Shown: piece after piece, positions 1-64,000 of the stretch
How positions within the stretch are numbered: the first letter of the stretch is position 1
Layout of the letters: every line of letters begins with the position of its first letter
DNA from: Planctomycetaceae bacterium
Lineage (GTDB): Bacteria; Planctomycetota; Planctomycetia; Planctomycetales; Planctomycetaceae
Direction: 5' to 3'
DNA: 64,000 nucleotides
Assembly: GCA_020426325.1 (NCBI GenBank)
Contig: JAGQQG010000029.1
Location: forward strand, 1-64,000
Made by a program: the position numbers and the translations under genes
Notes under the pieces: model-generated
Told to the model about the DNA's origin: nothing
Seen by the model: the letters and a program-made list of their open reading frames with translations, nothing else
Databases searched by the model: none

Positions 1-450
1 GAGTCGCATCTTGACCGTGACCGGGAGACGAACGGCATCGACGACTGCCTGAACGAGTTGCACCGTCGCCTGGGAATCACACATCAGGGCTGAGCCGCCG
101 CCGGTCTTTGTGATGCGTTCGACGGGGCAGCCCATGTTGATGTCGATCGAATCGACGCCGTATTCCTCCAGAAACTGAGCCGCATCCCGCATGCAGGCTG
201 GGTCGTTTCCGAAGATCTGGACGGCGAAGGGGGAGTCATCCGGGTGCGTGGCGATGAGGTCGAACGCCTTCTGTCGTCGTTCGAGGAGACTCCGTGCGTT
301 GACGAGGTCTGTGGTGCCGAGTCCGACTCCTCCGATCTCATGCAGAATCCGCCGAAAGGGAAGGTTCGTGTATCCTGCAAGCGGCGAGAGCAGGAATCGC
401 GACTTCAGAGCGAGGTTGCCGTACATCAGTGGCTGTGGAGCGGAGTTCAT
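1..450 (-). CDS. dus: tRNA-dihydrouridine synthase, 5' part (cut by window edge)
   Basis: The ATG lies at 450-448 on the minus strand and an open frame of 150 codons runs off the window at base 1, so only the N-terminal half is present. The frame has the Dus family hallmarks in order: an N-terminal LLSPLAGYTNLPFRR flavin-binding segment (about residues 19-33), FAVQIFGND (about 79-87), the catalytic-cysteine block NMGCPVERITKTGGGSAL (about 107-124), and a terminal VKMRL at the cut. The family reduces uridine to dihydrouridine in the tRNA D-loop using FMN and NADPH. The cysteine of MGCP is the general acid. Bacterial DusB-type is the most likely class, but subfamily cannot be settled from half a protein. 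There is no clear Shine-Dalgarno. It is divergent from the barrel protein at 622. Confidence 0.9.
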   Translation of the reverse strand, partial: MNSAPQPLMYGNLALKSRFLLSPLAGYTNLPFRRILHEIGGVGLGTTDLVNARSLLERRQKAFDLIATHPDDSPFAVQIFGNDPACMRDAAQFLEEYGVDSIDINMGCPVERITKTGGGSALMCDSQATVQLVQAVVDAVRLPVTVKMRL

Positions 451-621
451 AGCCGGAATACTTTAACCATTTTGTCAAACCGGAACGACCTGTCGCTGGA
501 GGAGTCACTCTCAGGCGTTTCCGATGTCGTGTTGTACGGATTGTACCGATTCAACTTCCTGTGAGGCCTGTACGTCATTGGCCGATCAACATGATTTCAA
601 CAATCGTGCTGGAGTTGACCC

Positions 622-1818
622 ATGCAACGGACGTTCGTAGTCGGGCTATTGATCACCATTTCCGCTTGCTTGCTTCTTCCTGAGAGAGTCTCGGCTCAGG
701 GAATCCGGGGGCAGGTGGACTGGATGTTTCTCAGCCGAGACAACAAGGCGAATTACTCTCCGTTGATCACGGGGCCGGATTCGTTCAGCGGTTCTGGGGT
801 CGGATTTGATTACCAGTCCGGCTACCGGGTGATGCTCGGCTACAGTGCCCCGCAGTTTGAGGTTGAGGGCCAGTTCACGAACCTCGACGAATGGCATGAC
901 TCCACCTACAGGACGCTGACCGAAGAACTGGTGTTCGACGACAATCAGGCGAATCCGTTCATCGTCGGCGGGACGCCGGGCAACGTCTTCGGCGTGACGA
1001 CCGCACTGTCCGCAGCAGCGATGGATGCGCTCACCGCCACACTGGATGACGAAACGCTTGAGGGAGAGTTCCTTACGCCCGGAGCCATCGCGACCTTCGA
1101 GTATCAGAGCGAATACAGCGACGGTGAACTCAACATCACCACCTCACGATGTAACTGGTGGCGGGTTGGACTGGGTTACCGGCATGTCGAGCTTGACGAA
1201 CTGGCAGGCTTTGGAGTCATCGGACAGTTCGATGCTTTGGACGTGGATGACGGCCAAACGGTCGGCGGAGTTTCCAATGACGAGAACGATGGCCTATCCA
1301 ACGCAGCACTGGTCGAGGCGGGGCTGGTCAATTCGGTCTCGGCAGACGGGTTTGACAACATCCTCAGCGCAGCAGGCCCCGACACTCTGGCGATCGGCAT
1401 CCGCAGCAAGACCACGAACCGGCTGAACGGTATCCAGGGAACATTCGACGGTTCAATCGTCGATTCCCCCTACTTCCTGTTGGACCTTGCGTTCCGAATG
1501 GGTCTGTTCCACAACCAGACCAGTGCAACGGTGACTGAATCCGTGGTCGGCAGTGAGAACGATGCCTCTGTCTACTCGCGATCACTTGAGGACAACGACA
1601 ACACGTATTCATTCCTCGTGGGGACCGGCTTCCGAGCAGCGATTAAGCTGACGGATAATCTCCGCATCCACACCGGCTACGAATTCGTGTTCATCAACAA
1701 CGTTGCCTTGGCTCCGAGTCAGGCGGCCCAGGTGGCCCCCGGTGGGATCTTCTCGATCGACAACGGCAGCAACGTCGTAATTCATGGTGCACGGTTGGGA
1801 CTGGAACTGGTGTTCTAG
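622..1818 (+). CDS. predicted secreted outer-membrane beta-barrel protein
   Basis: A 398-residue protein with a clear Sec signal peptide (MQRTFVVGLL start, cleavage probably after VSAQ near residue 26). The mature part is rich in alternating polar and aromatic strands (GYRVMLGYSAPQFEVEGQF, WWRVGLGYRHVEL, YSFLVGTGFRAAIKL, LRIHTGYEFVF) and ends in GLELVF, a C-terminal phenylalanine typical of barrels handled by the BAM complex. Two acidic loops (about 100-130 and 205-250) would be extracellular. It resembles the planctomycete BBP7-like barrel proteins in composition, which is an inference. Ligand and function are unknown. It stands alone: dus is divergent upstream and a helicase convergent downstream. 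Confidence 0.65.
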   Translation: MQRTFVVGLLITISACLLLPERVSAQGIRGQVDWMFLSRDNKANYSPLITGPDSFSGSGVGFDYQSGYRVMLGYSAPQFEVEGQFTNLDEWHDSTYRTLTEELVFDDNQANPFIVGGTPGNVFGVTTALSAAAMDALTATLDDETLEGEFLTPGAIATFEYQSEYSDGELNITTSRCNWWRVGLGYRHVELDELAGFGVIGQFDALDVDDGQTVGGVSNDENDGLSNAALVEAGLVNSVSADGFDNILSAAGPDTLAIGIRSKTTNRLNGIQGTFDGSIVDSPYFLLDLAFRMGLFHNQTSATVTESVVGSENDASVYSRSLEDNDNTYSFLVGTGFRAAIKLTDNLRIHTGYEFVFINNVALAPSQAAQVAPGGIFSIDNGSNVVIHGARLGLELVF

Positions 1819-1848
1819 TGGTCAGTCATTTTTGAAGATGTGAGTTTG

Positions 1849-1962
1849 GTGGCCGGGGCTGGAGGACGAAGTCCGAAGCCCCGGCGGTCGCGCATTCGAC
1901 ACTTGAGGTCCAGAACCCACTCACCGGGTCTTCCCTCCTGACGTCGGTCCAGCCTCGGCCAC
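1849..1962. repeat. palindromic repeat, family O, copy 1
   Basis: The left arm GGTGGCCGGGGCTGGAGG with a following AAGCCCCGG is mirrored, imperfectly, by CCGGGTCTTCCC and GGTCCAGCCTCGGCCAC on the right. It lies between the convergent barrel and helicase genes. The second copy sits in frame inside the ATP-grasp gene at 9396-9481. Confidence 0.6.
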
Positions 1963-1987
1963 TCGCAATCTCAATCCTGACTCTTCA

Positions 1988-4900
1988 CTAGGAGAACAAC
2001 AACTCCAAGTCGTCCGCGGTCAGGTCTTTCATGACGCGGTTGTCGGCTTCGAGGATGGCATCCGCCAGCTTTCGCTTCTTGGCCTGCAGTTCGATGATCT
2101 TCTCTTCGACTGTGTTCCGACAGATGAGTCGATAGGCAAAGACCTGTTTGGTCTGCCCTACCCGGTGAGCACGGTCGATCGCTTGAGCCTCAACAGCCGG
2201 GTTCCACCAGGGATCGAGGAGGTAGACATACTCAGCAGCCGTGAGGTTGAGTCCGAGTCCTCCCGCTTTCAGGCTGATCAGGAATACGTGCACATCGGGG
2301 TCGTCCTGGAAATCCTGAACTACCTTTTCCCGGTCACGAGTCTTGCCATCGAGATACGCATAGCGGATGCCGTGATCGTCCAGCTTCTGTTTGACGATGG
2401 ACAACATGCTGGTGAACTGCGAGAAGACGAGGGACTTATGCCCTTCCTCGATCAGTTCTTCGAGATGGGGGACGAGCACGTCCAGTTTGGCGGAAGGGTC
2501 GCCGAGGGCGTCTTCAGCGAGCAGCCCCGGATGGCAGGCCGCCTGCCGCAATCGTAGCAGGGCTTCAAGAACGTGCATCTTGCTTTTGCCAAGCCCCTGC
2601 TCTTTGACCATCCCCAGCAGTGACTGTCGATAGTGCTCACGCAACTCGTCATAACGACGGCGCTGAGCATCGTCCATGTCGCAGAAGATCGTCTCTTCGA
2701 ACTTGTCCGGAAGTTCGGTCGCGACTTCCTTCTTGGTTCGACGCAGCACAAAGGGTTTCAGTCCTTTCGAGAGGGCAGACTGCGCCTCCTGGTCGGCCAC
2801 ATCGTTTGAGTAGAGCTTGAAGACGCTGCTGCGTCCCAGCATGCCCGGGTTGAGAAACTCGAAGATGGACCACAGATCGCCCAGGTGATTCTCAATCGGG
2901 GTACCGCTCAATGCCAGACGATGATCGGCCTGTAACAGCCGCGACGCCTTGGCGACCTGCGAGGATGCATTCTTGATGGTTTGTGCTTCGTCCAGGACGA
3001 CAAAGTCAAAGCGGTTATCTTTCAGATCCGCAATGTCCCGACGGAGGGTGCCATACGTGGTGAGAATGATGTCATGTTTGGCGAATGTCTCACGCAACTC
3101 CTCTCGGTTGGTTCCCGAATACTCCATCGTGGAGAGTTGAGGCGTGAACCGGTGGATCTCATGAGCCCAGTTAAAGAGCAGAGATTTGGGCACGACGATG
3201 AGGGACGGCCGCTTCTCCTTGCGAGTCGCAACGTGTTCGAGCAGCAATGCGAGCACCTGGACCGTTTTGCCGAGCCCCATGTCGTCCGCGAGACATCCCC
3301 CGAAATTGAAGTCTCGCAGGAACTCCAGCCAGCCGAGCCCTTCCCGCTGGTAGGGCCGCAGCTGCCCCTGAAAGTTTGTGGTTTCCTTGGCAGAGGTTAC
3401 CCCCTCGAATGACATCAAGCGGTCTCTCAAAGCTGCAAACTCTTCGTCGACATCGACCGGTTGTTTGGCAGCCAATAAGGCATCGATCAGCCCTGCCTGG
3501 GTGACAGAGAAACGGAGGTTTCCGTCCTGCATGGTTCCCAGTCCTGAAATCAAACCGTACCGTTCGGCCCAATCATCGGGGAGAATTCCCAGCGAACCGT
3601 CCGGAAGGCGGATCGTGTTGTCCTTACGAGCGAGGGCTGCAAGCAACTCCGGAAAATCAACGATCTGCCCGCCGAAGTCCACTTCTCCAGAGAGTTCGAA
3701 CCAGTCGATTCCCGATCGTATCTTGAGTTGGGGCATCGATGCTTGGCGGACTTCATGCCCATCGGCCCTCACCAGCCAGCCGGCGTCCACCAGTGTACGC
3801 ACCGCGTGGCCAAGCTCGGTTATCGGGATGTCAACGTCGTGCTCCCGGCGTCGCTGATCGAGACGTCGACGGAAACCCAACTCCTGAAGCAGATGCCAGC
3901 ACTGCTCTTCCACATGGCGATCTCGCAGAATGCATCGCCCCTCCTCACGCTGCACGATGGCCCATTGACGCGACGCGGCAGAAACCCGGGTCCCCGCATA
4001 GTCAAACTCGACCATGCCCGAAAGCCGCTCCTGCCGGAAGCCGCGTGTCTGTGGTGTTGTGACAGTCAGGATCGGAGTCGGGGTGACACGAATCTCTTCC
4101 AGACGCAACTCATCGGGAAGGTCAAGTGTCGGCAGATTGGGGAGGTCGAGCAGTTGATCGACAAGTTCCTCCGCCTCCTCCGCTGCGCCTGTGAGCTGAC
4201 TCTGAGACGTCAGCATCTTCACCCAAGGCTGAGCGCCAAAATCTTCGACTCGAAAGATGGAATGTTTGTAGATCGCGAGACCGCCGGGAACGAGCAGGTC
4301 GAGACGTTCCAGTCCAATCCGCTCATCACCTCGCCGAAGCTCCCCCTTCAACTTCCAATTGCCCGCAGCTTTTTTCCCGGCGTTCTCCGCTGTCGTGGTC
4401 AGAACCAGGGCCAACTCCCAGGGTTCGCCTTCGTCCCAGGAGAGGGACTCGTGGCTATTCTCCGCTGTGTCCAGAATTCGCGTGTGACCGGTGGCACACA
4501 TCCGAGGGAGCAGCAACTCGCACAGCTCGTAGGGGACTCGGTACCGGTGCACGGCGGATTGGAACTCGGCCTGTTGGGCGATCCAACTCGACCGTTCTGG
4601 AGTCCCGCCGGTGAGGTAGGCGAGGATGCGTCGCATGTCCTCGTGTTCGATTTCTCCTAGTCTCCCCGGACGTAATTTCAGTGGTTTGAGCTTGCCCCAT
4701 TGACCGTTTGCCCGCCGCTGTCGCTGTGAAGTCTGAACAACGAGCATCCCGCTCTCACGACTTTCCGCGGCATCAATCTCGAAATAGATCTCACGGTCGA
4801 GTTCCTTTGCCTTGCTTCCTTCGTCGGAACCGACAATCTGTTGTCGAAGTTCGACCAGCTGCTGTTCCCATTCCCTGAGCTTGCGCGGAGCCTTCTTGAC

Positions 4901-5320
4901 CGTTCGCACGGCGGTGCTCTTCGGCTGATAGATCTCTCCGCTGAGCAGATCGTCTTCGTCATCTTCAAACGAGAAACTCGTCAGAGTGCTGATCACATCA
5001 TCCGCCACAAACGGAGGGATGTTGCCCTCTCGAGGTGGAGCGGACAGATAGTCCCCTGCATCGACAGCGAGCACGGTGGCCCACAGATGCTTGCACGAGA
5101 TATTGCGGCTGGTGGATTCGCTCACACAGCTGCAGTACATGTTCAGCGTGTTGTTCTGACGGCTCAGATGGGTTTCGTACTCCGTCCCATCTCTGACAAC
5201 GCCGTACAGTTCGTCGGGCGTGACGCGCACAACTTCGACTCGCTCGGCCTCCAGATACGCGGCACCTCGGAAACGAATATCACCTCGAAATTGGCTTTCA
5301 AGCAGCCGGGCCAGGGACAC
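1988..5320 (-). CDS. SWIM zinc-finger SNF2-family DEAD/DEAH helicase
   Basis: A 1110-residue Swi2/Snf2 ATPase. An N-terminal SWIM finger is visible as C63-x-C65 and C76-x-H78. A long linker domain of about 550 residues follows. The motor begins at LRPYQREGLGWLEF (about 650), with Walker A DDMGLGKT (about 683), Walker B DEAQ (about 773), motif III SGTPIEN (about 805), then helicase-C motifs LVFSQFTSML (about 962), SLKAGGLGLNLT and DRAHRVGQTKQ (about 1052). Such proteins translocate on duplex DNA and remodel bound proteins or assist transcription and repair. The partner is unknown. All canonical motor motifs are present, so it should be active. The start used is the ATG at 5320. It is the largest gene of its neighbourhood and stands alone. 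Confidence 0.93.
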   Translation of the reverse strand: MSLARLLESQFRGDIRFRGAAYLEAERVEVVRVTPDELYGVVRDGTEYETHLSRQNNTLNMYCSCVSESTSRNISCKHLWATVLAVDAGDYLSAPPREGNIPPFVADDVISTLTSFSFEDDEDDLLSGEIYQPKSTAVRTVKKAPRKLREWEQQLVELRQQIVGSDEGSKAKELDREIYFEIDAAESRESGMLVVQTSQRQRRANGQWGKLKPLKLRPGRLGEIEHEDMRRILAYLTGGTPERSSWIAQQAEFQSAVHRYRVPYELCELLLPRMCATGHTRILDTAENSHESLSWDEGEPWELALVLTTTAENAGKKAAGNWKLKGELRRGDERIGLERLDLLVPGGLAIYKHSIFRVEDFGAQPWVKMLTSQSQLTGAAEEAEELVDQLLDLPNLPTLDLPDELRLEEIRVTPTPILTVTTPQTRGFRQERLSGMVEFDYAGTRVSAASRQWAIVQREEGRCILRDRHVEEQCWHLLQELGFRRRLDQRRREHDVDIPITELGHAVRTLVDAGWLVRADGHEVRQASMPQLKIRSGIDWFELSGEVDFGGQIVDFPELLAALARKDNTIRLPDGSLGILPDDWAERYGLISGLGTMQDGNLRFSVTQAGLIDALLAAKQPVDVDEEFAALRDRLMSFEGVTSAKETTNFQGQLRPYQREGLGWLEFLRDFNFGGCLADDMGLGKTVQVLALLLEHVATRKEKRPSLIVVPKSLLFNWAHEIHRFTPQLSTMEYSGTNREELRETFAKHDIILTTYGTLRRDIADLKDNRFDFVVLDEAQTIKNASSQVAKASRLLQADHRLALSGTPIENHLGDLWSIFEFLNPGMLGRSSVFKLYSNDVADQEAQSALSKGLKPFVLRRTKKEVATELPDKFEETIFCDMDDAQRRRYDELREHYRQSLLGMVKEQGLGKSKMHVLEALLRLRQAACHPGLLAEDALGDPSAKLDVLVPHLEELIEEGHKSLVFSQFTSMLSIVKQKLDDHGIRYAYLDGKTRDREKVVQDFQDDPDVHVFLISLKAGGLGLNLTAAEYVYLLDPWWNPAVEAQAIDRAHRVGQTKQVFAYRLICRNTVEEKIIELQAKKRKLADAILEADNRVMKDLTADDLELLFS

Positions 5321-5661
5321 AGAGTCCTCCCTGATAATCCTGAGTCAGTACGTCAAAAGTGTTCCGGGAACATCCCCTCGCTCGACGCTTGCGAGCGGCT
5401 CCCCGTCCGCTAAGTGCTCCAGTCAGTTCTGAGTGGCGCAGACGACAAGGGTAACGGATCATCCGCACGACGGACAGGCCTTTCTACCGGGATTTCCTCG
5501 GGCGATCGAGGTGAGGCGGGATTTCTCGTCTTGAAAAATCTCAGAAGCATTGAAAAGCTTCGGGCCGGACGAAACATCACAACTGCGATTCTCTCCGCTC
5601 GCCTGTGAACGAGTTGCTTCCTACAATCGTCGGGGCTAAATCACTCTTTGCTCAGCCGACC
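5321..5661. other. intergenic region between divergent genes, no gene seen
   Basis: This 341-bp gap separates the minus-strand helicase from the plus-strand LarA-like gene and must hold both promoters. No convincing -35/-10 pair, RNA gene or family palindrome is visible. An in-frame GTG at 5605 could extend the LarA-like protein by 19 residues, but the ATG at 5662 gives a better N-terminus. Confidence 0.5.
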
Positions 5662-6930
5662 ATGACGACTGCACCTTCCATTCTCTCCGACGACGACGTC
5701 CGCCGCTGGATCACGCAACATGTCCCTGCAGAGGACTTCGCGGGCAAACGCGTGTTGCTCGTGGTCCCTGACGCGACGCGTACCGCTCCCCTGCCCCTGT
5801 TGTTTGGAACGCTGTTCAAACACCTGCGTCCCGCTGTGGAAGCTCTGGACGTGATGGTCGCCCTGGGGACGCACCCCCCCATGTCTGAAACGGCGATCTG
5901 CAAAATGCTCGGCATCACCGATCAGGAGCGACACCGGTTGTTCCTGCAGACGCAGTTGCTGAATCACGAATGGGACCGTCCCGAAAGTCTCATGACCATC
6001 GGCACACTCACAAAGCAGGACACGGAAGATATCTCGGGGGGACTACTCTCGGTCGAAGTCCCGGTGCAGATCAATCGACACATCGCCGATTACGATATGC
6101 TGCTGATCATTGGCCCCGTGTTCCCGCACGAAGTCGTCGGATTCTCAGGCGGCAACAAGTACTTCTTCCCCGGCATCTCCGGTCCGGATCTGCTCAACTT
6201 CTTCCACTGGCTTGGTGCCCTCATCACCAACGTGGGGATCATCGGCGTGAAAGACACACCCGTGCGTCAGGTCGTCGAGCGAGCTGCCGCCATGATCCCC
6301 AACGAGACGCGAGCCCTCACGTTCGTTGTCGCCCCGGACGGCACTGCACGTCTGCATGGGCTCGCCTATGGAACCCCGACGGGTTCATGGAAAGAGTCGG
6401 CCGACCTCTCCGGGCAGGTACACATCAAGCTGATGCCGCGCCCGTTCCAGACGGTCCTCTCCTGCGCCCCGCTGATGTATGACGAACTCTGGGTCGCTGG
6501 CAAGTGCATGTATAAGCTGGAGCCCGTTGTCGCGGATGGAGGTGAACTGATCATCTACGCACCCCACATGAACGAGATTTCCGTCACGCACGGCAAGCTC
6601 ATCGAGGAAGTCGGGTATCATTGCCGCGACTACTTCACCGGCCAATGGGACAAGTTCAAGGACTACCCCTGGGGCGTCCTCGCTCACTCGACCCACGTCC
6701 GAGGCACGGGCACCTACGACAACGGCGTCGAACAGTGCCGCGTCAAAGTCACCCTCGCCTCCGGCATCCCGGAGGAAGTCTGCCACCGCATCAACCTCGG
6801 CTACCGCGACCCGGATACGATCGACGTCGAGTCATTCGCCAACCGAGAAGACGAAGGCATCCTGCTCATCCGCAAAGCGGGCGAACAACTCTACCGGCTC
6901 GAAGAAGGAGTCAGCACCGCTCACGAGTAG
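5662..6930 (+). CDS. LarA-like lactate racemase family protein (DUF2088)
   Basis: A 422-residue protein with the LarA fold signatures: PDATRTAPLP (about 36-45), ALGTHPPM (about 67), FPHEVVGFSGGNKYFFPGIS (about 154-173) and C-terminal SGIPEEVCHRINLGYRDPD. The histidines and lysine of these segments correspond to residues that hold the nickel-pincer cofactor or act in catalysis in lactate racemase. The planctomycete members have uncertain substrates; 2-hydroxyacid racemisation or epimerisation is the family expectation. No larB, larC or larE cofactor genes are nearby. The TAG stop at 6928-6930 is contributed by the first bases of palindrome A1. The ATG at 5662 is preferred over GTG 5605. It heads the co-directional run ending at 11245. 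Confidence 0.8.
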   Translation: MTTAPSILSDDDVRRWITQHVPAEDFAGKRVLLVVPDATRTAPLPLLFGTLFKHLRPAVEALDVMVALGTHPPMSETAICKMLGITDQERHRLFLQTQLLNHEWDRPESLMTIGTLTKQDTEDISGGLLSVEVPVQINRHIADYDMLLIIGPVFPHEVVGFSGGNKYFFPGISGPDLLNFFHWLGALITNVGIIGVKDTPVRQVVERAAAMIPNETRALTFVVAPDGTARLHGLAYGTPTGSWKESADLSGQVHIKLMPRPFQTVLSCAPLMYDELWVAGKCMYKLEPVVADGGELIIYAPHMNEISVTHGKLIEEVGYHCRDYFTGQWDKFKDYPWGVLAHSTHVRGTGTYDNGVEQCRVKVTLASGIPEEVCHRINLGYRDPDTIDVESFANREDEGILLIRKAGEQLYRLEEGVSTAHE

Positions 6931-6997
6931 CTGGATTCGCCAGAATTCAGCATTGCTAGCTCATGTCTTCTATCTGAACTCTGGCGAGTTCAGCTAC
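6927..6997. repeat. palindromic repeat, family A, copy 1
   Basis: A 71-bp inverted repeat: GTAGCTGGATTCGCCAGAA at the left, and CTCTGGCGAGTTCAGCTAC at the right. Each arm is itself a small hairpin (CTGAACT, CGCCAG loop, AGTTCAG in the consensus). The left end supplies the TAG stop of the preceding gene. Other copies lie at 10224, 16547 and 31165. Confidence 0.85.
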
Positions 6998-7047
6998 GAT
7001 CGGATCAAGCATCCACACGAACTACTTGCAGCAGATGGAATCGTCTC

Positions 7048-7362
7048 ATGTCCGAAATGAAGTTCGCCGTCAAACATGATCGCACGCTGCAGGAAGCCCG
7101 TGATGTGCTCGAACAGACGGTCAACGATGCCCAGGCCAAGTTCGGCTTCATGATCGACAAGATCACATGGAACGACGACCGCACGCAAGCCGAGATCGCC
7201 GCAAAAGGAGCCGAAATCAAAGCCTGGGTTGATCCAACCGAGGTGCATCTTACCCTCGATATCCCCCTCCTCAACAAATTCCTCAGCGGCCCGATCATCC
7301 AGAACCTCAAAGGGCTGGTCGAAGACAACTTTCAGAAAAAACTCACCGATGATTCCGTTTAG
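7048..7362 (+). CDS. small PHA-granule-region type protein (polyhydroxyalkanoic acid system family)
   Basis: A 104-residue soluble protein with an N-terminal helix carrying alternating charged residues (RTLQEARDVLEQTVNDAQAK), a beta segment (ITWNDDRTQAEIAAKGAEIK) and a C-terminal amphipathic helix (LSGPIIQNLKGLVEDNFQK). This order, about 90-105 residues long, matches the PHA_gran_rgn family of small proteins found beside polyhydroxyalkanoate genes in proteobacteria. No PHA synthase is seen here, so a role in granules is only a family inference. The TAG stop (7360-7362) lies inside the left arm of palindrome K1. Confidence 0.5.
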   Translation: MSEMKFAVKHDRTLQEARDVLEQTVNDAQAKFGFMIDKITWNDDRTQAEIAAKGAEIKAWVDPTEVHLTLDIPLLNKFLSGPIIQNLKGLVEDNFQKKLTDDSV

Positions 7363-7390
7363 CCCCACATTTCAAATGCGAGGCTAAACG
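7356..7390. repeat. palindromic repeat, family K, copy 1
   Basis: CGTTTAGCCCCACATTT is mirrored by GCGAGGCTAAACG, forming a hairpin with a 9-bp outer stem. It overlaps the stop codon of the upstream small gene, which it supplies. The second copy is at 34006-34040. Confidence 0.7.
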
Positions 7391-7404
7391 TCTCCCAACA
7401 TCAA

Positions 7405-8256
7405 ATGACAAACATGCCAGACGATGCCACTCAATCCCGCATGACCTTCGCCGTCGATATTGCTCGCGAGGCGGACGAATTGATCCTGCGCTTCTATCAA
7501 CACCCCGAACTTGCCGTCGAACTCAAGTCAGACGCGTCGCCCGTCACGGTGGCCGATCGTGAGGCCGAACGACTCATGCGGGAGCGGATTAACGAGACGT
7601 TTCCCGATGACGCGATCCTCGGCGAGGAGTTCGGCGAGAAGTCCGGCACGAGCGGGTGGCGATGGATTCTCGATCCGGTCGACGGCACCAAGTCGTTCGT
7701 GCATGGCGTGCCTTTGTTCGGGACACTCATTGGTGTGGAGAAAGACGGTCGTGCAGAAGTGGGTGTCTGTTGCATGCCGGCCCTCAATGAGATCGCCTAT
7801 GCCGGCACCGGGCTGGGGTGCTGGTGGCAACAGCGGGGCGAAGAGCCGGTCAAATCGCAGGTGTCGACGACCGATAAACTCTCCGATGCATTGGTCTGCT
7901 ATACCTCATATCGATACTTCTCAGCATCCGGCGAAGCAGCCGTGATCGAAGCCCTGCGGGACAACTGTCGGATCACGCGAGGGTGGGGCGACTGTTACGG
8001 TCACCTGCTCGTGGCGACGGGTCGGGCGGATGTCATTGTCGAACCTGCCCTGCATCCCTGGGACGCAGCCGCGCTCATCCCGCTCGTCCGGGAAGCGGGG
8101 GGACACTTCCTCGACTGGAACGGCCAGGAATCGTTCGAGACCGGCAACGGCATGAGCGTCAACAACGCGCTGCGTGACGAAGTCCTGTCCCTCGTTCAGA
8201 AACACAAATCTTCCCAGACCCAAGCGTCCCACATGGGACGTGTCGGCGGTGCATAG
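7405..8256 (+). CDS. hisN: histidinol-phosphatase, inositol-monophosphatase type
   Basis: A 283-residue member of the IMPase superfamily. Metal-binding motifs are intact: EEFGE (about 71-75), ILDPVDGTKSFVHGVPLFGT (about 91-110) and PWDAAAL near the C-terminus (about 218). The DPVDGTKSFVHGVPLFGTLI block and the GWGDCYGHLLVATGRAD segment are characteristic of the HisN subfamily, which dephosphorylates L-histidinol phosphate in histidine synthesis. Simple inositol phosphatases differ there. No other his gene is in the window, so an alternative phosphate ester is possible. Several in-frame ATGs exist (7405, 7414, 7441). It ends 4 bp before mch and is probably co-transcribed with it. Confidence 0.78.
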   Translation: MTNMPDDATQSRMTFAVDIAREADELILRFYQHPELAVELKSDASPVTVADREAERLMRERINETFPDDAILGEEFGEKSGTSGWRWILDPVDGTKSFVHGVPLFGTLIGVEKDGRAEVGVCCMPALNEIAYAGTGLGCWWQQRGEEPVKSQVSTTDKLSDALVCYTSYRYFSASGEAAVIEALRDNCRITRGWGDCYGHLLVATGRADVIVEPALHPWDAAALIPLVREAGGHFLDWNGQESFETGNGMSVNNALRDEVLSLVQKHKSSQTQASHMGRVGGA

Positions 8257-8260
8257 CCTG

Positions 8261-9235
8261 ATGTCACACCCCATTGAAAACGAACCGGTCCTCAACGAAC
8301 TCGCGTGGGCACTCGTGGAAGAGATCATCGTCTCTGCCGAGGATTTGCGTGTGCAGATGCATGAGACCTCCGCAGGAGGAACCGTCATCGATTTCGGTGT
8401 CGATGCTCTCGGTTCGCTCGCTGCGGGAATCGCCTTGTCCGAGGTCTGCATGGCCGGGCTAGCGGAGATTGAGCTCCAGCAGGGAACGCTCAACGGCATC
8501 GGCTGGCCGCAAGTGTTCGTCTCGACGGACGAACCACTGGCCGCGTGTCTGCTGAGCCAGTACGCCGGCTGGGCGGTGCAGGTCGGCAAATTCTTCGGGA
8601 TGGGGAGCGGCCCCATGCGCGCCGCCGCCGGAGCAGAGGAAATGTTCTCGCATCTCGACTATCACGAGGAGGCCGAGCAGGTTGTCGGCGTGCTGGAGAG
8701 CGGCAAGCTGCCGGGCGAGGATGTGATCATGATGATCGCTGAGAAATGCGGTGTCTCACCAAACAACGTGACACTGCTCGTGGCTCCGACTGCCTCAGTC
8801 GCCGGTTCGTTCCAGGTCGTGGCCCGTTCGGTCGAAACCTGTCTGCACAAGTTGCACGAATTGAAGTTCGATCTGACCCGCATCCGGAGTGCGGTCGGCT
8901 CGGCCCCGTTCGCTCCTGTGGCCGCCGACGATCTCGCAGGAATCGGACGAACCAACGATGCGATCCTGTATGGAGGTCGTGTCCATCTGTGGGTGACCGG
9001 AGATGATGAGTCGCTCGCGTCAATTGGCCCGAAGGTCCCCTCCTCTGCCTCGGAGGCTTACGGCGAGCCATTCGTCACAATCTTCGAGCAAGCGGGTCAT
9101 GACTTCTACGCCATCGACAAACTGCTGTTCTCCCCCGCCGAGGTCGTCTTCCAGAATGTCGACACAGGCCGTGTCCACGTCTTCGGCGGAACCGATGAGT
9201 CAGTCGTCGCAAAATCCTTCGGCATAGCTCGCTAA
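8261..9235 (+). CDS. mch: methenyltetrahydromethanopterin cyclohydrolase
   Basis: A 324-residue protein recognisable along its length as Mch: GGTVIDFGVDALGSLAAGI near residue 40, GIGWPQVFVSTDEPLAACLL near 80, FFGMGSGPMRA (about 112), an AGIGRTNDAILYGG block (about 230) and DFYAIDKLLFSPAEV near 285. Mch interconverts 5,10-methenyl- and 5-formyl-H4MPT in the archaeal-type C1 pathway that planctomycetes use for formaldehyde oxidation. The start at ATG 8261 is 4 bp after the hisN stop. An in-frame upstream start at 8174 would overlap hisN by 83 bp and adds no conserved sequence. The next gene, an ATP-grasp ligase, follows 11 bp later; RimK-like ligase next to mch is a recurring arrangement in H4MPT-using bacteria. 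Confidence 0.92.
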   Translation: MSHPIENEPVLNELAWALVEEIIVSAEDLRVQMHETSAGGTVIDFGVDALGSLAAGIALSEVCMAGLAEIELQQGTLNGIGWPQVFVSTDEPLAACLLSQYAGWAVQVGKFFGMGSGPMRAAAGAEEMFSHLDYHEEAEQVVGVLESGKLPGEDVIMMIAEKCGVSPNNVTLLVAPTASVAGSFQVVARSVETCLHKLHELKFDLTRIRSAVGSAPFAPVAADDLAGIGRTNDAILYGGRVHLWVTGDDESLASIGPKVPSSASEAYGEPFVTIFEQAGHDFYAIDKLLFSPAEVVFQNVDTGRVHVFGGTDESVVAKSFGIAR

Positions 9236-9246
9236 GGAGCCAAGCG

Positions 9247-10227
9247 ATGCTCATCGGTGTGCTGGGTAATGCGGACAGCTGGTATGTCGCCGACATCGAT
9301 CGGGCGAGCCGCGAACGAGGTCACGTTGCTCAAAGGATTGACTTCCGTAGCCTGACTGCATCAGAAGGAGTTGGTGCGAAGTCGATCATCCAGGGGGTGG
9401 CTGGGGCTGGAGCGACCAACGGGAGCGAAGCCCCGGAACCGATAAACACCGGGGCTTCCCTTCGGTCCAGCCCCGGCCACCCGTCTCCCTCCCATGCTGA
9501 TCTTGAGTCGCTGGATGCATTGATCGTCCGGACGATGCCGCCGGGGTCTCTGGAGCAGGTCGTGTTCCGCATGGATGTACTTGCCAGGCTGGAGGCAGCT
9601 GGCGTGCTGGTCATCAATGGGCCGAAGGCAATCGAGTGTGCGGTCGACAAGTATCTGGCGACGGCCAAGCTCGCGGGCCAAGGCCTGCCCGTGCCTCCGA
9701 CCATCGTGTGTCAGGACACCGAAGCGGGGATGGAAGCCTTCGACCAGCTCGGCGGAGACGTTGTCGTCAAGCCGCTGTTCGGGGCGGAGGGACGCGGTAT
9801 CGTGCGGGTCAGCGATCCGGATCTGGCGTTTCGGACATTTCGGGCAATCGAACGCATGCAATCAGTCTTGTACCTCCAGAAGTTTATTGAGCACGAGGGA
9901 TACGACATCCGCGTGCTCGTGCTGGGGGACGAGATCATTGGAGCCTTCAAGCGTCGTAACGCGAGCGACTTTCGCACGAACATGGCTCGGTCTGCCACAG
10001 GTGAGGTGCACGAACTGACGGACCGTGAGCGCGACATAGCCGTGCGAGCGGTGCAAGTCGCGGGTGCGACTTTCGGCGGCGTCGATCTGTTATATGATCG
10101 CAGCGGAGCGTGTTACGTGCTGGAGGTGAACGCAGTCCCCGGCTGGCGGGCGTTTCAGAGAGTGACGGGGATTGATGTGGGGGCGAAACTGGTCGCGTGG
10201 CTGGAGACACACATTGATATTAAGTAG
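9247..10227 (+). CDS. RimK-like ATP-grasp alpha-L-glutamate ligase (probable C1-cofactor ligase)
   Basis: A 326-residue ATP-grasp protein. The N-domain starts MLIGVLGNADSWYV and the ATP-grasp core has AVDKYLATAKLAGQGLPVPP near 137, VVKPLFGAEGRGIVRV (about 174), the hinge YLQKFIEHEGYDIRVLVLG near 217, FKRRNASDFRTNMARSA near 241 and the Mg-binding VLEVNAVPGWRAFQ (about 297). RimK-family enzymes add glutamate to proteins or cofactors. Beside mch it probably modifies H4MPT or methylofuran, which is an inference. Residues 50-79 are encoded by a palindromic repeat of family O, an in-frame insertion in the N-domain away from the catalytic core. The TAG stop is supplied by palindrome A2. Confidence 0.82.
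   Translation: MLIGVLGNADSWYVADIDRASRERGHVAQRIDFRSLTASEGVGAKSIIQGVAGAGATNGSEAPEPINTGASLRSSPGHPSPSHADLESLDALIVRTMPPGSLEQVVFRMDVLARLEAAGVLVINGPKAIECAVDKYLATAKLAGQGLPVPPTIVCQDTEAGMEAFDQLGGDVVVKPLFGAEGRGIVRVSDPDLAFRTFRAIERMQSVLYLQKFIEHEGYDIRVLVLGDEIIGAFKRRNASDFRTNMARSATGEVHELTDRERDIAVRAVQVAGATFGGVDLLYDRSGACYVLEVNAVPGWRAFQRVTGIDVGAKLVAWLETHIDIK
9396..9481. repeat. palindromic repeat, family O, copy 2, translated inside a gene
   Basis: An 86-bp imperfect palindrome: GGTGGCTGGGGCTGGA and AAGCCCCGG on the left, CCGGGGCTTCCC and GGTCCAGCCCCGGCCACC on the right. It lies wholly inside the ATP-grasp gene and keeps its frame open, adding about 30 Gly/Ala/Pro/Ser-rich residues. It matches the intergenic copy at 1849-1962. 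Confidence 0.8.
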
Positions 10228-10294
10228 CTGAACTCGCCAGAGTTCAGACAGATTGACGGTGGACGATGATCTGAATTCTGGCGAATTCAGCTAC
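10224..10294. repeat. palindromic repeat, family A, copy 2
   Basis: 71 bp, GTAGCTGAACTCGCCAGAG on the left and TTCTGGCGAATTCAGCTAC on the right. The first bases provide the TAG stop of the ATP-grasp gene. The next gene starts 18 bp after it. Confidence 0.88.
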
Positions 10295-10312
10295 AAACAG
10301 ATTGAGACGAAG

Positions 10313-11245
10313 ATGAGTAATCAGCAGTTGAACGAAATCATCGAGGTCCTGTCGCAGTCGATGCCGACGGTGATGCGGTGGGCGGGGGCGATTGCGAAGA
10401 CTCTGCGAAAATACAACATCGCCCTTGAGGGCAAGTCGTCGGGGAGTGCCAATACGGACGCTCTGACTCTCGCGGACCTGACCGTGCAGGAGTTGCTCGT
10501 CGGAGCCCTTCGCGATGCGGACCCGATCCTGCGAACGTGCCGGATCGAGGCGGAAGAAGTGACCGGTGATCTCGCCGCTTTTGCGTCAGAGGGCCCTTAT
10601 GTCATCGCCCTCGACCCGATTGACGGCACCAAACAGTTCCGTGATCGCACGGGAGACGGATACGCAGTGATGCTGCATCTGCGGTCGCGAGAGACGGTGC
10701 ACTACTCGCTGGTGTTTCTTCCGGAGGCCGGTCCGCAGGGTTCGTGGGTCGAAGTGAACGGTGACGTCGTCAAGTGTGGGCCGGACGAGCCCCGCACGCC
10801 TGCGATCGATGTGCTCGCGGCCATGTCACCCACCAACGACACGCGGGACCGAAATGCGAAGGGCATCTACCTCATCGGCTTTCAGCAATGGGACGGCGAA
10901 CGGGCTGACGCGGTGACTGAGACGGGTCTGAAAGGTTACGCCCCCGATGACATGCCGGGGAGCATCTATCCGCTGTTGGCGACGGGCCACTTCATCGGCT
11001 CGCTGATCCACACACCCAACATCTACGACTTCCCGGTCTCGTTGCACATCGCCCGCGCGTTCGGTGGTGATGCCTTGTGGGTGGCGAACGGCGAGCCGGT
11101 GAACTTCCGCGAGATGTGGAACGACGAGACAGCCGACATGCTCCGCCTCCCCGGCATCGTCGCCTGCAGCCCGGACCGTGATGTGCTCAACACACTGTGC
11201 AAGCTCGCGAAGGATTGGAACCCCGAGCGATATCCCAAGGGGTGA
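10313..11245 (+). CDS. inositol-monophosphatase/CysQ superfamily phosphatase
   Basis: A 310-residue protein with IMPase-superfamily metal motifs: EAEEV (about 79-83) and ALDPIDGTKQFRDRTGDGY near 99. The classical C-terminal WDxAA motif is not evident; the corresponding region reads NIYDFPVSLHIARAFGGDAL, a D-x-P variant also found in atypical members. Phosphatase of a small phosphorylated metabolite (3',5'-adenosine bisphosphate or a sugar phosphate) is the family expectation. ATG 10313 is the best start because the longer frame to 10253 would run through palindrome A2. It is the second IMPase-type gene in this run, bracketing mch and the ligase with hisN. Confidence 0.75.
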   Translation: MSNQQLNEIIEVLSQSMPTVMRWAGAIAKTLRKYNIALEGKSSGSANTDALTLADLTVQELLVGALRDADPILRTCRIEAEEVTGDLAAFASEGPYVIALDPIDGTKQFRDRTGDGYAVMLHLRSRETVHYSLVFLPEAGPQGSWVEVNGDVVKCGPDEPRTPAIDVLAAMSPTNDTRDRNAKGIYLIGFQQWDGERADAVTETGLKGYAPDDMPGSIYPLLATGHFIGSLIHTPNIYDFPVSLHIARAFGGDALWVANGEPVNFREMWNDETADMLRLPGIVACSPDRDVLNTLCKLAKDWNPERYPKG

Positions 11246-11249
11246 ACAA

Positions 11250-11355
11250 ATCAGAGCCGCGCCCGTCAGGAAGCGGCCGCTCTCTGAGGTGGAACGGTTC
11301 CAAAAAAGATTCGCACGCGTGTGAGCGGCCCCTCCCTGACGGTCGGTGCTCTGAT
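11250..11355. repeat. palindromic repeat, family D
   Basis: A 106-bp inverted repeat between convergent genes. ATCAGAGCCGCGCCCGTCAG on the left is mirrored by CTGACGGTCGGTGCTCTGAT on the right, with inner GCGGCCGCTC and GAGCGGCCCC arms. It may also act as a bidirectional terminator. Confidence 0.8.
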
Positions 11356-11376
11356 GTCTGACGATCAACGACGAAG

Positions 11377-12165
11377 TCACACAGAGACAGCAGGCATAGA
11401 ATCGGCTTTGTGGAGGCTAATCGAATCGCTTTCCGCAGCAACCGGTTTCTGAGCTTCAACGAGGATGCCGCCCAGTTTGAAGAAGCGGTGGACTCGGGAG
11501 AGCCAGAGTTGTTCGTGCCAGGGGAGGCCCATCTCTTCGCACGCTTCCTGAAGTTCCTGGCGGTTATACGTGCGGCATCTCCAGGTGTGACTGGTCAGGA
11601 ATCCGGACACGGTGTCCTCGGTCGCCAGCAGGAAGACGCGCCCGTTGGGGACGAGTACCCGCTGAAACTCCTTGAGGCCGGGGCGCGGGTCGGACAAGTG
11701 CTCGATGACCCAGCCGCACGTCACGCAATCGAACGATTCGCTGGGAAAGGGAAGACTCGTCATGTCCCCGACGATGTAGTCGGGACGTTCGCTCTTGATG
11801 CGATTGCGAGCCCGCTTGAGCATCTGATGTGACAGATCACAGGCGACAATCTGCGTGTCCGAGTCGGTCGCACGCAGGAGGTGCCCAAGGATCTGACCGG
11901 CACCTGAGCCAATGTCCAGAATGCGTTTGAAGCGGGTCACATCAAAGCGGCCTTTGCGCAGCATGCGCCCCACGAGCGGCTCATGCAGGGAGATGAGGCT
12001 GGCCAGTGCCAAGACAGAGCCCGCAGGGCCGTCATACAGATCGCGGATGTGTTCGGTGTACTTCTGCCGACTGAGCTGCCTGATGCCTTTGAATTCGACG
12101 AGTTGTCGGACTCGGGACTTGAGCTTCGCGCGTTGGGGCGAGCGGGTGCGATGCATCTGTGTCAT
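11377..12165 (-). CDS. class I SAM-dependent methyltransferase
   Basis: A 262-residue Rossmann-fold methyltransferase of the Methyltransf_11/UbiE-like group. Motif I is LDIGSGAGQILGHLL (about 85-99), the acidic end of strand 2 is VACDLSHQML (about 109), motif II is YIVGDMTSLPFPSESFDCVT near 131, and post-II is WVIEHLSDPRPGLKEFQRVL near 154. A basic N-terminal segment (RSPQRAKLKSRVRQLVEF) precedes it. The substrate is unknown. The gene points toward the IMPase gene, with palindrome D between them. Confidence 0.85.
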   Translation of the reverse strand: MTQMHRTRSPQRAKLKSRVRQLVEFKGIRQLSRQKYTEHIRDLYDGPAGSVLALASLISLHEPLVGRMLRKGRFDVTRFKRILDIGSGAGQILGHLLRATDSDTQIVACDLSHQMLKRARNRIKSERPDYIVGDMTSLPFPSESFDCVTCGWVIEHLSDPRPGLKEFQRVLVPNGRVFLLATEDTVSGFLTSHTWRCRTYNRQELQEACEEMGLPWHEQLWLSRVHRFFKLGGILVEAQKPVAAESDSISLHKADSMPAVSV

Positions 12166-12504
12166 CCTGAACGGTTCCCTTGGTGAGTCTCTTGGTGGCT
12201 ACTCTGGCGACATTGGGAATTGAACAATCGAAAGTCTGCGACAGCCTGAAGGCGTCGTTCTTTCTCGTATGTCATCAACTATATTCGATGATTCTGCAAA
12301 AATCTTCCCAGTAAGAACTCCGAATCGCGACAGCGTGAGAATGAAGACGCCACTGACTGGCAAACCTGCGGGTCAAGGCGTTGTCGCCACGACTGCGGGG
12401 CCGTAGAATGCTCGAATGTCTCATTCGCAGACACTTTGCGCAGCGATCGCTTCTCCGGTCAGACAAGGTTCCGCTTTCGATCTCCCGTGGTGAGTCGCCT
12501 GAAA
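12166..12504. other. intergenic region between divergent genes, no gene seen
   Basis: This 339-bp stretch separates the methyltransferase from the phosphatase fusion gene and should hold both promoters. No RNA gene, riboswitch or family palindrome was recognised. A TTG at 12436 opens the frame of the fusion gene but adds only non-conserved residues. Confidence 0.45.
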
Positions 12505-13572
12505 ATGGGCGAAACAGATAAGTCGTTACAGTCCGATCTCGGGGATCTCATTCCTCAAATCGTGGAGAAACTCACATCCGGACAGCATGTCTGTTTGTGT
12601 TTTGAATCGAGCTGCGCCCTGTTGACCAGTGCGTTGGCGACCTCCAAGGCCTGGGACGAAAGTGTTGGAGAACAGAACAAGGACTGCGTCCTCCTGGTCC
12701 GGGATGTTGCTTCCGCACGAGACTTTCTCGACGAGGTGTCCCCTGTCATCAAACGATTGATGGGCAAATGCTGGCCGGGACAGTTCCGACTGGTCTTCTG
12801 CTCAGGTGTCGATCAATCGTTGATCAGTCACCTGGCCCCCTGCGTTCAGCGATCTGTTCAAACTGTCCGGGGGCTGAGTCTGTGCGTTCCCGGCCTTCGA
12901 ATATTGCAAAAGGTGTTGGAACAGGTTCCATTTCCACTGATTCAGGTTGAACTCGATAAAAACGCCCTGATTGCCCAAACAGGGTTGACCATTCCCGTTT
13001 CCACCTCACAATCGACCGTTAATGAAGCGGAAATTCACATCGACGGCGACCGATGGAAGCTGGTCAAGTCGTGTGGACTCACGGAAGCCCATTTTGAGCG
13101 GATGATGACCTCACATTACTTGTTCGTCTGTACGGGAAACACCTGCCGCAGCCCAATGGCGGCAGCCATGTTTCGTCAATTGCTGGCACGGCGATTGAAG
13201 TGCGACGAAACCTCGCTCGGTGAACATGGGTTTACGGTCAGCTCGGCTGGCCTGGCGGCTGGTGTCGGAGCCCCCGCGAGTCCTGAGTCTGTGGAGATCT
13301 GCCGGAACGATGGAGTTGACCTGACCCATCATTCCAGTCAACCATTAACCGAAGAGCTGCTGTTAGCAGCCGACAAGGTCTTCACCATGACCTTTGGGCA
13401 TCGAGAAACCATTCTCTCTCAATACCCGGAATTGGAAGACAGGATTGAACTCCTCTCGCGTAATGGACAGGATGTTTCTGACCCCATCGGATGGGGCATG
13501 GCCGCTTATCTGCAATGTCATCGTGAAATCTTCGAAAGCCTGCAGGCTCTTGTGGATGAACTGACGAACTAA
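12505..13572 (+). CDS. fusion: degenerate Sua5/YrdC-like domain + low-MW (arginine-type) protein phosphatase
   Basis: A 355-residue fusion. Residues about 10-190 resemble a Sua5/YciO/YrdC domain (KRLMGKCWPGQFRLVF matches the WPGPLT region; RGLSLCVPG matches the RvP region). The nucleotide-binding signatures (PTDTVYGL and KxR) are absent, so it is probably not a threonylcarbamoyl-AMP synthase. Residues about 203-355 are a low-molecular-weight phosphatase: P-loop FVCTGNTCRSPMAAAMF with nucleophile C209 and its arginine at 215, and general-acid loop DVSDPIGW (about 325). The threonine inside CTGNTCRS is the residue that gives B. subtilis YwlE its phosphoarginine specificity. rpiB follows 13 bp later, reproducing the Bacillus ywlC-ywlE-ywlF order. 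ATG 12505 is preferred over TTG 12436. Confidence 0.8.
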   Translation: MGETDKSLQSDLGDLIPQIVEKLTSGQHVCLCFESSCALLTSALATSKAWDESVGEQNKDCVLLVRDVASARDFLDEVSPVIKRLMGKCWPGQFRLVFCSGVDQSLISHLAPCVQRSVQTVRGLSLCVPGLRILQKVLEQVPFPLIQVELDKNALIAQTGLTIPVSTSQSTVNEAEIHIDGDRWKLVKSCGLTEAHFERMMTSHYLFVCTGNTCRSPMAAAMFRQLLARRLKCDETSLGEHGFTVSSAGLAAGVGAPASPESVEICRNDGVDLTHHSSQPLTEELLLAADKVFTMTFGHRETILSQYPELEDRIELLSRNGQDVSDPIGWGMAAYLQCHREIFESLQALVDELTN

Positions 13573-13585
13573 CCCTGAGTGTCAA

Positions 13586-14050
13586 ATGAAAATCGCCGTC
13601 GCCAGTGACCACCGTGGAGTCCGCGTCAAGGAACAGATCCTCGCGCAGCTGGAAAGCCTGGGTCACGAGGCTCTTGATTACGGTCCATCGACAGGTGACA
13701 GCGTCGACTACCCGGACTACGCCAAGTCTGTCGCTCAGGATGTCTCCAACGGCACGCTTGACCGGGGGGTACTCATCTGCGGGACGGGGCTGGGGATGTG
13801 TATCGCTGCGAACAAGTTTCCCGGGGTTCGCGCTGTGAACTGTCACGACGATTTCACGGCGGAAATGGGCCGGCGTCATAACGATGCAAACATCATGTGC
13901 CTCTCAGCTGATCTGCTCGGAGATCGACTCCTCAACCGTATTGTCGAGATCTGGATGACCGCCGAATTCGAGGGAGGACGCCACGGTCGTCGCATCGAAA
14001 AGATTCGCGAGATCGAAGCGGACTGCTGTCGAGATCCCCATGACGGGTAA
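13586..14050 (+). CDS. rpiB: ribose-5-phosphate isomerase B
   Basis: A 154-residue RpiB/LacA-type isomerase. The N-terminus MKIAVASDHRGVRVKEQIL carries the DH of the phosphate/sugar site. DYGPSTGDSVDYPDYA (about 32-47), RGVLICGTGLGMCIAANKFP near 60 with the catalytic cysteine, and GRRHNDANIMCLSADLLG near 97 are all in family register. It interconverts ribulose-5-phosphate and ribose-5-phosphate. It follows the phosphatase fusion by 13 bp and is probably cotranscribed with it. Confidence 0.93.
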   Translation: MKIAVASDHRGVRVKEQILAQLESLGHEALDYGPSTGDSVDYPDYAKSVAQDVSNGTLDRGVLICGTGLGMCIAANKFPGVRAVNCHDDFTAEMGRRHNDANIMCLSADLLGDRLLNRIVEIWMTAEFEGGRHGRRIEKIREIEADCCRDPHDG

Positions 14051-14148
14051 AGGACAGCGCGAGCAGGCCGATGAATTGATTCTCACCCCCTTCCCTCGCT
14101 ATCGTCTGCATCTTGACAGTTGATCGCCTGGCATTGAGGACCGCGCGC

Positions 14149-14529
14149 ATGGACCCTACAACACTTCGCTTTGCTCTCACCCACGAATGGGTCCATCAGG
14201 ACGGTGATGTCATCACCGTCGGCATCAGCGACTTTGCCGTCAAAGAACTGACGGACCTCGTGTATATCGATCTGCCGAGTGTTGGCGCGACAATCGAACA
14301 GGGGGAAACGTTCGGCGAGGTCGAAAGCGTCAAAGCAGTCAGCGACCTCTACGCTCCGGTCAGTGGCGAGGTCGTCGAAGTCAACGAGTCGTTGCCGGAC
14401 AACCTGCAGGACCTTTCGGACGACCCATACGGTAAGGGATGGGTTGCCAAATTCCGCATCGCAGACGGAACTGATCTCGACGAGCTGATGGACTATGCCG
14501 CCTATCAGAAGCACTGCTCCGAAGCCTGA
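14149..14529 (+). CDS. gcvH: glycine cleavage system H protein
   Basis: A 126-residue H protein. THEWVHQDGDVITVGISDFA near residue 9 and the lipoylation segment EVESVKAVSDLYAPVSGEV with the modifiable lysine near residue 63 are intact, followed by PYGKGWVAKFRI. It shuttles the aminomethyl group among the P, T and L proteins. ATG 14149 is chosen over an upstream TTG (14113) because MDPTTLRFALTHEW matches the normal N-terminus. gcvPA follows 72 bp later. Confidence 0.93.
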   Translation: MDPTTLRFALTHEWVHQDGDVITVGISDFAVKELTDLVYIDLPSVGATIEQGETFGEVESVKAVSDLYAPVSGEVVEVNESLPDNLQDLSDDPYGKGWVAKFRIADGTDLDELMDYAAYQKHCSEA

Positions 14530-14601
14530 TCGGCCATCTGATCCTTGAGGTCTCGAATCATCGATTTCAGATCTGAAATCTCTTATTTGACATCTGCCAC
14601 C

Positions 14602-15918
14602 ATGTCCTACCTTTTTGTCACCGACGACCAGCAACAGGAGATGCTCGAAACCATCGGTGCTTCCAGCATCGATGAACTCCTCTCACAAGTCCCGACCGAG
14701 CTGCGACTCGATCGTCCGCTCAACATCCCCCCTGCCCTGACCGAACCCGAACTCGAACGGCATCTCAGGCAGCTTGCGGCCCAGAACATCAACGGCGACA
14801 GGAGAGTCTGTTTCCTTGGCGGCGGAGCCTACGACCATTTCGTCCCCGCAGTCGTCGACGAGATCGTCTCCCGCGGCGAGTTCTACACCGCCTACACCCC
14901 GTATCAGGCGGAAGCCTCACAAGGGTCCCTGCAGGCCTTCTTCGAGTTCCAGACGCTCATCTGCCAACTCACCGGCATGGAGGTCGCCAACGCCAGCCTG
15001 TACGAAGGAGGCACCGCTGTCAGCGAGGCGGTCTTCATGGCCGAGCGGGTCACCGGACGCGACAAACGCGTGGTTGTCCTCGGCTCGGTCCATCCGCAGT
15101 ATCGCGAAGTCGTCGAAACCTACTCTCGCTATCTCAACTGCGAAGTCGTCACCGTCCCGACCCCTGGCGGCGTCGCAGATGTGAACGAGGTCAAAGCGGC
15201 TCTCAACGACCAGACCTCCTGCCTTGTCATTCAGCACCCCAACTACTTCGGATGTCTCGAAGAGGCCGCTACACTCGTGCAGGCCGCACATGATGTCGGT
15301 GCCCTCGCGGTCGTGAGTGTGAACCCAACCACGTTGGGAGTCCTCAAACGACCGGGTGACTACGGGGCCGACATCGTCGTGGCTGAAGGACAACCGCTCG
15401 GCATTCCGCTCCAGTACGGCGGCCCCTACCTTGGCCTGTTTGCCTGTCGTGAAAAGTTCGTTCGCAAGATGCCGGGCCGACTCATCGGGCAGGCGAAGGA
15501 TCGCAACGGTCGTACCTGTTACGTACTCAGCCTGCAAACACGAGAGCAACATATCCGTCGTGACAAAGCTACGAGCAACATCTGCACCAACCAGGGCCTG
15601 CTCGCACTCCGAGCGACCATCTACCTCGCGACCCTCGGCCCTCAAGGTCTGAAAGAAGTCGCAAACCTCTCCTGCCAGAAAGCTCACTACGCAGCAGACA
15701 GGCTGTCAGAAATTGACGGTCTCACGCTTGCCTATGATCGTCCGTTCTTCCACGAGTTCACACTTAAATGCGCAGGCAGCGCCTCCGCGTTGCGAGACAA
15801 AGCCGCACAAGCCGGCTACGACATCGGCCCCGAAACCGACAACAACACGCTCCTCGTCGCTGTGACCGAGCAACGCACGAAGGCAGAGATCGACGGACTC
15901 ATCGAAGCCCTGCGGTGA
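14602..15918 (+). CDS. gcvPA: glycine dehydrogenase (decarboxylating) subunit 1
   Basis: A 438-residue protein, the usual length for the N-terminal half of a split P protein. It begins MSYLFVTDDQQQEMLETIG and has FLGGGAYDHFVPAVVDEI near 73, YTPYQAEASQGSLQAFFEFQ near 97, NASLYEGGTAVSEA (about 130), NPTTLGVLKRPGDYGADIVV near 237 and SNICTNQGLLALRATIYLA near 330. With GcvPB it decarboxylates glycine using PLP; the PLP lysine is on GcvPB. gcvPB and gcvT are not in the window. ATG 14602 is preferred to an upstream in-frame start at 14545. A short palindrome ATTTCAGATCTGAAAT lies just upstream (about 14563-14578). Confidence 0.92.
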   Translation: MSYLFVTDDQQQEMLETIGASSIDELLSQVPTELRLDRPLNIPPALTEPELERHLRQLAAQNINGDRRVCFLGGGAYDHFVPAVVDEIVSRGEFYTAYTPYQAEASQGSLQAFFEFQTLICQLTGMEVANASLYEGGTAVSEAVFMAERVTGRDKRVVVLGSVHPQYREVVETYSRYLNCEVVTVPTPGGVADVNEVKAALNDQTSCLVIQHPNYFGCLEEAATLVQAAHDVGALAVVSVNPTTLGVLKRPGDYGADIVVAEGQPLGIPLQYGGPYLGLFACREKFVRKMPGRLIGQAKDRNGRTCYVLSLQTREQHIRRDKATSNICTNQGLLALRATIYLATLGPQGLKEVANLSCQKAHYAADRLSEIDGLTLAYDRPFFHEFTLKCAGSASALRDKAAQAGYDIGPETDNNTLLVAVTEQRTKAEIDGLIEALR

Positions 15919-15929
15919 TCACATTCATC

Positions 15930-16069
15930 GGGTAACAACGGTTGTCCTCAACCATTGCCGCGTCAGCGGCAAGAAGCATGCCAGACGACGCACGATGGAA
16001 ATTGACCGGACGATTTCCGAAATGCTTCTTGTCGTTTCGCGACACGTGTTGGGGCAACCCGTGCGACCC
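15930..16069. repeat. palindromic repeat, family B, copy 1
   Basis: A 140-bp element beginning GGGTAACAACGGTTGTCCTC and ending TTGGGGCAACCCGTGCGACC plus C. It has terminal inverted similarity and an inner GAAGCATGCC/ATGCTTC pair. It is the most divergent of five same-orientation copies. Confidence 0.85.
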
Positions 16070-16095
16070 GCTTCTTCTCGCGATCTGTTTTTCTC

Positions 16096-16147
16096 TTGAC
16101 ATCTCAGACAGAATGTCTGACACTGCCCTCAGTCAACTTGTCTGAGA
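16096..16147 (+). promoter_or_regulatory. putative promoter and BlaI-type operator
   Basis: TTGACA (16096-16101) is a consensus -35. It is followed at once by CAGACA-GAA-TGTCTG (16105-16119), a perfect palindrome with an ACA-N3-TGT core like BlaI/MecI sites. An outer pair, TCTCAGACA (16102-16110) and TGTCTGAGA (16139-16147), adds a further half-site. A -10 near 16119-16124 is weak. Its position just before the blaI-like start implies autoregulation; no mapping data. Confidence 0.5.
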
Positions 16148-16160
16148 CTGGAGGGCACGG

Positions 16161-16538
16161 ATGATGGACAAACCCCGAGATGTGACCGATTCTGAACTGG
16201 CTGTGCTGGATGTCCTCTGGAACCAGCCGCAGGCGACGATCCGCGAAATCACCGAAGCAATCTACGAAGACTACTCCCCCTCGTCCCATGCGACCGTGCA
16301 GAAGCTGCTCGAACGGCTGGAGGCGAAGGATTGTGTCGCGCGTGATCGCTCGGGCTTCGCTCACCGGTTTCGAGCGACGATCGAACGCAGCGATCTGCTC
16401 GACCGGCAACTGGAGGCGGTTGCGGACAAGCTCTGTGAGGGATCGCTGACTCCCCTGCTCCTGCATCTGGCCAGTCGCACGAAACTGAGTGATGAGGAGC
16501 GAAAGCTGCTGCGGAAGCTGATCAACGACAGAACGTGA
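16161..16538 (+). CDS. BlaI/MecI/CopY family transcriptional repressor
   Basis: A 125-residue winged-helix protein of family-typical length. DVTDSELAVLDVLWNQPQAT near residue 7 is the classic start of the BlaI domain. ATIREITEAIYEDYSPSSHA and TVQKLLERLEAKDCVARDRS form the recognition helix and wing, and the acidic C-terminal helix serves dimerisation. BlaI repressors are removed by proteolysis when a partner M56/BlaR1 sensor is triggered; that partner is the next gene. ATG 16161 is used; 16164 is also possible. Confidence 0.9.
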   Translation: MMDKPRDVTDSELAVLDVLWNQPQATIREITEAIYEDYSPSSHATVQKLLERLEAKDCVARDRSGFAHRFRATIERSDLLDRQLEAVADKLCEGSLTPLLLHLASRTKLSDEERKLLRKLINDRT

Positions 16539-16546
16539 AAGACTCC

Positions 16547-16616
16547 GTAGCTGAACTCGCCAGAGTTCAGACGCACGATTGAATTGACAGGGCTGAATTC
16601 TGGTGAATCCAGCTAC
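16547..16616. repeat. palindromic repeat, family A, copy 3
   Basis: 70 bp between the repressor and the M56 gene: GTAGCTGAACTCGCCAGAG on the left, TTCTGGTGAATCCAGCTAC on the right. It is placed 8 bp after the repressor stop, so it lies inside the presumed operon. Confidence 0.87.
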
Positions 16617-16654
16617 GTATTTGATGCGAAACACTGACATCCGGAGATCGAGGC

Positions 16655-19600
16655 ATGCCAACTCTCCCATCAGATATCCTCATCACGCTGCTCTCGAACG
16701 CCCTGCTCGTCGTTCCGCTGGCGATTGCGGTCGTCCTCATCTGCCGGTTCGTCAAACGACCAGCGGTCGCCTGGTGCCTCTGGGCTCTCGTCCTGTTGAA
16801 GTTCGTCACGCCCGCCTGGTATCCGCTGCCGGTGGAGGACATGACAACTCTGCTGACCGCGGCTGCACCGGATGAGCCGAGTGCATCAATCCCTCTGTCA
16901 GATGTGATGCTCACCAACTTGCCGCTGCCGGTTGCCGAACCGGAACCGGAGGTCCGCACCGAGCCGTCATTGCTCGAACAACTCGCAGCGTCCCAGTTGC
17001 GGGAGGCGCTGACAGCCCCGCCTCCGATGACGCCGGAGTTCTCCCTGCCGGACGAAGGGATGTCAACTAAGCCAATAATCGTCGAAACAGTCGAGTCTGA
17101 CGAGGACGTGACCATTGTTGAGACAGAGTTGGCATCAGATGACATCACATCACTGTCGGGTGGCATGGCGTCACGGCGACAGCCGGGTCGCCATGTGGTG
17201 ACGGCTCCCAACCAGCATGATCACCCGCCTGACGGCGTGAGAGCATGGCACCCGTCATGGGCCGATCTTTGGACTGAGCTGCCGAAGACACAGCTACTCG
17301 CGACGTTCTGGGCTGCGGGGAGTGTTGTGCTGATCGGGGTGACGCTGTTGCGGGTGCTTCGCTTTGGGCGACTCGTCCAGCGTGCTGAGCAGGCGTCGCC
17401 AGCCATCGTGGCTCGCGTTCATGACCTTGCTGCGAGGCTGGGATGTCGGCGTGTGCCCGATGTGCGTGTGACGTCTGCACGGGTACCGCCCCTGCTCTGG
17501 GCCGTCGGTCGACGTCCGGTCATTCTGCTCCCTTCAGCCCTGCTCGATCAGCTGGACGAGGAACAGACGGCTGCACTACTGACTCACGAACTGGCCCACT
17601 ATGTTCGCCGCGACCACTGGACCCGCTGGTTCGAGCAGGGGGTGTGCTGCCTGTACTGGTGGCATCCGGTCGCATGGTGGGCCGGTCATCGCCTGCGTGA
17701 AGCGGAGGAACAATGCTGCGACGCCCGCGTCGTCAGCCTCACCCCCGACGCGGCCCGCCCGTACGCTAACGCCCTGCTAACGACGATCGAATTCCTCAAT
17801 CCGCCCGACCACTCCGTCCCTGCACTCGCCAGCGGCATCACCCCCGTCCGCCGCTCGCTCCGCCCCTTCCACCGGAGACTGACCATGATCCTCGAAGACC
17901 GCCCGTCCCCCACCCTCACCTGGACCTCCCGCCTCAGCCTGCTGGCCGTGGCTGTCATCGTCCTGCCATTATCACTCGTCGCCATCGGCGACGATGAGGC
18001 TCCGGCCACTCCAGCGACAAGTGTGGAATCGCCAGACGAGATTTCAGGATTTGAGATTCGAGAATCTGAGACTTCAGATTCTGAAATCCTGAAATCCGAA
18101 ATCTCAAATCCAACCGAATCGACACCACGCGAGGAGATCACAACGGAAGACGATGACCAACCATCGTCCGATGAATCAACCGGCGACACCATCACCGTCG
18201 TACGTGCGTTCTATCCGATGCCGGAGGAGCTTGCGAAGGCGTTCCAGACGTTCATCGCATACCAAACACACTTCTTTGAAATCTTGAGCGCCACCGCTGA
18301 TTGGCGAGTTATTGAAGAGTCTGATGATTCCGAGGGCAACAGCCTGCCGGGCGGTGTTTTGGGGGGAGGCTTTGGTAGAGGTGTACGAAGAGGTCGACCG
18401 ATGCAGTCAGGCCTCACGCTCATTGCCAACGAGGACGTGCAGCAACATTTCGGGGACTTTATCCACGCTGTGACCGATGCCGCTTCAACACAGTCTGAGA
18501 ACGGTAAGGACACAGAGAGAATCACGCTGGTGCGAGAGTCGTATGATGTCGCTCGGATGGATGTGACGACTCATTCGGAAGATTTCGATTCGAAGAAGAT
18601 CGGGAATATCCTTGATGACCTTCTACAGGCAGTCAAAGCAACCAATCAGGTACAGTGGCTATTGCTCAAATCGCATGGCGGCCAACTCACTGTCACAACA
18701 ACTTCAGAGTTTCAGGAGGCGCTCGACAAGTTCATCGCCTTCCTCAAGGAGCGAGCACCAACCGATCGCGAACAGGAGGTGTCAGACCTGAACGATGTTC
18801 AGCGGAAGATCAAAGCAAAGATTCTGCTGGAGAATGCACGCCATAAACTGGAATGTAATGACTTCCTGGGGGCGAGGTTACTCGCCGAACAGGCTGAAGC
18901 GTTACATGCCAAATACGAATTGTTTGAAGATCGGCCCGAACTGGTTTTGAATGATCTGAGACTGAAAGAACAGGCTCCTGACCTCTCCGCTGGTTCGATT
19001 CGACAGGGGCCATCAAGTGGCAATGGCATCGGCGGAGTTGGCGGCATCGGGGGAGGTGTTTTTCGGGGCGACGGATTGTTCCCAGGAGCGAGTGGAGGGA
19101 ATCTGTTTGAGAGGTCAACAGGATCGCCACAACTCCCCTCTGTTCGACACGATGCAATGCTCACCCCCGATCAACAGTTAGCGTCGCTGCGGATGCAGGA
19201 GCAGATGATTGGGGCGGAGATTGCGTCGATTGAGCGGGCGATGGAGGCGGGCGCAAGTCGGGCGGCCCTGTCGCTGATGATCGGCCGCAAGTACGCCGAC
19301 AACGCCGTCACCCAGAAACTCGTCGAGACGCTCGCAGCCATGCTCGCATTGCAGCAGGAGAAAGCCGAGTTAATGAGCAGTCGTAGCGAGAAGCATCCCG
19401 ATGTAGTGCTGGTCACACAAAAACTCGAAGCCCTCCGCCAGTCCCTCGGCCTGCCCAAAGAGGACAACGGCCAACCCATCGACCTCGTCACCCTCCACCT
19501 GGAATCTTTGAGACTGCAACAACAGATGCTCAAAAACTCGATCGAGTCAATCCTGCCGAAAGACGGAGGAACGCCTTATTCGACAGACGAAGCCTCCTCG

Positions 19601-20443
19601 AACTCTGGAGGCCGAGACAACCAAAGTTCCACGGACGCGACAGAGATGACATCGCAACTTTATCGTAGATTGTCTGAACTGGTTGATCGCACGTCGCAAT
19701 TGGAACAGTCTCTGGGATCTAATGAACCTTCGATCACCTATCTCCATCAGGGTCTGAAGAAACTCCGACTAGGAATGATCGAGATGGATGAACAACTGGC
19801 AGTGAGAAAAGGAACCATGTATATGATCCGAGACGAACTTCAGAAGTATTCGGACTTGATCAAAGCAATGCAGAAACAGATCGAAGTAGAAGCACGCCAA
19901 GCTGAAGTCTCATCCAACGAAACCCAACTCGAGCGGCTCGACCGGGACATTCGCGATCTGGAAGCGAGAAGGAATCCCCGTGTCTCGTTCTACCGCGCTC
20001 TCAAGGACGGTCTGAAAGCGGGTGGAGAACTGGAAGCCGTGCGACGGGCGATGGCTTTGCTCAAATCCGATGAATACCGTCAACGCGGGCTCGAAGCAGG
20101 CTGGACCGCTGAAGACCTTGAGGCAAACATCTCATGGTTGCACTCACTGTTCGAGTTGATTGAGAAATATGAATTGCTACTCAGGGATCAGGATGCCGAA
20201 AAATCAGAGATTCGAAACCTTGATCAGCAGATTCGTCGTGACCTCAAGTTTTTTTGGGCTGGAAAACCGGTAGAAATTGAGCAAGGGTTCGTGAGGTCAC
20301 TCTACGAAGAAAGGCTCGACGGTGATTTTTGGATCGAGAAAGAGTTATGTCTTGAAGAAGAGCTGGAGAGCCTCAACAGCCAGAGGCGCGAACTGAAGCA
20401 AAACGATGATGACCCCAACGAGGAGGCCACAGTCACCGAATGA
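16655..20443 (+). CDS. M56/BlaR1-type membrane metallopeptidase with long coiled-coil extension
   Basis: A 1262-residue sensor-protease. Transmembrane helices lie at about 8-30 and 37-55, a third at about 212-228 (FWAAGSVVLIGVTLLRVL), and a fourth near 428-445 (LLAVAVIVLPLSLVAI). The gluzincin motif THELAHYVRRDH is at about 308-319, with a downstream EAEEQCCDA (about 349). Beyond residue 500 comes an unusual extension of about 750 residues: a Ser/Gly-rich stretch and long charged coiled coils. Residues about 167-202 and 462-486 are encoded by palindromic repeats (families F and E) kept in frame. Paired with the upstream BlaI-like repressor, it should sense an envelope signal and cleave the repressor; the signal is unknown. 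The TGA stop abuts repeat M. Confidence 0.85.
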   Translation: MPTLPSDILITLLSNALLVVPLAIAVVLICRFVKRPAVAWCLWALVLLKFVTPAWYPLPVEDMTTLLTAAAPDEPSASIPLSDVMLTNLPLPVAEPEPEVRTEPSLLEQLAASQLREALTAPPPMTPEFSLPDEGMSTKPIIVETVESDEDVTIVETELASDDITSLSGGMASRRQPGRHVVTAPNQHDHPPDGVRAWHPSWADLWTELPKTQLLATFWAAGSVVLIGVTLLRVLRFGRLVQRAEQASPAIVARVHDLAARLGCRRVPDVRVTSARVPPLLWAVGRRPVILLPSALLDQLDEEQTAALLTHELAHYVRRDHWTRWFEQGVCCLYWWHPVAWWAGHRLREAEEQCCDARVVSLTPDAARPYANALLTTIEFLNPPDHSVPALASGITPVRRSLRPFHRRLTMILEDRPSPTLTWTSRLSLLAVAVIVLPLSLVAIGDDEAPATPATSVESPDEISGFEIRESETSDSEILKSEISNPTESTPREEITTEDDDQPSSDESTGDTITVVRAFYPMPEELAKAFQTFIAYQTHFFEILSATADWRVIEESDDSEGNSLPGGVLGGGFGRGVRRGRPMQSGLTLIANEDVQQHFGDFIHAVTDAASTQSENGKDTERITLVRESYDVARMDVTTHSEDFDSKKIGNILDDLLQAVKATNQVQWLLLKSHGGQLTVTTTSEFQEALDKFIAFLKERAPTDREQEVSDLNDVQRKIKAKILLENARHKLECNDFLGARLLAEQAEALHAKYELFEDRPELVLNDLRLKEQAPDLSAGSIRQGPSSGNGIGGVGGIGGGVFRGDGLFPGASGGNLFERSTGSPQLPSVRHDAMLTPDQQLASLRMQEQMIGAEIASIERAMEAGASRAALSLMIGRKYADNAVTQKLVETLAAMLALQQEKAELMSSRSEKHPDVVLVTQKLEALRQSLGLPKEDNGQPIDLVTLHLESLRLQQQMLKNSIESILPKDGGTPYSTDEASSNSGGRDNQSSTDATEMTSQLYRRLSELVDRTSQLEQSLGSNEPSITYLHQGLKKLRLGMIEMDEQLAVRKGTMYMIRDELQKYSDLIKAMQKQIEVEARQAEVSSNETQLERLDRDIRDLEARRNPRVSFYRALKDGLKAGGELEAVRRAMALLKSDEYRQRGLEAGWTAEDLEANISWLHSLFELIEKYELLLRDQDAEKSEIRNLDQQIRRDLKFFWAGKPVEIEQGFVRSLYEERLDGDFWIEKELCLEEELESLNSQRRELKQNDDDPNEEATVTE
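17155..17260. repeat. palindromic repeat, family F, copy 1, translated inside the M56 gene
   Basis: GGTGGCATGGCGTCACGGCG with CAGCCGGGTCGCCATG is mirrored by CATGATCACCCGCCTGACGG and GTGAGAGCATGGCACCC. It is about 106 bp, entirely inside the open frame between the second and third membrane segments. The left half closely matches the intergenic copy at 22236-22330. Confidence 0.75.
18039..18110. repeat. short repeat cluster, family E, translated inside the M56 gene
   Basis: Tandem near-palindromic units built on ATTTCAGATT/GAAATC (GAGATTTCAGGATTTGAG, CTTCAGATTCTGAAATCC, GAAATCCGAAATCTCAAATC) are read in frame as an ESE/SEI-rich acidic linker. The same unit flanks the gene at 25704 and lies before gcvPA. 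Confidence 0.6.
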
Positions 20444-20519
20444 CCACGGATTTCACTGATGGCACGGATTGTATTGAATGGTCTCACTCTCATCCGTGTT
20501 ATCCGAGCAATCCGTGGTT
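20443..20519. repeat. palindromic repeat, family M
   Basis: ACCACGGATTTCACTGATGG at the left is mirrored by ATCCGAGCAATCCGTGGTTT at the right. Its first base is the last base of the M56 stop codon. Confidence 0.7.
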
Positions 20520-20531
20520 TTCTTCCTTATT

Positions 20532-20672
20532 GGGTAGCAACGGTTGTCCTCAACCGTTGCCGCGCCAGCGGCAGGAAGCATGCCTGACGGCGTACGATGA
20601 AGGTTGACTGGAAGATTTCTGAAATGCTTCTGGTCGCTTTGCGACACGGGTTGGAGGCAACCCGTGCTACCC
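20532..20672. repeat. palindromic repeat, family B, copy 2 (left flank of RayT 1)
   Basis: A 141-bp element, GGGTAGCAACGGTTGTCCTC at the left and GGAGGCAACCCGTGCTACCC at the right, directly adjoining the 3' end of the minus-strand RayT gene. Its interior (GGAAGCATGCCTGACGGCG) matches copy 3. Confidence 0.9.
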
Positions 20673-20690
20673 ATTCACGTATCCTTGGGG

Positions 20691-21203
20691 TTATTCGACC
20701 CACTGGATGGGGATGCCGACCGGCTTTCGCAGTTCGTACCATCGGGCCGAACTCCAGGGCCAATCAATCGCTCGGCTGACCAGGCCGGCTCGGACTGGAT
20801 TCATGTGCATGTAGACCAGCTTCTCTTCAAGTTTTTCCTGCTCGTAAATCTCAAACGCGTGATATCTCGGTGTCCAGAACCGATCTCCGATGTCTGCATC
20901 GTCGAAGTAGTGCAGTTTCTTTTGGCAATACCATTCGCGAATCGACCTGCTCGACGATCGCTTCCACTCATGCATGAAACCGCTGAGGCGTCCGGGTTCC
21001 GGAAACCAAACGAGAACATGGACGTGGTCCGGCATAATCACAAAACCAACGCACTTACCGTTAATGCGTCGCAACTCTTGGGAGAGCGTGCCGAGCACGA
21101 TGCGTTTTGGCTGATCGAGCGAGAGGAGCTTTCGCCGGCGGTCGCATGCAAAGGTGACGAAATGGGTGTAGAGTTGATCGTCGATGATGCGGCGACTGTT
21201 CAT
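20691..21203 (-). CDS. REP-associated tyrosine transposase (RayT 1)
   Basis: A 170-residue Y1/HUH transposase. FVTFACDRRRKLL opens the fold, and VIMPDHVHVLVWFPEPGRLS carries the HxH metal site (about 60). FWTPRYHAFEIYEQ near 125 offers the nucleophilic tyrosine, and YMHMNPVRAGLVSRAIDWPW near 143 with SSARWYEL are RayT hallmarks. RayTs nick and move REP palindromes as single strands. Two family-B palindromes flank the gene at 18 and 37 bp, and three more B copies lie within 10 kb, so B is its likely substrate. The gene appears intact. Confidence 0.9.
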   Translation of the reverse strand: MNSRRIIDDQLYTHFVTFACDRRRKLLSLDQPKRIVLGTLSQELRRINGKCVGFVIMPDHVHVLVWFPEPGRLSGFMHEWKRSSSRSIREWYCQKKLHYFDDADIGDRFWTPRYHAFEIYEQEKLEEKLVYMHMNPVRAGLVSRAIDWPWSSARWYELRKPVGIPIQWVE

Positions 21204-21240
21204 GCGGTGATGGTGCCAGAGAATTCTTTACATCGCAACC

Positions 21241-21380
21241 GGGTAGCAACGGTTGTCCCCAACCGTTGCCGCGCAGCGGCAGGAAGCATGCCTGAAGGCG
21301 TACGATCAAGATTACCTGGACGGTTTCAGGAATGCTTCTGGTCGCTGCGCGACACGGGTTGGAGGCAACCCGTGCTACCC
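21241..21380. repeat. palindromic repeat, family B, copy 3 (right flank of RayT 1)
   Basis: A 140-bp element with the same orientation and ends as copy 2, upstream of the RayT 1 start. It differs mostly in the central loop. It ends 19 bp before the 3' end of the creatininase gene. Confidence 0.9.
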
Positions 21381-21399
21381 ATTGACAAGTGACACGACG

Positions 21400-22161
21400 T
21401 CAGGAGTCGATCTCGGCTGCGAGGGTGTTTGTCTCCTCGATGATGCGGTCCAACAGGGCGACGACGTTGTCGGTGAAGCGGTCGAGGAGGATGGCTCCCT
21501 TTTCTGCGGTCGCTGCGGCCGGGTTGCCCATGTAGCCGAGTGGGGAACGGTCGTTCGTGATCCAGGCGCGATGGGCCGGTTCGCACGTCAACACCTGAGG
21601 CACCGGTTCCAGTGATGCATAGTCGCCGACGAGGTGCGGGTGCAGGTGCAAGATCATCGACGTCTCCCATTCGCACGCATGTCCCATGCGGTGCTGTGTG
21701 AACTCGGGGCCGCTCGGCGGGGCGCCCGCGTCCCAGTAGGTCATCGAGTACAGGAGCATGTCGTCCTTCTCCCGCAACTCCTGTCGCACCTCGAACAAGG
21801 CCTGCTGGGCGGGGACCACGTTGCCGCCGTGGCCGTTGATCAGCACGATCGTCCGAAACCCGTGCGAGAGCATGTTGTAGGTCATGTCCTTGAGCAGATC
21901 GAGGTACGTGCGCGGGGCAGCTGTCATCGTGCCGGGGTAGTCCAGATGATGCTCGGAGTTGCCCAGCCACATCAGCGGCGTGAACAGCACCCGCTCGGAC
22001 ATCCGCTCTTCCAGCCGACGCATGATCTCGCCGAGCAGCAGACTGTCCGTAAACACGGGCATGTGCGGTCCGTGTTGTTCGAGGGCAGCGACCGGGATGA
22101 CCACGGGCGTCCAGGGGGAAAGATCATCAACTTGCGGCCAGGTCATTTCAAACAGTTGCAT
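21400..22161 (-). CDS. creatininase family amidohydrolase-like protein
   Basis: A 253-residue protein starting MQLFEMTWPQVDDL. The creatininase fold metal ligands are visible: VAALEQHGPHMPVFTDSLLL near residue 23 (Glu, His, Asp), NGHGGN (about 116) and WETSM (about 160). The family covers creatinine amidohydrolase, FAPy-pterin deformylase (ArfB) and mycofactocin MftE; the natural substrate here is not evident. An open frame extends upstream to 22314, but it would translate through palindrome F2, so the ATG at 22161 is chosen. Confidence 0.85.
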   Translation of the reverse strand: MQLFEMTWPQVDDLSPWTPVVIPVAALEQHGPHMPVFTDSLLLGEIMRRLEERMSERVLFTPLMWLGNSEHHLDYPGTMTAAPRTYLDLLKDMTYNMLSHGFRTIVLINGHGGNVVPAQQALFEVRQELREKDDMLLYSMTYWDAGAPPSGPEFTQHRMGHACEWETSMILHLHPHLVGDYASLEPVPQVLTCEPAHRAWITNDRSPLGYMGNPAAATAEKGAILLDRFTDNVVALLDRIIEETNTLAAEIDS

Positions 22162-22235
22162 GCGTTGTTCCTTGATGCGAAGTGCAGACGCCCATGACGG
22201 TACGTCACGCATGAGCGACTGGCAAGCAAGCGACA

Positions 22236-22330
22236 TCCCTGACGAGTGTGGCATGCTCTCACGCCGACAGGCGGGTGAGCATGTGGATGGGGCGTCGACC
22301 CAGGCTGGCGCCATGATGTCATGCCAACCG
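22236..22330. repeat. palindromic repeat, family F, copy 2
   Basis: TGTGGCATGCTCTCACGCCG and CAGGCGGGTGAGCATGTGG on the left, with GGCGCCATGATGTCATGCCA on the right. It lies between the divergent creatininase and DUF1501 genes. The left 40 bp agree with the in-gene copy at 17155 at most positions. Confidence 0.65.
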
Positions 22331-22410
22331 AGCAGATCCGATCGTGCATTCGATGTCGATTGTGGTACACTGCGGAGACGAGTTACTGACAGTCATTCGG
22401 GAGTGACGAG

Positions 22411-23880
22411 ATGCTGGGAATCCTCGGACAATCGCAGCGGACGTGTCAGGGGTGGTCGCGCAGGCACCTGCTTCAGGCGGGCGGCGCCGGACTGTTTGGC
22501 ATGTCGCTGCCCAAGCTGCTCGCCGCTGAAGACCTGGGCACGGCTCATGAGCCACGAGCGAAGTCGGTCATCTTTCTGCTGCTGTTCGGCGGGCCGAGTC
22601 AGCTGGAAACGTTCGACATGAAGCCCGAGGCTGCGGACACGATTCGCGGTCCGTTTCAGCCGATCTCCGCCCGCACGCCCGGTCTGCGAATCTGCGAACA
22701 TTTGCCGCTCACTGCTGACGTCTCCAACCGGTTCGCCGTCGTGAAGACGATGAGTCACGACTTCAACGATCACAGCGGCGGCGGTCATTACCTGCAGACG
22801 GGGCACCGCTGGCATCTCCCCATCGGTGGCGGGTTCAATGTCACGCCGCAGGACTGGCCGTCCATCGGCTCGGTCGTTGATTGTGTGACAAAGCAGGGAC
22901 AAGCACCCCGGCTGCTTGAAAGCAGCCGGGGTGCTGACGAGTCGTCAGTCATGCCCAACTATGCGGTGCTCCCCAATGCGCTCGGGGCTCTGCAGGAGTA
23001 CAACATCATGCTCAAACGGCCGGGCGAGACGGCGGGCTGGCTTGGGCGGCGTTACGATCCGTTCGTTACCCGCATCCAGAAACGGGACAAGGACGACAAC
23101 CCGTACTGGCGCGACTGCACCGATGAGGAACTCACCTTTCAGGTCGACGGCATGCAGACCCGCGAGGCCCTCACGCTCGACCGGCTCGATCGGCGACGGT
23201 CGTTGCTGACTCAGTTCGATGATGCCCGGGCGACTGTCTCTGAGGCAGCCGTGTCGACCTACGATCAATATCAACAACGGGCTCTCTCACTCGTCACGGC
23301 TCCGCAGGCGCGCGAAGCTCTCGATGTCACCCGCGAACCGGACGCACTGCGGGACCGTTACGGCAGGCATCTGTTCGGTCAGTCCTGTCTGATGGCACGT
23401 CGGCTGGTCGAAGCGGGCACGCGTTACGTCACCGTGCACTATGACTGCGTCGACGGCTACAGCTGGGACTCACATCAGAACAGCGACGACGTCAAGAATC
23501 ATCTCATTCCCACGCTCGATCAGGCTTACTCCGCCCTGCTGCTCGATCTCGAAGACCGGGGCCTGCTGGATGAAACGCTCGTCGTCTGTCTGGGTGAGAT
23601 GGGCCGCACGCCGAAGGCGAACGCCAACTGGGGCCGCGGCCACTGGAGCACCCTCTTCCCCGCCCTCCTCGCCGGAGCGGGCATCAACGGCAGCACGATC
23701 CACGGCGAAACCGACGCGGACGCCGCCTACGCCATCACGCCCCCCCACTCCCCCGAAGACCTCGCCGCCACAATCTACGACTCCCTCGGCATCAACCCCC
23801 ACCTCCGCCTCCCCGCCAGAGACGGACGGCCAACGCCGATCGTCGACGGGGGTGAGGTGATGAAAGAACTCTTCGGGTAG
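22411..23880 (+). CDS. DUF1501 secreted protein (sulfatase-like alkaline-phosphatase fold)
   Basis: A 489-residue DUF1501 protein, a family greatly expanded in planctomycetes. The twin-arginine-like leader WSRRHLLQAGGAGLFGM (about 15-31) predicts Tat export. Next come KSVIFLLLFGGPSQLETFDM near 50, MSHDFNDHSGGGHYLQTGH near 114, the conserved RYVTVHYDCVDGYSWDSHQN near 335, and CLGEMGRTPKANANWGRGHW near 395. Enzymatic activity has not been established for the family. A perfect 34-bp hairpin (22902-22935) is translated in frame as about 11 extra residues. The TAG stop is the left end of a family-B palindrome. Confidence 0.9.
   Translation: MLGILGQSQRTCQGWSRRHLLQAGGAGLFGMSLPKLLAAEDLGTAHEPRAKSVIFLLLFGGPSQLETFDMKPEAADTIRGPFQPISARTPGLRICEHLPLTADVSNRFAVVKTMSHDFNDHSGGGHYLQTGHRWHLPIGGGFNVTPQDWPSIGSVVDCVTKQGQAPRLLESSRGADESSVMPNYAVLPNALGALQEYNIMLKRPGETAGWLGRRYDPFVTRIQKRDKDDNPYWRDCTDEELTFQVDGMQTREALTLDRLDRRRSLLTQFDDARATVSEAAVSTYDQYQQRALSLVTAPQAREALDVTREPDALRDRYGRHLFGQSCLMARRLVEAGTRYVTVHYDCVDGYSWDSHQNSDDVKNHLIPTLDQAYSALLLDLEDRGLLDETLVVCLGEMGRTPKANANWGRGHWSTLFPALLAGAGINGSTIHGETDADAAYAITPPHSPEDLAATIYDSLGINPHLRLPARDGRPTPIVDGGEVMKELFG
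22902..22935. repeat. perfect hairpin translated inside the DUF1501 gene
   Basis: AGCACCCCGGCTGCTT and AAGCAGCCGGGGTGCT are exact 16-bp reverse complements with a 2-nt loop. The hairpin is read in frame as part of QAPRLLESSRGAD. Its GC-rich perfect stem contrasts with the surrounding coding sequence. Confidence 0.9.
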
Positions 23881-24014
23881 CAACGGTTGTCCCCAACCGT
23901 TGCCGCGCCAGCGGCCAGAAGCATTCCTGAAACCCCACGATGAACTGTCAATGGACGACTTCAGGCATGCTTCTCGTCGCTCCGCAACACGGGTTGGGAC
24001 AACCCGTGGTACCC
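23875..24014. repeat. palindromic repeat, family B, copy 4
   Basis: A 140-bp element, GGGTAGCAACGGTTGTCCCC at the left and CAACCCGTGGTACCC at the right. The TAG within GGGTAG is the DUF1501 stop codon. Its interior (AGAAGCATTCCTGAAACCCC) is of a second subtype shared with copy 5, from which it differs at about five positions. Confidence 0.92.
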
Positions 24015-24045
24015 GGTATCGGCACAACTAACGTGGTGTGAATGA

Positions 24046-25032
24046 ATGCCCAAACGTACTAACGAATTCCAAGAGCTTGTTACTATTATTCAGAAGTCAC
24101 TGGCTTGCCTTAACGCAACAATCACTCCCTCAGCACAGGTTCCCGGACCGACTTCTGGGAAGATGAGGGAAATTGACGTTCTCGTCCAGACTCCGACTGG
24201 TGAATTCTCGCTCGTTGTGGCAGTCGAAGCGAAAGACGAGAAACGCCCACTCGATGTAACCAAGATCGAAGCGTTCATTGGCAAGTATCGAGGAAACGGG
24301 GCTCTGCAAGTCGACAAAGTTGTTGTAGTCGCACGTAGAGGCTTCACATCGGAGGCTCAAGTCAGAGCGGATGATGAATCAATTGAATTGATGACTCTTG
24401 ACGAAGCGATTGATTGTGACTGGTGTCAATTCGGTCCGAGAAAGTTCACTCTCCGCCTCTCTCCAATGGCAGTCGGGATCGTGTTCACCCCGGAACTGCC
24501 GAAACAGTTTCTTGAAGCAGATTGGGAAAACGAAGCGGAGGTAATTCGTGTGTCAGACGGACACAGATGCGGAACACCAATGAAGTTTCGTAATACGATC
24601 TCTCGGGTTGTCATCAACAGTTCAGCTTTTGCGGAGATGACGGATGATTTGAAGAGATGCGGAGGTACAGGCGGAGGAGATTTCTACATTACCCGACCAC
24701 TATCCGATTATGCAGTACGGGATGACGGCTATTGTCATAAAGTGACATCAGTGACCGTCCATGTCCAACGAGTTGATGGATCGACAAACATGATGCCCTC
24801 TGCGTACAGACTCGTTGATAAACAAGGCAATCATTCCCGTTTCATTCATTCTCATGGAAGAGTTGGAGATCAAAAGGTAGAGATTCTCTCGCCCCACGGA
24901 GTCCCCTGCGCCACAGGAATCATTGAATTTGGAGCCCCCTCCGAATGGATTGAAAAGGATGCTGTCCACTCTTGGGCATTGTCTGATGAGGATTGGGACA
25001 AAGTGCAAGCGTACTTGGCATCCGACGGGTGA
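24046..25032 (+). CDS. lone restriction-endonuclease-like (PD-(D/E)XK) protein
   Basis: A 328-residue protein. The N-terminal 120 residues carry a PD-(D/E)XK nuclease pattern: REIDVLVQTPTGEFSLVVAV near residue 42 with the metal-binding aspartate, then EAKDEKRPLDVTKIEAFIGK near 62 with the ExK, and VDKVVVVARRGFTSEAQVRA near 88. This resembles Mrr/restriction-like nucleases. The C-terminal 200 residues are not recognised. No methyltransferase or other defence gene is adjacent. Base composition is visibly more AT-rich than in neighbours, and the gene is bracketed by two nearly identical family-B palindromes, both hints of acquisition. The TGA stop directly adjoins REP H. Confidence 0.65.
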   Translation: MPKRTNEFQELVTIIQKSLACLNATITPSAQVPGPTSGKMREIDVLVQTPTGEFSLVVAVEAKDEKRPLDVTKIEAFIGKYRGNGALQVDKVVVVARRGFTSEAQVRADDESIELMTLDEAIDCDWCQFGPRKFTLRLSPMAVGIVFTPELPKQFLEADWENEAEVIRVSDGHRCGTPMKFRNTISRVVINSSAFAEMTDDLKRCGGTGGGDFYITRPLSDYAVRDDGYCHKVTSVTVHVQRVDGSTNMMPSAYRLVDKQGNHSRFIHSHGRVGDQKVEILSPHGVPCATGIIEFGAPSEWIEKDAVHSWALSDEDWDKVQAYLASDG

Positions 25033-25060
25033 CACTGGCGGGCAAGCCGGCCAGTGGCAC
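25033..25060. repeat. REP palindrome, family H, left copy
   Basis: CACTGGCGGGCAAGCCGGCC plus AGTGGCAC, a GC-rich imperfect hairpin. It is inverted relative to the copy at 25194-25221 and lies at the end of the nuclease gene. Confidence 0.75.
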
Positions 25061-25193
25061 TCATGATTTCGTTGGGCGGGGACGTCGTTTGTGCGGATGG
25101 TGTGCAAGCTGGGTTGGGTGGTCGAGTTGAGGGCGTGCTTCCGGGTGTGACGAGTCAGCTTGTGCGTTGATGACGCATTGGCCCTTTTGTCGG

Positions 25194-25221
25194 GTGCCAC
25201 TGATCGGCTTGTCCGCCAGTG
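25194..25221. repeat. REP palindrome, family H, right copy
   Basis: GTGCCACTGATCGGCTTGTC plus CGCCAGTG, the near-exact reverse complement of the copy at 25033. It sits 24 bp before a truncated RayT start, as expected for that transposase's cognate REP pair. Confidence 0.75.
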
Positions 25222-25245
25222 CGATCACGGGGAGACTGACAATAT

Positions 25246-25347
25246 ATGGCCGAACATTCCAATACCATCAAGCACTCTCACGAGCCGGATGACCTGCACG
25301 AGTTGACGTTCTCGTGCTATCGGCAGGTGAAGTTGCACAGCGGGTAG
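25246..25347 (+). pseudogene. 5' fragment of a REP-associated transposase (RayT 4), truncated by repeat B
   Basis: A 33-codon frame reading MAEHSNTIKHSHE then DDLHELTFSCYRQVKL, the usual N-terminus of a planctomycete RayT (HELTFSCYR block). It stops at the TAG in GGGTAG of family-B copy 5. No continuation of the transposase (HxH motif, NPV motif) was found after the element, so the rest is deleted. It keeps its cognate REP pair H upstream. Confidence 0.75.
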
Positions 25348-25481
25348 CAACGGTTGCCCCCAACCGTTGCCGCGCCAGCGGCCAGAAACATTCCTGAAAC
25401 CCCACGATGAACTGTCAATAGACGACTTCAGGCATGCTTCTCGTCGCTCCGCGACACGGGTTGGGACAACCCGTAGTACCC
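25342..25481. repeat. palindromic repeat, family B, copy 5
   Basis: A 140-bp element, GGGTAGCAACGGTTGCCCCC at the left and CAACCCGTAGTACCC at the right. It is about 96% identical to copy 4 by eye. It has inserted into RayT 4, so it is younger than that transposase. Confidence 0.92.
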
Positions 25482-25616
25482 GGTAACCGGGCCCATTAGC
25501 CGGATCGCGAAGCGACAAGACGATTCACACTGAGCGTCGGGTCTTTTATTACACTTGAAAGTCCAGTGTGATACATCCCGTGCCTGCGGCACCCCGCCTA
25601 TCCCGGCGGGGCCACC

Positions 25617-25672
25617 CGCGTCTGGATGGATTGACATTCCAATTATCAGATTTCAGATTTGAAATCACCAGC
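25617..25672. repeat. direct repeat flanking the membrane-protein gene, left copy (includes unit E)
   Basis: CGCGTCTGGATGGATTGACA followed by a CAGATTTCAGATTTGAAATC unit. It corresponds to 26425-26476 on the other side of the gene at 25704-26387. Confidence 0.6.
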
Positions 25673-25703
25673 ATGGCGACACATCGGATGTGGAGTCAGT
25701 CAA

Positions 25704-26387
25704 ATGCATGTGGTAGACAAGCAATCTCACCGGTGGACACATCGATTGATTGCGGTGCTCGCGGTCACACTCCTGGCGATCTTCAACCTCATTGGCATCT
25801 CAGCATACCGAAGGTTTGACGCTCTGAGACGCCTCGCTCGGAACGAACGGACTTATGTCTATTTCATGCAGAATGAGCCGGGCAACGCTCATGCGTCAGG
25901 TCTCTCATACAGGCTGTATGAGCGGTATGATGGCTATTCTTACATCTTTGGTGAGGGGGAGCAGCCAACGTTTTGCGACCTGGGTTGGCTGGCTGCGAAT
26001 TACGTACAGTACTCAGGGATGGATGTCGCGAACGTTGATCTCAGCCCACTACGAGTCTTGCCGCAGATCAAATCGCTTGACTTGCAAGAGAGTGTTAACG
26101 TCGAATCAGCATTGAGGCAGCTCTCATCTGATACCGGAATTCGAGAGTTCTGGTTGCACGCGTCTGATGTGACCGACGATGTGTTGGTCCAACTTGATCC
26201 GACATCGATCGAAGTCTTGTCAATCCACGAGACGGAAGTCTCTGCAGACTCGCTCCCGTTTCTGGAATCTTTGACATCACTCAAAACGCTGTTCATCTCA
26301 GAAGGGATGTTAACTCCTGCCGAACTCAATGAACTCACCACTTCCTTGCCGAGAGTCACCGTGGAAGTGATTCCCAAACGCGAGTGA
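25704..26387 (+). CDS. membrane-anchored leucine-rich-repeat-like protein
   Basis: A 227-residue protein with an N-terminal basic stretch and one transmembrane helix (LIAVLAVTLLAIFNLIGISA, near 15-34), then a mainly extracytoplasmic domain. The second half has leucine-rich-repeat spacing: LSPLRVLPQIKSLDLQESVN near 113, STDT..IREFWLHASDVT, IEVLSIHETEVS and LPFLESLTSLKTLFISEGML near 190. Such degenerate LRR proteins are common in planctomycetes; the ligand is unknown. ATG 25704 is chosen because the longer frame runs through the flanking repeat. The gene is bracketed by 50-bp direct repeats. Confidence 0.6.
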   Translation: MHVVDKQSHRWTHRLIAVLAVTLLAIFNLIGISAYRRFDALRRLARNERTYVYFMQNEPGNAHASGLSYRLYERYDGYSYIFGEGEQPTFCDLGWLAANYVQYSGMDVANVDLSPLRVLPQIKSLDLQESVNVESALRQLSSDTGIREFWLHASDVTDDVLVQLDPTSIEVLSIHETEVSADSLPFLESLTSLKTLFISEGMLTPAELNELTTSLPRVTVEVIPKRE

Positions 26388-26424
26388 AGCTGTTGAATGC
26401 TTTGTTGAGTCATCAATCTGGCAA

Positions 26425-26476
26425 CGCGTTTGGATGGACTGACGTTTCAAACTGAAAGCTCAGATTTGAAATAGCA
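26425..26476. repeat. direct repeat flanking the membrane-protein gene, right copy (includes unit E)
   Basis: ACGCGTTTGGATGGACTGAC followed by AAGCTCAGATTTGAAATAGC, matching the left copy at 25617-25672 with scattered changes. Confidence 0.58.
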
Positions 26477-26480
26477 GAAT

Positions 26481-28025
26481 TCAAAACCCCTTCCCGCTCG
26501 TGAATCCACCCCCTCTCCCGCCGCCGAATGACGGGCCGTTCGTGCGGCGGAATGTGGGCGTCGGAACGTTAATCGGGATGCCTGTGCCCCCGCGGTGTTG
26601 GCCCGTGCGGCGGGTGACGCTGCGGTTGGCCGATTGCTGGAGGGCGGCCCCGGCGGCCTGCACCATCGCTTGAGCGAGGACCTGAGCCAGCGGATGTTCG
26701 AGCACGTTTGAGGCACCGCCGGCGGTCTGTTCGATCCATGTCGGGGCGAAATCCTGACGGCTGCGGATCGATTGCCAGAGAGAGTCCTTGTCGGTCACCC
26801 CTTTGCGGAAGCGGTCGATGTACTCATCCACATCAAAGCCGTTCTCGAAGGAGGACCGCTCGGAGTCAAAGTTGGACTGCTGATACCGTCTCAGGACGAA
26901 ATCGAGCCCGCTCGCCTGCTCCTCCAGGTTCCGGTAGGTGGAGGAGATTGCCACGACCTGCGGCTGCAGTCTGTCGATTTCGGTCGACAGCCACTTCACC
27001 CGTGAGACGAGTTCGTCGTCGGTCGGCTCGGGCGTCTTACGGGCGTGATGCTCCAGCACTGCGGTTTCGGTTTGTGACAGGAACGTGCGAAACCTCGTCA
27101 GGGCCTCTTCGTAGAACTGCCCCTGTGACTGCTGGAGTTTGATCAGTTCCTGCTCGACCTCCTGGCAGCGCTGCTTCTGCTCATCCACGCGTTTGACCAG
27201 TCCGTCCCGTTGCCATCCCAGTTGCTCCCCTTCATCGAGCACGACGGTCAGGCCGGACGAGTCGGCTTCGCGGCGCTCGAATGCTTCGATGGCGTTCATC
27301 TGTTCGTCGAATTCCGCGTGACGTCGTTCGACCTCAGCCTGCATGAGACCAGGAGTCGATTTGAGAAACTCGTAGCTTTTACGTGACTGCTGGAACTCAA
27401 TCATCCGTCCCACCCAGCGATCGAGTCGACGCGTGAGACCACGGGAGGCATAAGCGGGTGTGCCAAAGCCTCGTCGGTAGAGGTACTGAAAGAGTCGACT
27501 TTGTTCGTAGGCCGGAAGCTTCTCGTCCGCTTCCCTCATGATTTCCCTGACTCGCTGTTCGTTCCGATGCAACTCCAGTTCAGAGGCCACGGCCTGCTCA
27601 GTCAGATGCTTGAACTGCGGGTTCTCACTGAGCGTCTGTGTCACCTGTTGTTGCAGCAGGTCACGTTGCCGTACCTTTTCGTTCAGTCGCGAAGTGATCT
27701 CGGCTAACTCGTCGGACGATTTGTCCCTCTCCACGACAAGCCGCTCGAGCTGTCCAGTCAGTTCTGCGACTCGACGTTCCTTACGGTCGAGGATCGCGCG
27801 GAGGTCTCCCTGAATCTGCGTGAGCGTGTTGGCGATCGACTGTTGTGTGAGGTCCGGAAGGTAGTGGCGGGCCAAGTCGATGAAGGCCGTTCCACGCTCT
27901 GCGACCAACTCATCAAACTGTGTGTCGATCTTCGTCCAATCGTCGTGCAGGGCCTTGGCTTCTGCCCGGACTTTCTCCAGTGCGGCCTGCAGATCGTGAA
28001 AGACGGACACTCCCGGGACAGGCAT
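26481..28025 (-). CDS. coiled-coil protein with glycine-rich C-terminal tail
   Basis: A 514-residue protein from the ATG at 28025 (GTG 28037 would overlap the upstream gene). Residues about 5-360 are dominated by long heptad-like charged helices, with a central globular segment (LFQYLYRRGFGTPAYASRGL near 180). The C-terminus is alanine-rich, then basic, and ends in FGGGRGGGFTSGKGF, a tail style seen on many membrane-associated bacterial proteins. No catalytic motif is visible. It starts 5 bp after the stop of the DUF6384-like membrane gene, so the two are one transcription unit. Function is unknown. Confidence 0.75.
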   Translation of the reverse strand: MPVPGVSVFHDLQAALEKVRAEAKALHDDWTKIDTQFDELVAERGTAFIDLARHYLPDLTQQSIANTLTQIQGDLRAILDRKERRVAELTGQLERLVVERDKSSDELAEITSRLNEKVRQRDLLQQQVTQTLSENPQFKHLTEQAVASELELHRNEQRVREIMREADEKLPAYEQSRLFQYLYRRGFGTPAYASRGLTRRLDRWVGRMIEFQQSRKSYEFLKSTPGLMQAEVERRHAEFDEQMNAIEAFERREADSSGLTVVLDEGEQLGWQRDGLVKRVDEQKQRCQEVEQELIKLQQSQGQFYEEALTRFRTFLSQTETAVLEHHARKTPEPTDDELVSRVKWLSTEIDRLQPQVVAISSTYRNLEEQASGLDFVLRRYQQSNFDSERSSFENGFDVDEYIDRFRKGVTDKDSLWQSIRSRQDFAPTWIEQTAGGASNVLEHPLAQVLAQAMVQAAGAALQQSANRSVTRRTGQHRGGTGIPINVPTPTFRRTNGPSFGGGRGGGFTSGKGF

Positions 28026-28030
28026 CGCGA

Positions 28031-28993
28031 TCACCACCTCGTAATCTGGGCATCACGGGTGAGTGGCATGCCGTCGTCACCAGCGAACACGATCTGTTCC
28101 TCGACTTCGCCGCGTCGCTTGACCGCAAATAACGTCTCGTTAAGTATGCCGTCCGCCTGCTTATCATCCCTGATGCGGTTGTACACTGCTTCGGGCACAC
28201 GCTCCGCCCAGACGGACACCCGGTCCTCTCTGCCGGTCTCCGAGTTGAGGATGTTGCGGGTGAGCACCTCACCGGAAGCAGACTTCGCTTGCACGATGAC
28301 ATAGTAACCGGACGTTCGCGTTCCCTGCTCATCGGTGAAGTAGCGATCCACCCCGCTCTGTTGCCCTTCTCCGCTGACGATGCGGAGTTCATATTCCTCC
28401 TGAAGTCGTGCTTCGATCTGTGTCAGCCTCCTGCGGAGTTCGTCCAGACGATCAACATCACCTGCTGCCTGAGCGACCTGCGCCTCCTGCTCCAGACTTT
28501 GTATTTCCTCTTGAACTTGGGCCTGCTTCGACATCGCCCGGATCGAAGCCATCGCCCGCTCGATCTCCGAACTGTCCGCAGCGATCGCACGACTGGTCCG
28601 TCCTGCGCTTGAGAATGGTCCCGAGGGCGAGACCAACAACCACCAGCCGGACAATCCGAAGAACAGCAACACGCAGGCGGTCAACGCAATGCGGCCGCGC
28701 CAGATGTAGGCATGGGCCAGCCATCTGGAAAGCCCCGGCGGCGGTTCGTGGAAGGTGTGTAGATTGTCGAAGTACAACTCGATCGCCGCATCAACCTCAT
28801 CGGGCGTGACGATACTGCCCATCGTCTCTGCGGAGGCGAGCAGCTTGTCCCGCAGGAGGGCGGATGTCTCTACGCGATTGAACTCCCGTTCAACCGTTTC
28901 CTGCTCCTTCCGCAAGGCTCGCGCAATGTCCATCACCCGCAGCATGTCATGCAGGGAAAGTTCGTGCGCAATCGTCTGGGGGGATTCATCCAT
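28031..28993 (-). CDS. membrane protein with N-terminal helical domain (DUF6384-like)
   Basis: A 320-residue protein beginning MDESPQTIAHELSLHDMLRV. An N-terminal cytoplasmic helical domain (about 1-95) is followed by one transmembrane helix (IALTACVLLFFGLSGWWLLV, near 100-120), a coiled coil (about 140-195) and a C-terminal globular domain (about 200-320). The layout fits the planctomycete DUF6384-type proteins, an inference from memory of the family. ATG 28993 is preferred, as the frame extending to 29089 lacks family-like sequence. It is divergent from the TelA-like gene across 256 bp. Confidence 0.65.
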   Translation of the reverse strand: MDESPQTIAHELSLHDMLRVMDIARALRKEQETVEREFNRVETSALLRDKLLASAETMGSIVTPDEVDAAIELYFDNLHTFHEPPPGLSRWLAHAYIWRGRIALTACVLLFFGLSGWWLLVSPSGPFSSAGRTSRAIAADSSEIERAMASIRAMSKQAQVQEEIQSLEQEAQVAQAAGDVDRLDELRRRLTQIEARLQEEYELRIVSGEGQQSGVDRYFTDEQGTRTSGYYVIVQAKSASGEVLTRNILNSETGREDRVSVWAERVPEAVYNRIRDDKQADGILNETLFAVKRRGEVEEQIVFAGDDGMPLTRDAQITRW

Positions 28994-29249
28994 TACTGAT
29001 ACACGCTGCCGCATTTGCGAGGTCGAAAGGCCGCCTGAAGTCTTAACGAACCCTGAACACCACAGAATCGTCGTGCGTCCGGTCCACAACGGATGAGGAC
29101 TTCAAGTCACGAAACTGTCATTAACACATCGCAACTTTGACGACTGCTTCGATCTTGATACGCTGTGGTCGCCCTCGATCGGGCCGTTATCATATCGCAG
29201 TCTGCTGATGACAGAAACTCACCTCGCTCGACATCCGGGAGAAGCCGAC

Positions 29250-30530
29250 ATGGCGAAGAAGACGCCCGCCACCAAAGGAAAAACCAAGACCGCCGGCAAG
29301 AAAGTCACAACCTCGAAAACGAAGCCGAAGAAGCCGACAGCTACCAAAGCGGGGCAGTCAGACAGACTCAAAGCCGGGATGCAGAAGTACCTCGATCAGG
29401 CACTCAGCACTCTTGATAAGCTCGGCATCTCCGCACGTGACGACGTGCCTCAGGAGTTAATCTCCCTGCTCGAAGAGGTCAAACATGTTGATGAAGCGAA
29501 GGTGATGGCGATCGCCAACACAATTCGTCACATGAGCACCTTCAACGCGCTCGTTCGTGACAACGTCGAGAACATCAACGTGGGCAATCGCTATCTCGAA
29601 ATCACCCAGATGTTCGACAGTATCCGGGAAGATTCCAAGACCCTGATTGCCCAGCTGGACGATGGCAAGATCAGCATCCCGGAGAAGGCGCAGAACCTGT
29701 GGATGCGCATGCGGCGTGGCACCCCGTCCGCCCGTTTCGAGGCCATCGTTGACAAGTATCAGGACGTCTCGAAGGACACACGTGAGCAACTGGAACGTGA
29801 GTCGGCCATCATGAACGGCTACATCGACTTTCGCTTCGCTCTCAAGGAAGCCGAAGTCCTCGCACGTGACCTGCTCGAAGCCCACACGCCCCGGCTCGAA
29901 GCGGCCAAACAAGGATTGGCCAACGCCCAGGAAGCGGTGGATAAATTTGCCGGCGATGATGAGGGAACCCGCTCACGACTCGAACTCAGCCGAGACGAAG
30001 CACGTCACAAGTTCGAGCAGGAGGACCGCACGTACCAGCTGCTCAAGGACATCGCGGAAAATCTCTCCGTCGGCTATGACGTCGGCGAAACGCTCATCAC
30101 CAAACTCAAGCAGACGCACGACGTGAAGGACCGTGTCTACCGTCGGGCAGTCACTTTCTTCACGACGAACGAGCACGTGTTCACAATCCTCGGCACGGTC
30201 TACACCTCGCAGCACGGTCTGCACGAAGTCACGCAGGCCACCGAGGCGATGAAAAAAGGTGCCAACAAAAGCCTCGAAGATGTCGCTGAACTTGGCCGCG
30301 AGCTGGAACGGGCCGCCCTCCGCGCCGGTTACGGCTCGACCATCAACCCCGAGTCCGTCCAGAAACTGGTCGACGCGATCAGTGACTTCCAGATCGAAAG
30401 TCTGGAGATGATCGCCGAGCTTCGCAAAGAGAGCGAACAGAACGCCAAGGAAATCCGCCGCGTTGTCGAAGACGGCAAGCAACGTTTCCAAAACACTCTC
30501 GCTCGGTTTGCGAGAGAGGGGAAGGCGTGA
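29250..30530 (+). CDS. TelA-like (toxic-anion-resistance family) coiled-coil protein
   Basis: A 426-residue protein. The N-terminal 45 residues are a Lys/Thr/Ala tail (MAKKTPATKGKTKTAGKK). The rest is helical and follows the TelA/YaaN order: a DNVENINVGNRYLEITQMFD segment, LEREHR-type helices, a DVKDRVYRRAVTFFTTNEHV segment and a terminal PESVQKLVDAISDFQIESLE region ending in EIRRVVEDGKQRF. TelA proteins are linked to tellurite and envelope-stress resistance, mechanism unclear. ATG 29250 has GGGAG 7 nt upstream; an in-frame ATG at 29208 lacks one. The divergent neighbours are also long helical proteins, which suggests one envelope module. Confidence 0.55.
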   Translation: MAKKTPATKGKTKTAGKKVTTSKTKPKKPTATKAGQSDRLKAGMQKYLDQALSTLDKLGISARDDVPQELISLLEEVKHVDEAKVMAIANTIRHMSTFNALVRDNVENINVGNRYLEITQMFDSIREDSKTLIAQLDDGKISIPEKAQNLWMRMRRGTPSARFEAIVDKYQDVSKDTREQLERESAIMNGYIDFRFALKEAEVLARDLLEAHTPRLEAAKQGLANAQEAVDKFAGDDEGTRSRLELSRDEARHKFEQEDRTYQLLKDIAENLSVGYDVGETLITKLKQTHDVKDRVYRRAVTFFTTNEHVFTILGTVYTSQHGLHEVTQATEAMKKGANKSLEDVAELGRELERAALRAGYGSTINPESVQKLVDAISDFQIESLEMIAELRKESEQNAKEIRRVVEDGKQRFQNTLARFAREGKA

Positions 30531-30553
30531 GCTGAATATCGACTCAGTGCAAC

Positions 30554-30695
30554 CCTCGTTCCCAAGCTCCGGCTTGGGAACGCACTGCCTGGAAACTCCG
30601 TTTCTCGTGAGCATCGAGAGCAAACGAACCTGTGTGAGCCACTGCGAAGCAGAGCTTCGGGGGGGCTGGTGGTCCCAAACCAGAGTTTGGGAACA
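30554..30695. repeat. inverted pair of family C palindromes (no transposase)
   Basis: CTCGTTCCCAAGCTCCGGCT with TGGGAACG and AAACTCCGTTT on the left, GTCCCAAACCAGAGTTTGGG on the right. They are the same palindromes that flank RayT 3 at 55256, here without the gene. The right edge adjoins the AAGGAG ribosome-binding site of the cytosine deaminase gene. Confidence 0.78.
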
Positions 30696-30706
30696 AGGAG
30701 AATAGG

Positions 30707-31153
30707 ATGACAGACAAGTTCCTCACGGTGGCGATTGATGAAGCCCGCAAGGGTCTCGCGGACGGCGGTATCCCTATCGGCTCAGTGCTCGTGATCGACG
30801 ATGAGATTGTCGGTCGTGGACACAATCAGCGGGTGCAGCACTGGAGTGCGATTCGGCATGCGGAGATGGATTGCCTGGAGAACGCTGGACGATTGACCGC
30901 CGCGGAGTATCAGCAGTCAGTCCTCTACTCGACGCTCTCGCCCTGCGACATGTGCAGCGGGGCCGTCTTGCTGTACGGCATCCCCAAGGTTATCGTCGGT
31001 GAGAATCAGACCTTCAAAGGGCCGGAAGAGTATGTCCGCTCACGAGGCGTGATTGTCGAAGTGGTCAATGATGCGGAGTGCATCGCCATGATGCAGGAGT
31101 TTATCCGCACGCATCCCGAACTCTGGAACGAAGACATCGGCGAAATGGGATGA
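30707..31153 (+). CDS. yeast-type (Fcy1-like) cytosine deaminase
   Basis: A 148-residue zinc deaminase. It has IRHAEMDCLENAGRL (about 49-63, HAE zinc/proton shuttle) and TLSPCDMCSGAVLLYGIPKV near 77 (PCxxC zinc ligands), then VGENQTFKGPEEYVRSRGV and the C-terminal tail HPELWNEDIGE. The GHN, LSPCDMC, YGIP, VGEN and WxEDIGE segments follow Saccharomyces Fcy1 closely rather than TadA or CodA. It should deaminate cytosine to uracil for pyrimidine salvage. An AAGGAG box sits 6-11 nt before the ATG. Confidence 0.82.
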   Translation: MTDKFLTVAIDEARKGLADGGIPIGSVLVIDDEIVGRGHNQRVQHWSAIRHAEMDCLENAGRLTAAEYQQSVLYSTLSPCDMCSGAVLLYGIPKVIVGENQTFKGPEEYVRSRGVIVEVVNDAECIAMMQEFIRTHPELWNEDIGEMG

Positions 31154-31164
31154 AGTCTGTCCTC

Positions 31165-31326
31165 GCTGAACTCGCAAGAGTTCAGGCGTCGGTACGTCCT
31201 TCCATTCGAAACTATCCGTCTGGATCCCCCCGGTTACACAAAGCGGGCCGGGGGAATTGAATTGCTGACAGGCCTGAAAGATCAAATGTACGATTCTCGT
31301 GGCTGAATTCTGGCGAATCCAGCTAC
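31165..31326. repeat. palindromic repeat, family A, copy 4 (expanded)
   Basis: The usual A arms (GCTGAACTCGCAAGAGTTCA on the left, TTCTGGCGAATCCAGCTAC on the right) are separated by about 118 bp instead of about 22. The spacer has its own GC-rich hairpin (ATCCCCCCGG with CCGGGGGAAT), which looks like a nested palindrome. Confidence 0.7.
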
Positions 31327-31339
31327 GAAAACAGGCGAT

Positions 31340-32707
31340 TCAATCGTGTGATGGAGTTGCGGATTTCCGGTCGATGAGAATGGCCATCAGCAGGGATGGA
31401 ACGAACAGTGCCATCGCATCGGTCATTCGTCCGAGTGGCGGGCAGACGAGGATCACCACCACCATTTGGCAGACAGCATACAACAGAGCGGTCAGGGTCA
31501 TCACATCCAGCAGACGATAGCCTGACGGGTCGCGTTCCGGTTCGCTGGGGATCATCCGCCATCTGAGGATACGCAGGAGAATCTGAACGGTGATGCCCAG
31601 GCAGAGTGCCAGGCAATACGGATTGAGCAGGGTGTCGCCGACGATTTTGTAGACGGCCCTGCGAAAGGCTTTGGCCAGATAGACGACGTACATGCCCGGA
31701 CGATCGAAAATGATCGCCTGTGCGAGCCTGCGGAGACGTGAGTTTGTCGATGCTCCTCCCTCGGTTTCAGTCGCTTTGGCAGACGGGAGGAACGTGTCCC
31801 AGATCGTCCAGTCATAACGGTTCTCGATCCGCTGGTAGTTCAGAACGGGGGCATCGCTCATGAGATCGACATCACTCTTGCTTTCCGGCGGCTGATGTTC
31901 GAGAGCAAACACTGCCAACGGCTGCAGGTCAGCCGGCAGTTGAGGGACCATCTCCGGTTCAAGGAACTGTCCGGCGATGCCGATCAGATTGACACCTCCA
32001 AAAGCGACTAGGCCGAATTGTCCGACCACGATCGCCCGCAAACCGCAATACGTCAGCAGCGGAGCAAAAGTCGCAGCGACGAGCATTCCCCCGCTCCGCG
32101 ACAGCTGCTTTCCGGTCAGACGTCCGTCACGACGACAGATCAACAACAGAACACCAAGAATCGGCACGAAGACGACCAGCGAGAGGTAGGCAGGTCGGAC
32201 AAGACACGTCGCGAGCACTGACGTGGCCAACATCAGCAATGAGCCGAGGGTGAGCTTAGTGATTGCCCGAAACAGCAGACCGACTGAAGCGATCGCCAGA
32301 GCAGCGGCCAGAGTGTCTGACGCAATGGTGTTGACGTAGCCGTGCAGGATGTTGGCATACAACAGGGCCGAAGCCACCCAGGCGCGCGGCCAGTTCGCCA
32401 CTCCGAGCGACATCAATCCCCGCCAAAACAGTATGACACTCAGGCAGTAGACCAGATAGTGAGCGATCGGAACGGCGGCAAGGTTCTTCCCCGGAGCCAC
32501 GACAGCCAGGAAGGCTGGATAGCCGGGCGTCCGGATGTGCGTGAGCGCGTCGTGAACAGAATGCCAGGGAAACTCACGGTACGACGGCGTGTCATTGACG
32601 GGCATCGGGACGAAGCGACCGCTCAACCACAGCCATAGACCGACCAGCACCACCTGAGCCAGCAGGACCAGGCCTGGGGGACGGAACAACCGTTTCATGG
32701 CTGACAC
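31340..32707 (-). CDS. polytopic membrane protein, probable GT-C glycosyltransferase type
   Basis: A 455-residue protein with about ten hydrophobic helices. The first luminal loop carries NDTPSYREFPW (about 38-48) followed by HIRTPGYPAFLAVV (about 57-70). An acidic residue near a tyrosine and an R-x-PGYP motif are typical of the dolichyl/undecaprenyl-phosphate mannosyl- and arabinosyltransferase (GT39/ArnT-like) fold. A large periplasmic loop lies at about 240-330. Substrates are unknown. An in-frame ATG at 32698 is an alternative start. No neighbouring sugar genes support the role. Confidence 0.55.
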   Translation of the reverse strand: MSAMKRLFRPPGLVLLAQVVLVGLWLWLSGRFVPMPVNDTPSYREFPWHSVHDALTHIRTPGYPAFLAVVAPGKNLAAVPIAHYLVYCLSVILFWRGLMSLGVANWPRAWVASALLYANILHGYVNTIASDTLAAALAIASVGLLFRAITKLTLGSLLMLATSVLATCLVRPAYLSLVVFVPILGVLLLICRRDGRLTGKQLSRSGGMLVAATFAPLLTYCGLRAIVVGQFGLVAFGGVNLIGIAGQFLEPEMVPQLPADLQPLAVFALEHQPPESKSDVDLMSDAPVLNYQRIENRYDWTIWDTFLPSAKATETEGGASTNSRLRRLAQAIIFDRPGMYVVYLAKAFRRAVYKIVGDTLLNPYCLALCLGITVQILLRILRWRMIPSEPERDPSGYRLLDVMTLTALLYAVCQMVVVILVCPPLGRMTDAMALFVPSLLMAILIDRKSATPSHD

Positions 32708-32995
32708 GCTGACGACTCCGTCGAGTGATGAGAAATCGCACCCTCATCGAACAGATGACGATTGTTTTTGCCGCTTGTGAGAAGTGATCACCATCAAGAT
32801 ATGTGGGAAGACACACACCTTGCCGTGAATTCACGAAGCGGAGCGTCGTCCCACGATGCCAGATTAGAGCACGACCGACAACCGGGCAACTGCCAACTCA
32901 AATTGCCTCCAGAGAGATTGATTGCTAGCATGAATCCGTTGGTCAGCAGGTTGACAGACCAATCATTTCTCCCATCCCGGCTGTCGCTGACTCCG

Positions 32996-33994
32996 ATGGA
33001 CCGTTCGCATAATCCGATGACACTTTCGTTCTCTCTGGGAACGTGGCTGCACACGTCAGTCCGGATGAGCGTATGGTTTCCGCTTGCCTTGCTGATTCTT
33101 TGGGGACGGTTGGGACTGCCACTGGGGACGATTTGCTGCGCTTTGCTGCTGGTGAGTGTGATCGTCCATGAGTTCTTTCACGTCTTCGGCGCCCGGCTGA
33201 CTGGCGGAAGTGGTGACGAGATTCTCATCTGGCCTGCTGGCGGACTGGCATATTGTCATCCGGGACCGTCGTTTCGCAGCGAGTTTCTGACGGTGGCTGC
33301 CGGTCCTCTCGCCAATGTGTTGATGGCTGCTGCACTGTTGCCGGTGGTGCTCCCCACGGGTCTGCTGTCCGCGTGCTTTCATCCGATTGTGCTCCCCCCC
33401 GTCACCTTTGAGAGCCAGGTGCTTCAGGATCTGGCCCTGCTGATGTTTTCGCTAAACGTCAAGCTGGTGTACCTCAACCTGCTGCCGGTCCGTCCGTTTG
33501 ACGGCGGACAGATGCTGGAGGTCGTTCTTTCCCGCAGGATGGATTCACTTCTCGTCAACAGGATTGGCTTCTGGACAGCATTTGGCGTGTCTCTGTTGCT
33601 TGTGGTCATTGGATATGCCATCGATCCTGCGAATGGGATCGTCCTCGTGACGGTGTCCTCCTTTATTCTGCTGCTGAACATCCTGGACACGATTCAGCGG
33701 CAGATGTCGCATGGTTACGACGATTCGTTCCTGGGCTACGACTTCTCTCAGGGGTACACAAGTCTCGAACGGGACGAGGGAGATCATCCGCGCAAGCCGG
33801 GCATGGTCGAGCAGTGGCGTGAGAACCGAAGACGTAAGAAAGTCGAACGCGACCAGCAGGAGCGCATCGAAACCGAGATGAAACTCGACGCCCTGCTTGA
33901 GAAGGTCCATCAGCACGGCATGGACGCACTGAGTCCCGCAGAACAGCGCTTCCTCAAGCAGGCCAGCGCCCGCTACCGCAACCCCGGCAAGTAA
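32996..33994 (+). CDS. M50 family site-2-type intramembrane metalloprotease
   Basis: A 332-residue protein from ATG 32996. The zinc motif VIVHEFFHVFGARLTGG (HExxH, about 53-70) lies in a membrane helix, followed by the conserved WPAGGLAYC, AAGPLANVLMAA (about 99) and the second metal motif NLLPVRPFDGGQML (about 160) with the aspartate ligand. Six or so hydrophobic segments are seen, and a charged cytoplasmic C-terminal tail of about 90 residues (RRRKKVERDQQERIETEM region). Such S2P proteases cleave membrane-bound regulators; no anti-sigma gene is adjacent. The frame is open to 32762; 32930 and 33017 are other possible starts. Confidence 0.82.
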   Translation: MDRSHNPMTLSFSLGTWLHTSVRMSVWFPLALLILWGRLGLPLGTICCALLLVSVIVHEFFHVFGARLTGGSGDEILIWPAGGLAYCHPGPSFRSEFLTVAAGPLANVLMAAALLPVVLPTGLLSACFHPIVLPPVTFESQVLQDLALLMFSLNVKLVYLNLLPVRPFDGGQMLEVVLSRRMDSLLVNRIGFWTAFGVSLLLVVIGYAIDPANGIVLVTVSSFILLLNILDTIQRQMSHGYDDSFLGYDFSQGYTSLERDEGDHPRKPGMVEQWRENRRRKKVERDQQERIETEMKLDALLEKVHQHGMDALSPAEQRFLKQASARYRNPGK

Positions 33995-34005
33995 GTGGAT
34001 TGAGC

Positions 34006-34040
34006 CGTTTAGCCGCACATTTGATCTGTGCGGTTAAACG
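34006..34040. repeat. palindromic repeat, family K, copy 2 (possible bidirectional terminator)
   Basis: CGTTTAGCCGCACA and TGTGCGGTTAAACG form a 14-bp stem with one G-T pairing and a 7-nt loop. It lies between the convergent M50 and MFS genes. Confidence 0.75.
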
Positions 34041-34054
34041 ATGGATGACCAGTC

Positions 34055-35632
34055 TCAACTTTCTCCGGTTCCGAGTGATTCGGGTGCTTCGTCCAGATGC
34101 ACAGGTTTGTATCCTCCGGCCATCTTAAAGCCAATGATCAGGCAGAGGTAGAGAACTGCCATCATCGCAGGAACGTATGCCGTGTACTTGAGTGCCATCT
34201 GCCCGCCATAAATGGTCGCGTGCTGAACCTCCGGCTTGTCCTCACGCGCATGCTCTTCGGCGTTAGCCCACCACTCAGCCAGCTTGGCATGGTTGGGGTC
34301 TTCGCGGTTCTCAGACTTCAACAACTCACCCACGCGATTGAGTTCTTTCCCACCATCTTCCAACACACCAACTTTGGCACCGTTGAGACCAACAGTGCTG
34401 AAACTGAGGAAGTGACTGGGTTCATCAGCCTTGTACCGGTCGTAAGTCTCGGGTGCCTTTGCCTCCAGTTCGGACGAAGCATTGTAGTCCTGTTTGAAAC
34501 CAATGGCGGGACCACCCAGCAAACCGGCTGAGAGCATGCCGACGCCGCCCAACATGCCGATAGAAACGGCCCCCCCTCTCGGGAAACGCTCGGAAACGAC
34601 GGCCAACATCGTCGGCCACAGGAACGTTTTGCCGAGAGCATAAACGGTTGCTGCAATGACACAGGCGGCGACGGTCGAAGCACTTCCGAGCATCGTCAAT
34701 CCGATTGCTCCCAACACGCCACTGAGACACAGGAGCCCCAATGGAGAAATCTTGTGCACGATCGGACCTGCCACGAATCGCAGCAGGAACATCAGCGTTG
34801 ACGTGTAGACGAAGAGCGAAAGTCCCTTGGCTGGACTGGCCATGATCGATCCGGTGATCTTCGCGATCCATGAGTCGGTGCCCAACTCGACGTAGCCAAC
34901 CATGGCATGGATGAGCAAGAGCACGAGCATCAACGGCGCGAACAGAGTACCGATCATCTCCGCCATCGTGGCTCCCGCTGCGGCCGCTTCCGACTTCGGG
35001 AACTTCTGTCCCAACAGCATGGCGCCATAGAACACCACAGGGATCAGGAACAGGGACATCTGGATCTTCCAGTCGACCGCCTGCTTCACCACGGTGCCGT
35101 CATCTCCAATTGTCGCGGCCATCAACGCTGAAGCGAGTCCCCCCACCACCAGACCAGCTGGCCAGCCGGCGTGCAGGATGTTGAGGTAATGAGTTTTGTT
35201 CTTCGGAAAGAGGGCCGCTGTCAGCGGATTGACGACCGCCTCACAAAGTCCGTTCCCAACAGAGAACAGAAACATGCCGACCGTCAGACACCAGAACGCT
35301 GCGTCCTTTCCGCTGGACGTGTAGGCGAGCGGGGCTGCCAAGGTGATGAGAGCCGAGATGAAGTGCAGCACAAACGCAAGTGCCATCAGCTTGCCGTAGC
35401 CAATCTTGTCTGCCACTAGAGAGGTGACGATGATGATGATCCCGAAACCGGTCAGACCGCCACCGGTGATGGCTCCCAGTTCGGTCATGGTAAATCCGAA
35501 TTCCTCTGCCCATTGCCCGAGGATGCCGCCACGCACGGAGAAGCCCACGCCGGCTGCAAGAATCGCCATGAACCCGGCCCACAATAGACGCTTCGCATTC
35601 GGGGCGGCCCCGTTGTGATTATCGTTGCTCAT
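34055..35632 (-). CDS. MFS transporter
   Basis: A 525-residue polytopic permease with about 12 predicted membrane helices. The N-terminal half has GFMAILAAGVGFSVRGGILG, TGGGLTGFGIIIIVTSLVAD and a DKIGYGKLMALAF loop matching the MFS A-motif region. NILHAGWPAGLVVGGLASAL near 150 resembles sugar-type MFS (FucP-like) helix 5. A charged insertion of about 95 residues (about 390-480, ending DKPEVQHATIYGG) precedes the last helix pair and is unusual. Substrate unknown. Stands alone. Confidence 0.8.
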   Translation of the reverse strand: MSNDNHNGAAPNAKRLLWAGFMAILAAGVGFSVRGGILGQWAEEFGFTMTELGAITGGGLTGFGIIIIVTSLVADKIGYGKLMALAFVLHFISALITLAAPLAYTSSGKDAAFWCLTVGMFLFSVGNGLCEAVVNPLTAALFPKNKTHYLNILHAGWPAGLVVGGLASALMAATIGDDGTVVKQAVDWKIQMSLFLIPVVFYGAMLLGQKFPKSEAAAAGATMAEMIGTLFAPLMLVLLLIHAMVGYVELGTDSWIAKITGSIMASPAKGLSLFVYTSTLMFLLRFVAGPIVHKISPLGLLCLSGVLGAIGLTMLGSASTVAACVIAATVYALGKTFLWPTMLAVVSERFPRGGAVSIGMLGGVGMLSAGLLGGPAIGFKQDYNASSELEAKAPETYDRYKADEPSHFLSFSTVGLNGAKVGVLEDGGKELNRVGELLKSENREDPNHAKLAEWWANAEEHAREDKPEVQHATIYGGQMALKYTAYVPAMMAVLYLCLIIGFKMAGGYKPVHLDEAPESLGTGES

Positions 35633-35883
35633 CGAATTCGTTTCCTCTGACCCTGATGTTTGTCTGGCTTCGTCGGCGACGGGGCGATTTGACTGGTCGC
35701 TTTTTCCCCCGCTGACCAGATCAACGAGTGACTGGCGTTCGCCGTGCGATTATTCTGGGGGGATGTAAACGAGAGACACATGGTAAATGCAACTGCGACG
35801 CGGCGAAAGCAGGTCGAGGCTCCTGCCATCAAAAAAAGTCTCGTTTGCAGGTCCGCAGGACGCGAGAGATCAGCTCCGACTCG

Positions 35884-36987
35884 TTACTTGGGGTGCGGCA
35901 TCGGACCGACGACTTGTTCGGACACCGAATCACCGGCTGACCGCTCAATCACGAGGTTCGATCCGTCGCAGGTTGCCTGAATCTGGTGAGGCAGACTGAT
36001 CGACTTTACCGATTCCGGGGATTGGACAAGCGACACCAGACGTTGCCACACATCAAAGCCCATGCGCTGTCGCGGCCAGTCCTGCAGCAGCCAGGCCTGA
36101 CGAAGCACCTCACGCAACAGATGGGGCGACAGATCTGCCATACGGTCTGCGTTCAATGCCAGTCTCTGGGGACTGCTGTTCAACAGGACTGCCTGGAGTT
36201 CAGCTCGAGCAATCTCCTCCAATAGCGTCTGAGCATCCGTTGCCTGCTGGCTCAGGCGGAGCAAAGCCTGCTCGACCTGCGGATTGAATTGGTCTCTCAA
36301 TAACGGCAGCAAACGGTGACGGACACGATTTCGGGTAAACCGTTCATCGATATTCGATTGATCGGTGAGATACTCCTGTCCGAGTTCCTGGAGGAACGCA
36401 ACGATCGACTCACGTGACGTCCCCAGTAGCGGTCGGATCAGCGTCACGCCTGTCGAGAGAGAACGCGATGCGGGAATCCCTTGAAGTCCCGAAAGGCCGG
36501 TCCCACGCACGATGTGGTGCAGAATCGTCTCCGCCTGATCGTTGGCTGTGTGAGCGACGGCAATGTACGGACACCCGCTTTTAACCGCCACTCGCTGAAA
36601 GAAGTCGTACCGGGCCTTGCGAGCAGTCTCTTCCACCCCCTGCCCTGATTCGGCCGATTTTCGGGCAACGTCCACCCTCTCAAGCACGACGGGTAAACCC
36701 AGGTGCCCCCCCAGATCCGAGACCCACTCGGCCTCCGTAGAAGACCCATCCCGTAACCCATGGTCGAGGTGAGCAATGACAACCTCTAAACCCAGGAATG
36801 ATCGGACTTCATCGACCGCTCGCAGCAATGCGACGCTGTCCGCTCCCCCGGAAACTCCCAACAGAACACGCGTTTCCCCAACCTGATGCTGCTGCAGCCA
36901 GTCGGCAACGCTCCTGACGACGTCGAAGGCGGAATTCTCAAGAGCCTGTTGTCTGGGAGCATGAGTCATCATCACGAACTCAGTCAC
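35884..36987 (-). CDS. tilS: tRNA(Ile)-lysidine synthase
   Basis: A 367-residue N-type ATP pyrophosphatase. The PP-loop is VLLGVSGGADSVALLRAV (about 41-58), followed by VIAHLDHGLRDGSSTEAEWV near 74, ETARKARYDFF (about 121), IAVAHTANDQAETILHHIVR near 140 with GTGLSGLQGIP and a NRVRHRLLPLLRDQFNPQVE segment near 224. TilS converts C34 of tRNA-Ile(CAU) to lysidine. The C-terminal region is shorter than in the E. coli protein, which is common. It is divergent from rny across 713 bp. Confidence 0.9.
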   Translation of the reverse strand: MTEFVMMTHAPRQQALENSAFDVVRSVADWLQQHQVGETRVLLGVSGGADSVALLRAVDEVRSFLGLEVVIAHLDHGLRDGSSTEAEWVSDLGGHLGLPVVLERVDVARKSAESGQGVEETARKARYDFFQRVAVKSGCPYIAVAHTANDQAETILHHIVRGTGLSGLQGIPASRSLSTGVTLIRPLLGTSRESIVAFLQELGQEYLTDQSNIDERFTRNRVRHRLLPLLRDQFNPQVEQALLRLSQQATDAQTLLEEIARAELQAVLLNSSPQRLALNADRMADLSPHLLREVLRQAWLLQDWPRQRMGFDVWQRLVSLVQSPESVKSISLPHQIQATCDGSNLVIERSAGDSVSEQVVGPMPHPK

Positions 36988-37700
36988 GAGGGAACCGATC
37001 GGTCAACGTATCATCCCTGTTGACGTGAACGCAAAGCCATCCTTGAAAACGCAACTGCATGTGGTACGATCACTGTTCGGCGATGCACAACCTTTCTGGT
37101 TGTGGATCTCCGAACTAACAACTGCCATCACAACCAGAACTTGCGGCGTGATGGCCTGGTGAGATTCAGAGACGGCATTGGTGGCGATCAACTCAGTCGC
37201 CCCGGCTTATCGACAACTCCTCCCGACGCCACGGATCGCTTCATCATGCATGCTTGGACCACCGTCGTCGCCCTAATCCTGCGGATCGTCAGATTCTTCA
37301 TTGGTTCAGGGGAGACGTACGAAGGACAGCGGTGCGCATCATGGGTTCACCCCGGAGATGCCACCTCATGCACGGGTTCTGGCTGGGATGCTGTTGCCGC
37401 CTGGCTGGGGTGGAGTCCTTTCAGAAAACAACCAGCACGGGTTCCCGTCCGAGCAGCCACGTTCCAACGGCTGCCTGATGCGGACCAGCGTTGAACACTC
37501 TCCGATGCATGCTCTCAGATGAGGAAGTCGACCGTCTTAACGGCCGACGTGTCATCTCTCCGGGTCGTCCTGCTGTCGCCACAGGATGTGGATTGACGAA
37601 GAGGTTCATCACTTTTCGCCCACTCCCGTCCTTTGCGATGCCGCCGCGAGTTCGATCGACTCACAATGTGTGAGCTTGACGGAATCAAAGGACGAATTTG
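36988..37700. other. long gap upstream of rny with strong hairpin, candidate structured leader or ncRNA
   Basis: 713 bp between divergent tilS and rny. No frame in it looks coding: those open are TTG/GTG-started, overlap each other and lack family-like composition. A perfect 11-bp inverted repeat, TTCTGGTTGTG (37094-37104) and CACAACCAGAA (37129-37139), forms a hairpin with a 24-nt loop. The rest has GC-rich stretches with possible pairings (GGTGGCGATC near 37181). It could be an rny 5' leader, an independent small RNA, or a decayed gene. Confidence 0.35.
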
Positions 37701-39239
37701 ATGGACCCTGTCTCAGCCGGCATTGGTCTGGTGATCGGAGCCGCGATTGGATATCTCGTCGACCGACTGATCAAAGGCTCCGCTTATCGCTCGCGTGATC
37801 AAATTCTGCAGGACGCAGAACGAGACGCTGACAACCTCCGCAAGACCCGTGAGATCGAGGCCAAGGAGGAGATGCTCAAGCGTCGCGAAGCGATCGAGGA
37901 CGAACTCAACGCACTTCGTGAAAAACTGCGCAGCGAGGAACGGAAACTCGACAAACGCGAAGCGGCCATCGACGAGATGAAGACCGACATCCAGAAGAAA
38001 GAGGGCATGCTGCAGACTATGCAGAAGCGGGTCGCTGACCGCGGCAAAGCCATCGAGGCCCGTGAGACCGAACTGGCGAAACTCCTGCAGCAGGAACAGG
38101 ACGAACTTTTCAAGATCACCGGCCTCGACAAGCCCGCTGCCACTGAGAAACTGCTAACCCGTCTCGAACAGCAACTGCAAAGCGAGACGGGCGGCGTAAT
38201 CATGAAGCACGAATCCTATCTCAAAGAGGAGCAGGAGAGACTCGCTCGCGAAATCATCGGCATGGCTGTCCAGCGATATGCCTCCCAGCACACCTCGGAG
38301 ACAACCGTCTCGACTGTCGACATCCCCAACGATGAAATGAAGGGCCGTATCATCGGACGTGAAGGCCGCAACATCCGCGCGTTCGAGAAAGAAACCGGCG
38401 TCGATGTGATCGTGGATGACACTCCCGGAGTGGTCGTGGTCTCTGCGTTCGATAACGTTCGGCGTGAGATCGCCAAGCTGGCACTTGCCAAACTGATACA
38501 GGACGGACGGATTCATCCCACTCGCATCGAAGAGATCGTTGCTGAGACAACCAAAGAGATGGACGATCACATCATGCGTTTGGGCAAGGAAGGGTCGATG
38601 GAGGCCGAAGTCTTCAACCTGCATGAAAAGCTGCTGCAACTTATGGGGCGTCTGAATTTCCGAGTCAGTTACAGTCAGAATGTATTGCAGCACTCGATCG
38701 AAGTCGCTCACCTCACCGGCATGATGGCCGAGCAACTTGGGCTGGATGGGACACTCGCACGTCGTTGCGGCTTCCTGCACGACATCGGCAAAGCGGCCGA
38801 TCACGAGATGGAAGGAGGCCATCCTGCCATCGGTGCGGAACTTCTTAAACGCTACGGCGAAGGGGAGGAAGTCGTTCACGCTGCGGCCGGCCATCATGAT
38901 GACATTCGGCCTGAATACATTTACACAGTTCTGGTGGCCGCAGCGGACGCCGTCTCCGCATCACGTCCCGGTGCGCGTCGCGAGACACTCGAGAAGTACG
39001 TCCGTCGGCTCGAAGAGCTGGAGGCGATCGCGAACGGCTTCCCCGGCGTCAATCAGACATACGCGGTCCAGGCAGGCCGCGAGGTGCGTGTCATCGTCGA
39101 TCCGAAGGAGGTTAACGATCGCGAAGCCGCCAAGATGGCCCGCGACATCGCGCTCGCTGTCGAGCAATCCATGACCTACCCGGGTGAAGTCAAAGTTACC
39201 GTGATGCGCGAGATCCGAGCCGTCGGCGTGGCGAAATAG
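37701..39239 (+). CDS. rny: ribonuclease Y
   Basis: A 512-residue RNase Y of standard length. An N-terminal membrane anchor ([18 protein letters not shown], about 5-22) is followed by a long charged coiled coil (about 30-190), a KH domain ([20 protein letters not shown] near 212) and an HD domain ([14 protein letters not shown] near 330, [10 protein letters not shown] near 360, [11 protein letters not shown] near 394). It is the membrane endoribonuclease initiating mRNA decay. ATG 37701 immediately follows an in-frame TTG; an AAAGGA box lies about 8 nt upstream. Confidence 0.95.
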
Positions 39240-39304
39240 TTGATGGGTGGGATCGCTCGCGGATCAGCAGATCAACAGGTGGCCCGGACTTTTCTGTCTG
39301 GCCC

Positions 39305-39328
39305 GGCACAGACAGAAATGTCTGTGCC
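39305..39328. repeat. perfect palindrome, family N
   Basis: GGCACAGACA and TGTCTGTGCC form a perfect 10-bp stem with a GAAA loop. It lies between rny and thpR and could be a REP or a terminator hairpin. Confidence 0.7.
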
Positions 39329-39346
39329 ACCAGGAATGTTCGTCTG

Positions 39347-39907
39347 ATGTCCACCTCCATACGTGTTTTTTTTGCCGTTCGTCTCCCGGTGACGCCGCCA
39401 TTGCGAGACGTTCTCGGCCAACTGGCACGCATGGGCCGCGCCATCAAAACCGTCGCCCCTGAGAACCTGCACCTGACGCTCAAGTTCCTGGGAGACACGG
39501 ATGCCGGATGGATCGAGCCGGTGTGTGAGTTACTGGACGGATTGGCGTCAGCGGTTCCGGCATTTGATGTCACGCTGCGAGGGCTTGGTGCATTTCCGAA
39601 GCCATCGCGACCGTCGGTGATCTGGACTGGTGTCGAGCCTGCTGAGCCACTGGTCAAACTGGCGGACATCGTCGAGCAAGCACTCACGCAGTTTGGTTTC
39701 GCCGCGGAGACACGCACTTTCCAACCACATGTCACACTCGCCCGGGTGAAGGCCCGTGCGCCGCGTGAACTCGAAAGCCTGCTCGAATCAAATATCGACA
39801 CAGAGTTTGCCAAGTTCGGGGTGAAGGAACTCTCATTGGTTCAATCGCACCTCTCGCCCCAAGGGCCTGAGTACAAGACGATTCACGCTGCTCATCTCAA
39901 AGTGTGA
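39347..39907 (+). CDS. thpR: RNA 2',3'-cyclic phosphodiesterase (LigT family)
   Basis: A 186-residue 2H-phosphoesterase. The two HxTx motifs are HLTLKFLGD (about 41-49) and HVTLARVK (about 128-135), with the family N-terminus IRVFFAVRLP. It hydrolyses RNA 2',3'-cyclic phosphates; the historical activity is 2'-5' RNA ligation. It follows rny by 107 bp with palindrome N between. Confidence 0.9.
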   Translation: MSTSIRVFFAVRLPVTPPLRDVLGQLARMGRAIKTVAPENLHLTLKFLGDTDAGWIEPVCELLDGLASAVPAFDVTLRGLGAFPKPSRPSVIWTGVEPAEPLVKLADIVEQALTQFGFAAETRTFQPHVTLARVKARAPRELESLLESNIDTEFAKFGVKELSLVQSHLSPQGPEYKTIHAAHLKV

Positions 39908-39946
39908 CACCTGTCCGTCCTCGAACTCGCTGATCGGCATGCTCCA

Positions 39947-39971
39947 GTGTGGCACGACGCTCCGCGTCGTG
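39947..39971. repeat. REP palindrome, family P, left flank of RayT 2
   Basis: GTGTGGCACGACGCTCCGCG plus TCGTG, with CACGACG and CGTCGTG as hairpin arms. Its exact reverse complement is at 40692-40716 on the other side of the transposase. Confidence 0.85.
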
Positions 39972-40025
39972 ATGGCACATCACAAAGTGATGTGACACAC
40001 TTAGGACCGAGGCAGTTACCAGGAG

Positions 40026-40676
40026 ATGCCGATGACCGAACCTGTCCATTTCGGGGCATTTGATCCTCACGCAGAAGTCGAAAGAACCTACCGGAATCTG
40101 CCTCACTGGTTTCAACTCGGAGTGGCCACCTTCATCACCTTTCGTACGGCCGACTCACTTCCCCAAGCTGTGCTTCGACAGTTTGAGCGAGGACAGCAGG
40201 ACTGGCTCAACCGTCACGGAACTCACATGGCGGATTTGGCAAGTCATTCAGATCTCGACCGGGAATTCCGGAGATACCGTGATCGTCAATGGCATGGTCA
40301 TCTTGATCGAGGCTACGGCGAGTGCGTGTTGAAAAGACCGGATGTTGCGGCCATCGTTGGAGACTCACTGCGATTTTTTGAAGGAGACCGGTATGACCTG
40401 GACTCGTTTATCGTGATGCCCAATCACGTTCACGTCCTCGTCCAATTCCGTCACCCCACGACTTTGCGACAGCAGACACGTAGCTGGCTCCAATACACAG
40501 CGAGACGTATCAACGAACTCATCGGTGCCCGAGGTCCGTTCTGGCAGAGCGAGTAATTCGATCATCTGGTTCGCAGCCCGGAGCAATTTTCGTATTTGCA
40601 GCGATACATCGCTGAGAATCCCGTGAAAGCCCTCTTGGCAGATGGAATGTTTCTTTACTGGAGCCGTGAAACGTAA
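40026..40676 (+). pseudogene. REP-associated transposase RayT 2, interrupted by an in-frame TAA
   Basis: A RayT frame of about 216 codons broken at codon 177 by TAA (40554-40556). Before it: FQLGVATFITFRTADSLPQA near 29, the HxH motif SFIVMPNHVHVLVQFRHP (about 125-142) and ARGPFWQSE. After it the same frame continues FDHLVRSPEQFSYLQRYI and AENPVKALLADGMFLYWS to a natural stop. The lesion falls inside the conserved FWQxE-x-[FY]DH block, at or beside the usual catalytic tyrosine. A single base change explains it. Exact inverted REPs (family P) flank it, so decay is recent. Confidence 0.87.
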
Positions 40677-40691
40677 GGTATCAAGGGGAAT

Positions 40692-40716
40692 CACGACGCG
40701 GAGCGTCGTGCCACAC
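40692..40716. repeat. REP palindrome, family P, right flank of RayT 2
   Basis: CACGACGCGGAGCGTCGTGC plus CACAC, the exact 25-bp reverse complement of 39947-39971, just before the 3' end of ruvA. Confidence 0.87.
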
Positions 40717-40735
40717 TGGTTTTTGCCAAACGTGC

Positions 40736-41365
40736 TTAACCTGAGTGCTCCTGGCGGTACACCACGTTGATGAGGTCTTCGACCGACTTGAACTTGCTCT
40801 TCGATTCTGTGGCTCTTTCGATTTTCTTGCGGGCATCGACGGGAGTGTGGCCGAGGGCGACGAGGGCTTCGTAGCCTTCGGTGATGACATCGCTTTTGGA
40901 ACTGCCGTCAGCCGGAAGGTCGTGTTCGGGCATGAGGGCGAAGCGGGTCATCTTGCGGCGGAGTTTGGCCACGATCCGCTCCGCAACTGCGGGGCCGACT
41001 CCGGGGAGCGTGGCTAGGAACTTGACGTCCTGCTCCTCGATCGCCGCTGCGACGTCCCGCACGGGGCGAACCATGGCGGTCAGCGCCTTCCGCACGCCGA
41101 CGCCGTCGACCGAGCAGATCAGATCGAAGAACTCCCGCTCCACGTTCGAGAGAAACCCGATCAGCCGCGGGGTCATGCGGCCTCCCTTCTGCGGGTTGCC
41201 GTCGAGATATTGAATCGTCCGCAGGCTGATTGTTTCGTCGAGTTGCGACTGTAATTGCCGCCGCACGAACTCGGGCACGAGCACCTGATACTCGAATGCT
41301 CCGACTTCGAGGGTCGCTTCCTGTCCGCTAAGATCGACGAGCTTGCCGGTGATTCTGGTGATCAT
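40736..41365 (-). CDS. ruvA: Holliday junction branch-migration protein RuvA
   Basis: A 209-residue RuvA. An OB-fold N-domain ([20 protein letters not shown] start; about 1-65), a double helix-hairpin-helix domain ([19 protein letters not shown] near 80 and [20 protein letters not shown] near 117) and a C-terminal UBA-like domain ([20 protein letters not shown] near 163) are in order. RuvA binds four-way junctions and loads RuvB. ruvB is not in the window. A small membrane protein gene lies between ruvA and ruvC. Confidence 0.93.
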
Positions 41366-41368
41366 GGG

Positions 41369-41464
41369 TGTGTGAGTGGCAGGGTGGCGAAGTGAGAAGT
41401 GGCAAAGGGCTTCAGGACTTTATCACTTTCCCACTTCACCACCCAGCCACTTTGTCACTCACTC
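41369..41464. repeat. palindromic repeat, family I, copy 1
   Basis: GTGTGAGTGGCAGGGTGGCG on the left, CCACCCAGCCACTTTGTCAC on the right. It lies between ruvA and the upstream gene, and on the minus strand its TGAGTGAC start supplies that gene's stop codon. Confidence 0.65.
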
Positions 41465-41944
41465 ATCATCACTCAAATCGCGAGAGAGGTCGATATGCCA
41501 AGGCCGGAAGGGGGTTTTTGTCCGCTGGTGTTCGAGAACGCAGCTTTGTTTGTCCAGGGTGCTGATGCGGTAGATTTCCAGGCCGCTCGCTCGTCGTCCA
41601 ATGGACTCCTCAACGACCGTCTCGACTCTTCGAAAGAACGGTTGTTCAGGACCAAAGCCGATTTCCTTCAATACCAGTTTGTCGCCAGAGACGTACCAGC
41701 GATACCGGTCAAGGCTACCCTGCTCGCGAGTGCCAACCAACATGATGCCGTCGCTTTGAAACTGTACCGTTCTGACTGGAGTTACCATGACCTCATCCGA
41801 TGTGATCGTCCATGTTCCGACCAACCGAGGATCATGGGTCCGCAACGTCCAGCAGTACCAGAGCAATGCGCCCACTGAGAAGAGCAAGACGAACGCCAGG
41901 AGCGTACGATCTCGCAGTTTGCTGCGGAATGATTCACCTGACAT
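41459..41944 (-). CDS. small membrane-anchored protein of unknown function
   Basis: A 161-residue protein with an N-terminal transmembrane helix (LLAFVLLFSVGALLWYCW, about 15-32) and an extracytoplasmic domain reminiscent of small lipocalin-like or DUF proteins: LVGTWTITSDEVMVTPVRTV near 41, VQFQSDGIMLVGT, YRWYVSGDKLVLKEIG. No catalytic motif was seen. It sits between ruvC and ruvA on the same strand, with family I palindromes on both sides, and looks like an insertion into a ruvC-ruvA pair. Its TGA stop is in repeat I1. Confidence 0.65.
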   Translation of the reverse strand: MSGESFRSKLRDRTLLAFVLLFSVGALLWYCWTLRTHDPRLVGTWTITSDEVMVTPVRTVQFQSDGIMLVGTREQGSLDRYRWYVSGDKLVLKEIGFGPEQPFFRRVETVVEESIGRRASGLEIYRISTLDKQSCVLEHQRTKTPFRPWHIDLSRDLSDDE

Positions 41945-41971
41945 GGTGACGATGGCGATGATGTGACTGTG

Positions 41972-42030
41972 AGTAGGAATAACTCACTCTATCACTCTGC
42001 CACTGTGCCACCCAGCCACTTTGTCACTCA
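41972..42030. repeat. palindromic repeat, family I, copy 2
   Basis: Contains CCACCCAGCCACTTTGTCAC at 42009-42028, identical to part of copy 1, preceded by GAGTAGGAATAACTCACTCT. On the minus strand it supplies the TGA stop of ruvC. Confidence 0.65.
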
Positions 42031-42621
42031 CCCGACAGGCAGGCGGGCGCTGTAGTAGTGACAGAGGGCTACGGCGCAGGCGTCGGCGACGTCGTGGGGT
42101 TCGGGGACTTCGAGTAGGGCGAGTTCACGCTGGACGGCAAGCTGCATTTGCTCTTTGTCTGCACGGCCGCTGCCGGTCAGCAGGCGTTTGATTTGAGCAG
42201 GCGTGTAATGCACGACGGGAACACGCCGCTCTGCGGCTGCGAACAGAATCGCGCCGCGCGCATGGGCCATCAGCACGGCTGTCTTCGGGTAGCTGCCGTG
42301 TGAGAACACCTGCTCGATGGCCATTGCTTCAGGAGCGAATTCATCGATGACCTCCGCGAGTCCACGACCAATCTCCGCGACACGTTCTGCGAGTGGCCAG
42401 TCTCCTTTCGAGCTGATCACGCCCCCCTCCTCCAGGACGGGGCCTTCTTCCGTGCGGACGATGATTGCATAGCCCGTGCGGTTGAGGCCGGGGTCGACGC
42501 CCAGGTACCGGTCCTGCACAGGGCCGGAAAAGGTGTTGCCGAGGGCAAAGCTCATCGCGACGTGATCCACAGACGGGGCAGCTGGTGAGCGGGCCGTGCC
42601 GCGCTCTCTGTGGGTGTTCAT
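42028..42621 (-). CDS. ruvC: Holliday junction resolvase RuvC
   Basis: A 197-residue RuvC with an N-terminal extension of about 38 residues. The catalytic acids are in YLGVDPGLNRTGYAII (first Asp, about 39-54), AIEQVFSHGSYPKTAVL (Glu, about 101) and PEPHDVADACAVALCHYY near 173 (final Asp pair). The basic loop GSGRADKEQMQ (about 151) is normal. It cleaves junctions symmetrically with RuvAB. An internal ATG at 42555 would give a more usual length. Confidence 0.92.
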   Translation of the reverse strand: MNTHRERGTARSPAAPSVDHVAMSFALGNTFSGPVQDRYLGVDPGLNRTGYAIIVRTEEGPVLEEGGVISSKGDWPLAERVAEIGRGLAEVIDEFAPEAMAIEQVFSHGSYPKTAVLMAHARGAILFAAAERRVPVVHYTPAQIKRLLTGSGRADKEQMQLAVQRELALLEVPEPHDVADACAVALCHYYSARLPVG

Positions 42622-42679
42622 CGTCTGTCCTCCCTGATGACTGGATGAATTTCGCGATTGGTCGGAGTGTAACGTTTGT

Positions 42680-43159
42680 TCAGTCTTTTTTCGACAGCAA
42701 TACGACGACCTGTGCTTCCATCGCCTCCCCCCTGCCGATGGGGCCGACCCGCTCTCCCGTTTTGGCTTTGATATTGATGACTGACGGGTCCACGCCCAAC
42801 AGGGTCGACAAGCTCTCTTTGATGGTCTGTTTGTAGGCAGACAGTTTGGGCCGCTCGGCGAAGATGATGGCGTCCAGGTTGACGACGGACCAATCTTGCC
42901 CGTGGACCTGCTCGATCACACGTCGAAGGAGTTCTCTTGAGTCGGCTCCGGCAAACTCTGCCGATGTGTCGGGAAACCACTCGCCAATATCACCGAGCCC
43001 GGCAGCTCCTATGATGGCATCTGTCACTGCGTGGAGCAGCACGTCAGCGTCGCTATGCCCGTCGAGCCCGAAGTCGGCAGGGATGCTGACTCCCCCCAGA
43101 ATGAGGGGAAGTCCCTTGATCGTGCGATGCGTATCGTGACCGATGCCGACTCGAAACAT
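42680..43159 (-). CDS. ispF: 2-C-methyl-D-erythritol 2,4-cyclodiphosphate synthase
   Basis: A 159-residue IspF. The zinc ligands are in GIGHDTHR (about 5-12; D-x-H) and GHSDADVLLHAVTDAI (about 34-49), with LGDIGEWFPDT (about 55), the CDP-binding VNLDAIIFAERPKL (about 92) and the C-terminal KAKTGERVGPIGRGEAMEAQ near 131. It forms the cyclic diphosphate in the MEP isoprenoid pathway. Other MEP genes are absent from the window. It is divergent from nothing close; ruvC follows on the same strand. Confidence 0.95.
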   Translation of the reverse strand: MFRVGIGHDTHRTIKGLPLILGGVSIPADFGLDGHSDADVLLHAVTDAIIGAAGLGDIGEWFPDTSAEFAGADSRELLRRVIEQVHGQDWSVVNLDAIIFAERPKLSAYKQTIKESLSTLLGVDPSVINIKAKTGERVGPIGRGEAMEAQVVVLLSKKD

Positions 43160-43432
43160 GCCTTTAACCCTCTCCGCACTGGTGAGTTACAGCAAACGGC
43201 CGACTCACGACCTGCTAATGGAATGGATCATATTGCCTGATGTGGCAACGCACCAATGTTATCCAATCGAGGAACCCCAGGTTCAGAGCCTTTTGAAGAC
43301 TTGAAGCACATTACGGCATGATGCGCTCCGGTCGCCGCTCACTGAGGGACTCTCATGGCCCGTTGACAGCCTCTTCGGGTCACTCGTATAACCCGCGTCC
43401 CTTCCCCTCGTCCCCTCATTGTTCTGCGCGCA

Positions 43433-44287
43433 ATGCGTCTTCACCAAAGCTTCCCCCAGCAGCTGCTGAGTTCAGTCGTCGTGCTGATGACTCTGAGCAC
43501 GCTTGGCGGCTGCGCGATTTGGGACACGAAGGACGAGCAGACCGTCACAGCCAATAGCCCATTGAAACAGGTTGCACCCCACTTCGACGCCATCGAACTG
43601 CAGGTGTATTACGTGGAACGGCCGATTGACGATCCGCTGCTGGGTAACTCACTTTGGGCTGAGTTGGATCAGGTCAGTACTTTGGACCCGGTCGTGCTGA
43701 CGGCCCTGCGACGGAACGGTTTTCGGTTCGGAGTCGCCGGTTCCGACCCACCTCCCAACCTTCAAGCTGCACTTGGGATGACGGGCCGGACCCGCTCACG
43801 CACGGATGATCCAGATTATCAACTCTCAGGACACACCCATTACCTTCGCTCGGGCCAGGAACAGATGACCAACACCTGGCCCATCTATCAGCTCTGCCAG
43901 ATCGAACTGTACGAAGGGGGAGAGCAGGAACTTGCCACGTATGAGTCGGCCCAGTGTGTCTTTCGCGTGACACCAGAGCGTCTGCAGGATGGGTGGGTGC
44001 GTGTAGAGTTCGTGCCTGAGGTGCATTACGGCGAGAACAAGATGAGACACCAGGCCGGCGATCATCAGTTTGAATTGAGGCCGTCGCAGCTGATCGACCC
44101 GTTCTACGATCAACGGTTCTCTGTCGAACTGAACGTCGGCGAACTCGTTGTGCTCTCCGCTGGCGGCGACAATCCGGAATCACTCGGTCATCATTTCTTC
44201 CGCGGCGGCAACTCCGGCAGCAAGATGCAGCGACTGCTGATCGTCAAGGTCGCAGACATGAAACGACTCGATCCGGTCTATGAATAG
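43433..44287 (+). CDS. putative lipoprotein of unknown function
   Basis: A 284-residue protein with a lipoprotein signal peptide; the lipobox LSTLGGC ends at C27 and is followed by AIWDTKDEQ. The mature domain is mixed alpha/beta, with paired cysteines (CQIELYEGGEQELATYESAQ region and CVFRVTPERL) and a C-terminal LLIVKVADMKRLDPVYE. No family motif was recognised. It is convergent with the von Willebrand-type gene downstream, separated by 29 bp with a small hairpin. Confidence 0.65.
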   Translation: MRLHQSFPQQLLSSVVVLMTLSTLGGCAIWDTKDEQTVTANSPLKQVAPHFDAIELQVYYVERPIDDPLLGNSLWAELDQVSTLDPVVLTALRRNGFRFGVAGSDPPPNLQAALGMTGRTRSRTDDPDYQLSGHTHYLRSGQEQMTNTWPIYQLCQIELYEGGEQELATYESAQCVFRVTPERLQDGWVRVEFVPEVHYGENKMRHQAGDHQFELRPSQLIDPFYDQRFSVELNVGELVVLSAGGDNPESLGHHFFRGGNSGSKMQRLLIVKVADMKRLDPVYE

Positions 44288-44313
44288 CAGATTCGGTAAT
44301 CCTCGAATCTGTT
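44288..44313. terminator. possible bidirectional terminator hairpin
   Basis: CAGATTCG and CGAATCTG are exact 8-bp complements in the 29-bp gap between convergent genes. No U-tract follows, so a terminator role is only a positional inference. Confidence 0.35.
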
Positions 44314-44316
44314 CCG

Positions 44317-46854
44317 TCACGGCAATCCGTTCAGCTTGCGGAGCAGCCATTCGGTCGTCAACAGGCCGAAGCACAGCAGCAGCACCAGCCAGTGGTCCCA
44401 GAGGGCGATCTCTTCATGGGACGTCTCATGCTCAGTGACGTCGGAGAACAGTTGCGGAATCTCATCGACCTCGTCCGGGAGGAAGAGCCGTCCGCCGGTG
44501 GCATCCGCGATCTGTTGCAGCAGGTCCCGGTCCGCCGCCAGCTCTGCAAGCTCGACGGTCGGCTTCTCGCTGACAATCAACTCGGCTGAAATCGGTTCCT
44601 CGCCCAGGTCCGCATGCTCCACATGCAGCTCGACCCGATACTCCGCTGCGGGAAGACTGTTGACGACCCCTTCATGGACATAAGGACGCTCATCGGTGGG
44701 ATCAAGTGTGACGGTCAGAACAGGGTTCGCTGCTTCATTGGCATTGATGGGAAAGATCTCGGCCCGTGCCTGCAGGTCGGGGAATTCGTTGAGAAAGTGC
44801 TGGTTCCAACTCGCTCTCAAGACGACGTCTTCACCCAGCTCGACCTCAGTTTTCTCCGGGCCGAAGCGGACGTGTTCATTGCCTGCACTGGCACGAAAAC
44901 TGGCCGCCCACCGTGCGATCTGTCCCCAGAAGCGATGATGGTACTGATCGCCAACACGGTGCCTCCAGCGCCAGGTACTGTCGATTCCGATCCAGAGGAC
45001 CTGACCGGCCCCCGCATGCTGGTGGGCGATCATGGAATTCCGACGCTCGTGGTCGAGTCCTCCCTCCCCGGTCTCGTCACGGAGCGATGCGAACACGGTC
45101 GCGGCTGCCCGGGCCTGTCCGGTAAGTCCCCAACTGTGACCGGGGAGTTCATTCCAGATGCGTTCGTTCGCCTGCTGGTCTGCATCAAACTGCAGGAACT
45201 GTTGCCGGTCGCCTTCGGGCGTCAGTTGAAGATGGAAGCCACGGACTGATGGCGGCCCCTGTTCTTGTCCCGCAGTCACTTCCACTTGCCGCAGCGCTTC
45301 AATGGGCAAAAGCCGTTTCAAGATCTGTGATTGATGCGACTGCGGGAAGCCATGCCTGCCAGCGGTCAGAACCAGCGTTCCTCCTTCATCCCGCACGAAG
45401 CGATCGAGCAACGTCCAGGCCTGTTCGGACAGATCCGTCGGGGCGATATCACCCACGATGACTGCGTCATAGTCAGCGAAGGGAGACTGCGAGGCATCGT
45501 CGATCTGTTCCGGTAGCACCAGCGTCCGGGGAAAGAACGTCTCCGGCAACACACCCAGATAGGGCTGCTGAAACACAACCGATTCGACCTCGACATGCGG
45601 GTCACGGCTTAAGGCGTTGTCGAGAAACCGAAACTCCCAGGTTGCGATCCCGCTCAGAACAAGTGTGCGGGTATCGTCATCGACGACGTTGATGGAAAAT
45701 GGTTTTTCGTTGTTGTCCTCACGGGTCTCATCTGACTGTGGCTCGACCCGGATCACATACTGTTGCCGTCCGACTTGAGAGGCATCGAGATCGAATTCAA
45801 CTTCCGTGGAGTGATCATTCGCAACGAAGGTCTGCGTCTGCGACAACTGAGGGTCGTCGACTGAAGCAAGAGTCACCGTCACGTCCTGACCAGCAAACCC
45901 TGGCGTTCTCACTTGTGCTGTGAGGACAGCCGTGTCGTTCTGATAGATCATCTCGGGAGAGTCCAACTCTCCGATCGCCAGATCGCGGGGGCGTCGCTGC
46001 GATCCCATCATCACCGGGTACACAGGCACCGGGAGATTGCGAACTCGATTCAAGAATCGCTCCGAATCCACAGAGGCGTTATCACGACCGTCTGTGAACA
46101 ACACCACGCCTGCGAGTGGAGCAGAAGCTTCCTCCCCACTCAGCGGCGTGAGCCCCGCGACCAGATCGGACGTTCCGGTTTGCAACGACTGATCCGGGTG
46201 CGAGACCAGTTCAGAGAGTGCCCCTTCGTCAACAACCTCTGACTGTCCAGCGAAGACCTGCCATTCGACCAGCGCGAGTTCGTTGAGTTGCTTCCCCAGG
46301 GGGGTGGGCCCCGTGCTGAGTAATCGCAGAGCCATCTCTTTCCGAGAGATCTGTTCGACCGATTGCATCAACTCTTCGAGTTGGCTGCGCCTGGTCGAGG
46401 CCAATTCCTCCCGCTCGCGGTCATTGCTTGTTTCCCCCGCATCCACCCACTCGGGTTCATGGTCGTCGTCGAAGGCTTGCTGCCAGCGATCGAGTCGGTC
46501 ATCGATCGACTTGTTGCCGATCATGTTCATCGCCCGCAGCCACCGTAGCCGTTCTGATTTGTCCGCCTGTTTGTCGACGGTGCTCATGCTTTCGGACAGA
46601 TCAAGCGCGATCAAGACTCGACCCGTATTCGTTCGATCAACGGTCCACGTCAGCACCGGCTCCAGCAGTGTCAGGAACACCGCGGTCACCACCGCCAGTC
46701 GCAGGATGAACAGCGTCCACCCGAGCCGTCTCGTCACCAAACGCCACTCATACCGCGACAGTAACCCAATGCAGACCACACATGCGATCGCAGTCACAAC
46801 CAGCATCGCCAGCCAGCCAGCATCGTTCAGCGAGTTAAACGTGAAGTGACGCAT
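44317..46854 (-). CDS. membrane-anchored von Willebrand factor A-domain protein
   Basis: An 845-residue protein. Two N-terminal membrane helices (about 13-33 and 45-65) precede a VWA domain whose MIDAS is VLIALDLSESMSTV (D-x-S-x-S, about 80). ASAPLAGVVLFTDGRDNASV near 243 holds a further metal residue. CARDB-like beta domains follow (about 300-395), then an alpha/beta domain with ADYDAVIVGDIAPTDLSEQA near 465 resembling a glutamine-amidotransferase-like fold. It ends in a C-terminal membrane helix (LVLLLCFGLLTTEWLL). This layout matches the planctomycete BatA-like aerotolerance-type membrane proteins. Role unknown. Confidence 0.78.
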   Translation of the reverse strand: MRHFTFNSLNDAGWLAMLVVTAIACVVCIGLLSRYEWRLVTRRLGWTLFILRLAVVTAVFLTLLEPVLTWTVDRTNTGRVLIALDLSESMSTVDKQADKSERLRWLRAMNMIGNKSIDDRLDRWQQAFDDDHEPEWVDAGETSNDREREELASTRRSQLEELMQSVEQISRKEMALRLLSTGPTPLGKQLNELALVEWQVFAGQSEVVDEGALSELVSHPDQSLQTGTSDLVAGLTPLSGEEASAPLAGVVLFTDGRDNASVDSERFLNRVRNLPVPVYPVMMGSQRRPRDLAIGELDSPEMIYQNDTAVLTAQVRTPGFAGQDVTVTLASVDDPQLSQTQTFVANDHSTEVEFDLDASQVGRQQYVIRVEPQSDETREDNNEKPFSINVVDDDTRTLVLSGIATWEFRFLDNALSRDPHVEVESVVFQQPYLGVLPETFFPRTLVLPEQIDDASQSPFADYDAVIVGDIAPTDLSEQAWTLLDRFVRDEGGTLVLTAGRHGFPQSHQSQILKRLLPIEALRQVEVTAGQEQGPPSVRGFHLQLTPEGDRQQFLQFDADQQANERIWNELPGHSWGLTGQARAAATVFASLRDETGEGGLDHERRNSMIAHQHAGAGQVLWIGIDSTWRWRHRVGDQYHHRFWGQIARWAASFRASAGNEHVRFGPEKTEVELGEDVVLRASWNQHFLNEFPDLQARAEIFPINANEAANPVLTVTLDPTDERPYVHEGVVNSLPAAEYRVELHVEHADLGEEPISAELIVSEKPTVELAELAADRDLLQQIADATGGRLFLPDEVDEIPQLFSDVTEHETSHEEIALWDHWLVLLLCFGLLTTEWLLRKLNGLP

Positions 46855-46860
46855 GTGTTA

Positions 46861-46921
46861 GTTGATTAGATGATTGGCGGAACAGATACTGATCATCCAA
46901 TCATCTGGTCAACCAATCAAC
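46861..46921. repeat. palindromic repeat, family J
   Basis: GTTGATTAGATGATTGG at the left is mirrored by CCAATCATCTGGTCAACC and AATCAAC at the right. It lies between the VWA gene and the 3' end of the ClC gene. Confidence 0.6.
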
Positions 46922-46925
46922 TCCG

Positions 46926-48800
46926 TCACCCCTCTTCCTGAGCGCGTTTGTACTCCATCAGACGGCGGTTGTAGAAGGTGATCGTATCCTTGTGACGGAG
47001 CGTCCCCAGAAGTTTGCGGCGGTTCTCCGGGTCGACGACCGGGAGTTCATCGATCGCCACTGCAGTGAACGCCCGCATGGCGACATTGAGGTCATCCTCG
47101 GGAGTGACACTGACCACATTGGGATTCATGACATCGTTCGCCGTCGCCAACTGCCAGATCGTCTCGTCGTACAGGTATGACCGGACATCGTCGCCGGAGA
47201 AGATGCCGACCAGTTCGCCCTTGTCATTGACCACCGGAAAGTAGTGTTGCTTCGTCGTGGACAGGGCATGCACGATCTGGTGCAACTGCATTGACTCCGG
47301 AATGCGAATGATGCTTCGCTGACGGTCGTACACTTCGGCAACCGTGAGCCCTTCGAGGATATCGACGAGAAAATCGCCCCGGTGAGCGGGGGACTCCAGT
47401 CGCGTGGGGACTTGCTTGGAATACAGTTTCCAGCGGCGGCTCATCATGAAGCACAGAGTCGAGACCCACATTGTGGGCAACAACAATTCATAGCCCCCCG
47501 TCATTTCGGAGACCATGATGATCGTCGAGAATGGTGCATGGGCACAGCCGGCGAAGAAGCCTGCCATCCCCACGATGGCATAGGCTTCCGGCTGCCTGAC
47601 GAGTTCTGGCCACAATCCATGAAACCACTGTCCGACCGCTCCGCCGACGCATCCACCAATCACCATCGACGGACCGAAGACACCTCCCGATCCACCCGAA
47701 CTGATCGTCAGCGACGTCGTGAGAATTTTGATCAAGGCTACCGTCAACATGATGCCGATCCCGACGCTTGCCGAGTCGGTCAGGGAATCCTGCAGTGTCC
47801 CGTAACCGGTGCTCAGAACCGCGAGCATGCGACGGTCTTCCCCGAAACCGATGTACAAACCGACTCCGACACATCCGGCGAGGGCTGCACCGATGGCTGG
47901 CTTGAAGTGCGGCGGAATCGGAATGCGGTGAAACAGTTGATGCGTACCGTAGAAGACTTTGATGTAGAGGATGCCGACGGCAACCAGGATGATTGCCAAT
48001 GCTGCAAAGGGGAGCAGCTCCATTGTCGCAGCCGGTGCCAGATCTTCGCGAAGAGAAAACAGCGGCGCGAAGCGAATGTGCTCAGGAAGTGAAACACAGT
48101 ACACGCTATATCCGATGATCGACGCCGTCGCAGCCGGGATGACGACGTCTGCTTCAAAGTCGGATTCACTGTAGAGAATCTCTGCAGCAAACAATGCACC
48201 GGCCAGCGGCGCGCGAAAGATGGCTCCAACGCCGGCACCCATCCCCGCTGCCAACATGATGCGACGATCGCGCGGTGAGAGTTTGAGGACTGTCGCCAAT
48301 ATCGATCCGAAACCGGCGCCAATCTGGGCAATGGGGCCTTCACGTCCCGCTGAACCCCCGGTGCCAATCGTGATGGCAGAAGCGATCGTCTTGACAACAG
48401 GAATCCGCGCCCGAATGAACCCTCGCTTGTTGTGAAAGGCATCGATTGCCGCATCAGTTCCGTGCCCTTCTGCGTCGGGGGCATACGTGTAGACCAGGAA
48501 TCCGGACAGCAATCCCCCAACGGTCATGACCAGGACGATCATCCAGGGTGAGAAGACCGTCCCCTCGGGAATCCCGTGGTCTCCAAAAACGCTGTGTTCC
48601 CCCAACGCCTCACGAGGCGCATAACTCGCGAAGTGGACGAGCGACGTCTCGACCACAATCTGCCCCGCCAAGTGAAAGAGAATCGCACCAACGCCAGCGA
48701 CGACTCCGACCAGTATCGATAAGACTATCCACTTGCCTGACGCCTTGACGTCGAAGGTCGTCAACAGTTTTTGAAGTTGATTCACCCGGAATACTTCCAA
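46926..48800 (-). CDS. ClC-family chloride channel/antiporter with CBS domains
   Basis: A 624-residue ClC protein. Three selectivity segments are recognisable: GTGGSAGREGPIAQIGAG (about 147-164; GREGP with the gating glutamate), GGSGGVFGPSMVIGGCVG (about 362-379; GxFxP) and the helices between. Two C-terminal CBS domains (about 480-610: RIPESMQLHQIVHALSTTKQ and MNPNVVSVTPEDDLNVAMRA) should regulate it. Exchanger versus channel cannot be decided, as the proton glutamate position is unclear. Confidence 0.9.
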   Translation of the reverse strand: MEVFRVNQLQKLLTTFDVKASGKWIVLSILVGVVAGVGAILFHLAGQIVVETSLVHFASYAPREALGEHSVFGDHGIPEGTVFSPWMIVLVMTVGGLLSGFLVYTYAPDAEGHGTDAAIDAFHNKRGFIRARIPVVKTIASAITIGTGGSAGREGPIAQIGAGFGSILATVLKLSPRDRRIMLAAGMGAGVGAIFRAPLAGALFAAEILYSESDFEADVVIPAATASIIGYSVYCVSLPEHIRFAPLFSLREDLAPAATMELLPFAALAIILVAVGILYIKVFYGTHQLFHRIPIPPHFKPAIGAALAGCVGVGLYIGFGEDRRMLAVLSTGYGTLQDSLTDSASVGIGIMLTVALIKILTTSLTISSGGSGGVFGPSMVIGGCVGGAVGQWFHGLWPELVRQPEAYAIVGMAGFFAGCAHAPFSTIIMVSEMTGGYELLLPTMWVSTLCFMMSRRWKLYSKQVPTRLESPAHRGDFLVDILEGLTVAEVYDRQRSIIRIPESMQLHQIVHALSTTKQHYFPVVNDKGELVGIFSGDDVRSYLYDETIWQLATANDVMNPNVVSVTPEDDLNVAMRAFTAVAIDELPVVDPENRRKLLGTLRHKDTITFYNRRLMEYKRAQEEG

Positions 48801-48972
48801 GGTTGGGTTGGGAGAGGCGTTTCATTTCGTGGAATTCGCAGATTGTCGGACACTCTCGCCAAGATGCAAGGGACAATCTCAGTTTCCCCAACTGAGACGG
48901 ATGATCTGCGGACGAATTGTCTGCTAGACTGGCCATCATCGAAATACGCTGTAATTTCACGGAAAAACAAAC

Positions 48973-49833
48973 ATGCATGGAATCTGCCGTCATTCTCTGG
49001 TTCGAGCTGGGGTCGTCCTGATTGCTCTTTGCACCCGGTCCCAGTGGTCGCCGGCTGCTGAGCCCGCGTCACCAGAGTCCACGAAAACGATTCGTGTCGC
49101 CGGCATTGTCCTCAAATGGATTCGAACTGACAAAGAGGCCAACCTCAACCGGGCGGAACAACTCATTCGCGAGGCGGCAGCCGGTGGGGCAGCGATTGTT
49201 TGTACGACGGAGTGCTTTCTCGATGGTTATGCCATCAAGGATAAAAGCATTCCACTTGATGAGTACCGCAGCCTCGGCGAACCCATCCCCGGTGGTGCGT
49301 ATTATCAACGGCTGGCCAGGTTAGCCGACGAGTTGGACATCAGGCTGATCGCTGGCATGCTCGAAGCCGATGGCGACCTTCGCTTCAACACAGCCGTGCT
49401 GATTGGTCCGGAGGGCGAACTGATCGGCAAGTATCGCAAACACAAACTGGAGCACGAACTCCTGCGTAATACTCCGGGCGACGAGTACCCCGTCTTCGCC
49501 ACCGAGCATGGCAACGTGGGCATCATGATTTGTGCTGACCGACGAGTGCCCAATCTTGTTGAGCAGCTGTGCACCAACGGAGCTGAGATTCTCATCTGCC
49601 CGTCCGGTGGCATGTTCGGCCCTCGACGCAACGATCCGATCGTGCAGTCACGATCCAAAGAAAACGGCAAACATATCGTCTTCGTCCACCCAGCCGAGTT
49701 CCTCGTCACGGGGCCGGATGGCGAGATCGTTGAACGCACCATCCTGGGCGACCGGCTTGAGGTGGAGCCGTCGCAAGTCGACAGCGATCTCGACAGCCGT
49801 CAGGTGTTTTACTTCGACCTGCCCGTGAAGTGA
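48973..49833 (+). CDS. secreted carbon-nitrogen hydrolase (nitrilase superfamily)
   Basis: A 286-residue nitrilase-fold enzyme. It has an N-terminal signal peptide (LVRAGVVLIALCTRSQWSPA region, about 9-30), unusual for the family, which is normally cytoplasmic. The Glu-Lys-Cys triad is present: CTTECFLDGY (Glu near 79), GKYRKHKLEHE (Lys near 155) and GIMICADRRVP (Cys near 186). It should hydrolyse an amide or carbamoyl compound in the periplasm. The substrate cannot be predicted. Confidence 0.85.
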   Translation: MHGICRHSLVRAGVVLIALCTRSQWSPAAEPASPESTKTIRVAGIVLKWIRTDKEANLNRAEQLIREAAAGGAAIVCTTECFLDGYAIKDKSIPLDEYRSLGEPIPGGAYYQRLARLADELDIRLIAGMLEADGDLRFNTAVLIGPEGELIGKYRKHKLEHELLRNTPGDEYPVFATEHGNVGIMICADRRVPNLVEQLCTNGAEILICPSGGMFGPRRNDPIVQSRSKENGKHIVFVHPAEFLVTGPDGEIVERTILGDRLEVEPSQVDSDLDSRQVFYFDLPVK

Positions 49834-49838
49834 CGATC

Positions 49839-50294
49839 TCAATCGGCAAGGAAGTGCAGTCGCAGGTTGCGGAGCACGCCCTGTGCGCGTCGATGGAAGT
49901 CCCGACTTCCGTAGGACAAGGCCATCGGGCGGATGTCGACGCTCACAATCGATCGACGAGCGGACGCTTTCTGCCAGGTCGGCAATCCATCACCCGCGTC
50001 GGCGAAGTCGAGCCTCACACGCACAGGACGACGACGTTCCCCGCCGTGCCACCAGCGGGAGTACCACGGACGCCCGAGTTGCATGACAATGTGACGATCG
50101 GAAATCTCGTGAATCTCCGCCCGCTGATCTTCGATGAATCCAATCAGCTTCAACAGCAACATTCCTCCCACGTGACATGAGGCGAAGTCACTCTTCACGA
50201 CTCGTTGTGAGGTCGAGGCACTTTCGATGTGGAGTCGATGATCCTGATTGAGAATGGGTTCCGAGTTGTTTCCATAAGTGACGCTTGCAGGCAT
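49839..50294 (-). CDS. hypothetical protein
   Basis: A 151-residue frame from ATG 50294 (a TTG at 50327 extends it). The central part HEISDRHIVMQLGRPWYSRW and WHGGERRRPVRVRLDF, and the C-terminal ALSYGSRDFHRRAQGVLRNL, look like a folded conserved domain rather than noise, but no family is recognised. It is convergent with the nitrilase gene, 5 bp apart. Confidence 0.5.
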   Translation of the reverse strand: MPASVTYGNNSEPILNQDHRLHIESASTSQRVVKSDFASCHVGGMLLLKLIGFIEDQRAEIHEISDRHIVMQLGRPWYSRWWHGGERRRPVRVRLDFADAGDGLPTWQKASARRSIVSVDIRPMALSYGSRDFHRRAQGVLRNLRLHFLAD

Positions 50295-50596
50295 GGTGAG
50301 GATCCACACGAAGAATCTGGCGGGCAATGAATGTGTTCAGAACCCTGAACGTGCGACCCGCGTGCCGACTTCAATGCTCGATGAAATGGAGTTTGGACAG
50401 ATCGTGTAACCCTCTGCACGGACAGTGCCTTGTGTCATTCCACGGACTGCCCACTCATTCGCCACGCCACAGACCCTGTGGACTTCAGGCAACATGACCG
50501 TTGACTCAGGTCAACACGCGACGGTGATAAACGGCAACAAACGCGGTCAGAAATCGGAGGAAGTGCGGTCTGATCATTGAGCCGACAGCTTTGCAT
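50295..50596. other. intergenic region, nothing recognised
   Basis: About 300 bp between two minus-strand genes. No plausible coding frame, RNA gene or family palindrome was seen. It presumably holds the promoter of the gene ending at 49839. Confidence 0.4.
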
Positions 50597-51430
50597 TCAG
50601 GGCGTTTTCCACAGTGCCGACCAGCGGGACGTGAGGAATTCCGGCAGGGGGATGCGCAAGTCGTCTTCGTGTTTGTCGATCGATTTCTGTGCCTGCTTAA
50701 GCACCGATTTCTCCTGCGACTGCAACAGTTCTTCGATGATGTCTTCGAGACCCGATCCGATCTCGCGCACCACGGGACCTTCAACCTTGCCGAACTTGTG
50801 GACGTCAATATCGGGGAGAGTCAGGTGAATCGTGTGGACAGTCGGTCGCAGCACGACCACGGGAAGCGACGACTCTGCATCAGTCTCCAGACTGATCTTC
50901 AGAGAGCAATCGGCATGCACGTTCAGCGTGGCATCAGCGTTTGTGCTGCCGTTGAGGAGCTTGACCCCCAGGTTCCAATGCTCGAATCGTGCTTCCACAT
51001 TTGCACGCATGCTGACAAAAAGGTCCCACCGGAATTCGCCAGCCGAGGGCGAACGCAGATTGTCGATGCGCAAATGCAGCGTCTCCTGCGGATTGATCAG
51101 CGTCACCTGATAGCGCCGCCAGAACCCGTGCCTCACCGCCCGTTCACGCTTCGAGATACGCGGCAGCCCCCGCTTCGTCTCGATGTCCAGACCGTTCACG
51201 ACCTTCGTTCGTTTGTTCCAATGCTTGTCGTTCTCAAATTGCCTGGGGATCGCTTCACGAACAATCGTCTCGACGAGATGAGAAAGCCGATCATCGGCTG
51301 TGAGCTCAGCCGTCGACGTAACTTCATTCACAAGTGCGGGTAAAGCTTCTGCTGAGTTGTCTTCTTCTGCACATGCGATGTTCACCACAGCCATAGTGAG
51401 ACAACCGGAGAGCAGAACGGATGCACGCAT
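50597..51430 (-). CDS. secreted protein of unknown function
   Basis: A 277-residue protein with a signal peptide (MRASVLLSGCLTMAVVNIAC, cleavage near AEE at 20-22). The mature part has an amphipathic helix-rich N-terminal (LSHLVETIVREAIPRQFEND) and a beta-rich body with VTLINPQETLHLRIDNLRSP near 128 and ADATLNVHADCSLKISLETD near 175, ending in a charged helix. ATG 51430 is chosen since the longer frame lacks a leader. No function is assigned; the beta-rich body could be a membrane-associated lipid- or polymer-binding domain. Confidence 0.6.
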   Translation of the reverse strand: MRASVLLSGCLTMAVVNIACAEEDNSAEALPALVNEVTSTAELTADDRLSHLVETIVREAIPRQFENDKHWNKRTKVVNGLDIETKRGLPRISKRERAVRHGFWRRYQVTLINPQETLHLRIDNLRSPSAGEFRWDLFVSMRANVEARFEHWNLGVKLLNGSTNADATLNVHADCSLKISLETDAESSLPVVVLRPTVHTIHLTLPDIDVHKFGKVEGPVVREIGSGLEDIIEELLQSQEKSVLKQAQKSIDKHEDDLRIPLPEFLTSRWSALWKTP

Positions 51431-51524
51431 GCTGACGATCCATCGAACAGAACGGCGGCATGATACCGAGTTACCAATCTCAGACCAGACCAATCAGTCT
51501 CACTCCCAAGCCGACAACGACATC

Positions 51525-52769
51525 TCAATTGCCCGGCTCGTCAATGCGATACAGGTGCGTGCGGGTGCGGACGAAGAGGGCTCCGTCGGCGATTGCGGGT
51601 GAGGCGAGACAGCCGGCGTCGAGCTTGTTCTGTGCCAGGACCTTCGCTTCACGGCCGGTTGCCAGAACCGTTGCGTCTCCCTCTTCGCTGAATGCATAGA
51701 TGCGCCCCTCAGCATAAACTGGCGATGAGGAATAGTTGCCACCGAGGCGTTGTTTCCAGATCTCCTCTCCGGTTGCTGCGTCGAGACACAAAGCGACGCC
51801 CTGATCGTGGATCAGGTACAACAGACCGTCGACGTAAAGGGGAGACGGCTTGGAGGGCATTCCTTTAGTCTTTCGCCAGCGAATGTGTGTGTCGGTCACA
51901 TCACCATGTCCCGTGGGATCGATAGCCAACAGTTCCGCCTGTCCAAATCCTGTTGAGACAAACAGCAGTCCGTTCTCGTACAGCGGTCGACAGGCGATCG
52001 AATGTTGGTCGAACCGGATCCGCCAGATTTCATCTCCCGTGTGAGGGTCGTACGCGAACGCTCCCTTGGCTGACGGACTGAACAACTGCTGTTGTCCCTG
52101 GACGTCGATGATGATCGGCGTGCCATATGCCTTCTTCTGGTCGCCGTTGGTCGTCCCAAAGTTCGTCGGCCGGGGCGTCTTCCAGACGGTGTCTCCCGTC
52201 TGTGGGTCGAGGGCGATGACATACTGATAATCAAAGCCATCGTAATGACAGATCAGCAGGCCGTCGTACAGGATGGGGGAGGAACCGCTGCCCCGGTAGT
52301 GATCACATTCGAGGTCGCGGCGTGACCAGAGGACATCGAAGGTCTGGCGATCGATGCAGGCCATCCCCGCACTCCCCCAGCAGAGATAGGCATGCTGATC
52401 ATCAAGCACGGGTGTCGGCGACGCGTGACTGTTGAACTCATAATTCTCCTGAGGAATGGTGACATGAAACAGCAACTCATCGTGCATGATCTCGCCCGTA
52501 GTGGTGTTGACCATGAGGTAAGAAAGCTCGTGCCCATCGCCGCTCGCTGTCGTCAGCCAGATCTGGTCGTCCCAGATCACGGGGGATGACCACGCCCGCC
52601 CGGGGATGGCGGTCTTCCAGACGATGTTCTCGGCTTCACTCCACTGAACTGGAAGCCCCTGATCATCGGCGTGTCCATTCGCATGCGGTCCACGAAACTC
52701 CGGCCAGAGGTCACCCGCCGAAAGCGAGCACGATGTCATCGTAATGATCATCAAACCGAGGAACCGCAT
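51525..52769 (-). CDS. secreted PQQ-type beta-propeller repeat protein
   Basis: A 414-residue protein with a signal peptide (MRFLGLMIITMTSCSLSAGD) followed by WPEFRGPHANGHADDQGLPV, the standard opening of planctomycete PQQ-like repeat proteins. Propeller blades carry recurring A-x-D/TG-x-x-x-W repeats: ALDPQTGDTVWKTPR, YDPHTGDEIWRIR, CLDAATGEEIWKQRLGG. These bind no proven cofactor here; PQQ enzymes need further residues not seen. Likely a periplasmic scaffold. It runs the same direction as the gene at 50597. Confidence 0.88.
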   Translation of the reverse strand: MRFLGLMIITMTSCSLSAGDLWPEFRGPHANGHADDQGLPVQWSEAENIVWKTAIPGRAWSSPVIWDDQIWLTTASGDGHELSYLMVNTTTGEIMHDELLFHVTIPQENYEFNSHASPTPVLDDQHAYLCWGSAGMACIDRQTFDVLWSRRDLECDHYRGSGSSPILYDGLLICHYDGFDYQYVIALDPQTGDTVWKTPRPTNFGTTNGDQKKAYGTPIIIDVQGQQQLFSPSAKGAFAYDPHTGDEIWRIRFDQHSIACRPLYENGLLFVSTGFGQAELLAIDPTGHGDVTDTHIRWRKTKGMPSKPSPLYVDGLLYLIHDQGVALCLDAATGEEIWKQRLGGNYSSSPVYAEGRIYAFSEEGDATVLATGREAKVLAQNKLDAGCLASPAIADGALFVRTRTHLYRIDEPGN

Positions 52770-53038
52770 GATTGTCTCCGAACTTGCCTGGATCTGAAGT
52801 GCATCGGTCATCATAGTCGCTGACGAGTCCGAAGTTCACCCACATGTGAAGTCTTACGGTCTATGCTCTGTGTGCACAGGTTGACGAATGGACCGCGCGA
52901 GCCTGTCACATCTGCTGCCGAGGAGGAATATCTCACATCTGTCCGCATCAACCGGCATGAGTTTGAGAAATCGACCTTCAACCTCCGATGCCAACTGAGT
53001 GGCTCCTGCACAGCGTCCACCTGTCGACGGAAATCCGA

Positions 53039-54325
53039 ATGTTCGCCTACTTCCGAAAACCTTGCCTGACCGTTGCACTCTACGGGTGCCTCGTGACCGG
53101 TGCGGTGGACGCGAGCGATCGACCTGACCTTACTGCTGTCACGGCAAACACCAGTCAACGGTCACCGGCTCAGCAACTGGTCGAGCGAGGCCAGGCACGC
53201 CTCGCTCAAGGGGAGTATGCGGCTGCCCGGTCCGACTTCGAGCGCGCCTGGCGGGCGGGAGATCACTCGCCGGAAGTCCATTGGCACATCATCCGCTGTC
53301 TTGTCGGGGAGCAGAAATTCGGGCTCGCTGAGGAAGAGTCATACCGTCTGTTGAACGACCATCCCGAGATGACTCCCGTTTTTGTGACTCTTGCACAGAT
53401 TGCCTTTCTGACGGAAGATTATCCTCTGGCGATTGAGCATGCGACGAAAGCGATCTCGCAGGGCGTTCGGATGGCGGATGCGTGTTTCATTCGGGCCTAT
53501 GCTCACGCCCGGCTCGGCAATTTCAACGTTGCTCTTGCCAACATCAAAGTCTCATTGGCTGAGTCGAACCGCGAGACCGAGTTTCGTGCTGAGGCTCCGT
53601 ATCTGCTGCATGGAGCCATCCTGAAGCAGTTACAACAACACCGCGATGCCCTGCTCGCCTATGAGCGTGCTTTGCGGGTGAACGAGAATTCGATGGATGC
53701 CCTGCTCGGCCAGTGGGAATGCTATCAGCAGATGCAGATGGCATCGGCTGCGTTCCTCGTCGCGGAGGAGATGCTCAAGATCAACCCGATCGCGATCGAA
53801 ACCCTGCAGGCGTGTGCTGTGTCTCATCGACAATATGAGGAGTTTGAAATCGCAGCCCGGTTCGCAGCCAGGTGGCGAGCAGCGTCGCTGCCCGACTCGC
53901 GTCCCTGTGTGGAGGAATCAAAGTCACTGATCGGTTTGGGTCAATGGCAGCTCGCCAGGGGGGCATTGGAAGAAGCGCTGATCCGTGACGATCAATGCCT
54001 GCCTGCTCTCGGGGACCTCGCGCGGTTACTCGTGAGTTGTCCGGACAGCGAGGTCCGCGACGCTATATATGCGGAGCAACTGGCACAGCGGGCCTGCGAA
54101 CTGAGTCATTGGGATTCACCACCGCTGATCGCCACACTCGCTGCCGCTCATGCAGCACAGGGTCACGCCGAAATCGCAGTCGATCTCATGACCCGCAGCC
54201 TTGTCCTCCTCCCGGCTGATGACGCCTCCCGGGAACTCTACGCAGACCTCCGACAGCAGTACTCCGGCGCCCGAACGACTGCGGTTGCAACTGAGGTCCG
54301 CGAACAGGAACAGAAGGCTCAATAG
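53039..54325 (+). CDS. secreted tetratricopeptide-repeat protein
   Basis: A 428-residue protein with a signal peptide ([20 protein letters not shown], about 5-24). Several TPR units follow: [80 protein letters not shown] and [20 protein letters not shown]. It probably scaffolds envelope proteins. It precedes the ABC exporter by 83 bp on the same strand, so it might be its partner, but this is only position. Confidence 0.82.
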
Positions 54326-54408
54326 CCAACGCCGGTTCGTGCAGCTACGTTGACGGCAACAGGCTGAGGAAAGACGATAGGGGGCACCCCTGTCAGGAGC
54401 CTGTCCTC

Positions 54409-55164
54409 GTGAGCCTCTCGTGTAACTCCCCCTCAAAGGTCTTCGATCAACCTGATTTGACGGTGCCGGTTTTCGTCACCGAGAACCTGACGAAGGTCTA
54501 TCAGATGGGAGAGGTCGAGGTGCAGGCACTCCGGGGAGTAGACCTGCAACTCTATGAGCGTGAATTCGTCGTCCTGCTGGGTCCATCCGGGAGTGGGAAG
54601 TCGACGCTGCTCAACATCCTTGGCGGGCTGGATGTGCCGACGGCAGGGATCGTGCGTTACCGGGATGAGGAGATCACAGCGTTCGACGATGCAGCACTCA
54701 CGCGCTATCGCCGTGAGCATGTCGGGTTTGTTTTTCAGTTCTACAACCTGATTCCCGCGCTAACGGCCAAAGAGAACGTCGCGCTCGTCACCGAAGTCGC
54801 TGACAATCCGATGGAACCAGTGGATGCATTGGGCCTTGTTGGGCTGAAAGATCGAGTCGATCACTTCCCTGCTCAGCTTTCAGGCGGCGAACAGCAACGC
54901 GTCGCCATCGCGCGTGCGATCGCCAAGCAGCCGGATGTCCTGCTCTGCGACGAACCGACCGGAGCCCTCGATGTCCACACGGGTGTCGTCGTCCTCGAAG
55001 TGATCGATCGCATCAATCGCGAACTCGGCACCACGACCGCCGTCATTACCCACAACGCGGCCATGTCCGACATGGCTCACCGCGTCATCAGCATGAAAGA
55101 CGGCCGCATCGGAAGCGTCCACACGAACGAGAAACGTTTAAGTCCCGAACAACTGCAATGGTGA
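54409..55164 (+). CDS. ABC transporter ATP-binding protein (LolD/MacB type)
   Basis: A 251-residue ATPase. Walker A is [11 protein letters not shown], near residue 57, Q-loop [12 protein letters not shown], near 109, signature LSGGEQQR, near 158, Walker [14 protein letters not shown], near 178, and the H-loop is in [11 protein letters not shown]. The DEPTGALD form is typical of LolD/MacB/FtsE-type mechanotransmission exporters. The start is GTG 54409 with AGGAG about 9 nt upstream. The cognate permease is at 55915 and adaptor at 58278; a RayT cassette now separates the two. Confidence 0.92.
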
Positions 55165-55194
55165 TCGGAGTTCATTGGATGACTGGATGATGTC

Positions 55195-55249
55195 CCTCGT
55201 TCCCAAACTCCAGTTTGGGAACGTCAACCCGAAACTCCGTTTCGCGAGT
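55195..55249. repeat. REP palindromes, family C, left flank of RayT 3
   Basis: CGTTCCCAAACTCCAGTTTG plus GGAACG, then CGAAACTCCGTTTCGCGAG. The pair is inverted relative to the right flank at 55805-55856 and also occurs without a gene at 30554-30695. Confidence 0.87.
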
Positions 55250-55255
55250 TAGAAC

Positions 55256-55792
55256 ATGGCAAGAACACGCTACAAGGTCTGCGAGAACGCGTCCCCCCAT
55301 TTCATGACATGTACAATTGTCGGATGGCTTCCAATCTTTACACGACAGGAATTTGTTAACGAAGTCATCAAGTCATGGCGATTCCTTCAACGCGAAAGAG
55401 ACTTCAAGCTTTTCGCGTATGTCATTCTGGAAAACCACCTGCACCTGATTGCGTCGGCACCTGAACTCGCGGACGCCATGAAGTCATTCAAATCGTATAC
55501 GGCTCGAAGGATCATCGATCGGTTGAAGGAACTGTCCGCAACGACTCTGCTCGATCAGCTACGTGCTCACAAGCTCCGCCACAAAATCAACAGCGAGTTT
55601 CAAGTGTGGCAAGAGGGGATTCATGCTCAGCAGATTGAAAGCGAAGACGTGATGTGGCAGAAGATCGAATACATTCATAATAACCCCGTGAAGCGGGGGT
55701 ACATTGAGGATCCGGTTCACTGGCGGTATTCCAGTGCTCGCAACTATGCCGGTCTGCCAGGGTTGATTGATGTCGTCACGGATTGGAGGTGA
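55256..55792 (+). CDS. REP-associated tyrosine-transposase-like protein (RayT 3)
   Basis: A 178-residue HUH-type protein. FMTCTIVGWLPIFTRQEFVN opens the fold, and YVILENHLHLIASAPELADA near 60 holds the HxH metal site in an ENHLHL variant. Its C-terminal region FQVWQEGIHAQQI, IEYIHNNPVKRGYI and WRYSSARNYAGLPG is typical of the subgroup with WQEG-x-H. In this subgroup the tyrosine is not in the usual FWxxxY position, so the nucleophile is uncertain. It starts 7 bp after the left REPs. It is inserted between the two ABC-exporter genes. Confidence 0.85.
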   Translation: MARTRYKVCENASPHFMTCTIVGWLPIFTRQEFVNEVIKSWRFLQRERDFKLFAYVILENHLHLIASAPELADAMKSFKSYTARRIIDRLKELSATTLLDQLRAHKLRHKINSEFQVWQEGIHAQQIESEDVMWQKIEYIHNNPVKRGYIEDPVHWRYSSARNYAGLPGLIDVVTDWR

Positions 55793-55804
55793 GACTCGAT
55801 GGAC

Positions 55805-55856
55805 TCGAAACGGAGTTTCGAGGCGGTGCGTTCCCAAACTGGAGTTTGGGAACGAG
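55805..55856. repeat. REP palindromes, family C, right flank of RayT 3
   Basis: CGAAACGGAGTTTCGAGG then GCGTTCCCAAACTGGAGTTT plus GGGAACGAG, the reverse complement arrangement of the left flank. Confidence 0.87.
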
Positions 55857-55862
55857 TTCAAA

Positions 55863-55912
55863 GCGTCATCTCACTCTGAAACATTGCCACCCTGCCACTT
55901 GACCACTCAACA
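55863..55912. repeat. partial family I-like repeat
   Basis: TCATCTCACTCTGAAACATT then GCCACCCTGCCACTTGACCA resembles the CACTCT...CCACCCAGCCACTTTG core of copies at 41369 and 41972. It lies just before the permease start. Confidence 0.4.
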
Positions 55913-55914
55913 CG

Positions 55915-58278
55915 ATGACTGCCCTGCACCGCAAGTTGTTGCGTGATTTGCTCCACATGAAGGGGCAGGCGTTGGCGATTTCGCTGGTGATTGCCAGTGG
56001 GATCGCGGTGTTTGTGATGGCGGTCAGTGCGCATGAGGCTCTCACGTTGACGCGGTCCGCTTACTACGACCGCTATCGGTTTGCGGACGTGTTCGCCACG
56101 ATGAAACGGGCTCCGCTGACTTTGGCCGATCGGATCGCACAGATCCCGGGAGTCGCCCAGGCGGAGCCGCGCGTTGTCATGGATGTGACGCTCGATATCG
56201 AAGGGCTCAGCGAGCCGGCTGTGGGACGTATGATCTCCATCCCCGCTGATCGGCGACCCAGGCTGAATGATGTCTATCTCAAGGAAGGCCGGTACATCGA
56301 ACCTTATCACCCGAATGAAGTTCTGGTCAGCGACGCCTTTGTTGAAGCTCACGGGTTCAAACCGGGTGACTCGTTTGAGGCGATTCTGAACGGCAGCCGG
56401 CAAACGCTGCACATCGTTGGAGTCGCTCTCTCTCCGGAGTACGTGCTCCAGATCCGTCCCGGCGAACTCATTCCTGACAAGAAACGCTTTGCGATCATCT
56501 GGATGGATGAGCGGGAACTGGACTCCGCCTTCGACATGGAAGGTGCTTTCAACAACATCACGCTGACCCTGTTGCGAGGGGCGTCAGAACGTGAGATCAT
56601 TACTCGGTTGGACGACCTGATCGAACCGTACGGAGGAGCGGGTTCGCATGGTCGAGATGAACAGCTCTCTGCCCGGTTTCTCGACGACGAACTGAAAGGT
56701 CTGCGGGCGAATGCCATCGTCTCACCTACGATCTTCCTGAGCGTGGCTGTTTTTCTGCTCCATGTCGTGATCACGCGCGTCATCAGCACTCAACGGGAAC
56801 AAATTGCAGCCCTCAAAGCCTTCGGCTACACGCATTGGGAAGTTGGTCTGCATTACATGCAGTTTGTCATGGTGATCACAACCTTCGGTGCAATTGTGGG
56901 AACAGCAGGGGGCGGCTGGCTGGGCAAGGCGATCACAGGTCTGTACGCCGAGTTCTATCGTTTCCCGGAATATCTCTACCGGTTCGACCTGCGGATCGTG
57001 GCGATGGCGTTGTCGATGAGTGTGATCGCAGCGGTCATCGGAACAATGAGCGCGGTCCGACAAGCGGTCCTGTTGCCGCCCGCAGAAGCGATGAGGCCCG
57101 CCCCCCCTGCTCAGTTCCGCGAGACACTCATTGAACGCCTCGGATGGTCACGGGTGTTCTCGGCGAGCGGACGAATGATCATCCGCGAACTCGAACGACG
57201 CCCGTGGAAGGCATTGATGTCGACAGTCGGAATCGCATTTGCGGTCGCTGTGCTGATTCTCGGTCGATTCGCTGTCGATGCCTTCGAATACATGATGGAC
57301 TTTCAATACTTCGTCACCCAACGACAGGATGTCAGCGTGACATTCGTCGAACCATTGTCTTCTGAGGCTCAATTCGAAGTGCAGCAGTTGCCGGGAGTCC
57401 TGCGGAGCGAAACCTATCGAACGGTTGGTGCCAAATTGCGACACGAGTATCGCTATCGCAATGTGGCCATTCTGGGATTGAACGACGAGCGCGAGTTGTA
57501 CCGCTTGATCGATGCGCGGGAGCATCAGACCAAGTTACCGAAGAACGGTCTGATGTTGTCCGACAAGCTGGCGGAAGTGTTGCACGTCAAGGTGGGAGAC
57601 ACGCTCACGGTCGAAGTGCTCGAAGGAGAACGGCCGACGTGGGAGGTACCTGTCGAGGCATTGATCTATGAGTTTCAGGGGACGAATGCCTACATGAGCC
57701 GAGCAGCATTGGATGAGCTGCTCCGCGAGCAGGGGAGCATCTCCGGAGCTTATCTGCGGGTCGATGGGACGAAACTCGACAAGTTATACCAACAACTGAA
57801 AGAGACGCCTCGCGTTGCCAGCGTGCTGCTGAAGGAGGCGGCCCTGGAAGGATTTCAGGAGACGATTGCTGAGAACCAGTACATCATGCAGGGGTTCAAC
57901 ACGATGTTCGCCTGCATCATTGCATTTGGTGTGGTCTACAACACGGCTCGAATCTCATTGTCCGAACGGAGCCGCGAGATGGGCACATTGCGGGTGATCG
58001 GCTTTACAAGACTCGAAGTGTCATCCATTCTGCTGGGAGAACTTGCCGTAATTACTCTCGCTGCCATTCCGGTGGGATTTGGTGTCGGTTATCTGTTCGC
58101 GGTCGCCCTGGCGAAAGGTTTCGAGACCGAACTGTTTCGCATCCCGATCGTGCTGAGTCCGGAGACACTTGCGTTTGCAGCCGGAGTGACGATCATCGCC
58201 AGTGTGATCTCCGGCCTGATCGTCAGACGACAGATCGATCACATGGACCTGGTGTCGGTGCTGAAGCAGAAAGAGTGA
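55915..58278 (+). CDS. ABC transporter permease, FtsX-like (two repeats)
   Basis: A 787-residue permease with the MacB/LolCE-type topology duplicated. A first helix (ALAISLVIASGIAVFVMAVS, about 20-40) leads into a large periplasmic domain (about 45-255). A three-helix FtsX core follows (ISTQREQIAALKAFGYTHWE near 290, with LPPAEAMRP coupling), then a second helix/periplasmic domain (about 435-630) and the second core (SLSERSREMGTLRVIGFTRL near 690). It moves lipids, lipoproteins or drugs by mechanotransmission. It overlaps the adaptor start by one base (TGATG). Confidence 0.9.
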   Translation: MTALHRKLLRDLLHMKGQALAISLVIASGIAVFVMAVSAHEALTLTRSAYYDRYRFADVFATMKRAPLTLADRIAQIPGVAQAEPRVVMDVTLDIEGLSEPAVGRMISIPADRRPRLNDVYLKEGRYIEPYHPNEVLVSDAFVEAHGFKPGDSFEAILNGSRQTLHIVGVALSPEYVLQIRPGELIPDKKRFAIIWMDERELDSAFDMEGAFNNITLTLLRGASEREIITRLDDLIEPYGGAGSHGRDEQLSARFLDDELKGLRANAIVSPTIFLSVAVFLLHVVITRVISTQREQIAALKAFGYTHWEVGLHYMQFVMVITTFGAIVGTAGGGWLGKAITGLYAEFYRFPEYLYRFDLRIVAMALSMSVIAAVIGTMSAVRQAVLLPPAEAMRPAPPAQFRETLIERLGWSRVFSASGRMIIRELERRPWKALMSTVGIAFAVAVLILGRFAVDAFEYMMDFQYFVTQRQDVSVTFVEPLSSEAQFEVQQLPGVLRSETYRTVGAKLRHEYRYRNVAILGLNDERELYRLIDAREHQTKLPKNGLMLSDKLAEVLHVKVGDTLTVEVLEGERPTWEVPVEALIYEFQGTNAYMSRAALDELLREQGSISGAYLRVDGTKLDKLYQQLKETPRVASVLLKEAALEGFQETIAENQYIMQGFNTMFACIIAFGVVYNTARISLSERSREMGTLRVIGFTRLEVSSILLGELAVITLAAIPVGFGVGYLFAVALAKGFETELFRIPIVLSPETLAFAAGVTIIASVISGLIVRRQIDHMDLVSVLKQKE

Positions 58279-59597
58279 TGAGCCATCAGCATTCAGTCTA
58301 CCATCATCAGCCAGACATCATCACACCTTCACGGGAATCGAGAGTGGCAAAACCTGCAAAGACGCGTATCGGCACATGGTTCCGTCGGCTGGCGATGCTG
58401 GCCGTCGTGGCTACTGTCGTCGGTCTGATCGTCTATGCGATCCTGCCCAAGCCGGTCGGCGTCGATCTGGGGACAGTAGAACGTGGTTCGCTGCGAGTGA
58501 CCGTCGATGAGGATGGTCACACGCGGATCAAGGAGCAGTATGTCGTCTCTGCCCCGTTGAGCGGACGGCTGCTGCGGATCGGTCTGGACGTCGGGGATGA
58601 AGTCGTTGCCGGCGAAACGCCGATCGCACGCATCGAACCGACCGATCCCGAGTTACTCGATCCACGCGCACAGGCACAATCCGAAGCCCGTGTCAAAGCG
58701 GCCGAGGCTCGGCTCAAACAGGCTGCCACACAACTCGAACGGGCCAAAGCTTCCATGGATTTCGCCGAATCAGAATTGGCACGCATTCGTAACCTGCGTG
58801 AGAGAGGCGCTGCAACCCCTTCACAGGTCGATGAAGAGGAAATGAAGTTTCGGACTACGACGGAGGACTTCCGGGCTTCCAAGTTCGCAGAGGAGATTGC
58901 TCAGTTCGAACTTCAACTGGAACAGGCTGCCCTGTTGCGGACTCAGGGAGCAACGGATTCCTCGAACGATCACGAGACTGATGCCTCATCGGGCAACAAT
59001 GGACAGTTCGTCATCATGGCCCCCATCAGCGGACGCGTCCTCAAGCTGGAGCAGGAGAGTGCGACGATTGTGACGCCGGGGACACAGCTGATGCAGTTGG
59101 GCGATCCCCGTGACCTCGAAGTTGTCGTTGATGTTCTCTCTCGCGATGCGGTGCGGATTGAACCGGGAGACAAAGCGGAACTCGATCAATGGGGAGGCGA
59201 CACCCCGCTGCGTGCGACCGTGCGACTCGTCGAACCGTCCGGCTTCACCAAAATCTCCGCCCTCGGAGTCGAGGAACAGCGGGTCAATGTCATTCTCGAC
59301 CTCGATGACGCTCCGGAAGATCGTTCCACCCTCGGCGACAACTTTCGCGTCGAGGCACACATCATCGTCTGGGAAGAGCCGACGGTGTTGAAAGTCTCCA
59401 ACAGCGGCCTGTTCCGTCACGAAGGAGCCTGGTCCGTCTTCCGCATCAACAACGAGCACGCACGACTGCAACCAATCGAACTCGGCCACCAGAACAGCCT
59501 CGAATCCGAGGTCCTCTCCGGCCTGGAAGAAGGCAACCTCATCGTATTGCACCCGAGCGATCAAGTGACGGATGGGGTTGAAGTATTCGAGAGGTAG
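58278..59597 (+). CDS. HlyD/RND-type periplasmic adaptor (membrane fusion protein)
   Basis: A 439-residue adaptor from ATG 58278 (GTG 58275 also in frame). It has one N-terminal membrane helix (LAMLAVVATVVGLIVYAILP, near 38-57) and a biotinyl-lipoyl-like split domain (YVVSAPLSGRLLRIGLDVGD near 90; GQFVIMAPISGRVLKLEQES near 245). An alpha-hairpin (about 130-225) and a beta-barrel/C-terminal domain with GDKAELDQWGGDTPLRATVR near 300 follow. It links the FtsX permease to an outer-membrane partner; no TolC gene is nearby. Confidence 0.88.
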   Translation: MSHQHSVYHHQPDIITPSRESRVAKPAKTRIGTWFRRLAMLAVVATVVGLIVYAILPKPVGVDLGTVERGSLRVTVDEDGHTRIKEQYVVSAPLSGRLLRIGLDVGDEVVAGETPIARIEPTDPELLDPRAQAQSEARVKAAEARLKQAATQLERAKASMDFAESELARIRNLRERGAATPSQVDEEEMKFRTTTEDFRASKFAEEIAQFELQLEQAALLRTQGATDSSNDHETDASSGNNGQFVIMAPISGRVLKLEQESATIVTPGTQLMQLGDPRDLEVVVDVLSRDAVRIEPGDKAELDQWGGDTPLRATVRLVEPSGFTKISALGVEEQRVNVILDLDDAPEDRSTLGDNFRVEAHIIVWEEPTVLKVSNSGLFRHEGAWSVFRINNEHARLQPIELGHQNSLESEVLSGLEEGNLIVLHPSDQVTDGVEVFER

Positions 59598-59876
59598 CAG
59601 TTTACTCTTGTCCCGCTGAACACGGTGTCCAATGAGTCATACTCTTAGGGGGGATGATCTGTTTTGATTTCACCCAGCAACGGACGAGGGCCACGTGGCG
59701 TTCATAGCCGTCGGCGAAGGATTGATGCCGGCGTTCGCGTTCCATCGATTGAGTTCGCGGTTTCCAGCAACCATGTTGACTGAGCAAGCGTAGACGCAAA
59801 CTCGCTCACTTTAATAACCCAAAAGTGTTCTCCCCCGCCACAGATGCAAGTTGTCGCAACGTGGCAAGCGAAGTCA

Positions 59877-61013
59877 TCAGCCCTCTTCGTCGATCGCCAG
59901 GCCCAGTTTCTTGGCTCGTTCTTTCCAGCGTTTGCGGGCGAGGGCTTGCATGTCATCGGCCCGGTCGGCTTCGTCGACGATTTCGAGACCGAGGAGCGTC
60001 TCGACGAGGTCTTCCAGAGTGACCAGGCCGGCTGTGCCGCCGTATTCGTCGACCACGTGACAGATGTGGGCTCGCTGGTCGATCAGATGGTCAAAGAGTT
60101 TGGAGAGCGGTGCTGTTTCCGACACTGTGACAATCTCACGGCGCAATTGACTGAGCGGCATTTCGAAGTGTCCTTCCGCCTTGGCGAGCAGGAGATCGTC
60201 CTTGAGCACGAAACCGGTGACATCGTCCGGTTGCTCGCCGTAGATCGGCACGCGTGAGAATTGCAATCGCGGATACTTTTCCAGGGCTTCCCCAACGGTC
60301 ATGGTTTCCGGCAGCGAAAGGACGACCGTGCGGGGGGTCATGATGTCCTTGACCTGCAGGATTCGCAGTCGAAACAAGTTCGTGACGATGCGCGACTCGT
60401 CTGCATGCAAATGTCCTTCTTCGGCGCCTTGAGCTGCCAGGGCAGCGAACTCGGCTCGTGTGATCGTGGGGTGCGGGTCGTTGGGGGCAATCAGTTTGCC
60501 GATCCACTCGGACATCACAACCAGCGGATACATCAGCCAGATGAGCAGGCCGACGGATCGCACCACGATGGGGGCCAGCGATCGCCAATACACAGCACCG
60601 AGCGTCTTGGGGATGATCTCCGAAAGCACGAGGATCAGGAGTGTGAGGACAGCCGACGTCAGGCCGACCCACTTTCCCTGAAACACCACATACGCCTGTG
60701 CACCGACGCCAGCAGCCCCGATGGTGTGGGCGATCGTGTTCAAGCTCAGAATGGCTGCAAGCGGACGCTCGACGTTCTCCTTCATCTTCTCGATGATAGA
60801 CGCGACGGGACTCCCCTGCTCTTTGAGCGTCGCCGTGTACGAGGGGGTGATGCTCAGCAGGACCGCTTCTGCGACTGAACAGAAGAACGAGAAGCCCAGC
60901 GCGATCAGCAGGTAGGCAAACAGCAGGATCACATCCGCCTGCGTCGCCGTCTCGACTGGAGCATTATCGTTAGTAGGAAGACCGGCAGCAAACAAAATCC
61001 ATTCAGAGAACAT
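59877..61013 (-). CDS. CNNM-domain/CBS-pair membrane protein (HlyC/CorC-type transporter family)
   Basis: A 378-residue protein from ATG 61013. The CNNM (DUF21) membrane domain of four helices (about 20-195) includes FSFFCSVAEAVLLSITPSYT near 40 and ILVLSEIIPKTLGAVYW (about 125). A CBS pair follows (about 225-345): RILQVKDIMTPRTVVLSLPE and CHVVDEYGGTAGLVTLEDLV with the signature VTLEDLVETLLG. Homologues move Mg or Co; here a divalent-cation role is a family inference. The usual C-terminal CorC_HlyC domain is absent, leaving a basic tail. Confidence 0.85.
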   Translation of the reverse strand: MFSEWILFAAGLPTNDNAPVETATQADVILLFAYLLIALGFSFFCSVAEAVLLSITPSYTATLKEQGSPVASIIEKMKENVERPLAAILSLNTIAHTIGAAGVGAQAYVVFQGKWVGLTSAVLTLLILVLSEIIPKTLGAVYWRSLAPIVVRSVGLLIWLMYPLVVMSEWIGKLIAPNDPHPTITRAEFAALAAQGAEEGHLHADESRIVTNLFRLRILQVKDIMTPRTVVLSLPETMTVGEALEKYPRLQFSRVPIYGEQPDDVTGFVLKDDLLLAKAEGHFEMPLSQLRREIVTVSETAPLSKLFDHLIDQRAHICHVVDEYGGTAGLVTLEDLVETLLGLEIVDEADRADDMQALARKRWKERAKKLGLAIDEEG

Positions 61014-61103
61014 GAGCCATTCCAGGTTGAAGTCCGCACGAGTTTCTCCCTGCAGAATGTATGTCGACTCGCCCGAAACCGAAATGCAAACTGTGTCTGA
61101 ATG

Positions 61104-61167
61104 AACCACAGAGTTCGCGGAGGACGCAGAGAACTGACCTCTGCGCTCTCTGTTTCCTCAGCGGTTT
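61104..61167. repeat. palindromic repeat, family L
   Basis: AACCACAGAGTTCGCGGAGG at the left and CTCTGTTTCCTCAGCGGTTT at the right, with GACGCAGAG and CTCTGCG inner arms. It lies between the divergent CNNM and esterase genes. Confidence 0.65.
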
Positions 61168-61226
61168 ACACTTCGTATTGAGGCCGATTGAATGAACCAT
61201 CGACGAGCTTACGGTACGATGGCGAC

Positions 61227-62069
61227 ATGAGAACTACCCCCCTGGCAACGAGTTTGGTGCTGGTTGATGTGGTTATCCGCTCGGTCATAGGAGCGTCCGC
61301 GGCAGGCCCGATAGCAACAAAATCTGCAAATGATGATGTGATTACCCACACATTGAACTCACACTACCAAGCAGGCGAGACGAAGGTTCGCGTGCTCCTA
61401 CCGGATGAGATGGCGAAGGAAGAGAAGTTTCGCGTCCTGTATGTGCTGCCGGTTGAGGCCGGGGACGAGGATCGATATGGCAGCAGCTTGCAGGAGGTGC
61501 TGAAGTGCGACCTGCACAACCGGTATCGATTGATTTGCGTGTTTCCAACGTTCTCACAACTGCCGTGGTATGCAGACCATCCGACGGACAGGACCATTCG
61601 CCAAGAATCGTACCTGCTCAAGGATGTGTTGCCATTGATTGAGCGGACGTATCCGGTCGTGGAGGGGCGGGCCGGACGTCTGCTCGTCGGGTTCAGCAAG
61701 TCGGGATGCGGAGCCTGGAGTTTACTGTTGCGTCATCCGGATATCTTCGAAAAGGCGGCTGCGTGGGATGCCCCGCTGATGATGGATGCTCCCGAAAAAT
61801 ACGGGAGCGGCCCGATTTTCGGCTCACCGGAGAACTTCGCCAATTACGAAATTCAGTGGTTACTGCGAACCAGAGGCCCTGCCCTCGGCGACCAACCGCG
61901 ACTGATCCTCACCGGCTACGACGCTTTTCGCGAGCACCACATCCAGACGCACCACTTGCTCGACGACCTGGGCATTCCCCACGTCTACCGCGACGGCCCG
62001 TACCGCAAACACACCTGGCACAGCGGTTGGCTCGCCGAGTCTGTCGAATTGCTCATGGCAGAAAGATGA
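61227..62069 (+). CDS. secreted esterase-type alpha/beta hydrolase
   Basis: A 280-residue protein with a possible signal peptide (ATSLVLVDVVIRSVIGASAA, about 6-25). It has the PF00756 esterase-D-like pattern: RVLYVLPVEAGDEDRYGSSL near 72, RLICVFPTFSQLPWYADHPT near 99, nucleophile elbow LLVGFSKSGCGAWSLLLRHP near 151 (serine at GFSKSG), and C-terminal RDGPYRKHTWHSGW with the histidine. The acid residue is probably in LTGYDAFREHH. The substrate is unknown. Confidence 0.78.
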   Translation: MRTTPLATSLVLVDVVIRSVIGASAAGPIATKSANDDVITHTLNSHYQAGETKVRVLLPDEMAKEEKFRVLYVLPVEAGDEDRYGSSLQEVLKCDLHNRYRLICVFPTFSQLPWYADHPTDRTIRQESYLLKDVLPLIERTYPVVEGRAGRLLVGFSKSGCGAWSLLLRHPDIFEKAAAWDAPLMMDAPEKYGSGPIFGSPENFANYEIQWLLRTRGPALGDQPRLILTGYDAFREHHIQTHHLLDDLGIPHVYRDGPYRKHTWHSGWLAESVELLMAER

Positions 62070-62122
62070 GGATGTCACATGTTTTGGGTTTGAGGTAGTG
62101 TCCCCGTGTTGTGTTGGTGAAA

Positions 62123-62332
62123 CTAGGTGAGGCCATAAGAGGCTGGCCCGCGCCATTGTCGTTGTTCGATAAGCAGGCTCATGTACTGGTGGAGTTCTTT
62201 TGCCTGTGCAGGTCTCAACACTGCGATGCGTTCACCGAGTTCCTCAATCTCGTCACTCTCAAACGCTGCACCGATCAAGACACCTCCTGGTGGTGACTGT
62301 TCCATCTGAGTTTGAAGTTCTGGCTTCATCAT
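62123..62332 (-). CDS. small hypothetical protein
   Basis: A 69-residue frame with a mixed-charge C-terminal helix (SDEIEELGERIAVLRPAQAK, about 26-45) and no membrane segment. Its ATG overlaps the stop of the fragment at 62329-62424 by the ATGA pattern, so translation would be coupled. Function is unknown. It may be part of a decayed mobile element. Confidence 0.4.
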   Translation of the reverse strand: MMKPELQTQMEQSPPGGVLIGAAFESDEIEELGERIAVLRPAQAKELHQYMSLLIEQRQWRGPASYGLT

Positions 62333-62424
62333 GCCACCATTCCCTTCGCATACTCACTCAACAACCGCTCCAACGTCCACGGCTCGTCAGCGACACCAGC
62401 AGCAACCGCAGGGGTGGTCTTGCG
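62329..62424 (-). pseudogene. C-terminal fragment resembling a transposase end
   Basis: A 31-codon fragment, RKTTPAVAAGVADEPWTLER then LLSEYAKGMVA. A TPAxAAGxxDxxWTL block is how many IS1/ISXO2-type transposases end. A TAG stop lies a few codons upstream in the same frame, so the rest is gone or broken. The family assignment is tentative. Confidence 0.4.
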
Positions 62425-62572
62425 TGTCTAATGTGAACCGCCCCAATTGTAGCAAGCGTAGAAGAGACTCAACATGGCTTCGTGGTTCTCTCACGTTTTG
62501 AGAAGCCGTCGGTCAGCCGAGTGATTCGACTAAACTTCAAGAGCGTCAACTCATCAACAAAACTCGGGGGCA

Positions 62573-63814
62573 CTACCGAATTTCGAGGACGAACATCTGG
62601 CGTGTCTTCTCAGCGTCGTCTGCGATGGCGGTGAACACGATCTTGTCTGAAGTGCGGTTCCAGCAGGGGGCACCGTCGATGCGTAGATCGCCGTCAGTCC
62701 AGCCGGTGTGATCGAAGCCACGTGATCGGGTAAACGCTCCGTCGGACAGACGGTAGAGAACATAAAAGTTCTCCGTACCGACCTCGTACCCGTTCGCCAG
62801 ACATTTCCCATCAGGCGACAATGCAACGTCCGCTTCCGGGTCGGGAATGACCTCGCGATTCGCGATCGTGCCGACGATTTGTTGCTGATCGGTGTCATAG
62901 AAAACCTGACGCCCGTCATGACTGCCGATCATGCGATGCCCCTGTGCCCACTCGGGATGTCCGCCGATGAACACCGGCTGCGGAGTCAAACCGCTGCCGT
63001 CCGGAACGACCACAAACGGTGTGTTGATCCGGCGCTCACGGTTCCCAAACTCTCCCCGCACGTAGAAGTAGATCCGGTCATCGTCCCGGTTCCAGAGCGT
63101 GTGGTTGATGAACAGCGGTTGTGTATCGATGTGGGGAGAGGTCGGTTTGAGAATGTCGTAGACCTGGCGGAAAGAGACGAGCAGCTGTTTCTCACCAGTA
63201 GAAACATCGACCTTGAACACGCCATCGTCCCCGGGGGCGACTTCGCCATCCGTCCAATCAAAGGCTCCGGGATATCCGGTGACCGGACGCAGTCGTGAGA
63301 GGCGGCCATAATTGATGCCGAGGAAATGACCTCCGTTTTGAGCAACACCGCTGTTGCCGATCGGCGTGTCAGCGAAGCGATACTCGCGAACCCGAAGTTG
63401 CTCAACGATGTCGTACAAGACCGCAAAGACCTGATTGGTCTCGGGGTCTCGATCATTGAAAAAGAACTGTGTCTCAGCTTGCTCGGGGTTCCAGTAAAAC
63501 ATGGTCCCCTGCTGAAAGTTCCAGGCCCGGGTCCGATCAACGACCGTAACCAAGTTGTTCCGATGTGTATCGATCAGCACAACCTCCGCTGCTTCTCCCA
63601 CGAGGGGCATGCGATCCTGAAAACTCGTTTGCAGGGCGAGAATGTAACGCCCGCTCGCATTCCAGGGGATCGTCCCAGCATGCCCGATGTATCCGAAAAA
63701 GTGGTGTTTCGGCCCCTGAGTCAGCTGTTGAACGGCATGTTGGACAGGCTGATCATCTGCACGCACCGAACCAGTGACGACCAGCGACGTGACCAGACAA
63801 ACAATCGCACGCAC
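62573..63814 (-). CDS. secreted beta-propeller protein (TolB/oligogalacturonide-lyase-like)
   Basis: A 413-residue protein from GTG 63814, chosen because AGGGAGG lies 5 nt upstream; a TTG at 63841 lacks one. A signal peptide (RAIVCLVTSLVVTGSVRADD, cleavage after SVRA) leads to repeated blades with W-N and D-x-x-x-Y motifs: HFFGYIGHAGTIPWNASGRY near 37, MFYWNPEQAETQFFFNDRDP near 104, NHTLWNRDDDRIYFYVRGEF near 237, ADVALSPDGKCLANGYEVGT near 325 and APCWNRTSDKIVFTAIADDA near 380. It resembles the seven-bladed TolB or oligogalacturonide lyase fold. A secreted hydrolase, lyase or sensor is possible. Confidence 0.8.
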   Translation of the reverse strand: MRAIVCLVTSLVVTGSVRADDQPVQHAVQQLTQGPKHHFFGYIGHAGTIPWNASGRYILALQTSFQDRMPLVGEAAEVVLIDTHRNNLVTVVDRTRAWNFQQGTMFYWNPEQAETQFFFNDRDPETNQVFAVLYDIVEQLRVREYRFADTPIGNSGVAQNGGHFLGINYGRLSRLRPVTGYPGAFDWTDGEVAPGDDGVFKVDVSTGEKQLLVSFRQVYDILKPTSPHIDTQPLFINHTLWNRDDDRIYFYVRGEFGNRERRINTPFVVVPDGSGLTPQPVFIGGHPEWAQGHRMIGSHDGRQVFYDTDQQQIVGTIANREVIPDPEADVALSPDGKCLANGYEVGTENFYVLYRLSDGAFTRSRGFDHTGWTDGDLRIDGAPCWNRTSDKIVFTAIADDAEKTRQMFVLEIR

Positions 63815-63965
63815 GAGAACCTCCCTTAATGAGCCGTCCAATCATGCTTGAAAGCACAACCATCATGACAGTCAGCATTTGTCGCTGCCAGATCACACGA
63901 ATCACACCAGAACGACTTGAAGTGAATTCACAGAAGTCGTTACACTCGCCTGCATAACCAACAAG

Positions 63966-64000
<35 letters not shown>

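Follow-up and report, generated by a model that had tools for sequence, protein, structure and literature searches.

Palindromes that are translated in frame within unrelated functional genes, and that also occur between genes, have their classic parallel in the palindromic elements (RPEs) of Rickettsia, where the resulting loop measures about 30 residues. GTAG/CGTC REPs are likewise short palindromes, mostly intergenic, that also occur in frame in genes (Di Nocera et al. 2013, PMC3733652). Dimers and grouped repeats that code for 20–30 residues account for the majority of the intragenic cases, whose known hosts include Opitutus terrae (a verrucomicrobium of the PVC group), Rickettsia conorii and Thauera. 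Two Xanthomonas species have different REPs at approximately one site of recB, and GTAG REPs can supply TAG stop codons (PMC3733652). Two tagged hairpins in inverted orientation, separated by a spacer, make up the REPINs and BIMEs associated with RAYT transposases (PMC3116915, PMC8266576).

Here, we compare with these systems a palindrome, of a family referred to as family O, in an ATP-grasp ligase gene of a Planctomycetaceae bacterium. The gene lies in a stretch of 64,000 nucleotides (the window; assembly GCA_020426325.1, contig JAGQQG010000029.1). The source genome is labelled G000; its congeners include the closest sister species, G001 (MAG HKST-UBA51), as well as G002, G003 (ACE_PLA27) and G004 (OFTM22).

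The family-O palindrome and its dispersal

The palindrome has the position and length given for it in an earlier note on this DNA (Table 1). Its 86-nt stem is nearly perfect and is extended by a G-C pair at 9395/9482. Folded as RNA, it reaches −63.2 kcal/mol, whereas 200 shuffled sequences average −35.1 and include none that folds as well (z −8.3); for the DNA fold, z is −7.3. An Rfam scan of positions 1–30000 of the window matched no known RNA family. The in-frame translation, VAGAGATNGSEAPEPINTGASLRSSPGH, comprises 28 full codons and is rich in Gly, Ala, Ser and Pro; the earlier note had estimated an addition of about 30 residues, and the net gain over two congeners without the insert is 25 or 26.

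Table 1. Features of the window discussed in the text
Feature	Position	Strand	Evidence or remarks
Intergenic full-length family-O copy, ~115 nt	1848–1963	+	longer spacer; 93% identical to family consensus
mch, methenyltetrahydromethanopterin cyclohydrolase, upstream neighbor of ligase	8264–9235	+	PF02289 E 2e-127; TIGR03120
RimK/MptN-like ATP-grasp ligase ORF, insert-bearing, 326 aa	9247–10227	+	PF08443 RimK E 2e-33
Family-O palindrome, read as residues 51–78 (codons 9397–9480)	9396–9481	+	fold, ORF translation, dispersed copies, G001 counterpart
Left half, REP-like unit: GTGG, then hairpin closed by CTGGGGCT / AGCCCCGG	9397–9436	+	DNA fold
Apical spacer AACCGATAAACA	9437–9448	+	holds many of the G000/G001 differences
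Right half, inverted: GTGG, then hairpin closed by CCGGGGCT / AGCCCCGG	9449–9480	−	DNA fold
GTAG-tagged palindrome abutting ligase gene	10224–10294	+	its GTAG gives the TAG stop codon (10225–10227)
Y1_Tnp (RAYT-type) gene	20826–21176	−	between copies of a 145-nt palindromic family at 20531 and 21239
Y1_Tnp (RAYT-type) gene	40389–40616	+	followed after ~0.8 kb by a 46-nt repeat; stop codon within the match
Y1_Tnp (RAYT-type) gene	55334–55540	+	between palindromic repeat copies CGTTCCCAAAC...GTTTGGGAACG at 55194 and 55825

Family O has the plan of a REP dimer (REPIN/BIME), with GTGG in place of the usual GTAG: two inverted units flank a spacer, and single units occur as well (loci L018, L025, L026 and L007). 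When the halves are folded separately, the right one does better than its shuffles and the left one no better, so that the left half's own fold is weak. GTGG is present in nearly all family-O copies, and neither GTAG nor CGTC, the tags that define GTAG/CGTC REPs, serves as the tag of the family. Full copies measure about 111–117 nt and single halves 33–40 nt; the coding copy departs from the family consensus by its shorter spacer of 12 nt.

As is typical of REPs, the family is present in many copies, mainly intergenic. BLAST located it at more than 20 places in G000, and 9, 9 and 25 matches were obtained in G001, G002 and G004, respectively; these genome-wide numbers come from sequence searches. 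Full-length copies are present in all three of these sister species, and shorter relatives in other genera. The copy that the earlier note had placed between genes at 1849 is indeed intergenic (Table 1). Upstream of the copies, G or GG is frequent, with no clear motif beyond this. Among 18 copies checked for open reading frames, two lie inside real genes and are read in different frames. Besides the ligase insert, the other is the single unit that an FtsK/SpoIIIE-type ATPase gene of G000 (L007 1501–1533, G000:C385) contains, read as GWPGLDQREAPE. Upstream of this unit, a repeat-like stretch, NPQPSTLNPH, is likewise in frame in the ATPase, which suggests that translated repeats are not rare in G000. 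The window also holds a translated palindrome-like repeat, GATTTCAGGATTTGAGATTC..., at 18038–18105; it is read as EISGFEIRESETSDSEILKSEISNP within a BlaR1/M56 peptidase-type protein (ORF 16625–20440), in one of its linkers.

Since the stop codon of the ligase gene is supplied by a GTAG palindrome (Table 1), the gene, with its family-O insert, has been shaped by two different palindrome families. The GTAG palindrome, GTAGCTGAACTCGCCAGAGTTCAG..., has a second copy at 6927–6997, positioned exactly at a gene end, with its TAG as the stop of ORF 5605–6930, and a third at 16546–16617.

The host enzyme and its orthologues

The ligase scores 199.8 against TIGR00768, above the curated cut-off of 143.4, and therefore belongs to the RimK family. 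Its best equivalog is NF040720 (MptN), with 226 bits; this is below the 350-bit cut-off, which the ligase of an insert-free congener also misses. The predicted structure matches solved RimK structures (PDB 5zct, TM 0.76) and has the ATP-grasp fold. As the earlier note had stated, the gene is linked to mch, which directly precedes it. The "archaeal-like" C1 gene cluster of Methylorubrum extorquens encodes the ATP-grasp enzyme Orf5, identified as MyfB, a polyglutamate ligase for methylofuran (PMC8141765). By analogy, we infer that the planctomycete ligase may act on the same substrate. Outside the insert, dN/dS between G000 and G001 is 0.07, indicating purifying selection and hence a gene that is not in decay.

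The same family-O element is found at the same junction in the ligase gene of G001. The ligases of G003 and G004 have no insert and are 25–26 residues shorter across the linker, and the rest of the ligase family likewise has no family-O segment there; G001, the sole congener sharing the segment, has the palindrome itself, whereas the earlier note would have been contradicted by the same segment in orthologues from genomes without family O. Profile HMMs run through the linker in the insert-free protein of G004 (L030, residues 6–292) and start only at about residue 82 in the insert-bearing proteins. The linker on either side of the insert aligns poorly with the empty sites, so that the boundaries of the insertion can be given only approximately. 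There is virtually no doubt that a repeat has been inserted in frame here. The description of the enzyme as otherwise canonical holds for its ATP-grasp part, but not for the linker carrying the insert, which varies in length throughout the family.

An AlphaFold model (30 orthologues) has a mean pLDDT of 85.5, with values below 50 for residues 55–78, between the N-domain strands 47–53 and 82–85. As to the earlier note's question of whether the insert forms a surface loop, the model predicts a disordered tip that lies between two strands and outside the ATP-grasp domain. The insert is very likely translated and tolerated as a disordered loop.

Unrelated repeats in the same linker

Inspection of the ligase linker in related genomes revealed several other repeats. 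In G002, a GTAG palindrome, found at about 40 places in that genome, is followed by a second palindrome, which is dispersed in G000 and G001. Another GTAG palindrome is present in the linker of G181, a Schlesneria relative, with partial copies elsewhere in G181, of which one (L220) is a full palindrome. Six species of genus g56 carry a CCCTCACCCTAGCCCTCTCCC repeat, read as GSLTLALSQGERG; within the same genus, the linker of G155 contains a degenerate member of a family of perfect 64-nt palindromes with about 30 matches, and that of G159 a AGAGGAAT-type repeat with about 50. The linker of G039 holds an array of the heptamer AATCCAA, present at 34 exact places as compared with 0 for the reversed pattern. 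The long linker of G182 (108 nt) has no dispersed match; since it is not a dispersed repeat, linker length alone is no proof of a repeat.

These dispersal searches covered linker inserts only and are by themselves no measure of enrichment; the long linkers of several Schlesneria and of G019, G040 and G042 lay outside them. Enrichment was measured by an unbiased scan of the ligase gene in 86 orthologues (78,249 bp in total). It found three strong inverted repeats, all in the linker (8,277 bp) and none elsewhere, an outcome with a probability of about 0.001 under an even spread. When the linker is left out of the tree, the five labelled repeat types call for five separate changes. On the evidence of the sequences, the linker is an independent capture site of at least six unrelated dispersed repeats in addition to family O, that is, at least seven in all. 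The earlier reading of a palindrome inserted in the ligase gene is supported, but it had missed both the GTGG-tagged, REP-dimer build of the element and the recurrence of unrelated repeats at the linker, so that capture is not peculiar to family O.

Origin of the insertions and relation to known repeats

To account for these observations, we propose that a non-autonomous, REP/REPIN-like repeat of 86 nt, consisting of two inverted GTGG-tagged hairpins, entered the ligase gene, most simply in a common ancestor of the G000 species and its sister G001. Its target would have been the DNA coding for the tip between two N-domain strands of the mch-linked glutamate ligase. By luck, the reading frame would have stayed open, yielding a disordered loop of 28 residues rich in Gly, Ala, Ser and Pro, and as this loop would lie away from the ATP-grasp catalytic domain, the ligase would have kept working. 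A loop that tolerates almost any insertion would also have made possible the independent captures of at least six other, unrelated repeats at the same place in relatives; since the captured families are unrelated, such tolerance would be the simplest common cause. We hold this account as a whole, with its inserted repeat, tolerated disordered loop, working enzyme and permissive linker, to be highly probable. The insertions are most likely selfish or passive events tolerated by a permissive loop. On this account, the O loop would be dispensable and its arrival neutral.

The mover would have been a RAYT-type Y1 transposase or a repair process that spreads REPs. That a RAYT moved the element has, in our judgment, an even chance, the two grounds being the plan of the element and the presence of Y1 transposases. 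G000 has 11 Y1_Tnp/RAYT matches, none flanked by family O in the stretches taken, and a search for O arms around the Y1 transposases of G000, G001 and G002 found no cognate RAYT. In one G001 gene (L070), a degenerate O copy lies some 180 nt upstream, but the gene makes an unconvincing candidate, as the hairpins flanking it are different ones. This gene (L070 1300–1986, G001:C159) is itself flanked by GTGG-tagged hairpins, GTGGCCCTGGTTGCTTGCCAACCAGGG, and thus constitutes a REP/transposase unit tagged GTGG, not GTAG.

It is hardly conceivable that there was no insertion. Both genomes are draft assemblies (424 and ~300 contigs), which could raise the suspicion of an assembly error, but the same element and junction are present in the independently assembled sister genome, with the frame intact in both; a chance palindrome is rejected by the comparison with shuffles and by the dispersed copies. 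At least seven captures in one linker, and the location there of all strong inverted repeats among the 86 orthologues, might also be taken to mean that the linker is a true target hotspot, where transposition machinery recognizes a sequence or structure in the gene, as opposed to selection merely sparing insertions. We regard this as very unlikely: GTGG palindromes, GTAG palindromes, direct repeats and a heptamer array have no relationship to one another, they lie at different points of a linker whose flanking sequence is not conserved, and the upstream flanks of the O copies have little in common.

The conservation of the insert calls for closer consideration. G000 and G001 differ at 12 of 84 positions of the insert as compared with 32 of 75 positions of the linker around it (p 8e-5). 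Their synonymous divergence is likewise lower within the insert (0.19) than over the remaining gene (0.60; p 4e-4), which a simple neutral story does not explain. In genus g56, pN is 0.07 in the repeat core and 0.26 in the flanking linker, and a protein-level role of that core is possible. Such values could mean that the insert has been put to use and the loop kept by selection, either at the protein level (a contact, stability or an oligomer interface) or at the nucleic-acid level, as an intragenic mRNA hairpin tuning ligase expression. The deficit between G000 and G001, however, is in synonymous and not in amino-acid changes, arguing against constraint on the protein; moreover, the loop is predicted to be disordered, and the peptides from different repeat families share nothing. 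An orthologous intergenic family-O copy (L101, G001:C246; L006, G000:C35), complete in G001 but with a single arm left in G000, is equally conserved, with about 45 of 46 positions of the arm identical as counted by eye beside unalignable flanks, so that conservation seems to be a property of the element and not of the ligase protein. We therefore consider use of the insert unlikely; the low divergence may stem from recombination between species, from gene conversion among the copies or from constraint on the hairpin. Somewhat less unlikely, though still doubtful, is a wider view in which the N-domain loop of the planctomycete mch-linked glutamate ligase is a standing landing pad that turns a changing set of short repeats into protein, with some loops (the "SLTLALSQGERG" segment of g56 and the O loop) held by selection or concerted evolution after capture. 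If this were true, such repeat-derived loops would represent a step toward the domestication of repeats as protein parts.

With seven or more unrelated repeats captured by one loop of one enzyme, and sister species free of repeats available for comparison, nature has in effect run a replicated experiment. It allows a direct test of two questions, namely whether the enzyme simply tolerates translated repeats and whether a repeat, once captured, becomes useful. The finding also places translated REP-like elements in planctomycetes and shows that differences in loop length between orthologues can reveal them. None of the papers searched describes such repeat capture in a planctomycete ligase loop.

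The comparison with Rickettsia palindromic elements drawn in the earlier note is fair as far as the mode of action is concerned. As with RPEs, an in-frame palindrome is present in a functional gene of which orthologues without it are intact, and intergenic copies exist. The host phylum, in contrast, is unrelated, and only 2 of the 18 copies examined are in real genes, in different frames. With REPINs and BIMEs, family O shares the two inverted tagged hairpins with a spacer, the occurrence of single units and the presence in the genome of Y1/RAYT genes, of which the three in the window lie near their own palindromes; it differs in its GTGG tag and in that the search around Y1 transposases found no cognate RAYT. 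Like GTAG/CGTC REPs, family O consists of short, mainly intergenic palindromes that also occur in frame inside genes; unlike them, it is tagged GTGG, its host gene encodes an mch-linked ATP-grasp ligase, and the single linker concerned has received seven or more unrelated repeats, not all of which are palindromes. REPs, including the published intragenic ones, are thus a closer precedent than RPEs alone. Translation of REPs within genes was known; what is new is that REP-like elements tagged GTGG occur in the ligase of a planctomycete, and that the loop concerned has accommodated at least seven unrelated repeats.
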